DNA from: Moraxellaceae bacterium
Lineage (GTDB): Bacteria; Pseudomonadota; Gammaproteobacteria; Burkholderiales; Rhodocyclaceae
Length of the DNA stretch: 38,771 bases
NCBI GenBank assembly: GCA_031119205.1
Contig: JAVHYF010000038.1
Location: 1 to 38,771, forward strand
Direction of reading: 5' to 3'
Position numbers and translations under genes: made by a program. Below the pieces are notes generated by a model, which did no database searches, was not told the origin of the DNA, and worked only from the letters and a program-made list of their open reading frames with translations. Shown here piece by piece: positions 1-38,771 of this stretch; the stretch's first letter is position 1, and every line of letters starts with the position of its first letter.

Positions 1-812
1 ACGTGCATGCCGGAACCGTTGTCGCCAACGATGGGCTTCGGCATGAAGGTCGCCGTCTTGCCGTACTGGTGTGCCACGTTGTGCACGATGTACTTCAGCA
101 GCTGGGTCTGGTCGGCGCGACGCACCAGGGTATTGAACTTGGTGCCGATTTCGTTCTGGCCGGCGGTTGCCACTTCGTGGTGGTGCACTTCGACCGGCAC
201 GCCACAGGCTTCCAGCAACAGGCACATCTGTGCGCGGATGTCGTTCGCGGAATCAACCGGCGGCACCGGGAAGTAACCACCCTTCACGCCCGGGCGGTGA
301 CCGGTGTTGCCACCTTCGAACTTCTCGCCGGACGACCAGGCCGCTTCTTCAGCGAAGATCTTGTGCGAGGCGCCGGACATGTCGATCTTCCACTCCACGG
401 AGTCGAAGATGAAGAATTCGGGTTCCGGACCGAAGTAGGCGGTGTCGCCCAGGCCGGTGCTCTTCAGGTAGGCCTCGGCGCGCTTGGCGATCGAGCGCGG
501 GTCGCGGTCGTAGCCCTTGCCGTCGGACGGCTCGACGACGTCGCAGGTGATCACGACGGTGGTTTCGTCGAAGAACGGATCAATGTAGGCAGTGGCCGGA
601 TCCGGCATCAGCAGCATGTCGGAAGCCTGGATACCCTTCCAGCCAGCGATGGACGAACCGTCGAAAGCATGGCCATCGGTGAACTTGTCTTCGCCGAAAG
701 CGCTGACGGGCACGCCGACGTGCTGCTCCTTGCCGCGGGTGTCGGTAAAACGGAAATCGACGAACTTGACGTCGTTTTCCTTGACCAGATTGATCACGTC
801 TTGAGGGGTCAT
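1..812 (-). CDS. glnA: Glutamine synthetase type I, N-terminal part (runs off the window)
   Basis: Glutamine synthetase makes glutamine from glutamate, ammonia and ATP in the cytoplasm and is the main ammonia-assimilation enzyme. The minus strand encodes 270 residues of the roughly 470 usual for the family; the C-terminal part lies beyond base 1. The protein opens [13 protein letters not shown]. The beta-grasp loop DGSSIAGW is at residues 51-58, and FGPEPEFF near 127-134 carries the metal-binding glutamates E130 and E132. The HHEVA segment and GDNGSGMH, close to the window edge, belong to the catalytic barrel. The ATG at 812 is preceded by a GGAGT ribosome site. The upstream region carries sigma54 and NtrC-like sites, so nitrogen control is likely. 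I see no reason to suspect a pseudogene, but the adenylylation-site region is outside the window. Confidence 0.97.
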
Positions 813-975
813 AATCACTCCTAGAGTTAAGCCAGATATCCGAAATCTTGTCCGCAATCGCGCCAGAGCGTGATTGCGGCAGAACCGAAGCGGGATGCAA
901 CAACCGTTAGCCGATCTTGCAGGGGCCCTGCCTTGCGGCACAGCCCCGACGGCGACAGGCGACCGTTGCAGTGGA

Positions 976-991
976 AGCACTTACCATGCCA
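976..991 (-). promoter_or_regulatory. Sigma54 (RpoN)-type promoter of glnA
   Basis: Read on the minus strand, the site is TGGCATG-GTAA-GTGCT. It has the GG and GC doublets of a -24/-12 promoter at the required 10-base separation and differs from the consensus TGGCACG-N4-TTGCW at two core positions. The start of transcription would fall near 965, leaving a leader of about 150 bases before glnA. A weaker candidate with the same GG/GC spacing lies at 918-933 (AGGCAGG-GCCC-CTGCA). The first is preferred because its distance to the two NtrC-like boxes fits known glnA control regions. Confidence 0.6.
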
Positions 992-1053
992 CTGCGAGCC
1001 GGGACCTGCCCATTGTGCCATAAGCAAATTCCAGCAGTGGTAGAGGCCAATCC

Positions 1054-1068
1054 GCACCAAAAATGTGC
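1054..1068. promoter_or_regulatory. NtrC-like binding site, promoter-proximal
   Basis: GCACCA-AAA-ATGTGC matches the NtrC consensus GCACCA-N3-TGGTGC at all but two positions. Its centre is about 96 bases upstream of the start predicted from the sigma54 promoter at 976-991. In E. coli the strong glnA enhancer sites lie at about -108 and -140. NtrC as the binding protein is inferred; its gene is not in the window. Confidence 0.55.
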
Positions 1069-1083
1069 GCAAACAGCCGTAGT

Positions 1084-1098
1084 GCACCACATAAGTGC
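1084..1098. promoter_or_regulatory. NtrC-like binding site, promoter-distal
   Basis: GCACCA-CAT-AAGTGC is the second dyad of the same type. It is centred 30 bases, about three helical turns, from the first box and near -126 relative to the predicted start. Two phased boxes upstream of a -24/-12 element are the standard enhancer layout for glnA. Confidence 0.55.
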
Positions 1099-1219
1099 GT
1101 TTCTGTCGTAGTCACGGCGGGCACTTTCGCTATGTGACCATGAATTCCGGTGCATTGCACAGCGGCGGTGCGCCACTTACATTGGCTATCAACCCTGCAA
1201 ATCCCTCGCGCCAACAGCC

Positions 1220-1672
1220 ATGACGACCCAGCCCGAAATCCTTGAACAAGCAAAAGCCCGCGCCACCCAGTTGCGCGTCCCCTATGCCGGATGCCTGACC
1301 CCGGGTGAGGCACATGCCCTGTTGCAGGCACAGCCTGAAGCCAAGCTCGTGGACGTGCGCACGCGCGCCGAACTCGACTGGGTGGGCCGCATTCCGGGCG
1401 CAGTGGAGATCGAATGGAACTCCTGGCCCGGCAGCGTCCCCAACCCCAACTTCGTGGGAGAGTTGCGTCGCCTGATCGAGCCGGGCGCTCCGGTGCTGTT
1501 CATCTGCCGCAGTGGCGCGCGCTCGCATGCCGCGGCTGTCGCGGCCAGCAACGCGGGCTTCACCAGTAGCTTCAACGTGCTCGAAGGCTTCGAAGGCGAC
1601 CGCGACCCGCAGGGTCACCGTGGCCAGCTGGGTGGCTGGCGGCACGCAGGCCTGCCCTGGGCCCAGAGCTGA
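1220..1672 (+). CDS. Single-domain rhodanese-like protein
   Basis: A 150-residue cytoplasmic protein with one rhodanese domain, the fold that transfers or carries sulfur on an active-site cysteine. The active loop CRSGAR is at residues 96-101, with C96 as the expected persulfide-forming cysteine. LVDVRTRAE near 43-51 is the usual early rhodanese motif, and the C-terminal GGWRHAGLPW segment is typical of proteobacterial single-domain members. There is no signal peptide or membrane segment. It lies about 87 bases upstream of nadA in the same direction, so the two may be co-transcribed. A link with the iron-sulfur enzyme NadA would be inference only. The substrate is unknown. The ribosome site before the ATG is weak. 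Confidence 0.88.
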   Translation: MTTQPEILEQAKARATQLRVPYAGCLTPGEAHALLQAQPEAKLVDVRTRAELDWVGRIPGAVEIEWNSWPGSVPNPNFVGELRRLIEPGAPVLFICRSGARSHAAAVAASNAGFTSSFNVLEGFEGDRDPQGHRGQLGGWRHAGLPWAQS

Positions 1673-1759
1673 CCGCCTGCAAGGACGGCCGCACGGCTCA
1701 GGAGTAGAATTGCGGCCCTCAGCGGCCAGCATCAGGCCGCGCTTCGCCAGCGAGCAGTC

Positions 1760-2863
1760 ATGCAAGTCGCCACCATCAGTTTTGACCGTTTCAACACGCT
1801 TCGTGACGAGGAAGCCCACGAGCGCATCCGCGCCGCCAAGGCAAAGCTCGGCAAGCGCGTCGTGCTGCTGGTGCACCACTACCAGCGCGCCGACGTCTAC
1901 CAGCACCATGACCTTACCGGCGATTCGCTGAAGCTTTCGCGGCTGGCCTCGCAGACCGACGCGGAATTCATCGTCTTCTGCGGCGTGCACTTCATGGCAG
2001 AGGTGGCGGACATCCTGTCCAAGCCCGAACAGATTTCCATCCTGCCGGACCTCGCCGCCGGCTGTTCGATGGCCGACATGGCCAACCTCGCCAAGGTGGA
2101 GCGCAGCTGGCGCGAACTCGCCGAAGTGCTCGGCGAAGACCCCGACAAGCTGGTCACACCAGTCACCTACATCAACTCCGCCGCCGACCTGAAAGCTTTC
2201 TGTGGCGAGCACGGCGGCATCGTGTGCACCTCCAGCAATGCGCCGACCATCCTCGACTGGAGCTTTGCCCAGCGCGAGAAGATCCTGTTCTTCCCGGACC
2301 AGCACCTGGGCCGCTGGAGTGGCTACAAGAAAGGCATTCCGCTGGAAGACATGCTGGTGTGGGATCCGGACCTGCCGCATGGCGGCCTGGAGCCCACCGA
2401 CATCAAGCGCGCAAAAATGCTGCTGTGGAAGGGCCACTGCTCGGTGCACCAGATGTTCCAGCCCTCGCACATCATCAAGTGGCGCAACAAGTATCCGGAT
2501 GGCATTGTCATCTCGCACCCGGAAAGCGCGTTCGAGGTCTGCAAGCAATCCGACTACGTCGGCTCCACCGAGTACATCCTGAAGACCGTGAAGGACGCCG
2601 CGCCCAATACGCGCTGGCTGGTTGGCACAGAACTGAACCTGGTCAACCGCCTGGCGGAGGAAGTGAAGCACGAAGGCAAGGTTGTCGAATTCATGGCGCC
2701 CATGGTGTGCATGTGCTCGACGATGCAACGCATCGACCCGCAACACCTGGCCTGGACGCTGGAAAACCTCGTGGAAGGCAAGGTGGTCAATCGCATCACC
2801 GTACCCGAACACGAAGCCGCGCTCGCCAAGTTGTCGCTGGAGCGCATGCTGGCCGTGTCCTGA
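1760..2863 (+). CDS. nadA: Quinolinate synthase A
   Basis: NadA condenses iminoaspartate, made by NadB, with dihydroxyacetone phosphate to give quinolinate, the precursor of NAD. It is an oxygen-sensitive [4Fe-4S] enzyme of the cytoplasm. The product has 367 residues, the long form common in Proteobacteria. Visible motifs are VHHYQRADVY near 38-47, CGVHFMAE near 74-81, AGCSMADM with C102, GHCSVH with C237, and the C-terminal pair MVCMCS with C327 and C329. C102, C237 and one of the last two are the expected cluster ligands. The start is the first in-frame ATG; its ribosome site is poor. The gene ends 22 bases before a strong terminator. No nadB or nadC is in the window. Confidence 0.96.
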   Translation: MQVATISFDRFNTLRDEEAHERIRAAKAKLGKRVVLLVHHYQRADVYQHHDLTGDSLKLSRLASQTDAEFIVFCGVHFMAEVADILSKPEQISILPDLAAGCSMADMANLAKVERSWRELAEVLGEDPDKLVTPVTYINSAADLKAFCGEHGGIVCTSSNAPTILDWSFAQREKILFFPDQHLGRWSGYKKGIPLEDMLVWDPDLPHGGLEPTDIKRAKMLLWKGHCSVHQMFQPSHIIKWRNKYPDGIVISHPESAFEVCKQSDYVGSTEYILKTVKDAAPNTRWLVGTELNLVNRLAEEVKHEGKVVEFMAPMVCMCSTMQRIDPQHLAWTLENLVEGKVVNRITVPEHEAALAKLSLERMLAVS

Positions 2864-2885
2864 TCCAGCCCGTCTTGCACGAAGG

Positions 2886-2913
2886 AAAAGGGCCAGCGTC
2901 TGCTGGCCCTTTT
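2886..2913. terminator. Rho-independent terminator, probably bidirectional, after nadA
   Basis: The stem AAAAGGGCCAGC / GCTGGCCCTTTT has 12 pairs and a GTCT loop, with A and T runs on either side. It sits between the convergent nadA and redoxin genes and can serve both strands. Confidence 0.85.
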
Positions 2914-2938
2914 CGTTTGCGGCGCTCTGCCGGTCGCG

Positions 2939-3553
2939 TCAGTCGTACTTGATCGAACAGCCGTAGGCGCGCGTTGTGGCAACGGAGATCGGCTTGCCCG
3001 CCAGGGACTCATCCAGGGCAGCACTCACGTAGTTCTTCGAGGTCTTCACATGCTCGGGATTGGCGCTGCGCCGATCGTCGATGGCGCCGTAATAGACCAC
3101 CTTGCCCTGCGGATCGACGATGTACATCGCCGGCGTGTTCTGCGAGTTGTAGGCGCGCGCGATCTCGCTCTTGCCATCCATCAACAGCGCGGTCATCGCG
3201 GCATTCTTGTCCTTCGCCCATTTGCCCAGATCGGCCGGCTTGATGTACTCGCTGGACACGGTGTTCGTGGAATTCACCGCCAGCCACACCACGCCTTTGC
3301 CGGTGTAGGTCTTCTGCAGGCTCTGCATGTTGTTGCTGTCGTAGTGCTTCTGCACGTACGGACAATGCGGGTTGTTCCACTCCAGCACCACGTACTTGCC
3401 GCGGTAGTCGGAGAGCTTCACCGGCTTGCCGTCGGTGCTGCTGAGCGTGAAATCCGGTGCCGGTTGGCCAACGCTCACAGCCCACGCCGGCGCAGAGCCC
3501 AGCAACAGGCAGACAAGCAGGGGCTTCATGGTCACGTTCGCAAGAATTTTCAT
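2939..3553 (-). CDS. Periplasmic redoxin (AhpC/TSA-like thioredoxin fold) with a single peroxidatic-type cysteine
   Basis: A 204-residue exported protein. Residues 1-25 form a signal peptide ending AWA, although an internal ATG at residue 9 could also serve as the start. The redoxin domain opens with VGQPAPDFTL. Its active-site segment is NNPHCPYVQKH with C64, so it lacks a CxxC pair and has one reactive cysteine there. A second cysteine, C199, lies in the C-terminal GCSIKY tail. It may be a peroxidase- or reductase-like thiol protein reduced by the membrane reductase encoded just upstream. Its ATG overlaps the stop of that gene as ATGA, with an AAGGAG ribosome site inside the upstream coding sequence, so translational coupling is likely. 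The electron-transfer partnership is inferred from that coupling. Confidence 0.85.
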   Translation of the reverse strand: MKILANVTMKPLLVCLLLGSAPAWAVSVGQPAPDFTLSSTDGKPVKLSDYRGKYVVLEWNNPHCPYVQKHYDSNNMQSLQKTYTGKGVVWLAVNSTNTVSSEYIKPADLGKWAKDKNAAMTALLMDGKSEIARAYNSQNTPAMYIVDPQGKVVYYGAIDDRRSANPEHVKTSKNYVSAALDESLAGKPISVATTRAYGCSIKYD

Positions 3554-5589
3554 GGTGAGGTCTCCTTGAGTGCATCCAGCACGATGTCGGGGGTCAGTAT
3601 TTCCGGCAGCAGCACAGGTTGCTGGCCGGGTCTCTGTACAACATAGACCGGCACGCCCTTGCGTCCCAGTGCGTCGAGCGCCCGGGTGATGGCCGGGTCT
3701 TGCCGCGTCCAGTCCGCACGCATTGGCACGAAGCCCTCGCGGGCGAAGGCGTCCCGCACATCGTCGCGATGCAGGACGAGGCGCTTGTTCACCTGGCAGG
3801 TCACGCACCAGGCTGCAGTGAAGTCGACGAACACACCGCGCCCTGCCGCCAGTTGCTCCTGTACCGCCTGCGGCGACCACGCCGCCCAGCTGTCCGCCTT
3901 CACGGTCGCCGGCTCGTCGCTACGCGCGGCCTGCAACAGCACAAGTACAGCGCACAACGCCACCACGACCCCGCTCAACTGCCAGCCGCGTCCACCGCCG
4001 CCCTGACGCTGTCGCCAGGCCCACGCGGCGGCCGCCGCGAGCACCAGTGCCATGCCCAGCCAGGCCATCGCACCTGCCCCGCTCTGCTCGCCCAGCACCC
4101 AGGCCAGCCACACGGTGGTGGCATACAGCGGGAAGGCCAGCGCCTGTTTGAAACGCTGCATCCAGGCACCCGGCTTCGGCAGCCAGCGGCGGGCCCTCGA
4201 CCAGCAGGCCAGTACAACAAAGGGCAAAGCCATGCCCAGCCCGAGGAATGCGAACACCCACAAGGCCTGCCAGGCGGACTGCCCGATCGCGTAGCCCAAT
4301 GCAGCGCCCATGAAAGGTGCCGTGCAAGGGGATGCTGCAAACACCGCCAGCACACCGGTGCCGAATGCCTGCGCGGCACCCTGATGCCGGCCCACGCCGG
4401 CCGACGCGGCCTGGCCGAACTCGAACACGCCCGACAGATTCAGCCCCATCACGAAGAACAGTGTCGCCAGCAACACCACGAAGGCTGGAGACTGCAACTG
4501 GAAGCCCCAGCCGAGTTGCTGGCCGGCCGCGCGCAGGCCGATGAGTAACAGGGCCAGCAGCAGGAAGCTGAGCACCACGCCCACCGCATAGGCCGCCGCA
4601 TGCACACGCGCCTGCACGGGCTGTTCGTCCTTCGCCAGCGCAAGCAGTTTGATCGACAACACGGGGAACACGCAGGGCATCAGGTTGAGGATCAGGCCAC
4701 CGACGAACGCCAGCAGCAAGGCTCCCCACATACCCCTGGCGGGTGCCGCCGATGCAGCCGGTGCAGTCCCGACAGGTGCGTCCACCTCCAGCACGCTTAC
4801 CCGCCCGGCATCGTCCGCAACGACCAGCACGCCGTGCAGGCGATCCAGCGGACCAACAGGCTGCACGGCAGGCGGCACGTCCAGCGTGAAGCCATCTCCA
4901 CTGGCCTGCAGCACCTGGCGGCCGGACGCCTCCACCAGTCCCTCTCCATACGGAAAGTACTCCACCTTGGTCACCGCCACCGCGCCCGGTGGGCGAGCCA
5001 CCAGCCTCGCCTGACCTGCGTGACGGTTCGCGCTCAGCCCCCAGCCGTGCTGCGCCTGCGGGCGCCGTGCATCCACGCTGGCGAACAGCCCTTGCAGCGG
5101 CCCGGCAGCTGCCTGCGCCGCCACCGGCACGCGCAGTTCGAACTCGCCCTCCTCCGGAATGCACTTGACCTGACACACCAGCCAGGTGGCCGCCAGCCGC
5201 AGGCGCATGTCGGGCGTCGTCAGGCCGGCAGGCACCGCGATGCTGACCGGCAGCAGGTGGTCGCCCTCGTAGCCGTAGTTGGTCAGCGGCCCCACCGGCA
5301 ATGCATGCGGGGCAGGCCATTCGATTTCGCCGGCGGAGAACCCTTCCGGCAGTTCCCACGTCAACGTTGGAGGCTCGCCCGAATCACCGGGGTTACGCCA
5401 GTAGGTATGCCAGCCCGGTGCATGCTCGATGCGCAGGCCGGCACGCAGGGTCTGGCCCGGCACGACCGCCTGCTGCAGCGTGACAAGGCTGGCACGCACA
5501 TGCGGCGTCTGCAGCACGTGCGCGTCCTGCGCCCACGCGAAGCGCGCCAGGCCACACAGACAAACCAACAGCCAGAGACGAATGCACAT
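3550..5589 (-). CDS. DsbD/ScsB-like thiol:disulfide interchange protein
   Basis: This inner-membrane protein passes electrons from cytoplasmic thioredoxin to periplasmic thiol proteins. It has 679 residues: a signal peptide (1-20, ending AWA), a periplasmic N-terminal domain with C139 and C143 (LVCQVKC), a transmembrane DsbD core of about eight helices (roughly 285-555) with C306 (NLMPCVFP) and C422 (AASPCTAP), and a C-terminal thioredoxin domain with AAWCVTC (C595, C598). All three expected cysteine pairs are present. The N-terminal domain looks closer to ScsB-type proteins than to classical DsbD, so I give no symbol. An AGGAAAG ribosome site precedes the ATG. The downstream redoxin gene is coupled by a 4-base overlap and is the probable client. 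Confidence 0.9.
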   Translation of the reverse strand: MCIRLWLLVCLCGLARFAWAQDAHVLQTPHVRASLVTLQQAVVPGQTLRAGLRIEHAPGWHTYWRNPGDSGEPPTLTWELPEGFSAGEIEWPAPHALPVGPLTNYGYEGDHLLPVSIAVPAGLTTPDMRLRLAATWLVCQVKCIPEEGEFELRVPVAAQAAAGPLQGLFASVDARRPQAQHGWGLSANRHAGQARLVARPPGAVAVTKVEYFPYGEGLVEASGRQVLQASGDGFTLDVPPAVQPVGPLDRLHGVLVVADDAGRVSVLEVDAPVGTAPAASAAPARGMWGALLLAFVGGLILNLMPCVFPVLSIKLLALAKDEQPVQARVHAAAYAVGVVLSFLLLALLLIGLRAAGQQLGWGFQLQSPAFVVLLATLFFVMGLNLSGVFEFGQAASAGVGRHQGAAQAFGTGVLAVFAASPCTAPFMGAALGYAIGQSAWQALWVFAFLGLGMALPFVVLACWSRARRWLPKPGAWMQRFKQALAFPLYATTVWLAWVLGEQSGAGAMAWLGMALVLAAAAAWAWRQRQGGGGRGWQLSGVVVALCAVLVLLQAARSDEPATVKADSWAAWSPQAVQEQLAAGRGVFVDFTAAWCVTCQVNKRLVLHRDDVRDAFAREGFVPMRADWTRQDPAITRALDALGRKGVPVYVVQRPGQQPVLLPEILTPDIVLDALKETSP

Positions 5590-5653
5590 GCACTTTCCTG
5601 ACAGAGGGCGACTACAGGACGATGTAGCCGCAGACTACCGGATGATGGCAAAG

Positions 5654-5701
5654 TTTCGTCCGACATTCCGTCCGATGTTTCGTACGATCTTTCGTTTTAG
5701 T
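5654..5701. repeat. Degenerate 12-base tandem repeat, four units
   Basis: Four consecutive 12-base units read TTTCGTCCGACA, TTCCGTCCGATG, TTTCGTACGATC and TTTCGTTTTAGT. They fill much of the 129-base gap between the divergent dsbD-like gene and the EEP-family gene. The shared TTTCGT/CCGA pattern and about one-helical-turn period could be an operator array or simple repeat expansion. The sequence does not decide between them. Confidence 0.6.
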
Positions 5702-5718
5702 GGCCGCACAGACAACCC

Positions 5719-6462
5719 ATGCAGACATTGAACGTGTGCACCTACAACATCCACAAGGGGTTCTCGCAGTTCAACCGGCGCCTGATGGTGCATCAGTTGC
5801 GCGAGCGGCTGCGGACTCTCAACCCCGACATCCTGTTCCTGCAGGAAGTCCAGGGGCAGCACAGCCGCCACGCCTTGCGCCACAGCGACTGGCCCGCACA
5901 CGGGCAGCATGAGTTCCTGGCCGAGGACAACTGGCAGGCCGCCTACGGACATAACGCCGTCTACGGGCACGGCCATCATGGCAACGCGGTGCTCTCGCGC
6001 TTCCCGATCGCAGCCGCGGCCAACCATGACGTCAGCCTGACTCGCCTGGAGCGGCGGGGCCTGCTGCACTGCCAGCTCAACCTGAACGACACGATCGTGC
6101 ATGGCATCTGCGTGCATCTGTCCCTGACCGAATCGCAACGGCGGCGCCAGCTCGAACTCCTGGCCGAACATGTCGAGCGGAACATTCCGCGCGACGAGCC
6201 CTTGATCATCGCCGGCGACTTCAATGACTGGCGGGTGCATGCCAGCGACTGGCTGGCCGAACGGCTGAACCTGCACGAAGCCTTCACCGAGTTCGACGAG
6301 CAACCCGCGCGCAGTTTCCCCAGCAGCCTGCCGGTGCTGCGCCTGGACCGCATCTACCTGCGCGGTCTGCGCGTGCGTGACGCACAGGTCCATTCCGGAC
6401 CGCGCTGGGCGAAGCTGTCGGACCACGCGCCACTGACCGCCGAGCTGGAGCTGATTGCTTGA
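5719..6462 (+). CDS. Endonuclease/exonuclease/phosphatase (EEP) family protein, YbhP-like
   Basis: A 247-residue protein of the EEP metal-dependent phosphodiesterase superfamily, with no signal peptide. Family motifs are visible in order: CTYNIHKG near 7-14 (N10), LQEV with E43, GDFND at 166-170, LDRIYLRG near 209-216 and SDHAPL from 234, which carries the catalytic histidine. Its stop overlaps the start region of clsB. The same EEP-then-ClsB order occurs as ybhP-ybhO in E. coli, which supports a role near phospholipid metabolism, but the substrate is not known to me. A ybhN-type membrane gene, the usual third member, is not seen next to the pair. Confidence 0.87.
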   Translation: MQTLNVCTYNIHKGFSQFNRRLMVHQLRERLRTLNPDILFLQEVQGQHSRHALRHSDWPAHGQHEFLAEDNWQAAYGHNAVYGHGHHGNAVLSRFPIAAAANHDVSLTRLERRGLLHCQLNLNDTIVHGICVHLSLTESQRRRQLELLAEHVERNIPRDEPLIIAGDFNDWRVHASDWLAERLNLHEAFTEFDEQPARSFPSSLPVLRLDRIYLRGLRVRDAQVHSGPRWAKLSDHAPLTAELELIA

Positions 6463-6464
6463 GT

Positions 6465-7628
6465 ATGCAGGTGCTCGATGGCAACGACATCCGGCTGCTG
6501 GAGAGCGGTGCCCGCTACTTCCCGTCCCTGCTGGCCGCCATCGCGGAGGCACGTGCCGAAGTCCACATCGAGACCTACATCTACGAAGCCGATGCCACCG
6601 GCGAGCGCGTCACCGCTGCGTTGATCGACGCGGCGAGACGGGGGCTCGCGGTGCGCGTAATGGTCGACGGCTTCGGTGGCCGCAGCTTCGTGCGCGACAC
6701 CGCGCAGCGGCTGCTGGATGCAGGCGTGGACGTCATGATCTTCCGCCGCGAGATCGCCCCGCTGCAGATGCGTCGCCATCGCCTGCGTCGCCTGCATCGC
6801 AAACTGGTGGTGATCGACGCGCAGATCGCTTTCGTCGGTGGCATCAACATCATCGACGACATGAATACGCCAACGCAGATTCCCCCGCGCTTCGACTATG
6901 CCGTCCGGATTGAAGGGCCGTTGCTGGCGGACATTCATGGCGCCGCGCTCAGCCTATGGATGCGCCTGCGCTGGGCAGATTTCCACCATCGCCCGGACAG
7001 TCAGTCACAACTGCAACCGGTGACTGCCGTCGCGGGGACGCGGCGCGCTGCCTTCCTGGTGCGCGACAACCTACGCCATCGCCGCGACATCGAGACCGCC
7101 TATCTCGATGCCATCGAGAACGCACGCCACGAGATCATCCTTGCCAACGCCTACTTTCTGCCCGGCTGGCGCTTCCGGCGTGCACTGATGGATGCTGCGG
7201 CGCGCGGCGTGAAGGTCACGCTGCTGCTGCAGGGACGCGTCGAGTACTGGCTCTTGCACCACGCCTGCCGCGCGCTCTACCCAGCCCTGCTGGATGCCGG
7301 CGTGCGCATCATCGAGTACCGCCTGAGCTTCCTGCACGCCAAGGTGGCGGTGGTGGACCAGGACTGGGCCACCGTGGGCTCCAGCAACATCGACCCCTTC
7401 AGCCTGATGCTGGCACGCGAGGCCAACGTGGTGGTGCGCGACATCGGCTTCACCACCGAGCTGCGGGTCAGCCTGCAACGCGCGATGGCCGAGGGTGGCG
7501 CGAACCTCACGCCGAAGCGCTGGCTGCGCCAGCCCTTCTTCATGCGCGGTCTGAGCTGGGCCGCCTACGGTCTTGTCCGGCTGTTGATCGGCGTTGCGGG
7601 TTACGCCCGCGAGCGCCCTGAACGCTGA
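6465..7628 (+). CDS. clsB: Cardiolipin synthase B-type phospholipase D family protein
   Basis: ClsB condenses phosphatidyl groups to make cardiolipin at the inner membrane. The 387-residue product has two HKD motifs: H111-K113-D118 in HRKLVVID, followed by GGINI, and H291-K293-D298 in HAKVAVVD, followed by GSSNIDP. There is no N-terminal transmembrane hairpin, as expected for the ClsB/YbhO type and unlike ClsA. The ATG at 6465 is chosen; an in-frame TTG at 6459 overlaps the stop of the EEP gene and is also possible. Either way the two genes are almost certainly co-translated. The gene ends 9 bases before the convergent gluQ. A second HKD protein lies at 23593-25095. Confidence 0.92.
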   Translation: MQVLDGNDIRLLESGARYFPSLLAAIAEARAEVHIETYIYEADATGERVTAALIDAARRGLAVRVMVDGFGGRSFVRDTAQRLLDAGVDVMIFRREIAPLQMRRHRLRRLHRKLVVIDAQIAFVGGINIIDDMNTPTQIPPRFDYAVRIEGPLLADIHGAALSLWMRLRWADFHHRPDSQSQLQPVTAVAGTRRAAFLVRDNLRHRRDIETAYLDAIENARHEIILANAYFLPGWRFRRALMDAAARGVKVTLLLQGRVEYWLLHHACRALYPALLDAGVRIIEYRLSFLHAKVAVVDQDWATVGSSNIDPFSLMLAREANVVVRDIGFTTELRVSLQRAMAEGGANLTPKRWLRQPFFMRGLSWAAYGLVRLLIGVAGYARERPER

Positions 7629-7637
7629 ACCCGTCGT

Positions 7638-8570
7638 TCAACCATCCGGCCAGACGGCGGCGCGGATGTGCGGAATGCGCGCGCGATCCCAGTTCGCGAT
7701 GGCCCATTGCCACAGCTCGCCGAGGCTGGCATCCGGCCAGCCATCCGGCAGCGGCTGGCCGAGAAATCGCAGGGCACCAGCCAGGCCATGGACAGGCGAA
7801 GTCACGTCCAGCGCACGCGCCAGCGTCTGCTTGGACAATTTCTCGCCATGCGCGTTGGTGGCTACCGGCAGGTGCAGATACTGCGGCGTCGGATAGCCAA
7901 GGCAATTCTGCAGGTAGATCTGGCGCAGGGTGGAGTCCAGCAGATCGGAGCCACGCACGACATGCGTCACGCCCTGCTCGGCATCGTCCACCACCACGGC
8001 AAGCTGATAGGCGAACAGCCCGTCAGCCCGCAGCAGCACGAAGTCGCCGACGTCGCGCTCCAGGTCTTCGCTGACTTCGCCCTGCAGCAGATCGGCAAAA
8101 CACAACTCACCCGGTTGCGTGCGCAGTCGCCAGGCGCGCGCCTCGCGCCCGGCAGCCAGACCGGACCGGCAGGTGCCCGGATAGCGGCGGGAGCCGTCGC
8201 GGGCCAGCGCCGAATCGGCAATCTCGCGACGGGTGCACGCGCATGGATAAACCGCAGATTTGTCACGCAGGCGCGTCAGGGCTGCGTGGTAATGTGATTC
8301 CCGACGACTCTGCCATAGCAGTTCGCCATCCCATTCGAAGCCCAGGGCTTCCAGTTGCAGCAGGATGGTGTCGGCGGCCCCCGGCACGCAGCGCGGCGCA
8401 TCGACGTCTTCCATGCGCAGCAGCCAGCGGCCACCGGCATGGCGGGCGTCGAGGAAGGAGCCCACGGCGGCCACCAGCGAGCCCGAATGCAGCGGGCCGG
8501 TAGGCGACGGGGCGAAGCGACCAACGTAGTCGCGACGAGAGACAGAATGATCGGAAGCCGGATTCGTCAT
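7638..8570 (-). CDS. gluQ: Glutamyl-queuosine tRNA(Asp) synthetase
   Basis: GluQ resembles the catalytic half of glutamyl-tRNA synthetase. It attaches glutamate to the queuosine base in the anticodon of tRNA(Asp), without charging a tRNA 3' end. The protein has 310 residues, the usual length, and lacks an anticodon-binding domain. FAPSPTGPLHSGSL (19-32) carries the HIGH-like HSGS, KLSKQ (244-248) replaces KMSKS, and C110, C112 and C134 with Y130 form the expected zinc site. The ATG at 8570 starts MTNPASDHSV. The reading frame is open further upstream, but that stretch has no family similarity. In many Proteobacteria gluQ follows dksA; here its divergent neighbour is a GGDEF gene instead. Confidence 0.93.
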   Translation of the reverse strand: MTNPASDHSVSRRDYVGRFAPSPTGPLHSGSLVAAVGSFLDARHAGGRWLLRMEDVDAPRCVPGAADTILLQLEALGFEWDGELLWQSRRESHYHAALTRLRDKSAVYPCACTRREIADSALARDGSRRYPGTCRSGLAAGREARAWRLRTQPGELCFADLLQGEVSEDLERDVGDFVLLRADGLFAYQLAVVVDDAEQGVTHVVRGSDLLDSTLRQIYLQNCLGYPTPQYLHLPVATNAHGEKLSKQTLARALDVTSPVHGLAGALRFLGQPLPDGWPDASLGELWQWAIANWDRARIPHIRAAVWPDG

Positions 8571-8686
8571 GCGGATGGCGCGGTCCACGGCGCCGACAGG
8601 CAGAGGCAACGGGGGCACGGCAGATGCGTTCGACAATCCATACATTCTCGCGCCATTCGTGGGCGTAAAGGCGCATCGCTGAAACG

Positions 8687-10594
8687 ATGAACCGCCTGCC
8701 CCGCATCCTTCCGGATTCATGCGATCGTCATCTCCTGATGATCGCCAGTGTGCGCATCGGCCTCGCGTGCATGCTGCTCGCCGTGCCGATAGGCCTGGCG
8801 TGGCTGGCAGGCATCAGCGCGGGGCCAATCCCCTGGCTATGGGGGCTGGCCCTGTTCGGCTCCTCGCTGTGCTCGCTGTTCATCGCCAGCATGATGCAGG
8901 CCGCCGGCAAGGATCCCCGCCGGCTGGAGCGGGCCGAACGATTCTACGCGGCCAAGTGCCTGCTCGCCGGCATGTGCTGGGGCGCACTGCCCCTCCTTGC
9001 ACAGCCATCGGTACCAGACGGCTACCTGCTGGCACTGGTCATCATCCTGCTGACCGCCGCCACCATGGGCGGCCTGCTGATGGCGCTGTTCCGCCATGCC
9101 TACCTGTGCTTCCTGCTGCCTACGATGCTGCCGCTGGCCTGGCGCCTCGCATCGGAAGGCCCGGCGATGCGCCTGTCTGCCTGGGGCATTCTTGCCGCGA
9201 CCGCGATCCTCGCCCTGTCCCATCGCACCTTGCACCGCCGCGCTGTCGATCTGATCGCCTTGCGCGAACACAGCGAGGCGACCACCCGCGAACAGACGCT
9301 GATCCTCGACGCTGTCGCCGAAGGTGTCCTGCTGGTGCGCGAGGGCCGTATCGTCAAATGCAATCGCCGTGCGGCGGAGCTGTTCGCGAGCCCGTTCGAC
9401 AACTTCGTCGGCGGCACGCTGGGCGCGCTGCACGAGAACACAGAGGAGTGGGCAGAACGCCACGCCGCCCTGCAACAGCGTGCCGATGGCAGCCTCGACT
9501 ACACCGCCTGCCTGCTACGCCGCGATGGTCGCCGCTTCTGGGCCGAGCTCTCCGCGCGCGCCCTGCAACCGGGTGACTTGTCGCGCGGCGCGGTCTGGCT
9601 GGTGTCCGACATCTCCGAGCGACTCCATGCCGAGTCACAGCTGCGCGCCAGCGAACGCCGCTTCCGCCGCCTCGCCGCACTGTCATCGGACTGGTACTGG
9701 GAGCAGGACACCGAGTATCGCTATACGCAGGTGAATGGCGCGCACCTCGACGCCCTGCTCACCCCCAGCCATCAGGCACTCGGCCGCCGCCGCTGGGAGC
9801 TGCCGGGCATCTCGGGCGTGAGCGAAGAGCAATGGTCGGCCCACAAGGCACAACTCGACGCCCACAAGCCTTTCGCGGACTTCGTCTACCAGATGTCCTC
9901 CCGCGACGGCGAACTACGCTGGGTGTCGAGCAGCGGTCACCCCATGTTCGACGAGCACGGCCGCTTCTGTGGCTACCACGGCGTCGGCACTGACATCACC
10001 GATCGCGTGGACAACGCCGCGCGTTTCCGCCACCTGGCCCATCACGACACGCTGACCGGTTTGCCCAACCGCCGCCTGCTGGACGACAGACTGGAACAGG
10101 CGATCGCCCAGGCGCGTCGCTGGAGCCAGCGCGTGGTCGTGATGCTGCTGGATCTCGATGACTTCAAACTCATCAACGACAGCGCCGGTCATGCTGCGGG
10201 CGATCGCGCCCTGCGCACCGTGGCAGAGCGCCTGCGTCGCACGGTGCGCGAGAGCGACACCATCGCGCGGCTCGGCGGTGACGAGTTCGTGGTGGTGCTG
10301 AACGAAGCGGATGAACGCCTCGATACCTGCCCGGTCGCCAACAAGATCATCGACGCCGTGCGCGAGCCTGTGTTCGTCGACAGCTGCGAGTATCGACTGG
10401 GCGTCAGCATTGGCATCGCGATGTATCCCGACCATGGCGACACCCCCGGTCAGTTGCTGGCCCTCGCCGACAAGGCCATGTACCGATCGAAGAGCGAAGG
10501 CGGCGCAAGCGTGCAGGTCGCGCCTGCACTGGATGACCAGCAGCTGCCGCTGAACTTCCCCGGCGAGTCCGGCAAACGCCATCTGGACGCCTGA
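8687..10594 (+). CDS. Membrane-bound PAS-PAS-GGDEF diguanylate cyclase
   Basis: A 635-residue inner-membrane sensor predicted to make cyclic di-GMP from GTP. About six hydrophobic helices occupy roughly residues 17-180 and form an input region I cannot assign to a named family. Two PAS-like domains follow, at about 200-312 and 322-442; the second is PAS/PAC-like with SSDWYWEQD and a closing GVGTDITDR. The GGDEF domain begins near HDTLTGLPNR and has an intact GGDEF at 530-534. RESD at 521-524, five residues before it, is a product-inhibition I-site. There is no EAL domain. The intact active site suggests a working cyclase; the signal is unknown. The ribosome site is weak. A very strong terminator follows. 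Confidence 0.92.
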   Translation: MNRLPRILPDSCDRHLLMIASVRIGLACMLLAVPIGLAWLAGISAGPIPWLWGLALFGSSLCSLFIASMMQAAGKDPRRLERAERFYAAKCLLAGMCWGALPLLAQPSVPDGYLLALVIILLTAATMGGLLMALFRHAYLCFLLPTMLPLAWRLASEGPAMRLSAWGILAATAILALSHRTLHRRAVDLIALREHSEATTREQTLILDAVAEGVLLVREGRIVKCNRRAAELFASPFDNFVGGTLGALHENTEEWAERHAALQQRADGSLDYTACLLRRDGRRFWAELSARALQPGDLSRGAVWLVSDISERLHAESQLRASERRFRRLAALSSDWYWEQDTEYRYTQVNGAHLDALLTPSHQALGRRRWELPGISGVSEEQWSAHKAQLDAHKPFADFVYQMSSRDGELRWVSSSGHPMFDEHGRFCGYHGVGTDITDRVDNAARFRHLAHHDTLTGLPNRRLLDDRLEQAIAQARRWSQRVVVMLLDLDDFKLINDSAGHAAGDRALRTVAERLRRTVRESDTIARLGGDEFVVVLNEADERLDTCPVANKIIDAVREPVFVDSCEYRLGVSIGIAMYPDHGDTPGQLLALADKAMYRSKSEGGASVQVAPALDDQQLPLNFPGESGKRHLDA

Positions 10595-10611
10595 GCGCAA
10601 GAGTCACCGCT

Positions 10612-10652
10612 GCAAAAGGAGAGGGCCGCATGTTGCGGCCCTCTCCTTTTGC
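10612..10652. terminator. Bidirectional rho-independent terminator between GGDEF gene and ychF
   Basis: A perfect 19-pair stem runs from GCAAAAGGAGAGGGCCGCA, with a TGT loop and the exact complement behind it. The A and T runs within the stem serve both directions. It separates the convergent diguanylate cyclase and ychF genes. Confidence 0.9.
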
Positions 10653-10666
10653 GGTACGAGGAATGT

Positions 10667-11758
10667 TCAGACGTTGAACAGGAAGTTCAGCACGTCGCCA
10701 TCCTTCACTACGTATTCCTTGCCTTCAGCGCGCATCTTGCCGGCTTCCTTCGCACCGGCCTCACCCTTGTACTGGATGAAATCGTCGAAGGCGATGGTCT
10801 GCGCGCGGATGAAACCCTTCTCGAAATCCGTGTGGATCACACCCGCTGCCTGCGGCGCGGTATCACCCTTGTGGATGGTCCAGGCACGCACTTCCTTCAC
10901 GCCCGCGGTGAAGTAGGTCTGCAGGCCCAGCAGGTCATAACCGGCACGGATCAGTCGGTTGAGGCCAGGTTCGGACAAGCCCAGGTCGGCGAGGAAGGCC
11001 ATCTTGTCCTCGTCCTCCAGGTCAGCAAGCTCCTGTTCGATCTTGGCACACAGCGCCACGACCGGCGCACCCTCCTTCGCTGCATGTTCGCGCAGGCGGT
11101 CCAAGTGCGGATTGTTTTCGAAACCGTCTTCCATCACGTTGCCGACGTACATGGCGGGCTTCAGTGTCATCAGGCACAGCGGCTTGAGCAGCACGATGTC
11201 ATCACTGGACAGCTTGAGCGTACGCGCTGGCTTGCCCTCGTTGAGGTGCGGCAGCATACCTTCGAGCAGCGCGACGAGCTTCTGCGCATCCTTGTCGCCG
11301 GCCCGCGCCTTCTTGTTCTCGCGCTGGATCGCCTTTTCCACCGCACTCATGTCGGCCAGCGCCAGCTCGGTCAGGATGGTCTCGATGTCAGCCAGCGGAT
11401 CGACCTTGCCGGATACGTGCACGACATTGTCGTCATCGAAGCAGCGCACCACGTTGACGATGGCATCCGTCTCGCGGATGTTCGCCAGGAACTGGTTGCC
11501 CAGGCCTTCGCCCTTGGAAGCGCCAGCCACCAGCCCAGCGATGTCGACGAACTCGACGATCGCCGGCTGCATCTTCTGCGGCTTCACGATGTCAGCCAGC
11601 TGCTGCATGCGGGCGTCCGGCACTTCCACGATGCCCACGTTGGGCTCGATGGTGCAGAACGGATAGTTCTCGGCCGCGATGCCCGACTTGGTCAGCGCGT
11701 TGAAGAGGGTGGACTTGCCGACGTTGGGCAAGCCGACGATGCCGCATTTGAGGCTCAT
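10667..11758 (-). CDS. ychF: Obg-like ATPase YchF
   Basis: YchF (OLA1 family) is a ribosome-associated P-loop protein that hydrolyses ATP, with roles in translation and the oxidative stress response. The product has the standard 363 residues. GLPNVGKST is at 9-17, FVDIAGLV is the G3 region, and GNVMED occupies the position where NKxD would sit in a GTPase, consistent with ATP preference. The C-terminal TGS-like domain ends [15 protein letters not shown], the usual ending. Its ATG overlaps the pth stop as ATGA, so the two are translationally coupled. Confidence 0.97.
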
Positions 11759-12348
11759 GCTTTGTCCTTGGGCGCCGCAGGGCGCGTATTGAGTGTCTGG
11801 ATCGCTGCGTTCCAGTCGCCCTTGGCGATCTTCGGCCAGGCGAGCAGCGCACGATCCACCGCTGCGTCGATGTCATCCTGCTCTTCGCGCCGTGCGCGAT
11901 TGAGCACGTAGTTCGCAACCTGTGCCTTGTCACCCGGATGGCCGATGCCGATGCGCAGGCGCCAGTAGTCCTGAGTGTTCAGCCGCGCGGTGATGTCCTT
12001 GAGGCCGTTGTGACCACCCAGGCCACCGCCGAACTTCAGGCGCAGATGACCAGGCGGAATGTCCAGCTCATCGTGCACCACCAGCATCTCAGCCGGTGCG
12101 ATTCGATAGAAGTGCGCCAGTGGCTGCACGGCCTGGCCCGAGCGGTTCATGTAGGTCTGCGGCAGCAGGATCCACACGTTGCCGGCCCGGCCCACGAAAC
12201 CGTGGTAACGCGATTCATGGTTCAGCGGCGCGCCGAGTTCGCGCGCCAGTCGCTCACAAAACCAAAACCCGGCGTTATGCCGGGTTTCGGAATATTCGGC
12301 CCCGGGATTACCGAGGCCGACGATCAGCTTGGGAGCGGCTTGCGTCAT
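11755..12348 (-). CDS. pth: Peptidyl-tRNA hydrolase
   Basis: Pth releases tRNA from peptidyl-tRNAs that drop off stalled ribosomes. The 197-residue product has the family signature: [10 protein letters not shown] near 10-19, TRHNAGF with catalytic H24, [21 protein letters not shown] with the catalytic aspartate, and [13 protein letters not shown]. It lies between rplY and ychF, in the common prs-rplY-pth-ychF order, and is coupled to ychF by a 4-base overlap. Nothing is unusual. Confidence 0.97.
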
Positions 12349-12396
12349 GCAGGATCACTCGACGCGATTCGTCATGCGCAGCGCGCACCCGCGCGA

Positions 12397-13005
12397 TCAG
12401 GCTGCGGGCGCAGCAGCTTCACCGTCGGTGTCGGCAGAGCCGCGCACCTGCAGGATGGTCGCCACGACCGGATCGCCTTCGCCGTGGGCAACCAGCGATA
12501 CGCCAGCCGGCAGCTTCAGTTGCGAAGCGTGCAGGGAGTGGCCCAGCACCAGATCCTTCAGGTCGACTTCGATGAACTCCGGCAGGTTGCCCGGCAGGCA
12601 CTCGACGTCCACTTCGTTCAGCACGTGGGACACGATGCCACCACCCAGCTTCACACCCGGGGCGATGTCGGCGTTGATGAAGTGCAGCGGCACCTTGATG
12701 TGCATCTTCTTGCTGGCATCGACGCGCTGGAAGTCGATGTGCAGCACTTGCTGCTTGTACGGGTGCCACTGGGTGGTGCGCAGCACCACGGTTTCCTTGC
12801 TGCCTGCAACGTCGATGTTCAGCACGGACGCGTGGAAGGCTTCCTTGCGCAGCGCGTGGAACAGGTCGTTGTGATCCAGCGAGATCTGGACCGGGGCGGC
12901 CGTACCGCCGTAGATGATGCCGGGCACCGAACCGGCGCGACGCAGGCGGCGGCTCGCACCCGTACCCTTGTCATCGCGCTTGGCGGCAGTGATGTTGAAT
13001 TGCAT
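12397..13005 (-). CDS. rplY: 50S ribosomal protein bL25, long (Ctc/TL5) form
   Basis: bL25 binds 5S rRNA in the large ribosomal subunit. The 202-residue product has the N-terminal 5S-binding domain ([27 protein letters not shown]) plus the extra C-terminal domain of the long, general-stress-protein-like form, and an alanine-rich tail. The ATG at 13005 has a GGAGAAAG ribosome site. The gene follows prs on the same strand. Confidence 0.96.
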
Positions 13006-13051
13006 GGTCTTTCTCCAGATTAAACGCGCACCCGCGACCAGGTTTGCGTCA

Positions 13052-13080
13052 CACAAAACGGCGGACAACATGTCCGCCGC
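13052..13080 (-). terminator. Terminator-like hairpin between prs and rplY
   Basis: On the minus strand the stem GGCGGACA / TGTCCGCC has 8 pairs and a TGT loop. It is followed by GTTTTGTGT. It lies after the prs stop and before rplY. It could end part of the prs transcript or act as an attenuator in the operon. Confidence 0.55.
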
Positions 13081-13089
13081 AAAACACTT

Positions 13090-14046
13090 TTACTCGTCGG
13101 TGAACAGCGAGCTCACCGACTCTTCGTTGCTGATGCGCAGCATGGTGTCTGCCAGCATCGCCCCGATGGAAATCTGCTTGATACGCGAGCTGGCGCGCGC
13201 ATCGTCGCGCAGCGGGATGGTGTCGGTCACCACCAACTGGTCCAGCTCCGAATCGTTGATGCGGCTGATCGCTGCGCCCGACAGCACCGCGTGGGTGATG
13301 TAGGCAACGACGCGCTTCGCACCGTGTTCCTTCAATGCCTGCGCAGCCTTGCACAGGGTGCCCGCGGTATCGACGATGTCGTCGACGATCACGCAGGTGC
13401 GGCCCTGGATGTCGCCGATGATGTTCATCACCTCGGACACGTTGGCCTTGGGACGACGCTTGTCGATGATCGCCAGATCGGTTTCCAGATGCTTGGCGAC
13501 TGCACGGGCACGCACCACACCACCGACGTCCGGCGATACAACCATCAGGTCTTCCAGCGGCTCGGTCTTGCGCAGGTGATCCAGCAGGATCGGCGTGGCG
13601 TAGATGTTGTCGACCGGGATGTCGAAGAAACCCTGGATCTGGTCGGCGTGCAGATCGACGGTCAGCACGCGCTGCACACCGGCGGCCTGCAGCATGTTGG
13701 CCACAACCTTGGCGGTGATCGCGACACGCGCCGAACGCGGGCGGCGATCCTGGCGGGCATAGCCGAAGTACGGGATGGCAGCGGTGATACGGCCGGCCGA
13801 GGCGCGCTTCAGCGCATCGACCATCACCAGCAGCTCGATCAGGTTCTCGTTGGTCGGCATGCAGGTCGGCTGCAGGATGAAGACGTCGCGACCGCGCACG
13901 TTCTCCAGCAACTCGACATTCACTTCGCCGTCCGAGAAACGGCCTACGGTGGCAGCGCCGAGCGGAATGCCCAGTCGCTTGACGACATCGGCCGCCAACT
14001 TGGGATTGGAGTTGCCGGTGAACACCATCAGGCTGCGGTAAGCCAT
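13090..14046 (-). CDS. prs: Ribose-phosphate pyrophosphokinase
   Basis: PRPP synthetase makes phosphoribosyl pyrophosphate from ribose 5-phosphate and ATP for nucleotide, histidine, tryptophan and NAD synthesis. The NAD link connects it with nadA in this window. The 318-residue product has the usual length. [12 protein letters not shown] near 131-142 is the cation-binding region, and [10 protein letters not shown] at 221-230 is the PRPP-binding loop. The start at 14046 ([18 protein letters not shown]) has a GAGAGG ribosome site; an in-frame ATG 18 bases upstream is possible but atypical. A terminator separates it from the upstream tRNA-Gln, so its own promoter should lie in 14047-14105. Confidence 0.97.
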
Positions 14047-14105
14047 GACTAGCCTCTCGAACACGCGCAGCGAAGCACGTTTTGACTCAGTATGCCGACG
14101 CCATT

Positions 14106-14148
14106 GGCGCCCAAAAACACACGGGCAGACCCTTGAAGGGTCTGCCCG
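14106..14148 (-). terminator. Rho-independent terminator after tRNA-Gln
   Basis: A 12-pair stem, CGGGCAGACCCT with its complement and a TGA loop (14122-14148), is followed on the minus strand by GTGTGTTTTTGG. It ends the tRNA transcript just before the prs promoter region. Confidence 0.75.
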
Positions 14149-14157
14149 ATCGATTGG

Positions 14158-14231
14158 CTGGGGAGGAAGGACTCGAACCCTCGAATGCCGGAATCAAAAT
14201 CCGGAGCCTTGGCCAACTTGGCGACTCCCCA
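14158..14231 (-). tRNA. tRNA-Gln (anticodon TTG)
   Basis: A 74-base cloverleaf on the minus strand. The acceptor TGGGGAG pairs with CTCCCCA. The anticodon stem CCGGA/TCCGG encloses the loop TTTTGAT, whose anticodon is TTG, reading CAA and probably CAG by wobble. The T arm contains GGTTCGAGTCC. The discriminator base is G and the 3' CCA is encoded (14155-14157). It lies between ispE and prs, a position often seen in related genomes. Confidence 0.96.
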
Positions 14232-14252
14232 ATTAACCTTTAAAACCTTTCC

Positions 14253-15134
14253 TCAGCCGTCCGCCCAGACCCGCAGGGGATGCTCATCGAGCCCCGCTGC
14301 AGCCCACACCCGCCAGTCCTGATCCAGCGCTGCAACCACTTGCCTTGCCGTTGCCTCATCGGGGCAGGGCAGGAACACGCAGGCGCCTGAACCACTCATT
14401 CGCGGCGTCCCGAAGGGTTTCAGCGCTTCCAGCGCCGCAGCCACTTGCGGGTAGCGACGAGAGGCCACTGCTTCCATGTCGTTGCGCGTTGCATTCCACA
14501 ACCCGCTGTCGAACAAGCCTGGCGACCCCTCAGCCAAGGAGCCAGCGATTATGAGGGGTTTGGTGTCTCGCGTCAAATCCTTTGCCGCGAAAATCTCCAC
14601 GGTCGGGACGCTGACAGGAGGCTCCACCACCACGTACCAGGCCGGCGGAATACGCAGCGGACGCAGGGCCTCGCCGACGCCTTCGGCGAACGCGCTCTGG
14701 CCGAAAATGAAGAAAGGGACGTCTGCACCCAACACCAGCGCCCACTCCTGCAGGCTCTGGCGCGGAACGCCGAGCTGCCAAAGACGGTTCAATGCCAGCA
14801 GCGTGGTGGCCGCATCCGAACTGCCGCCGCCCAGTCCACCGCCCATCGGCAGGCGCTTCTCCACCTCGATATCAACGCCGAGGCGGCAACCCGTGCGGGC
14901 CTGCAGCAACCGCGCCGCGCGCACGACCAGATCCTGCTCCGGCTCTACGCCGACAAGCTGGCTGACGCGGCGCACCTCGCCATCGTCGCGCAAGCTGAAG
15001 CTCAGCATGTCTCCGTGGTCGAGCATGCGGAAGGCCGTCTGCAGCGTGTGGTAGCCGTCATCGCGACGGCCGGTGATGTGCAGGAAAAGATTGATCTTCG
15101 CCGGCGCCAGCCCGCGCAAAACACGTTCGCTCAC
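14253..15134 (-). CDS. ispE: 4-diphosphocytidyl-2-C-methyl-D-erythritol kinase
   Basis: IspE is the GHMP-family kinase that phosphorylates CDP-methylerythritol in the non-mevalonate isoprenoid pathway. The product has 293 residues. APAKINLFLH near 10-19 carries the catalytic-site lysine, the GHMP glycine loop PMGGGLGGGSSDA is at 96-108, GADVPFF holds the active-site aspartate, and MSGSGACVF lies near the C-terminus. The chosen start is GTG at 15134, preceded by TGAGG, seven bases past the lolB stop. The frame stays open well upstream through lolB, but that extension is antisense-like noise. It is the last protein gene before tRNA-Gln. Confidence 0.94.
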   Translation of the reverse strand: MSERVLRGLAPAKINLFLHITGRRDDGYHTLQTAFRMLDHGDMLSFSLRDDGEVRRVSQLVGVEPEQDLVVRAARLLQARTGCRLGVDIEVEKRLPMGGGLGGGSSDAATTLLALNRLWQLGVPRQSLQEWALVLGADVPFFIFGQSAFAEGVGEALRPLRIPPAWYVVVEPPVSVPTVEIFAAKDLTRDTKPLIIAGSLAEGSPGLFDSGLWNATRNDMEAVASRRYPQVAAALEALKPFGTPRMSGSGACVFLPCPDEATARQVVAALDQDWRVWAAAGLDEHPLRVWADG

Positions 15135-15141
15135 AAACGCC

Positions 15142-15732
15142 TCACAACAGCCATTCTTCGATGGCAAGGCGGATACGCAACGGTCCGTTCTCGGCTTCGA
15201 TGAGGCTGGGCAAGGCATTGGGCAGCTCGCTCTCGTAGCCGAGGTAGCTGATCTTCCACTCCTTGTCCTGCAGGCTGAGCGGACGCCCTTGCGGGTCACG
15301 CGCCAGCACTTCGGCCGAAGGACCGGCTCGCCCCACGACCCACAGCGCGAGCGAAGCGATCGGCACCGGCACTTCGGTCATTCGCGCTATCAGCACATCC
15401 GGCGTACGGGCGTCATAACGTTCGCCGGAGTCGGTGATCCAGCGTGCGCCCTGCGCATCCCGCTGCAGTTCGGCCAGCACGGAACCCAAAGGGTTGGCGA
15501 AACCGATGGCATCGGCTTCCGGTGCGTGCTGCCACATGAGGCGGATGTTCTCGGCGCGCTGACCGTAGCGGATGGCGGCGCGTGCATCGAACTGGAAGGC
15601 GTTGATCGTGTCACGGGCCGGGCGCGGAGGAATCTCCACTTTCTTCGGCGCAGCGGCACAGGCAGCAAGGATCAGGACGGCACCCGCCAGCAGCAGGCGC
15701 GTGCCCCAGGACTTGAACAGGGATAGGGACAT
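15142..15732 (-). CDS. lolB: Outer-membrane lipoprotein insertion protein LolB
   Basis: LolB receives lipoproteins from LolA and inserts them in the outer membrane. The 196-residue product begins with a lipoprotein signal ending LILAAC, with C25 as the lipidated cysteine. FDARAAIRYGQ and ENIRLMWQH near 47-70 match the beginning of the LolB fold. Its ATG overlaps the stop of the upstream TPR gene by one base (TGATG), and ispE starts immediately after it, so TPR-lolB-ispE is a tight operon. Identification rests on the lipobox, length and position as much as on primary sequence. Confidence 0.9.
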   Translation of the reverse strand: MSLSLFKSWGTRLLLAGAVLILAACAAAPKKVEIPPRPARDTINAFQFDARAAIRYGQRAENIRLMWQHAPEADAIGFANPLGSVLAELQRDAQGARWITDSGERYDARTPDVLIARMTEVPVPIASLALWVVGRAGPSAEVLARDPQGRPLSLQDKEWKISYLGYESELPNALPSLIEAENGPLRIRLAIEEWLL

Positions 15733-17444
15733 CAGGGCTTCTCGCCGGTCAGGCGCAGCATGGTCGTGCGCAGCACGGTGCTTTCAGGATTGTCTTTCAG
15801 GGAGCCTTGCCAGGTCTTGCGCGCTTCATCGCGACGACCCAGCGCCCACAGCACTTCGCCGAGGTGGGCGGTGATCTCGGCATCCTGGTTGAGCGCATGG
15901 GCGCGCTGCAGGTAGTCGAGCGCGGCCTTCAGGTCGCCGCGCCGGTACTTCACCCAGCCCATGCTGTCGAGGATGGCGGCATCTTCCGGCTGCAGCTTGA
16001 GCGCCTGGGCGATGAGCTTCTCGGCCTCGTCGAGGCGCACATTGCGATCGGCGAACGAGTAGCCCAGCGCGTTGTAGGCGTGGGCGCCATCCGGCCGCAG
16101 CACGATCAGGCGGCGCAGGCGCGATTCCATGACATCGTATTTCTGCAGGCGATCGGCGGTCAGCGCGGATTCGTACAGCGCGTCCTGATTGTCCGGACGC
16201 CGCGCCAGCAGCTCGTTGAGCACGGTCAGCGAGTCTGCGTCGCGCTGGTTCTGGCGCAGCAGCTGTGCTTCTGCCAGCAGGTAGTTCTCGAAGTTGCCGG
16301 TGTCCTGTTCGGCAGCGGCACGCAGCAGCGCACGCGCAGCGTCCATGCGGCCCCGCTTCACTTCGATCTGGGCCAGCCCCATGCGGGCCGCAGCGTAGTT
16401 TTCGCCAACGCCGACCTGACTCAGCTCGATGACCGCGGCGTCATCGCGATTGGTGCTCGCGAGCAGGCGGCCGAGCTGCAGGTGCAGCAGGTCGGGACGG
16501 TAGCCTTCGCTGATCAGCCGACGCAGTTGCGCTTCGGCGGTGGCGTTGTCGCCGACCTCGGCCGACAGCAGGGCCACGGCAAACGCGAACTCGCGGTTGT
16601 CCGGAAAGTCCGCCAGCAGCTTGCGGTAGACCTCGGCGGCCTCCTGGTTGCGACGCTCGCTGACCAGCCAGCGGCCGTAGGCCATGCGGGCCTCACGCGC
16701 CTGTGGATACTGCTTGCCGAACTCGCCCAGTTGCTCCATCGCAGCCGCGCGGCGCACCGCGGGAGCGGACTGGGCGCGCAGGATGGCGGCCTGCTCGAAA
16801 TCCGGTTTGAGTTTCAACGCCTCGCTGGCCGCAGCCTCCGCGCTGTCGAGGCGCTTGGCGTCGGCGTAGGCACCGGCGCGCGCGAACTGCGCCTCCGGCG
16901 TGTTCAGATACGGCGCCGTCAGACGCTCGATGGAAGCCAGGGCGGCCGCCTTGTCCGTGAACCCGGCATAGACGCTGGGCAGTTCCAGCATCAGCGCGCC
17001 GCGCTTGGCACTGTCGCCGGCCAGCACGCGTACCAGCGCAGACTCCAGTTCCTCGATCTTGCCGCGCGAACTGGCCACCACGCCAGCCAGCACACGTGCC
17101 GCGTCGACATTGCCCGGCTCCTGCGCCAGCCACAGCCGGGCACCGTCACCCGCCGACTTGAAGTCACGGGCGACCAGGGCCAGTTCGGTAGCGCGCCGGG
17201 AGTAGCGCGGATCGCGCGTCTTGCGTGCGAGGTCGAGGTAGATCGCGGTCGCGGTAGGCAGGTCGCGCCGCAACGCCGCCAGTTCCGCGAGCACCGCCTC
17301 GAACAGCACGGCACCGCTCAACTCCTGCGCGGGCAGGTTGGCGGGAGGTGGGCTGTCGAAATCGGGCAGGACGTCCTGGGCGTGTGCACCGGCACTGGCG
17401 AGCGCCAGGACCAGAGCCAGGTTTTTGACGAGCGGAGGCAGCAT
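15732..17444 (-). CDS. Exported tetratricopeptide-repeat protein
   Basis: A 570-residue exported protein made almost entirely of TPR helices. The start at 17444 gives a clean signal peptide ending GAHA before QDVLPDF. Alternating helices follow, with repeat hallmarks such as AYNALGYSFADRN and DSMGWVKYRRGDLKAALDYL in the C-terminal third. An earlier GTG at 17486 would mask the signal. In related bacteria this TPR gene stands upstream of lolB and ispE, and the 1-base overlap with lolB suggests a shared envelope role. No catalytic motif is visible and a specific function cannot be given. It is divergent from mutM across a 145-base gap. Confidence 0.87.
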   Translation of the reverse strand: MLPPLVKNLALVLALASAGAHAQDVLPDFDSPPPANLPAQELSGAVLFEAVLAELAALRRDLPTATAIYLDLARKTRDPRYSRRATELALVARDFKSAGDGARLWLAQEPGNVDAARVLAGVVASSRGKIEELESALVRVLAGDSAKRGALMLELPSVYAGFTDKAAALASIERLTAPYLNTPEAQFARAGAYADAKRLDSAEAAASEALKLKPDFEQAAILRAQSAPAVRRAAAMEQLGEFGKQYPQAREARMAYGRWLVSERRNQEAAEVYRKLLADFPDNREFAFAVALLSAEVGDNATAEAQLRRLISEGYRPDLLHLQLGRLLASTNRDDAAVIELSQVGVGENYAAARMGLAQIEVKRGRMDAARALLRAAAEQDTGNFENYLLAEAQLLRQNQRDADSLTVLNELLARRPDNQDALYESALTADRLQKYDVMESRLRRLIVLRPDGAHAYNALGYSFADRNVRLDEAEKLIAQALKLQPEDAAILDSMGWVKYRRGDLKAALDYLQRAHALNQDAEITAHLGEVLWALGRRDEARKTWQGSLKDNPESTVLRTTMLRLTGEKP

Positions 17445-17589
17445 GTACGTGACTCGTGCGAAGATTTGCGGCTGATCTGTCGCCACGCATCAACAATGCG
17501 CAGCAGGCGGGCTTGCCGGGTCCCTGCAGGCTTTGAACAAGCCGCCGGGGCTTGGTTCGCGCCGCTGCGGCCATCATAGCCGAAAGCCC

Positions 17590-18405
17590 ATGCCGGAACT
17601 TCCAGAGGTCGAAACCACCCGCCGGGGCATAGCGCCGCCACTACTGGGCCGCCGGGTCAGCCAGGTGATCGTGCGGGAGCCCCGCCTGCGCTACCCGGTG
17701 GATGCCGGCCTGTCCGGCCTGCTGCAGGGCCTGCGCCTTGAAAAGGTGGATCGCCGCGCCAAGTACCTGCTGCTGGATTTCGCGCAGGGCGCCCTGCTGC
17801 TCCACCTCGGCATGTCCGGCAGCCTGCGGGTGCTGCCGGCCACCACCCTGCCGGAGAAGCACGACCACCTCGATCTGGTATTCGACGAAATCGCCTTGCG
17901 CCTGCGGGATCCGCGCCGCTTCGGCGCCGCGTTGTGGGTGCCGGGACAGGTCGACACCCACCCGCTGCTGGCCCACCTGGGCCCGGAACCACTGTCCGAC
18001 ACCTTCGACGGTACCTACCTGTACGCCGTCACCCGCGGGCGCAGTGCGCCGATCAAGCTGTTCATCATGGATGCCGCACAGGTGGTGGGCGTCGGCAACA
18101 TCTACGCCTCGGAAAGCCTGTTCCGTGCGGCGATCCTGCCCCGTACGCCGGCCGGGCGGTTGTCACGGCCGCGCTGCGAGCGGCTGGCCGCCACCATCAA
18201 GGAAACCCTGACCGACGCGCTGGCCGCCGGCGGCAGCACGCTGCGCGACTTCCTTCATAGCGACGGCAAGCCGGGCTACTTCCAGCAGCAGTACGCCGTC
18301 TATGGCCGTGACGGCCTGACCTGCCCGCGCTGCGGTGGCATCGTGCGGCGCAGCGTGATGGGACAGCGCGCCACCTTTTACTGTCCGGGCTGCCAGAAAC
18401 CGTAG
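17590..18405 (+). CDS. mutM: Formamidopyrimidine-DNA glycosylase
   Basis: MutM (Fpg) removes 8-oxoguanine and ring-opened purines and nicks the abasic site. The 271-residue product has the invariant start MPELPEVE, where P2 is the nucleophile and E3 and E6 are catalytic. A helix-two-turn-helix region includes GVGNIYASE, and a C-terminal zinc finger uses C245, C248, C265 and C268. The frame is open upstream, but the protein must begin at the ATG at 17590 because Pro2 is catalytic. Confidence 0.97.
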   Translation: MPELPEVETTRRGIAPPLLGRRVSQVIVREPRLRYPVDAGLSGLLQGLRLEKVDRRAKYLLLDFAQGALLLHLGMSGSLRVLPATTLPEKHDHLDLVFDEIALRLRDPRRFGAALWVPGQVDTHPLLAHLGPEPLSDTFDGTYLYAVTRGRSAPIKLFIMDAAQVVGVGNIYASESLFRAAILPRTPAGRLSRPRCERLAATIKETLTDALAAGGSTLRDFLHSDGKPGYFQQQYAVYGRDGLTCPRCGGIVRRSVMGQRATFYCPGCQKP

Positions 18406-18559
18406 ATATCTCCTACAGGCCGGCTGTCGGCTGGCTTTCAGGGCGACTTGCGCCCCGGGAGACAACCGTTATGCTTGCTGGCATTTGTTTGACTTTCATT
18501 CGTGACTTCCGCCACAACCCGGTGCGGAGGTGCACGAACCGCCCTTCCCGGAGCACAGG

Positions 18560-20524
18560 ATGGTCCTGACTGATCAGTTTTCTGCCTACACCCAATGGCG
18601 TACCGATGTCGCCGGTGCGGTGCTGGGATTGCGTAACTGGCTGAGCCACAACGATATCGGCGATGCACAGTCCGACCTGCGCCTGCAGCACCTGCTGGAG
18701 CGCATGCGTGAGGACAAGCTGGTGGTTGCCTTCGTCGCCGAGTTCTCGCGCGGCAAGTCCGAGCTCATCAACGCCGTGTTCTTCTCGCAGTACGGCAGCC
18801 GCATCCTGCCTTCCAGCGCCGGCCGCACCACCATGTGCCCGACCGAGCTGCAGTGGGAAGCCGGCCAGACGCCGGGCGTGCGCCTGCTGCCGATCGACAC
18901 CCGTCGCAACAACGAAAGCGTCGCCGACCTGCGCCGCAAACCCGCCGAGTGGGTGTTCGAGCCGGTCGACGTCGATGACGCGAAGAGCCTGCAGACCGCC
19001 CTCGCCCGCGTGTCCGAAACCCGTCTGGTGAGCCGCGCTGACGCCGACGCCATGGGCTTCCCGGTGGACGACACCGGCCTGGATGGCGCCAAGCCGGACG
19101 CCAACGGCATGGTGGAGGTCGCTGCCTGGCGCCACGCGGTCATCCAGTTCCCGCACCCGCTGCTGGAACAGGGCCTGGTCATCGTCGACACGCCGGGGCT
19201 GAACGCCATCGGTTCCGAACCGGAACTGACCCTGTCCCTGCTGCCCAACGCACACGCCGTGCTGTTCATCCTGGCCGCCGACACCGGCGTCACGCAGAGT
19301 GATCTCGCCGTGTGGGAAAAGCACGTGAACATCGGCCGCGGCCAGCGCAGCGGCCGTGTGGTGGTGCTGAACAAGATCGACGGCCTGTGGGATGGCCTGC
19401 GCAGCGAAGCGGAAATCGAAAGCGAAATCGACCGCCAGGTCGCCACCGTGGCCCAGACCCTGTCGGTCGAACCCAAGCTGGTGTTCCCGGTGTCCGCCCA
19501 GAAGGCACTGCTGGCCAAGGTGAACAACGACGTGCCCTTGCTGGAGCGTTCGCGCATTGCCGAACTGGAACAGGCGCTGTCCTCCGAGCTGCTGCCGACC
19601 CGCCAGAACATCATCCGTGACAACGCCACCAGCGAAGCCGGCGACATCCTGCGCCGTGCCACCGAGCTGCTGGTCGCCCGCCACAAGAACCTGCGCGAAC
19701 AGCTCAAGGAAATGAGCGACCTGCGCGGCAAGAACCAGAGCGTCATCGAATACATGATGCGCAAGGTGCGCGCCGAGAAGGACGAGTTCGAGCAGGGCCT
19801 GGCCAAGTACCACGCCACCCGCAGCGTGTTCACCGGCCTGCAGAACCGCCTGTTCGCGCACCTCGGCATGGACACCCTGCGCAGCGAGACGCGCCGCACC
19901 CGCGAAGCGATGGTGGTCTCCAACTTCTCGCGCGGCCTGCGCGAGGCGATGCGCGAGTACTTCGGCAACCTGCGCAGCAACCTCAAGCGCTCCGGCAACG
20001 AGATCACCGAGATCACCGAAATGCTGGACGCGATGTACAAGAAGTTCAGCGTCGAGCACGGCCTCAAGCTGGCCGCGCCGGCAAGCTTCTCCACCTGGCG
20101 CTACGAGCGCGACATCGCCCGCCTGGAGCGCGCTTTCGAAGACCAGCTCAACACGCTGGGCGCGATGATCACGCAGTGGAAGGGCACGGTGACGCAGCGC
20201 TTCTTCGAGACCATCGCGGTGGAAGCGCGCAAGACCTTCGAGACCGCCAACCGCGACGTCGAGCATTGGCTGCGCGCTGTCATGGCCCCGCTGGAAACCC
20301 AGGTCCGCGAGTACCAACTGCAGCTGAAGCGTCGTCTGGAAAGCGTCAAGCGCGTGCATGAAGCCACCGGCACGCTGGAAGAGCGCCTGGGCGAGCTGCA
20401 ACAGGCCGAAACGGCGTTGCTGCGCCAGCTGGACGAACTGGGCTCGATCCGCCGCAGCCTCGAGGCCTCGCTCGGTCAGCCGCTCAACACCAACCCGCAG
20501 GACGAGCAGTCGCTGGCAGCCTGA
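18560..20524 (+). CDS. Bacterial dynamin-like GTPase
   Basis: A 654-residue large GTPase of the dynamin superfamily. The G1 loop AEFSRGKS is at 60-67, TTMCPTEL near 90-97 is the switch/G2 region, G3 is DTPGLN at 210-215, and G4 is NKID at 271-274. After residue 330 the protein is long, charged and helical (coiled-coil stalk-like), with no clear transmembrane paddle. The ATG at 18560 follows GGAGCACAGG. Bacterial dynamins remodel membranes or link to chromosome or division processes; the role of this one is not evident. It stands alone, without the paired second dynamin gene often seen, and is bracketed by mutM and a terminator. Confidence 0.88.
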   Translation: MVLTDQFSAYTQWRTDVAGAVLGLRNWLSHNDIGDAQSDLRLQHLLERMREDKLVVAFVAEFSRGKSELINAVFFSQYGSRILPSSAGRTTMCPTELQWEAGQTPGVRLLPIDTRRNNESVADLRRKPAEWVFEPVDVDDAKSLQTALARVSETRLVSRADADAMGFPVDDTGLDGAKPDANGMVEVAAWRHAVIQFPHPLLEQGLVIVDTPGLNAIGSEPELTLSLLPNAHAVLFILAADTGVTQSDLAVWEKHVNIGRGQRSGRVVVLNKIDGLWDGLRSEAEIESEIDRQVATVAQTLSVEPKLVFPVSAQKALLAKVNNDVPLLERSRIAELEQALSSELLPTRQNIIRDNATSEAGDILRRATELLVARHKNLREQLKEMSDLRGKNQSVIEYMMRKVRAEKDEFEQGLAKYHATRSVFTGLQNRLFAHLGMDTLRSETRRTREAMVVSNFSRGLREAMREYFGNLRSNLKRSGNEITEITEMLDAMYKKFSVEHGLKLAAPASFSTWRYERDIARLERAFEDQLNTLGAMITQWKGTVTQRFFETIAVEARKTFETANRDVEHWLRAVMAPLETQVREYQLQLKRRLESVKRVHEATGTLEERLGELQQAETALLRQLDELGSIRRSLEASLGQPLNTNPQDEQSLAA

Positions 20525-20542
20525 CCGCCACACTGCAATGAC

Positions 20543-20577
20543 AAAGGGCCGTGGCGCATGCGCCACGGCCCTTTTTT
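20543..20577 (+). terminator. Rho-independent terminator after the dynamin-like gene
   Basis: A 14-pair perfect stem (AAAGGGCCGTGGCG and its complement) with a CATG loop is followed by six T residues. The opposite strand also carries a shorter T run after the hairpin, so it may also end the convergent ferredoxin transcript. Confidence 0.92.
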
Positions 20578-20619
20578 ATGCGTGTCTTTTGCGGGGCCAG
20601 CCTTCAGTTCAAACGGCGC

Positions 20620-21991
<1,372 letters not shown>

Positions 21992-22261
21992 GCCCGCTCC
22001 TTTCCGCCGGCCGTGCAAGCGACCTTGCAACTGACCGTTCCCCGGCCGCGACGGACAAACCGGCGCCGTGGCTGCGATGGCTGCTGGGACAAGGGCAAGG
22101 GAGGCATCTGCTAGACTCGTTTCCGTTCGTGCGCCCCACCATGTACAGCCGGAAGGCCCGCGGGGCGCAGCATGATAGACGCAAGCAAACCCGACGCAAA
22201 CTGCCCCCGGCCGCATCAGACGGCCCCGGCACAGCACTCCGATCCCCCGATCCGCGCACCC

Positions 22262-23353
22262 ATGTTCAGTTTCTTCAAGAAGAAGGCCGCCACGCCTGCG
22301 CCTGAAGCGCCCGCGAGCCCTGCCCCGGCCGAACCCGTTGCCGACCAGGCACCCGCCACGCCAGCTCCGGTCGCGACACCTCCCACGCCCACCCCTGCTG
22401 CGCCCGCGGCCCCTGCCACACCCGCCCGCAGCTCCTGGATGGACCGCCTGAAGGCCGGCCTGTCCCGCACCCGCGACCAGATCGGCTCGCTGGGCAGCCT
22501 GTTCTCGCGCCGCAAGATCGACGAGGACCTGCTGGAAGAGCTGGAATCCACGCTGCTGATGGCCGACTGCGGCGTCGAGGCCACTACGGCGCTCCTCACC
22601 GAGCTGCGCCAGCGCTGGAAGCGCGACAAGCTGGAAACCGGCGAACAGCTTCAGGAAGCGCTGGCCGACGCGCTCTACAAGCTGCTGTCGCCCTTGCAAC
22701 AGCCGCTGAAGATCGACGGCCAGAAGCCCTACATCGTGATGCTGGCCGGCGTGAATGGCGCCGGCAAGACCACCTCCATCGGCAAGCTGGCGCGCCACTT
22801 CCAGCAACAGCGCAAGAGCGTACTGCTGGCCGCCGGCGACACCTTCCGCGCCGCCGCACGCGAACAGCTGCAGGAATGGGGCCGCCGCAATGACGTGACG
22901 GTGATCGCACAGGACGGCGGCGATCCGGCCGCCGTGGCCTTCGACGCCATCAACGCGGCGCGCGCGCGCGGCATCGACGTGGTGATGATCGACACCGCTG
23001 GCCGCCTGCCGACGCAGTTGAACCTGATGGACGAGATCGCCAAGGTGAAGCGTGTGGTCACCAAGGCCGACGCCAGCGGTCCGCATGAAGTCATCCTCGT
23101 GCTGGACGCCAACATCGGCCAGAACGCGCTCACCCAGCTCAAGGCCTTCGACGCCGCGCTGGGTGTCACCGGCCTCATCGTCACCAAGCTGGACGGCACG
23201 GCCAAGGGCGGAGTCATCGCCGGCATCGCGCGCCAGCATCCCAAGCCCCTGCGCTTCATCGGCGTCGGCGAAGGCATCGAGGACCTGCAGGCCTTCGACG
23301 CACGCGAGTTCGTCGAGGCGCTGCTGGACATGGAGAGCAAGCCGGCGGCTTGA
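22262..23353 (+). CDS. ftsY: Signal recognition particle receptor FtsY
   Basis: FtsY docks the SRP-ribosome complex at the inner membrane for co-translational insertion. The 363-residue product starts MFSFFKKK, an amphipathic basic stretch. A proline/alanine-rich acidic-poor linker (about 10-56) takes the place of a long A domain. The NG domains follow: G1 GVNGAGKTT at 163-171, AGDTFRAAAREQL near 191-203, DTAGRLPT at 244-251 and TKLDGTAKGG at 308-317. The frame continues upstream, but the ATG at 22262 matches family starts. It is divergent from rsmD. Confidence 0.97.
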   Translation: MFSFFKKKAATPAPEAPASPAPAEPVADQAPATPAPVATPPTPTPAAPAAPATPARSSWMDRLKAGLSRTRDQIGSLGSLFSRRKIDEDLLEELESTLLMADCGVEATTALLTELRQRWKRDKLETGEQLQEALADALYKLLSPLQQPLKIDGQKPYIVMLAGVNGAGKTTSIGKLARHFQQQRKSVLLAAGDTFRAAAREQLQEWGRRNDVTVIAQDGGDPAAVAFDAINAARARGIDVVMIDTAGRLPTQLNLMDEIAKVKRVVTKADASGPHEVILVLDANIGQNALTQLKAFDAALGVTGLIVTKLDGTAKGGVIAGIARQHPKPLRFIGVGEGIEDLQAFDAREFVEALLDMESKPAA

Positions 23354-23407
23354 TTGGGGCGTGCACTCCGGCGCCCCCGTCGTTCGCTGCGGTCGGAAAG
23401 TCGCTGG

Positions 23408-23427
23408 ATTCCCGCTTCCGCGGGAAT
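23408..23427. repeat. dRS3-like palindrome ATTCCC-N8-GGGAAT
   Basis: ATTCCC-GCTTCCGC-GGGAAT has the same form as the 20-base dRS3 repeat known from Neisseria and resembles short palindromes scattered in many proteobacterial genomes. It lies 55 bases after the ftsY stop. A TTTTT run follows 11 bases beyond it, so it might also help end ftsY transcription. Only one copy was noticed here. Confidence 0.55.
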
Positions 23428-23490
23428 GACGAGCCTTTTTGGCAACGCGTGGACCATCGCATCCGATCAGGCAGGATCAGCTCGGCCGAA

Positions 23491-23590
23491 GGCGTTTCCC
23501 CAAGCGCTCCTGGCTAGGCGTGCCGACGCAGACAGTACAAGTAGTACGGCAAGGAGGCGCAACAACGCCAGGAGCGCTTGGGGAAACGCC
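23491..23590. repeat. Structured intergenic element, copy 1 (long inverted repeat around a conserved core)
   Basis: A 100-base element with perfect 24-base inverted arms (23491-23514 and 23567-23590). Inside is a core that recurs at 27058-27123. The 66-base cores (23508-23573 here) differ at 10 positions, 8 of them in paired sites. The inner stem here is GTGCCG (23520-23525) with AGGCGC (23555-23560). The right arm ends 2 bases before the stop codon of the minus-strand PLD gene, so on that strand the element begins the 3' untranslated region. It may serve as a terminator or processing signal, or be a dispersed repeat. Confidence 0.75.
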
Positions 23591-23592
23591 GC

Positions 23593-25095
23593 TCAGAGCA
23601 GGTACTCCCACATACGGGAAAAGGTCTCCTTCACCCGCGGCATCACGCCGCGGTCTTTCCAGTCTTCGAGCGTGATGCGCTTGGCGCCGTCGAGGTCACG
23701 TTCGAACTGCGCGCGCATCGCGCTGCCGAACTCCTCGCCCATAACGACTGCATTCACCTCGTTGTTGTGCAGGAAGCTGCGCCAGTCGAGGTTGGTGGAG
23801 CCGACGGTGGACCACACGCCGTCGACCACGGCGGTCTTGGCGTGCAGCAACGCGTCGTGCCTCTCGTAGATCTCGACACCTGCTTCCAGCAGGGCGCTGT
23901 AGTGGGCGCGGCCTGCGTGCAGGATCAGGCCTGAATCGCTGAAGCCGGGCAGGATCATGCGTACCTTCACGCCGCGCTGCGCGGCGGTCTTCAGCGCAGC
24001 CATGGTGCGGTCGTCGGGCGCGAAGTAGGCCATGGTGATCAGCACGCTTTCCATCGAGGCGTCGATGGCGGCGATGTAGGCCTTGTAGATCGCCGCTACT
24101 TCCTCCTCACTCGGCCCGCTGGCAATCACCTGCACCACCTTGTCGCCGGTGGGCTTCGCCACCGCCTCCGACAGGGGCGGATCGCCTGCGCACTTCTGCT
24201 GGCGCCAGGTTTCGCCGAACAGGTTGTTGAAGACGGCAGCGGCGGGGCCACGTACCGACACCTGCGTGTCGCGCCAGCCATCATCCTTGGTCGGCTCCGC
24301 ATCACGATTGCGGTTGCGGCGCCCGATGGAGGACGAGCCGGAACTGTACACGCCGCTGATGTTAATGCCGCCGGTGAAAGCCGTCGTGCCATCGACGACG
24401 AGGATCTTGCGGTGGTCGCGATGGTTGATCTTGAAGAGGTGCAAGGGCCGCGCCGGATGCACCGGGTTGAATTCGCAGACGGCGACACCGCCGTTACGCA
24501 GGCGCTGGAAGAACTCGTCCGAGGTCGTCAGCGAGCCGATGCCGTCGTAGATGATGTTCACCCGCACGCCCTCCTGCCGCTTGCGCAGCAGCAGGTCGGC
24601 AAGGCGACGCGAGATGTCCGCGTCCTCGATGATGTAGCTCTCCAGTGCGATGCTGCGACGCGCCCTCTCCACAGCCGCGAACATCGCCTTGTAGGTAGCC
24701 GGGCCGTCGATCAGCAGGTCCACCGTGTTGCCGGCGATCAACGGGCTGGAGCTATCCGCCATCGCCTGCAGCTGACGTTCCAGCAGACGTGGCCGGCCTT
24801 CCACCTTCAGCTGGCTTACCACCCGCTGGGCCTGTCCGCTGGAGGCCTGGCGGTCGGCCACCAGCACCGGTGGATGTACGGGCGCACCTGCGGCAGGCGG
24901 CGTGGCTTGCAGTGGCACGTCCGGCAGGGTCTGGCAGGCCGCGCCGGACAGACTGAGGGCGGACAGCAGCACACTGCGCAACAGCCACGCCAGTCGTGGC
25001 CCCAGCGGCGCGGTACGGGGCTGTAGTGCCTGCATCTGCAGCGGCACAGCGTCCCGCGGGGCGCGCGGGACGTTTGTCGAAATACCTTGCTCCAT
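23593..25095 (-). CDS. Phospholipase D/cardiolipin synthase-like protein, probable lipoprotein
   Basis: A 500-residue protein with two HKD motifs: H228-K230-D235 (HRKILVVD) with GGINIS, and H418-K420-D425 (HAKTAVVD) with GSTNLD. This makes it a phosphatidyltransferase or phospholipase of the cardiolipin synthase family. The N-terminus has a positively charged stretch, a hydrophobic segment (about 35-53) and GAAC with C54. It looks exported and may be lipidated, although the residue at -3 is atypical for a lipobox. Its localisation would then differ from the cytoplasmic-face ClsB at 6465-7628. The start at 25095 has a GGAGGAG ribosome site. It is divergent from csbD and ends at repeat element 1. 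Its activity is not proven by sequence. Confidence 0.85.
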   Translation of the reverse strand: MEQGISTNVPRAPRDAVPLQMQALQPRTAPLGPRLAWLLRSVLLSALSLSGAACQTLPDVPLQATPPAAGAPVHPPVLVADRQASSGQAQRVVSQLKVEGRPRLLERQLQAMADSSSPLIAGNTVDLLIDGPATYKAMFAAVERARRSIALESYIIEDADISRRLADLLLRKRQEGVRVNIIYDGIGSLTTSDEFFQRLRNGGVAVCEFNPVHPARPLHLFKINHRDHRKILVVDGTTAFTGGINISGVYSSGSSSIGRRNRNRDAEPTKDDGWRDTQVSVRGPAAAVFNNLFGETWRQQKCAGDPPLSEAVAKPTGDKVVQVIASGPSEEEVAAIYKAYIAAIDASMESVLITMAYFAPDDRTMAALKTAAQRGVKVRMILPGFSDSGLILHAGRAHYSALLEAGVEIYERHDALLHAKTAVVDGVWSTVGSTNLDWRSFLHNNEVNAVVMGEEFGSAMRAQFERDLDGAKRITLEDWKDRGVMPRVKETFSRMWEYLL

Positions 25096-25384
25096 GTCTC
25101 CTCCGGCCGGTCTTCAGCACAGCCATGGCGCAACTGTGGCGGGCAAGCCGGGGACGGAGAATCGGCGCGAACCTATTCGCCTATCGGTCGCGTCCTACGT
25201 GATGGCAGCGTCAGGCTGCAAGGCAGGCAACGCGTGCCGTACGAATGCATTGGGACAAACCTGATCGGACAAATCCCACAGGCCAATCAGCCTGCACCGG
25301 GACCGTGCGCCCCGACGCTTCCCTAAAGTGAGGCCATGCGCTGCCACCACGGCACGCATTCCACAAATCGACAAGGAGAGCGTC

Positions 25385-25588
25385 ATGAACCGCGACATCA
25401 TCGAAGGCAACTGGAAGCAACTCGTCGGCAAGGCAAAGCAGCAATGGGGCAAGCTCACCGACGATGACCTCGACGTCATCCAGGGTCGCCGCCAGGAACT
25501 GGCCGGCAAGATCCAGGAGCGCTACGGCGTGAGCCGCGACGAGGCCGAGAAGCGCGTCAAGGAATGGGAAGACAGCATCCGCCACTAA
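25385..25588 (+). CDS. CsbD family stress protein
   Basis: A 67-residue hydrophilic, highly charged helical protein. It opens MNRDIIEGNWKQLVGKAKQ, and KIQERYGVSRDEAEKRV lies in its second half, both hallmarks of CsbD-like proteins. Members are often stress-induced in bacteria; their molecular role is unclear. The ATG at 25385 follows AAGGAGAG; an in-frame ATG 57 bases earlier lacks a ribosome site. The gene is divergent from the PLD gene across a 289-base gap that should hold both promoters. Confidence 0.9.
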   Translation: MNRDIIEGNWKQLVGKAKQQWGKLTDDDLDVIQGRRQELAGKIQERYGVSRDEAEKRVKEWEDSIRH

Positions 25589-25605
25589 GCGGACCGCTGC
25601 ATCCC

Positions 25606-25628
25606 TGACGCCGGCAGCCCCGGCGTCA
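25606..25628. terminator. Hairpin between convergent csbD and MEKHLA genes
   Basis: The stem TGACGCCGG / CCGGCGTCA has 9 pairs and a CAGCC loop. It fills the 47-base gap between two convergent genes. No T run follows on either strand, so intrinsic termination is doubtful. Confidence 0.4.
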
Positions 25629-25635
25629 ACCGCGC

Positions 25636-26094
25636 TCAGGCCGGGCGCGTCCGCAGGTAGGTAGCCGCCTGCCCGTGGACGCGCCCGGCCTCGTCCACCA
25701 GGTTCCACACCGTCACGTCCTCGATCCAGAAACGGCGACCGTCCTTCGCGATGCGCAGGCCGCGGTAGCCGGTCGCGAAACCATCACGCGCCACCGCCGC
25801 CAGCAGGACGTCGCGCTCGGCGCGATCCGGCGCCTCTGCCGACAGACGCGAAGGCATGCCGACGAACTCGCCCCACGCGTAACCGAAGCAGCGTTGCGCG
25901 GACATGTTGGCGTAAATGAAGCAGGGACTCGCCTGGGTGTCGTGCGCCAGCAGGCAGTACGGCGCTTCTTCATAGAGCCAGCGCGCCGCCTCCGCCAGCG
26001 CCAGCGATTCGTCCACCAGCCCCCGCCCGAGCAGGCGTCGATACGACGAAAGCATCAGCGCAACATCAACTTTCCACGGCGCGTTCATCGACAC
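25636..26094 (-). CDS. MEKHLA domain (PAS-like) protein
   Basis: A small stand-alone cytoplasmic protein of 152 residues with the PAS-related MEKHLA domain. Typical stretches are VALMLSSYRRLLGR near 11-24, FIYANMSAQRCFGYAW near 59-74, FVGMPSRLSAE near 77-87, GYRGLRIAKDGRRFWIED near 109-126 and WNLVDEAGRVHGQAA near 130-144. No output domain is attached, so it may bind a ligand or partner as a sensor module. The GTG at 26094 directly follows the EamA stop, with AGAAGG at good spacing; an ATG at 26088 is an alternative. It is probably co-transcribed with the transporter. Function is unknown. Confidence 0.8.
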   Translation of the reverse strand: MSMNAPWKVDVALMLSSYRRLLGRGLVDESLALAEAARWLYEEAPYCLLAHDTQASPCFIYANMSAQRCFGYAWGEFVGMPSRLSAEAPDRAERDVLLAAVARDGFATGYRGLRIAKDGRRFWIEDVTVWNLVDEAGRVHGQAATYLRTRPA

Positions 26095-27006
26095 TCAGGC
26101 CTTCTCCGCGCTCTTCGGAATGCGGCTCACGCCGTAGATCACCAGCGCGGCGCCCACGACCTGCAACACACCCAGCGACTCGCCGAGGATCAACCAGCCG
26201 AGCAGGATGGTGATGACCGGACCCAGCGTACCGACCATGGAGGCCGGACCGGCGCCGAGACGGCGGATCGCCTCCGAGGTCAGCCAGATCGGCAGCACGG
26301 TGGAGAACACCGCCATCGCCAGCGACAGCGCATGCACCTGCCAGGGCTGCTCCAGCACCGACATCACCGGCCGCACGATGGCGAACTGCGTCAGGCTCAG
26401 CAGGCAGGCGAAGCCAGTAGCCCAGGCCGCCACGCGGGTGCTGCCCAGCCTGCCCACCTCCTCGCCTGACAGGATGATGTACAGCGCGTACGACAGCGCA
26501 CTGCCCAGCACCAGCAGGGTGCCCATCATGACCTCGTCGCCATGCGGCTGGCGCAGGTCGTGCGCGAAGGCGAGGATCGCACCGGCATAACAGATCGCCA
26601 GCGCCACCAGTGCCGGCCGCGTCAGCGGCTTGCGCAGGAAGATCGCCGACAACACGACCACGAGGGTCGGGTAGATGAACAGCGTGATGCGCTCCAGCGC
26701 CGCGGTGATGTACTGCAGCCCGAGGAAATCGAGATAGCTCGCCAGGTAATAGCCCAGCACACCGAGCAGGAACAGCATGCCGATGTCGCGTCGGCTCAGC
26801 GTAATCGGATTCTTCAGCGCCACCGCCACGCCCATGCCGATGAAGAAGGGCAGCGCGTAGCCCATGCGCAGCGCGAGCAGCGTTTCCGCGTCCACGCCGT
26901 AGGCGTAGGCCAGCTTGATGAAGATCGCCTTCATGGCGAAGCCCAGCGCGCCGAGCACCGCGCAGGTCATGCCGATGGAGGCATTACGGCCACTATGCGC
27001 AACCAT
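26095..27006 (-). CDS. EamA/DMT-family transporter
   Basis: A 303-residue inner-membrane protein with ten predicted helices, arranged as two EamA repeats of the drug/metabolite transporter superfamily. LGALGFAMKAIFIKLAY lies in the first helix, and PASMVGTLGPVITILLGWL with GESLGVLQVVGAALVIYGV lies in the C-terminal repeat. The substrate cannot be read from sequence. On the minus strand it follows the TauE/SafE-like gene, separated by repeat element 2, and is adjacent to the MEKHLA gene downstream. Confidence 0.88.
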   Translation of the reverse strand: MVAHSGRNASIGMTCAVLGALGFAMKAIFIKLAYAYGVDAETLLALRMGYALPFFIGMGVAVALKNPITLSRRDIGMLFLLGVLGYYLASYLDFLGLQYITAALERITLFIYPTLVVVLSAIFLRKPLTRPALVALAICYAGAILAFAHDLRQPHGDEVMMGTLLVLGSALSYALYIILSGEEVGRLGSTRVAAWATGFACLLSLTQFAIVRPVMSVLEQPWQVHALSLAMAVFSTVLPIWLTSEAIRRLGAGPASMVGTLGPVITILLGWLILGESLGVLQVVGAALVIYGVSRIPKSAEKA

Positions 27007-27019
27007 GACCCGGCACCAG

Positions 27020-27141
27020 GAAGGCGTAACGAAATGAAGCGGAGCGGAGCGACGCGGTTCTGGCTAGGCGCATCGACGCAGACAGTAAAACTAGTACGGC
27101 AAGGCGATGCAACAACGCCAGAATCATTTCGTTGCGCCTTC
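27020..27141. repeat. Structured intergenic element, copy 2
   Basis: This is the second copy of the element at 23491-23590. Outer arms 27020-27037 and 27124-27141 are complementary over 18 bases with one T-G pair. Inner arms TTCTGGC (27058-27064) and GCCAGAA (27117-27123) enclose the conserved core, with inner stem GCATCG (27070-27075) / CGATGC (27105-27110). A 20-base GC-rich stretch (27038-27057) is unpaired on the left side only. The right arm abuts the stop codon of the minus-strand TauE/SafE gene, the same relation to a stop codon as copy 1. The outer arm sequences are unrelated to those of copy 1. Confidence 0.75.
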
Positions 27142-27897
27142 TCACTTGAACGCGTCCCACAACAGCTTGAGACCGGACAAGCCCAGCCCCGTGGTGGCAA
27201 TGAAGAAGAACGGCCGCTCCGGCACCAGGCGCTGCACGCGCACGCCCAGCCACACACCGAGCGGCGCCAGCGGCGCGAGGATGGCAGCGGTCAGCAGCAC
27301 GTCCGGCGTGAACAAGCCCAGCGCCGCATAGGGAAGCAGCTTGGCGAGGTTGATGAAGCCGAAAAACACCACCGTGGTGGCCACGAAAGTCTGCTTGGGC
27401 AGTTTGCGGCCCAGCAGGTACACCAGCACCGGCGGCCCACCGGCATGCGCCAGCGTGCTGGTCACGCCGGACACGGCGCCCCATATGCCACCGGCAACAC
27501 GGCCGGGCGTGTGATCCATCTTCAGCCTGGCGCGCAGACCGAACAGGCGGTCCAGCACGAAGACGATGGCAATCGTGCCGATGACGCCCTTCAGCGCGCG
27601 ATCGGACAGCAGGCCGAAGGCCAGCGTGCCCAGCACGATGCCGCACAGCGCACCGGGCACCGTGGCCCACAGGTCCTCCTTCGACCACTTGCCCCAGTAG
27701 GCGCGGATGCCGGAGGCATCCATCAGGCACAGGATGGGCAGCATCAGCGCCGCCGCCGTGCTGGCCGGCATGAACAACGCCAGCAAGGGCACCGCCACGC
27801 CACCGAGCGCGCTGCCGAATCCGCCCTTGGAAATACCGGTGAGCAATACCGCGAGGATCGCAATGGCCCAGGCTGCCGGGCCGAAGGTTTCGAACAT
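27142..27897 (-). CDS. TauE/SafE (TSUP) family membrane permease
   Basis: A 251-residue inner-membrane protein with about eight helices. The first repeat contains AVLLTGISKGGFGSALGGVAVPLLAL, and the second contains GAVSGVTSTLAHAGGPPVLVYLLG, the two characteristic TSUP glycine-rich motifs. Family members move sulfite, sulfoacetate or other anions; the substrate here is unknown. It is followed on the same strand by repeat element 2 and then the EamA transporter. The 166-base gap to the divergent YciI gene should hold its promoter. Confidence 0.9.
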   Translation of the reverse strand: MFETFGPAAWAIAILAVLLTGISKGGFGSALGGVAVPLLALFMPASTAAALMLPILCLMDASGIRAYWGKWSKEDLWATVPGALCGIVLGTLAFGLLSDRALKGVIGTIAIVFVLDRLFGLRARLKMDHTPGRVAGGIWGAVSGVTSTLAHAGGPPVLVYLLGRKLPKQTFVATTVVFFGFINLAKLLPYAALGLFTPDVLLTAAILAPLAPLGVWLGVRVQRLVPERPFFFIATTGLGLSGLKLLWDAFK

Positions 27898-28063
27898 GAT
27901 GTGAAGCCGGAAGGATGCACAAGGTGCGAGCGGCCAGGGCCGCAGGACCGCCGGTCAGGGACCGGGGGTGAGAGTGTAGCGCGTGAGCACATGCCTGCCG
28001 ACCGCGCCGGAGCATGGCAGACTCGCCAGCCCCTGATCACCCACGCACAGCGAGGCCGGCCCG

Positions 28064-28360
28064 ATGTTCGTCATCCATGTGAACTACAAGAAGCAGCTCA
28101 GCGAAGTGGACCGCTTCATCCCCGAGCACCGCGCCTTCCTCGCCCGCCACTACGCGGCCGGCACCTTCCTGCTGTCCGGCCCGCAGCAGCCGCGCACCGG
28201 TGGCGTGATCATCGCGCGTGGCTGTACGCGCGCAGTGCTGGAGGCCTTGCTGCAGGAAGACCCCTTCCATCGCGAAGGCATCGCGGACTACGTGATCACG
28301 GAGTTCCTGCCGAACCGCTCCGCGCCGGATCTCGCGCACTTCATCGAACTACAGGCTTGA
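28064..28360 (+). CDS. YciI family protein
   Basis: A 98-residue protein of the YciI fold, a ferredoxin-like alpha/beta barrel subunit. MFVIHVNYKKQLSEVDRFIPEHRAFL is followed by AAGTFLLSGPQQPRTGGVIIARG, and then by EDPFHREGIADYVITEF. The His-Asp pair expected in the putative active site is partly replaced here (PEHRAFL), as in many family members. Function is not established for most of the family. The gene ends with TGA directly against the stop of the convergent LysR gene, with no bases between. Confidence 0.87.
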   Translation: MFVIHVNYKKQLSEVDRFIPEHRAFLARHYAAGTFLLSGPQQPRTGGVIIARGCTRAVLEALLQEDPFHREGIADYVITEFLPNRSAPDLAHFIELQA

Positions 28361-29317
28361 TCACGCTACGGGGTAGTGCAGCCTCAACCACTGCTCCATG
28401 AAATCCACAAAGGCGCGCACCTTGGCGGACAGGTGGCGGCGCGTGGGGTACACCGCGTAGATCGTCAGCATCGGTGCGTCCCAGTCGGTGAGGATGCGTT
28501 GCAGCGCGCCCTCGTCCACCATGTGCTGCAGGATGAAGTCCGGCGCCGCAGTGATGCCCAGGCCCTGCGCGGCGAGTGCGCCGAGCAGCAAGCCGTTGTT
28601 GCCCTGGATGCGGCCGGAGATGCGCACGCTCTCCTTCTCCTGCTCGCCGCCGCCGGTGCCATCGCCCTTGCCTCCGCGCTTGCCCCCCTTTTTTCCTGCG
28701 GCCTTGCGCTGGAACACCCACTCCGGCGTCGAGGAGTACGCATACATCATGCATTCGTGCTGCAGCAGGTCGCGCGGGTGCTGCGGCTCGCCGCGCTGCT
28801 TCAGGTAGGCCTCGCCGGCGCATACCAGCATGCGCGCCTGGCCGATCGGCCGCGCCACGACGTTCTGCGTGCCCACGTTGCCGACGCGGATGGCGAGGTC
28901 CAGCCCGGCCTCGATCAGATCCACCGGGTGGTCCGACAGGGCCAGGTCGTAACCCAGCTCCGGATGCCTTGCGGAGAACTCGCCCAGCGCCGCGGGCAGG
29001 CGGTGGATGCCGAAGCTGGTCGGCGCGGTGAAGCGCAGCGTGCCGCGCAGGCGCGCCGTGCTGTGCGCCACCTGCTCCTCCATCTCTTCGAGGTCCGACA
29101 GCAGTTGCAGGCAGCGCTCGTAGTAGGCGCGGCCGTTGTCGGTAAGGCTGATCCGCCGCGTGGTGCGGTTGAGCAGGCGCGCATCCAGTAGCGCCTCCAG
29201 CTGCGCGACCTGGCGCGACACCGCGGAGGTCGACATGTCCAGCCGGTCTGCCGCAGCAGCAAAACTGCCCAGCTCCACCACCTTGCTGAATACGTTCATG
29301 GCTTCGAAACGATCCAT
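28361..29317 (-). CDS. LysR-family transcriptional regulator with a Lys/Gly-rich insertion
   Basis: A 318-residue LysR-type regulator. The winged helix-turn-helix covers about 1-60 (FAAAADRLDMSTSAVSRQVAQLE), followed by the effector-binding domain from about 92. At 205-229 it carries a low-complexity insert rich in lysine and glycine (KKGGKRGGKGDG, then TGGGEQEKE) not usual in the family; the rest aligns as a typical member. It is divergent from doxX, so it probably controls the doxX-gst-dioxygenase set and itself, by the usual LysR logic. The inducer is unknown; an aromatic or quinone compound is a reasonable guess from the neighbours. Confidence 0.92.
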   Translation of the reverse strand: MDRFEAMNVFSKVVELGSFAAAADRLDMSTSAVSRQVAQLEALLDARLLNRTTRRISLTDNGRAYYERCLQLLSDLEEMEEQVAHSTARLRGTLRFTAPTSFGIHRLPAALGEFSARHPELGYDLALSDHPVDLIEAGLDLAIRVGNVGTQNVVARPIGQARMLVCAGEAYLKQRGEPQHPRDLLQHECMMYAYSSTPEWVFQRKAAGKKGGKRGGKGDGTGGGEQEKESVRISGRIQGNNGLLLGALAAQGLGITAAPDFILQHMVDEGALQRILTDWDAPMLTIYAVYPTRRHLSAKVRAFVDFMEQWLRLHYPVA

Positions 29318-29330
29318 CGGGGCCTCCGCG

Positions 29331-29385
29331 GTTTATCCCTGAAAACGCAACAAACATTTGCCGTCAGCCGAGTTTATCTCCAAAC
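29331..29385. promoter_or_regulatory. Candidate LysR operator: paired GTTTATC motifs between lysR and doxX
   Basis: Two similar motifs, GTTTATCCCTGAAAAC from 29331 and GTTTATCTCCAAAC from 29372, lie in direct orientation 41 bases apart, close to four helical turns. ATCCCT and AGGGAT also form a spaced inverted pair. The position between the regulator and its divergent target operon fits a LysR control region. The assignment is inferred and no regulator-specific consensus is known to me. Confidence 0.35.
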
Positions 29386-29493
29386 AAGGGATGAGCAGAA
29401 TCCGCTCCATCGCTACCGCCCGTTGCTTCTGCTGCGGGGCGATGCAACCAGACACCGGGCAATACCGCCCGACCCGAAATCAGGAGAAACATC

Positions 29494-29958
29494 ATGAGCA
29501 ATCGTTCCAACAACTCGGCGGCCTCCGTGGCCTCCTCCGCCTCCGTCGCCAACGGCATCTTCGTCCTGCGCGTCGCGCTGGGCACCCTGCTTCTGGCCCA
29601 CGGCCTGCTGAAGCTGGTCGTCTTCACCCTGCCCGGTACCGCCGGCTTCTTCGCCTCCATCGGCCTGCCCGGCTTCCTGGCCTACCCGGTGGTGTTCGGT
29701 GAGGTGCTCGGTGGCATCGCGCTGATCGCCGGCTTCCAGACCCGCCTGGTGTCACTGCTGGCCCTGCCGATCCTGCTCGGCGCCGCCTGGGCACACGCCG
29801 GCAACGGCTGGGTGTTCAGCGCACCGAACGGTGGCTGGGAATTCCCGGTCTACCTGGTGGTGCTGGCCGCAGCGCAAGCCCTGCTCGGTAGCGGTGCCTA
29901 TGCCATCGACAACATCCGCCAGGGCAAGGGCGGTAATGTGAAGTTCGCAGCAGCCTGA
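29494..29958 (+). CDS. DoxX family membrane protein
   Basis: A 154-residue protein with four predicted transmembrane helices. A serine/asparagine-rich N-terminus (1-18) precedes FVLRVALGTLLLAHGLLKL. The central GFFASIGLPGFLAYPVVFGEVLGGIALIAGF is the DoxX core. Family members are linked to quinone- or thiol-related redox processes at the membrane. The ATG follows AGGAGAAAC. It is first in a likely doxX-gst-dioxygenase operon opposite the LysR gene. The precise role is unknown. Confidence 0.9.
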   Translation: MSNRSNNSAASVASSASVANGIFVLRVALGTLLLAHGLLKLVVFTLPGTAGFFASIGLPGFLAYPVVFGEVLGGIALIAGFQTRLVSLLALPILLGAAWAHAGNGWVFSAPNGGWEFPVYLVVLAAAQALLGSGAYAIDNIRQGKGGNVKFAAA

Positions 29959-29968
29959 GTACCGGCAC

Positions 29969-29996
29969 GCGCGACAACCCGACCGGGTTGTCGCGC
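29969..29996 (+). other. Hairpin downstream of doxX
   Basis: A 12-pair stem, GCGCGACAACCC with GGGTTGTCGCGC, has a GACC loop. It is followed by ATTTCC, too short a T tract for confident termination. It may attenuate or protect the transcript between doxX and the glutathione transferase gene. Confidence 0.5.
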
Positions 29997-30001
29997 ATTT
30001 C

Positions 30002-30025
30002 CACGTCTGCACGTCTGCACGTCTG
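30002..30025. repeat. Three tandem copies of CACGTCTG
   Basis: The 8-base unit CACGTCTG occurs three times in a row between doxX and the glutathione transferase gene, directly after the hairpin at 29969-29996. It is a perfect microsatellite-like repeat of unknown role. Confidence 0.8.
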
Positions 30026-30080
30026 CGCTCCGCACCACCGTCATCCCGCATTCCACCTACCACCGAGGAGAACCCCACCC

Positions 30081-30689
30081 ATGAAGCTCTACTACGCACC
30101 CGGCGTCTGCTCCCTGTCCCCGCACATCGTGCTGCGCGAAGCCGGCCTCGACTTCGAACTGGTCAAGGCCGACATCCGCGCCCACAAGCTGGAAGACGGC
30201 AGTGACTTCAACGCCGTCAATCCCAAGGGCTATGTGCCGGTTCTGGAACTCGACAACGGCGAACGCCTGACCGAAGGCCCGACCATCGTGCAGTACATCG
30301 CCGACCAGGCCCCCGCCTCGCAACTGGTACCGCCGCCCGGCACCATGGCGCGCTACCACCAGCAGGAATGGCTGGGCTTCATCAACTCCGAGCTGCACAA
30401 GGTGTTCGGCCCGCTGTGGAAGCCGACCACGCCGGAGGAGTACAAGGAAATCAGCCGCAACCAGCTGGCCACCCGCTTCGACTGGCTGGTGACGCAACTG
30501 GAAGGCAAGCAGTACCTCACTGGTGACGGTTTCACCGCCGCGGATGCCTACCTCTTCACCATCCTGAGCTGGACCCGTCCGCTCAAGATCGACATGGCCC
30601 GCTGGCCGGTGCTCACCGACTACATGGCGCGCGTGGCCGCCCGCCCCAAGGTGCAGGAAGCCCTGCGCGCCGAAGGCCTGTTGAAGTAA
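30081..30689 (+). CDS. Glutathione S-transferase
   Basis: A 202-residue cytosolic transferase resembling the bacterial beta class. The N-terminal thioredoxin-like domain opens MKLYYAPGVCSLSPHIVLREAGL, with C10 and S11/S13 at the usual catalytic positions. NPKGYVPVLEL and LTEGPTIVQYIAD form the glutathione-binding part. The helical C-terminal domain includes GDGFTAADAYLFTILSW. It lies between doxX and a dioxygenase under likely LysR control, suggesting detoxification of electrophilic or aromatic compounds. The substrate is not determinable here. Confidence 0.93.
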   Translation: MKLYYAPGVCSLSPHIVLREAGLDFELVKADIRAHKLEDGSDFNAVNPKGYVPVLELDNGERLTEGPTIVQYIADQAPASQLVPPPGTMARYHQQEWLGFINSELHKVFGPLWKPTTPEEYKEISRNQLATRFDWLVTQLEGKQYLTGDGFTAADAYLFTILSWTRPLKIDMARWPVLTDYMARVAARPKVQEALRAEGLLK

Positions 30690-30742
30690 GCGATACGCAA
30701 CAAGCGGGGCATGCCCCGCCCCTGCAACACCCGGAGATCATC

Positions 30743-31567
30743 ATGACTGCAGCATCCCGCGAAACGCTCCCCGTCCCAATGCCCGTCCTGTTCCTGTCAC
30801 ACGGCTCGCCGATGCAGGCGGTGCAGGACGACGCCGTCAGCCAGGCGTGGGCCACCGAGGCCCGTGCGCTGCCACGTCCGCGCGCGATCCTGATGGTCTC
30901 CGCCCACTGGGAGAGCGGCGTGCCGCTGCTCACCGGCAGTACACAGCCGGAGACCATCCACGACTTCGGCGGCTTTCCGCCGGAGCTGTACCGCCTGCGC
31001 TACGCCGCGCCCGGCGCACCGGACGTCGCGCAACGCGCGCAAGCCCTGTTGAAGCAGGCGGATTTCTGCGCCGGCATCGACGGCACCCGTGGCCTCGATC
31101 ACGGCGCCTGGGTGCCGCTGCTGCACATGTACCCGCAGGCCGACACCCCGGTGCTGCAGTTGTCGGTGCAACCGATGATGGGCGCGGCCCATCACGTCGC
31201 GCTGGGCCGCGCCATCGCGCCACTCGCCAGCGAGGGCGTGCTCATCGTCGCCAGCGGTCACATGACGCACAACCTGCGTCAGTATTTCCACCGCGACCGC
31301 AGCGCCGTGCAGCAGAACCGCGACTTCCGCGACTGGGTGGACGCCCGCATCACCGCCCACCATCTCGCCGCGCTGACCGCCTGGGAGGCAGAAGCCCCCT
31401 ACGCACGCGGCGCGCACCCGACGACCGAGCACTTCATGCCCTTGTTCGTGGCGCTGGGCGCGGCAGGCGCGCACTACGACAGCACGCTGCTGGTGCAGGG
31501 CTACACCGGCGACGTGCTGGCGATGGATGCTTACCGCTTCGCGCAAGCGGCGTCGCAGGCAGCTTGA
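30743..31567 (+). CDS. DODA-type (class III extradiol) dioxygenase, YgiD-like
   Basis: A 274-residue enzyme of the LigB/DODA extradiol dioxygenase family, which opens catechol-like rings using a non-haem metal; E. coli YgiD is a 4,5-DOPA dioxygenase. SHGSP carries H20, SAHWE carries H55, GLDHGAWVPL carries H120, SGHMTHNL carries H173 and H176, and TEHFMPL carries H230. H20, H55, H173 and H230 are the expected metal ligands or catalytic residues. The ATG follows CCGGAGATC. It probably closes the LysR-controlled doxX-gst operon. The natural substrate is unknown. Confidence 0.9.
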   Translation: MTAASRETLPVPMPVLFLSHGSPMQAVQDDAVSQAWATEARALPRPRAILMVSAHWESGVPLLTGSTQPETIHDFGGFPPELYRLRYAAPGAPDVAQRAQALLKQADFCAGIDGTRGLDHGAWVPLLHMYPQADTPVLQLSVQPMMGAAHHVALGRAIAPLASEGVLIVASGHMTHNLRQYFHRDRSAVQQNRDFRDWVDARITAHHLAALTAWEAEAPYARGAHPTTEHFMPLFVALGAAGAHYDSTLLVQGYTGDVLAMDAYRFAQAASQAA

Positions 31568-31575
31568 TGTACTAC

Positions 31576-32157
31576 TCAGGCCCGCACCGGCGCGCGCCGG
31601 AAGAGGCCGGGGTAGTCGACCACGATGCCTTCGTCATCCATCTGAAGCTCCACGCGGAATCCGCTGCCATCGAGGCTCTCGAACAGGTAGCGGTGCTCCG
31701 TCAGCCGCGTGTAGGCCTGCGCGAGCGGTTCGACTTTCAGCGCCGGCGCGCTCACCCAGGCCATGCGGAACTCGCGACGCTCGCCGATGGCGAGCGGCAC
31801 GCGGCGGATCGGAAAGCTGTTGGTGAAAGGTGTCGGCCAGATGTCGATGTCGAGACAACCATCGAGCGCCGGCAAAGGTCCGTCCCCGTTCCACCAGCAG
31901 CCTTCGCCATCGGTGTGCAGCGCCAGCCTGCGCGTCCCGCTCGCCACAGTGACCGCCAAGTCCGCTTCGCGCAGGCGCCAGGCCTCGTCCCACATCAGGC
32001 GGTAGTGCAGCCGGAAGGGCTGGTCCGCTTCGTCGAAAGCCAGCAGCGTGCTGTCCGCAGCGCCGTCCTGCAAGAGCAGATGCTCCAGCCCCGCACCTGG
32101 CAGGCGCGCGTGCCACAACGGCGTCCAGCAGAAGGTACGAGAGGATCGATCCGGCAT
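31576..32157 (-). CDS. Putative glycolipid-binding domain protein
   Basis: A 193-residue protein beginning MPDRSSRTFCWTPL, of the putative glycolipid-binding family related to Pseudomonas PA1994. LEHLLLQDG near 22-30, LHYRLMWDEAWRLREADL near 48-65, DGCLDIDIWPTPFTNSFPIRR near 97-117 and the late RYLFESL are typical. No signal peptide is visible. It is convergent with the dioxygenase gene (8 bases apart) and divergent from the spermidine-synthase-like gene. The in-frame extension upstream of the chosen ATG shows no family likeness. Biological function is unproven. Confidence 0.82.
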   Translation of the reverse strand: MPDRSSRTFCWTPLWHARLPGAGLEHLLLQDGAADSTLLAFDEADQPFRLHYRLMWDEAWRLREADLAVTVASGTRRLALHTDGEGCWWNGDGPLPALDGCLDIDIWPTPFTNSFPIRRVPLAIGERREFRMAWVSAPALKVEPLAQAYTRLTEHRYLFESLDGSGFRVELQMDDEGIVVDYPGLFRRAPVRA

Positions 32158-32300
32158 CGGCGCATTCCCGGTGAAGACAGCCGCGGCTTGCGGCAGGCAC
32201 ATGCTGCGCCCCGCCGCGCACCGGCAGCAAGCCTCGCGGTGGAGCCAGCGTGCATCGATTTGCCGCGCCGCGCACGATGCGTTAGCGTGCAGCCCCTGCG

Positions 32301-33227
32301 ATGAATGACCAATCACACGCCTCGCCCACCTCAGATGATTCGCACGCTTCGCGCGAGTCACCCAACCCGCCCGATCCGCCCGGCTGGATCAGCATCCCCG
32401 CCAGCCTGCTGAACGAAGCCGGCGTCGTGCGCCTGCGCGAGAGCCCCGAGCGCAACCGCCAGCTGCTCGTGCGCCAGTTGCTGGACGGCATCTATCCCCA
32501 CCCCTTCGTGCTGGACGACGGCAAGGTGCGCCGCCTGCACTTCACGCTGCGCCTGGTGCAGAGCGAGATGCGCATAGCCGCGCCGTGGGAGCTGGCGGTC
32601 GCCTACACGCAGGCCATGCTCGGCTTCCTGCTGTTCCAGCCCGCGCCCAAGCACATCGTCATCGTCGGCCTCGGCGGCGGCTCGCTCACCAAGTACTGCC
32701 ATCGCCACTGCCCGCGCAGCCGCATCACCACCGTGGAAGTGAGCGAAGGCGTCATCGCCTGTCGCGACTGGTTCCTGCTGCCGCCCGACGACGAACGCCT
32801 TCGCATCCGCCAACAGGACGCCGCCGACTACTTCGCAGGCGATCCCGACGGTGCCGACGCCATTCTGCTGGACGCCTACGACGAGGACGGCGTCGCCCCC
32901 CAGCTGTGCACCGCCGCCTTCTACGCGAACGCACGCGCCCACCTCAAGCCGCGCGGGGTGCTGGTCGCCAACATCTCCGGCCACAGCCAGACTGCCGAGA
33001 CGCACATCGCGCTGATGCGCGAAGCCTTCAACGGCCGCATCGCCATCGCCGATGTCAGCGCCGACGGCAACCGCATCGTCTACGCCTTCAACGACCCCAC
33101 TTTCCCCCCCGACTGGAAACGCCTCGCCCGCGCCGCCCGCATGCTCGGCGACGCCCACCCCTGCGATTTCATGCGCCTGCTGCGGGACCTGGAGCGCAGC
33201 GTGCAGCGCGACCGCCGGCGACGTTGA
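32301..33227 (+). CDS. Spermidine synthase-like protein
   Basis: A 308-residue protein with the polyamine synthase/SAM-dependent methyltransferase-like fold. IVGLGGGSLTKYC places the nucleotide-binding glycine loop at 123-128, VEVSEGVIA follows at 145-153, and LLDAYDEDGVAPQL near 190-203 stands where spermidine synthases have the catalytic aspartates. The first 30 residues are a proline/serine-rich extension. Such stand-alone, SpeE-related proteins often lack proven aminopropyl transferase activity, and no speD lies nearby, so I give no symbol. The neighbours suggest no pathway. Confidence 0.8.
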   Translation: MNDQSHASPTSDDSHASRESPNPPDPPGWISIPASLLNEAGVVRLRESPERNRQLLVRQLLDGIYPHPFVLDDGKVRRLHFTLRLVQSEMRIAAPWELAVAYTQAMLGFLLFQPAPKHIVIVGLGGGSLTKYCHRHCPRSRITTVEVSEGVIACRDWFLLPPDDERLRIRQQDAADYFAGDPDGADAILLDAYDEDGVAPQLCTAAFYANARAHLKPRGVLVANISGHSQTAETHIALMREAFNGRIAIADVSADGNRIVYAFNDPTFPPDWKRLARAARMLGDAHPCDFMRLLRDLERSVQRDRRRR

Positions 33228-33276
33228 TCCGACAGCCATCACGCCGGTGGGCATAACGCACCACCATGTGTGCAAG

Positions 33277-33675
33277 CTAGACCGTCAGCTCCAGACGATT
33301 GCCCTCGGGGTCCAGCACCACACTCTCGTAGTAACCATCACCCGTACGCCGCGGGCCATCCAGCACGGCCAGGCCCTCCGCACGCAACTGCGCCGTGAGC
33401 TGATCCACCGCCGCCTCCGATCCCAACGAAATCGCCAGATGCGTCAGCCCCATGCGCTGCGCACCCGGCGCGTGCTCGACCGGATTCAAGGTGGAAGTCG
33501 ACATCAGCTCGATGCGCGCACCCGCGCCGAAGTCCAGGAACCTCGACCTGAAACCCTTCGCGGGGTTCTCGTAGGGCGCGCCGACCTGCGCGCCGAACAC
33601 GCGCTGGTAGAAGGCACAAAGACCATCAAGGTCTCGCGCCCACAGCGCGACATGTTCGATACGGATGCTGCTCAT
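33277..33675 (-). CDS. VOC/glyoxalase family protein
   Basis: A 132-residue protein with one vicinal-oxygen-chelate domain. IEHVALWARDLDGLCAFYQRVFG near 6-28 gives the first metal-site histidine H8, MGLTHLAISLGSE near 75-87 gives H79, and SVVLDPEGNRLEL near the end carries the last glutamate. Functions in the family range from glyoxalase to resistance proteins, and this one cannot be placed. The ATG follows GGGAGG. Its start lies 19 bases beyond the stop of the DUF1801 gene, so the pair is probably one operon. Confidence 0.88.
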   Translation of the reverse strand: MSSIRIEHVALWARDLDGLCAFYQRVFGAQVGAPYENPAKGFRSRFLDFGAGARIELMSTSTLNPVEHAPGAQRMGLTHLAISLGSEAAVDQLTAQLRAEGLAVLDGPRRTGDGYYESVVLDPEGNRLELTV

Positions 33676-33694
33676 TGAAGGCCTCCCTGCACAG

Positions 33695-34051
33695 TCATGC
33701 CCCGGCTTCCTTGCACGAGGCCCACGCGAGTCGTTCCACCAGATCGTCCGGAATCGGCTTGCGCAGCGTGAAGGTGATGCCGGTCTTCGTCGCCTTCAAC
33801 CCGGCCGCAGCGATTTCCCCGGCATGCGCGGCGATGGCGCCCGGCAGGAGATACAGCCCGCACTGCTTGCTGAATGCCGCATAACCCGCGACCACCGTGC
33901 CACCAATGCGGAAGCCCGGCATGTTGTAGGCCACGACCTCCTCCGCGTCCGGCAAGGTGCGGGCCAGCAGTTCGCGCAAACGTTGCAGCGAGGGACGGAA
34001 GGGCTCGAGCGCGGTGGCGATGTAGGTGTCGTGGTTGGTGATCGTCGTCAT
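33695..34051 (-). CDS. DUF1801/YdhG-like protein
   Basis: A 118-residue cytoplasmic protein resembling DUF1801 (YdhG/YdaT-type) proteins, which have a frataxin-like fold. RELLARTLPDAEEVVAYNMPGFRIGG near 26-51 and AFSKQCGLYLLPG near 60-72 are typical, and TFTLRKPIPDDLVERL is the usual C-terminal stretch. An iron-related role has been proposed for some relatives but is not shown by this sequence. The start at 34051 is family-like; the frame continues upstream without similarity. It is co-oriented with the VOC gene. Confidence 0.85.
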   Translation of the reverse strand: MTTITNHDTYIATALEPFRPSLQRLRELLARTLPDAEEVVAYNMPGFRIGGTVVAGYAAFSKQCGLYLLPGAIAAHAGEIAAAGLKATKTGITFTLRKPIPDDLVERLAWASCKEAGA

Positions 34052-34121
34052 GGCGGTGACTTGCTCCTGATTCCGGTGCCACAGGTTCAGTTCGGCCAGC
34101 TCGCCCCTCGCAAGCAACAAA

Positions 34122-34532
34122 TTACGCCGCCTTGCGCCGCATGAATATCGGCCCGGCCGCCAGGAACGCCACCCCTATCAAAACCGCTGGCCACGGCGGT
34201 CCGTCCTTCTCAAAGACGAAATCGCCTGGATTATTGGGGTCATAGAAGACCTTTACCTGCTTCCCGGACGTGAAGTCGCCAACAAGCTCTCCTGGGAACG
34301 GTCGCCGCCGCGAAATCACGCGGCCGCCGGTGGTCTCAAAAGTGAAGTTGGCAGAATAGGTCGTCAGCAATCCCGACTTTGTCCTGGTGTATTGGTCTGG
34401 TGCCTGGATTGTTGCAACAACCCCGCTCGATTTTGTACGAGACATCTTGAGCCACTCCTTCGCGCCTATCGTCAAGACCGACAGGCCTACAACAATGCTC
34501 AGGACGCCAAAGATCACATTGCGACAGATCAC
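34122..34532 (-). CDS. DUF3592-type small membrane protein
   Basis: A 136-residue protein with two hydrophobic helices (about 6-25 and 113-130) flanking an extracytoplasmic beta-rich segment. SGVVATIQAPDQY, FETTGGRV and GKQVKVFYDPNNPGDFVFE are the usual DUF3592 signatures. The function of the family is not known. The start is a GTG with GGAGTGA upstream. Base composition drops in GC from here to about 35200, unlike the neighbouring genes, hinting at separate origin. Confidence 0.8.
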   Translation of the reverse strand: MICRNVIFGVLSIVVGLSVLTIGAKEWLKMSRTKSSGVVATIQAPDQYTRTKSGLLTTYSANFTFETTGGRVISRRRPFPGELVGDFTSGKQVKVFYDPNNPGDFVFEKDGPPWPAVLIGVAFLAAGPIFMRRKAA

Positions 34533-34660
34533 GCTGATTCACTCCATCCAGTGAGTGGCTGACGTTGACGCAGGAGGGCTCGCGAGTGCGGGCCCTGTCG
34601 GTGGAAGGGCTTTGCTGATGATTGCTGCATTGAGCCCTGCCCGCTCTTGACGCTCCGCGA

Positions 34661-34930
34661 TCAACCAAGGCTCAAAACGACGACTCCGATGATTACCAGC
34701 GAATACCATTGCATGGGTATGCCCGCCAGCTGATGCGATGAGCCATCTTCGTCGGCGCCTTCCTCAGCGTTCCACTTGCCGCCGAGGTACCAAACAGCCA
34801 CCGCCGTGAGCAAAAGCGCCACTCGCTGCGCGACATGGGCGTCGTGCCCGAAGATCACTGCCGAAAGAACCCACACAAAGAGCGGCAGAAGCAACGCCAG
34901 GTATCCCTTCCCTCTGTATGTGAAGGACAT
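34661..34930 (-). CDS. Small hypothetical membrane protein
   Basis: An 89-residue protein with three hydrophobic segments: about 9-28, 33-49 and 74-88. A polar loop (NAEEGADEDGSSHQ) follows the tryptophan-rich end of the second helix. The ATG has a good GGGAGA ribosome site. I do not recognise a family with certainty; small tri-helical proteins of this form occur next to DUF3592-like genes. It lies in the same less GC-rich block as the DUF3592 gene. Confidence 0.7.
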   Translation of the reverse strand: MSFTYRGKGYLALLLPLFVWVLSAVIFGHDAHVAQRVALLLTAVAVWYLGGKWNAEEGADEDGSSHQLAGIPMQWYSLVIIGVVVLSLG

Positions 34931-35231
34931 GGTTTATCTCCCTTTCTTGTAGAAATTGTTATCAAGTGACGCGCAGAGCATTGGCGGCTCAGCCAGCAAT
35001 CCATCCTCAGAAGACGCCTGGACAAGCCCGCCCCTGGGCGGCCAGTCACAGTACCCGCGATTGCTGAAGGAGTGCTCCAAGCAAGACTTTCGGCCAGCAC
35101 GCTGTGTTCTCGCGCTGAGATAGAAACGGGCGGGAACAGCAGCGTTTGCAAGTCTAGCCACCACCCGTAACGCATAACAGTCAGGTGTGCACGGTCTCGT
35201 GTAGTTCTGGCGGCATGCCGCCGGATAGGCC
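34931..35231. other. Intergenic stretch with no recognised gene
   Basis: About 300 bases of lower GC content separate the small membrane protein gene from the HPP-CBS gene. I see no convincing coding frame, tRNA, terminator or repeat. It should carry the promoter of the minus-strand small membrane protein gene and the 3' region of the HPP-CBS transcript. It could also hold remnants of transferred DNA. Confidence 0.5.
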
Positions 35232-36494
35232 TTACCGCCCCACCTCCACCGCCCGGTACAACGCCCGCACCAGATCCGACTGCGTGATGATCCCGACCAG
35301 CCGGCGCTCGTCGTCGATGATGGGGATGTGGTGGTGACCGCCTTCGGAGAACAGGGGCACCAGTTCCATCACCGGGCGGTGGGCGCTGGCGACGCGGACC
35401 TGGCGGGTCATGATCTGGCCGACGACTTCGGGTTTGTCGGAGTGGGTGGTGCCGGTGGGGCGTAGCAGGCTGCGCAGGCGGGCAGCGATGCCGTCGTGCG
35501 GGGCGTCCAGGTCGGCGTGGCGCATGAAGTCAGCCACCGTGACGATGCCGATGATGCGCCGGGCGCGGTCGGTCACCGGCAGGGCCTTGATGCGGCGTTC
35601 GCGCATCAGCGCCCAGGCCTCGCGCAGGGGCGTACCGAACTCCACCGACAGCACCGGCTGCGCCATGATGTCCGCGCAGGACAGGTCGCCAAGCTTGCGC
35701 TGGAAGGCAGCCATCTCGGCGTGGTGCAGCAGGGCCTGCAGATCGTCGCGGCTGACGTCCAGCACCTGGTTGTAGTGGGCCAGCGCAGCGTCGAGATCCG
35801 CGCTGCTGAAGCGGGTGGGCGTACCGGCCGGGGCCTGCTGGGTGTGCGGGTAGCGACGGCCGGTGGCGCTGTTGTAGAGCACACCCGCCAGCACCAGCAG
35901 CAGGCAGTTGACCAGCACCGGGTACAGCGCGAAGCCGAAGCCGGTCTGGTGGGTGAGCACCGCCAGCAAGGCGGAAGCGCCACCGGGCGGGTGCAGGCTG
36001 CGGGTGGCGAACATGGCGGCGATGGCCAGCCCCACGGCCAGCGCGGCGGCGAAGTTGGCCTCCGGCACCCAGCGCACGCAGGCCACGCCGATCAGCGCGG
36101 ACAGGGTGTTGCCGCCGATCACCGACCAGGGCTGGGCGAGCGGGCTGCTGGGCACGGCGAAGACCAGCACCGCACTCGCCCCCAGCGGTGCGGCGAGCCA
36201 CAGCGTGGCCTCACTCCCCGTCAGGCCGTGACTGAGCAGACCGGCGAGCAGGATGCCGAGCACGGCGCCGAAAGAGGCGCGCCAGCGTTCGCGGGCGTCG
36301 ATGGTGACGGGGGCTGGCAGGTAGGCACGCAAATGCGCGCCGAGGCGAGCCAGCCACGGCAGGGGCAGCCCTATGGGCCCCGGATCATTGGCAGCGTCGG
36401 ATCGCTCTGTCGATGGCGGTTGCGATGGCGCCGCCGCTTGCGGTGCCGGTGCGCGGCCTTCGTGGAGGGCGCTGTGGGGTGCTTGTGTGGTCAT
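35232..36494 (-). CDS. HPP family membrane protein with C-terminal CBS domain pair
   Basis: A 420-residue protein. A proline/alanine-rich N-terminus (1-40) is followed by an HPP domain with about four to six helices (70-210) carrying the motif [11 protein letters not shown] with HPP at 168-170. A linker and a cytoplasmic CBS pair follow (about 272-327 and 357-414; [45 protein letters not shown]). HPP proteins have been linked to nitrite transport in plastids and cyanobacteria; CBS pairs usually bind adenosine nucleotides. A nucleotide-gated transporter is a plausible but unproven reading. Confidence 0.88.
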
Positions 36495-36687
36495 GGGCCT
36501 GGCTTCCCGGGTTGGAGAAGACGCATGGGCAAAGCCTCATGCGGGGCACACGACGACGTTGGCGTGGCGTCGGCCGGCAGCGACGTTGCCGCGGGCGGAG
36601 GCGGATTATCGCGTCTTTGACGGCGGGACGGCCCTTCATAGGGGTATGCGACAATCCGGCCTCCCTTTCATGGAACCGGTAACGCCC

Positions 36688-37530
36688 ATGCTGGTGCACC
36701 CGCAATTCGACCCCATCGCCCTGTCCGTCGGCCCGCTGGCGATCCGCTGGTACGGCCTGATGTACCTGGTGGCCTTCGTGCTGTTCATCGTGCTGGGCCG
36801 CTACCGCGCCCGCACTGGTCCGGAGCGTGGCTGGACGGCGGAAGACCTCGACAACCTGCTGTTCTACGGCGTGCTGGGCGTGGTGCTGGGCGGGCGCCTC
36901 GGCTACGTACTGTTCTACAAGCCGATGTACTACCTGCAGCACCCGCTGGAGATCCTCTACGTGTGGCAGGGCGGCATGGCCTTCCACGGCGGCCTGCTGG
37001 GCGTGCTGGTCGCGCTGTGGCTGTTCGGCCGCAAGACAAACCGGACTTTCCTGCAGGTGGGTGATTTCGTCGCGCCGCTGGTGCCGACCGGGCTGGCAGC
37101 GGGGCGCATGGGCAACTTCATCAACGGCGAGCTGGTCGGCCGCGTCACCGACGTGCCCTGGGCGATGGTCTTTCCGCAAGTGGATAACCTGCCGCGCCAT
37201 CCTTCGCAGCTCTACCAGTTCTTCGGCGAGGGCCTGATCCTCTTCGCGCTGCTGTGGTGGTTCTCCGGCAAGGCGCGGCCACGCGCAGCGGTGTCCGGCT
37301 TCTTCCTCACCGGCTACGGCGCGTTCCGCTTCCTCGCCGAGTTCGGCCGTCAGCCGGACGACTTCCTCGGCCTGCTGGGCTTCGGCCTGTCGATGGGCCA
37401 GTGGCTGTCGCTGCCGATGGTCGCAGCCGGCATCCTGATGATGGTGTGGGCCTACCGCCGCGCCGATTATTCGGGCACCTCCGCCGCGGCTTCCAACGCG
37501 GCAGCCGGTAAAGCTCAGTCCGCACGATGA
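36688..37530 (+). CDS. lgt: Prolipoprotein diacylglyceryl transferase
   Basis: Lgt transfers diacylglycerol from phosphatidylglycerol to the lipobox cysteine of prolipoproteins, the first step of lipoprotein maturation; LolB in this window would be a substrate. The 280-residue membrane protein has the family start [19 protein letters not shown] lies near 19-27, H100 is in GMAFHGG, and the signature [14 protein letters not shown] is at 139-152. An in-frame ATG at 36670 would add six residues. The stop overlaps the start of the hydrolase gene as ATGA. Confidence 0.96.
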
Positions 37531-38435
37531 GCGCAGCTTCGCGTCGCGACGCACTGCTGGCCCTGCTGGGCGACCTGCCGTCGTGCGATGCGCCGCTGAC
37601 GGCACGCGTGGTCGAAGCCGGCGAGCATGACGGCTACTGGCTGGAGAAGCTGGAGCTGGACCTCAACGGCATCGAGCCCGTGCCGGCATTCTTCGTGCGG
37701 CCGCTGGCAGCGGAGGGACGCCTGCCTACCGTCGTCTACCACCACGCGCATGGTGGCAAGCACGCGCTGGGCAAGAACGAACTGCTGGACAGCCATGCCG
37801 GCGTGCTGCTGGACGAGCCCTACGCACGCACGCTGACCCGCGCCGGCTACGCCGCGCTGTGTATCGACGCCTGGTGTTTCGGGCAGCGTAACCACACCTC
37901 CGAGCACGACACCTTCAAGGCCATGCTGCTGCGCGGCCAGGTGCTGTGGGGAATGATGGTCTTCGATGCGCTGCGAGCCGTCGATTACCTGCACACCCGC
38001 GACGACGTGGATACCGCGCGCATCGGCACCATGGGCTTCTCCATGGGCAGCCTGGCGAGCTGGTGGCTGGCCGCACTGGAGCCGCGCATCAAGGCCTGTG
38101 CCGAGATGTGCTGCCTGGTGGACTACGCCACGCTGGTGGACGCCGGCAAGCTCAGCGAGCACAACTTCTACTGCTACGTGCCGGGCCTGCTGAAGCATTT
38201 CAACACCGCCGACATCGTCAGCCTGATCGCCCCGCGCGCCCACCTGGCCTGCGTCGGCGAGCAAGACCCGAAGGCCCCGCTGGAAGGCGTCGACCGCATC
38301 GACGCGCAACTGCGCGACGCCTACGCACAAGCCGGCGCACCGGAAGACTGGCAGCTCATGCGCTTCGACTGCGCACACGTGGAGACACCAGCGATGCGTG
38401 CAGCGGTGATGGAGTTTCTGAAGCGGCAGCTCTGA
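37527..38435 (+). CDS. Alpha/beta hydrolase (dienelactone hydrolase-like)
   Basis: A 302-residue serine hydrolase. The nucleophile elbow GFSMG places S172, with D247 (GEQDP) and H284 (CAHVET) completing the triad. [12 protein letters not shown] near 71-82 forms the oxyanion region. It is related to the dienelactone/acetyl-xylan-esterase type hydrolases, but the substrate is unknown. It is translationally coupled to lgt by a 4-base overlap, which is unusual enough to note, although no direct functional link is evident. Confidence 0.86.
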
Positions 38436-38455
38436 TTTTCGCCAGAGCTATCTCT

Positions 38456-38743
38456 ATGAGCAGAACCGGCCTCCTGTTTTCATTGCCCTATGCTGTCCTT
38501 GTTCTGGCTTGCATTGCATTCGGGCTACTTGGCGATGCAGATGAGAAGGGGCGGCATGTATTGCTTCAGCTCCCGGTGGCTGTCCAAATGGCCCTGGCCG
38601 TCGACCTTGGGCTAGGACCTCGACTCAAAGGTCTGCCGTGGTTCTGGGTGTACTTCTCCCTTTCAGGCCCCGTACTGATTGGCCTCTACTTGGTGGGGGC
38701 ATGGATTGATAGAGCGCGCGCCAAGCTGCCATCGAAACAATGA
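38456..38743 (+). CDS. Small hypothetical membrane protein
   Basis: A 95-residue protein beginning MSRTGLLFSLPYAVLVLACIAFGLL, with three hydrophobic stretches (about 5-26, 36-50 and 62-84) and a basic C-terminus. I do not recognise the family. It follows the hydrolase by 20 bases, with only a weak AGAG ribosome site. Its codon use is less GC-rich than that of lgt and the hydrolase and resembles the block at 34122-35200. Confidence 0.65.
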   Translation: MSRTGLLFSLPYAVLVLACIAFGLLGDADEKGRHVLLQLPVAVQMALAVDLGLGPRLKGLPWFWVYFSLSGPVLIGLYLVGAWIDRARAKLPSKQ

Positions 38744-38771
38744 GTGCCGCGCGGGACTCTCACCTCAACCC

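Follow-up and report, generated by a model that had tools for sequence, protein, structure and literature searches.

The window analysed here, a stretch of 38,771 nucleotides from Moraxellaceae bacterium (contig JAVHYF010000038.1), carries two copies of a folded intergenic element, each lying beside the stop codon of a minus-strand gene:

23491..23507, + strand: copy 1 left arm, 17 nt, 17 of 17 paired with 23574-23590
23508..23573, + strand: copy 1 Correia-type core, with outer stem, inner stem, GTAC tip and conserved loops
23574..23590, + strand: copy 1 right arm, pairing with the left arm
23593..25095, - strand: gene for a PLD-like protein of 500 aa; TGA at 23593-23595, 2 nt from copy 1
27020..27037, + strand: copy 2 left arm, GAAGGCGTAACGAAATGA, with one T.G pair to the right arm and otherwise Watson-Crick pairs
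27038..27057, + strand: copy 2 unpaired left-side insert, 20 nt, between left arm and core
27058..27123, + strand: copy 2 Correia-type core
27124..27141, + strand: copy 2 right arm, its reverse complement equal to GAAGCCGTAACAAAATGG at 14 of 18 positions
27142..27897, - strand: TauE/SafE family gene, 251 aa; TGA at 27142-27144 directly abuts copy 2

The original prediction of two related 66-nt cores holds on re-reading by eye: they differ at 10 of 66 positions, eight of which lie in or facing stems, and three pairs (one in the outer stem, two in the inner stem) change on both sides. A repeat search aligns the copies at 85% identity over 68 nt. The covariance model R1, built only from the 26 full copies of the window's own genome (G000), scores copy 1 at 95.7 bits (23505-23576) and copy 2 at 90.5 bits (27055-27126). 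Folding z-scores against 200 shuffles are -8.6 (+ strand) and -9.1 (- strand) for copy 1, and -6.6 and -5.5 for copy 2. The spacing of 0-2 nt from minus-strand stop codons is likewise borne out. The 24 complementary bases claimed for copy 1 comprise the 17-nt arm and a 7-bp core stem, all paired, and the 18 complementary bases of copy 2 are also present, but the unpaired insert of that copy had been missed. Homologues of the PLD-like protein in a genome-contig scan are distant only (no more than 53% identity).

The likeness of the two copies is more than chance, since the host genome holds 26 full copies; of 31 matches in all, the alignment omits five (three short ones, one partial and one interrupted). 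Aligned cores measure 65-68 nt, and a left-side insert of 10-24 nt is present at the same place in 18 of the 26 copies. Across these copies 97.4% of cells are paired, compared with 91.3% in shuffles, and double changes affect 11 of 18 pairs, compared with 2.6 in shuffles; none of 500 shuffles was equally good. The original proposal of a dispersed family of structured elements whose fold is maintained is thus borne out, with covariation among both paralogues and groEL orthologues, and selection on the fold is the simplest cause of the kept pairing. An identity with an Rfam family was rejected: in the window only tRNA matched, with nothing at gathering score for the element, its best weak match, to MIR6234, scoring 19.7 bits where the gathering score is 90.

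The nature of the arms is seen most clearly in relatives. Copies in the sister genome G003 take the form of a clean miniature transposon with inverted repeats GAAGCYGTAACAAAATGG. Eighteen places were fetched there, two of which (L265, L266) were left out of the arm and 3-mer comparisons; identical 3-mers (TTA/TAA) lie outside 9 of the remaining 16 copies. In a set read by hand, from which L263 was also omitted, 10 of 15 copies have duplicated 3-mers (permutation p 0.00035). R1 gave 14 hits in a megaplasmid of Cupriavidus metallidurans; the arm comparison took in 10 of them, L137, L139, L141 and L144 being rearranged or left-diverged, and 4 of these 10 have identical outside 3-mers. At an acyl-CoA dehydrogenase gene of this species the copy has a readable empty counterpart in C. 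campinensis and Cupriavidus sp. EM10, where a bare stop codon is followed by the start of the next gene, with no hairpin; the site is imperfect in that C. metallidurans is about 60 nt longer after the element than these relatives. This was the one usable locus of the two that a distant search yielded, as the second candidate (L135) gave no alignment across the junction; a near-identity search returned only two records, both of the same species.

Because the G003 inverted repeats carry flanking 3-mers and the empty site is free of a hairpin, the arms are read, from sequence comparison, as belonging to the element and travelling with it. The view of the element as a mobile hairpin that duplicates its flank therefore stands as to mobility and fails as to the flank, the arms being the element's own terminal inverted repeats. 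An inverted duplication of the flank was rejected, as arms are common to several copies within G003 and within Cupriavidus, the target duplication in relatives is 3 bp, and the readable empty site is devoid of arm sequence. In G000 itself, where double changes keep the stems paired, the outside 3-mers match in a single copy of the 26; the case for mobility therefore comes from the relatives. The arms of the two window copies are indeed dissimilar, as first described, but across the 26 copies arm similarity falls off by degrees, and arms that look unrelated stand at the extreme. The most diverged arms agree with the canonical repeat GAAGCCGTAACAAAATGG at chance level (out of 18 positions, 5 in window copy 1, 5 at purU and 4 at ettA), so that here we infer descent from it. 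In sum, the element is short, multi-copy and bounded by inverted repeats, as a MITE is, and target duplication and an empty site (one, imperfect) are found in its relatives.

Some copies are old, persisting in different genera at groEL, ettA, exaC and ilvC. The groEL copy is common to G000, G001, G004, G005, G010 and G232, and the ettA copy to G000, G001 and G019. Of 100 matching genomes, the groEL sample took in 70 (G005 and G010 among them being prior hits too), to which L061 and L092 were added as known hits; 2 of the resulting 72 could not be parsed. Where both partners of a pair have changed, pairing is kept in 20 cells and broken in 6 at groEL, and kept in 7 and broken in none at exaC. 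The modelled stems at these two loci are preserved by paired changes, with the qualification that the sequences compared also served to predict the orthologue structures, a procedure biased towards pairing. The ilvC stem is kept with one double change and the ettA stem without any. The element follows groEL but precedes ettA, where the + strand is sense. When the flanks of the copies in G000 were compared with a restricted sample of relatives, ettA alone proved to be shared, groEL having been found separately. The same-place copies at groEL and ettA across genera suggest, at the level of sequence, that the hairpin is useful to its host.

The position beside stop codons is frequent. A stop codon lies at the right boundary in 19 of 26 G000 copies and at the left in 1 of 26; the corresponding figures are 9 and 3 of 16 in G003, and 4 and 1 of 10 in Cupriavidus. 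The suggestion of a termination signal is not upheld: in six of six groEL loci the stop codon comes first, then the element, then a distinct terminator-like site, a separate terminator follows it at purU (by eye), and simple scans of the window copies found no terminator-like site (hairpin plus U tract).

The core of the family is homologous to that of the Correia element (CREE, NEMIS) of Neisseria. R1 has 43 matches at E <= 0.001 in the N. gonorrhoeae record NZ_CP119140 (best 6.9e-7), and all 12 gonococcal loci read have Correia ends or close variants; for the conserved core, blastn gave 86.7% over query bases 40-82. As to the Correia long form with an IHF site, the 26 aligned cores stay within 65-68 nt, and one R1 match in another genome, G086, spans 98 nt. 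Both elements are small, non-coding and multi-copy, with inverted repeats around a directional core. Of the grounds on which the original prediction would fall, scarcity of copies and lack of covariation are ruled out. Identity with a described repeat family proves half true, as the core is that of Correia but the ends differ. Gonococcal copies show TATAGTGGATTAAC... ends, whereas those of the host family are GAAGCYGTAACAAAATGG-like, and the 26-bp Correia repeat ends are absent from the host family, with only a TAACAAAA stretch in common (by eye). A published account of Correia elements gives their insertion site as TA, sometimes CA, and describes their mobilising mechanism as not established and their transcript hairpin as bound or cut by RNase III (PMC2649163). 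In contrast, the host family's relatives (G003, Cupriavidus) show 3-bp TAA/TTA (TWA) duplications, and the host family often lies at stop codons. Correia elements are called unique to Neisseria in print (PMC5039591), and in search listings of the literature no paper was found that places their core elsewhere. Carriage by phages was considered and rejected. The copy 2 core had no match in a phage collection; among viral contigs, scanning for the exact pattern turned up 10 loci, six with Neisseria Correia ends (L368, L370, L371, L373, L374, L376) and four with other ends, all judged by eye.

Other known repeats offer further comparisons. BRE, found in Bordetella, Polaromonas and others, is described as short (75-91 bp in Bordetella), GC-rich and mostly intergenic, and shares the Burkholderiales with the host family, but forms tandem arrays (PMC3110155), the comparison being one of descriptions. 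GTAG/CGTC REP are likewise small palindromic repeats in proteobacteria; their published account gives 20-40 bp and unpaired GTAG or CGTC heads (PMC3733652), whereas the host element has about 100-125 bp, internal loops and inverted repeats.

The element's putative partner is a transposase. Insertion sequences of the IS5 family, IS1031 type, make a 3-bp T-N-A target duplication like that seen here, but no such transposase with the element's ends was found, and a search of eight genus genomes (some fragmented) revealed no autonomous partner bearing them. The IS5-type domain PF01609 has no match in G000 or G019 and 10 in G003, the latter outside the end comparison.

Arms peculiar to their locus, nearly perfect in several copies and placed at gene 3' ends, would also be expected had the core inserted in the loop of pre-existing terminator hairpins, whose old stems would form the arms. 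This is scarcely credible. The hairpin-free Cupriavidus site refutes it there, the terminators lie downstream of the element, and arms are shared among copies in G003 and in Cupriavidus; moreover, by eye, in the part of the fetched loci that was read (apaH 13 of 30, parB 18 of 30, purU 14 of 30, tauE 6 of 12, G000 included), relatives have no matching arms. The empty site and the separate terminators rule against it. A more serious, though still unlikely, account is quasi-palindrome correction, an established mutational process in which replication template switching copies arm onto arm: it would keep widely diverging arms paired, as they are, and render the covariation mutational rather than selected. 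However, the loop bases, which it would not protect, are conserved from the host genome to Neisseria. In G000 arms G.T outnumbers A.C by 21 to 5, and 20 of the 26 copies there fold more stably as the + strand (p 0.0004); such a strand bias would not be expected of correction. The stability bias is absent in G003 and Cupriavidus.

The same two asymmetries would fit an active form consisting of + strand single-stranded DNA or antisense RNA, like that of hairpin-recognising elements, and G003 arms add 17 G.T to 4 A.C, largely one inherited pair. We think this decidedly unlikely, as the + strand is the more stable in just 11 of 26 G000 cores taken alone, in 7 of 16 G003 copies and in 5 of 10 from Cupriavidus; G003 cores alone favour the minus strand (+ in 4 of 16, p 0.015), the + strand is sense at ettA, and 3-bp duplications would suggest a double-strand-cutting transposase. 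Lastly, the shared sites across genera and the covariation in paralogues and orthologues could be those of a cis-regulatory or 3' UTR RNA family inherited vertically without transposition. This may hold for the old copies, but as a full account it is highly unlikely, given the 3-bp duplications and the empty site, R1 copy numbers that range from 0 to 29 within the genus, and the sharing of ettA only in the limited flank comparison.

We therefore favour, with a probability of about 0.78, a reading in which both window copies are old copies of a MITE with a Correia-type core, the family having probably been domesticated repeatedly as a putative mRNA hairpin. The MITE would span about 100-125 bp, bounded by GAAGCCGTAACAAAATGG-related inverted repeats and made up of the folded core of about 66 nt and, in many copies, a short unpaired insert on the left. 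A putative transposase acting in trans would insert it at T-N-A; TAA and TGA fit this target, so that insertion would leave the gene intact and the hairpin would become the start of its 3' UTR. After transposition ended, many copies would have been retained in one orientation, presumably on account of a role that the hairpin plays in the transcript. By analogy with Correia and RNase III, this would most likely be protection or processing of the mRNA 3' end, although the G.T pairing points to the strand that is antisense to the adjoining gene, a poor fit to a simple sense-mRNA role.

More tentatively, and at somewhat less than even odds, one ancient folded module, ranging from the window's order and the Burkholderiales to Neisseria, may form the centre of several mobile-element families and have been repeatedly domesticated. 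Its member families would then differ in ends and target duplications, the Correia element would be merely the Neisseria branch, and the module would serve as a UTR hairpin of the housekeeping genes groEL, ettA, ilvC and exaC; the loops rather than the ends would be its functional heart, presumably bound by a widespread host factor. Such relatives as Cupriavidus metallidurans, with legible target duplications and an empty site, offer a starting point for tracing the transposase and any binding partner of the conserved core. Stop-codon targeting, if true, would provide a harmless route of insertion by which a mobile element joins host mRNA.

The two elements of the window consist of a folded core between complementary arms, and the features concerned are as follows.

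23508-23573, core of copy 1, 66 nt
27058-27123, core of copy 2, 66 nt
14158-14231, minus strand, tRNA gene (Rfam), a separate feature

Sequence reading and repeat comparison bore out the original prediction that the cores differ at 10 positions and that the arms are mutually complementary within each copy. Three pairs are altered on both sides; a 20-nt unpaired insert separating core from left arm in copy 2 had been overlooked. Both copies fold much better than shuffled sequences.

As predicted, they belong to a dispersed structured family. In the host genome (G000, 4.63 Mb, of which the window is contig C12), blastn with core 1 gave 31 matches, 26 of them at E <= 5.1e-7, and R1, a covariance model built from the 26 copies aligned, gave 29 at E <= 0.01. 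An 18-pair structure has 97.4% of cells pairing across these copies (91.3% in shuffles), and 11 of its pairs are changed on both sides versus 2.6 in shuffles, a level equalled in none of 500, although the tool cautions that relatedness of the copies inflates these covariation figures. In slid registers, pairing drops to 24-46%. One further copy (L033, contig C35) has its core broken by a short A-rich insertion.

The arms had been described as unrelated between copies. The two window arms are indeed dissimilar, and they stand in a series of graded divergence along which the left and right arms change in concert. Compared with the reference GAAGCCGTAACAAAATGG, the 26 right arms of G000 show identities of 18, 17, 16, 15, 14, 13, 12, 11, 10, 9, 8, 6, 5 or 4 out of 18 bases (window copy 2, 14/18; copy 1, 5/18), and unrelatedness is therefore the end of this series; the most diverged arms probably descend from the GAAGCCGTAACAAAATGG repeat. 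Mean duplex energy between left and right flanks is -47.4 kcal/mol with the copy's own partner and -34.9 kcal/mol with flanks of other copies. The own flank is the best partner in 13 of 26 rows, and the remainder are unsurprising because many copies have similar arms in common.

In relatives, the element is mobile, with TWA duplication and insertion at a stop codon. A typical copy in the sister genome G003, of the same genus, reads TWA-GAAGCYGTAACAAAATGG-AGTGCAACGG-core-CCATTTTGTTACGGCTTC-TWA, the element lying between the two TWA. Identical outside 3-mers at a fixed boundary occur in 9/16 copies of G003, 4/10 of Cupriavidus and 1/26 of G000; in a set of 15 G003 copies whose boundaries were set by hand, 10 match versus 5.0 expected (permutation p 0.00035). 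At one Cupriavidus locus, the sequence of C. campinensis and of Cupriavidus sp. EM10 runs from the stop to the next gene's start within a few bases, with no hairpin; this empty site is imperfect, since C. metallidurans has ~60 nt extra after the element, and alignment at a second locus was unclear. By eye, no matching arms were seen at apaH, parB, purU and tauE in relatives lacking the element, which is weak evidence given the lack of conservation in their 3′ flanks. In G006 the purU position holds a decayed copy, with a different arm. A search of the genus genomes yielded no transposase bearing these ends, the end check covering loci other than the PF01609 loci of G003. Short forms with an internal deletion and intact ends occur (L279; L281, G003:C1:87469-87541), and a direct repeat, AACAGGATTTTT, exceeding a 3-bp duplication surrounds the element at L127 on the C. 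metallidurans megaplasmid.

Contact with stop codons would follow from a T-N-A target, which TAA and TGA fit. Counting stops of ORFs of at least 90 aa at element boundaries, right outnumbers left by 19 to 1 among 26 copies in G000, 9 to 3 among 16 in G003 and 4 to 1 among 10 in Cupriavidus. The stop codon would be one copy of the target duplication, preserved under coding constraint as the second copy decays. One-sidedness is strongest in G000, the older set, which suggests selective retention in one orientation. The plus strand is the antisense strand of the abutting gene. In G000 arms it has 21 G.T versus 5 A.C, counted as cells rather than events, and it is the more stable strand of the whole element in 20/26 copies (p 0.0004). 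No such stability bias appears in G000 cores alone (11/26), G003 (7/16) or Cupriavidus (5/10); when only the cores of G003 are taken, stability favours the minus strand (p 0.015). A plain mRNA role does not readily account for this, which is the main loose end.

Some copies are common to different genera, and structure is maintained. The ettA copy of G000, 10 nt upstream of the start codon, recurs at the equivalent place in G001, of the same genus, and in G019, from a different one. Directly 3′ of the groEL stop, copies occur in G000, G001, G004, G005, G010 and G232, of which G232 belongs to a different family; these six (E <= 9e-8; best other match E 0.36) came from 72 loci, and G004, G005, G010 and G232 were already known from R1 genome matches. 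Further copies lie 3′ of exaC in G086 and G349 (two families) and 3′ of ilvC in G104 and G082.

Table. Cells kept by both-side change, kept by one-side change, and broken; structures were predicted from the same alignments, which biases the counts toward pairing.
groEL: 20, 4, 6
exaC: 7, 2, 0
ilvC: 1, 5, 0
ettA: 0, 3, 2

A termination signal had been among the readings originally offered. At groEL, all six elements are followed, at 153-187 nt, by a terminator-like hairpin distinct from the element; among the 64 loci without the element, 57 show such a hairpin within 350 nt, the median being 68 nt. The groEL element is not the terminator but an additional hairpin of the presumed transcript. In L340 (G006) and L351 (G002), the place directly 3′ of groEL where other genomes carry the Correia-type element is taken by another kind of hairpin element, its tip resembling ACGTACTTTTCGTACGT.

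Whether the family was already known was answered in part: Rfam gave no match, the core is that of a described repeat, and the ends differ. At E <= 0.01, R1 matched 7 of the 8 genomes of the genus and, at E <= 1e-4, at least 30 of 121 family and 14 of 274 class genomes, lower bounds because of the stricter filters; each sample includes G000. Copy 1 with its arms matched 10 records of a plasmid collection by blastn (Paraburkholderia 3, Cupriavidus 2, Eleftheria 2, Neisseria gonorrhoeae 2, Undibacterium 1), and R1 hits numbered 43 in a single N. gonorrhoeae record and 14 in the megaplasmid of C. metallidurans CH34. NZ_CP119140.1, deposited as an N. gonorrhoeae plasmid, is 2.17 Mb and presumably a chromosome. 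All 12 gonococcal loci read out bear Correia ends (TATAGTGGATTAAC and variants), and the core of the window family is therefore the Correia core.

Related cores also occur with other ends. Viral contigs L367, L369, L372 and L375 have the same core and other ends, e.g. TATAGTCGGAGAAGTGAAAAAGTA in L367. Palindromes of ~150-170 bp in L087, L089, L098 and L099 (G280, G391) and in L088 and L100 (G382), at ~1501-1571, combine a related core with unrelated ends (CTAGTGTCCT..., CTAGGGGGCGTTCTCAATCAC...) and are >95% identical within each group. At G017:C1:3132031-3132209 (L076), an adjacent inverted pair of core matches has a parA-like gene on one side and parB on the other.

Correia elements are described as unique to Neisseria in PMC5039591, and their mobilising mechanism as undetermined in PMC2649163. 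The window family shares their core, but differs in ends and target duplication, and for this reason is not filed with them: it is most likely a Correia-core MITE outside Neisseria, with ends and a target rule of its own. A transposase acting in trans would move it into T-N-A targets, where it would be retained as a UTR hairpin that, as the analogy of Correia elements suggests (PMC2649163), may serve in RNase III-type processing or in protecting the 3′ end.
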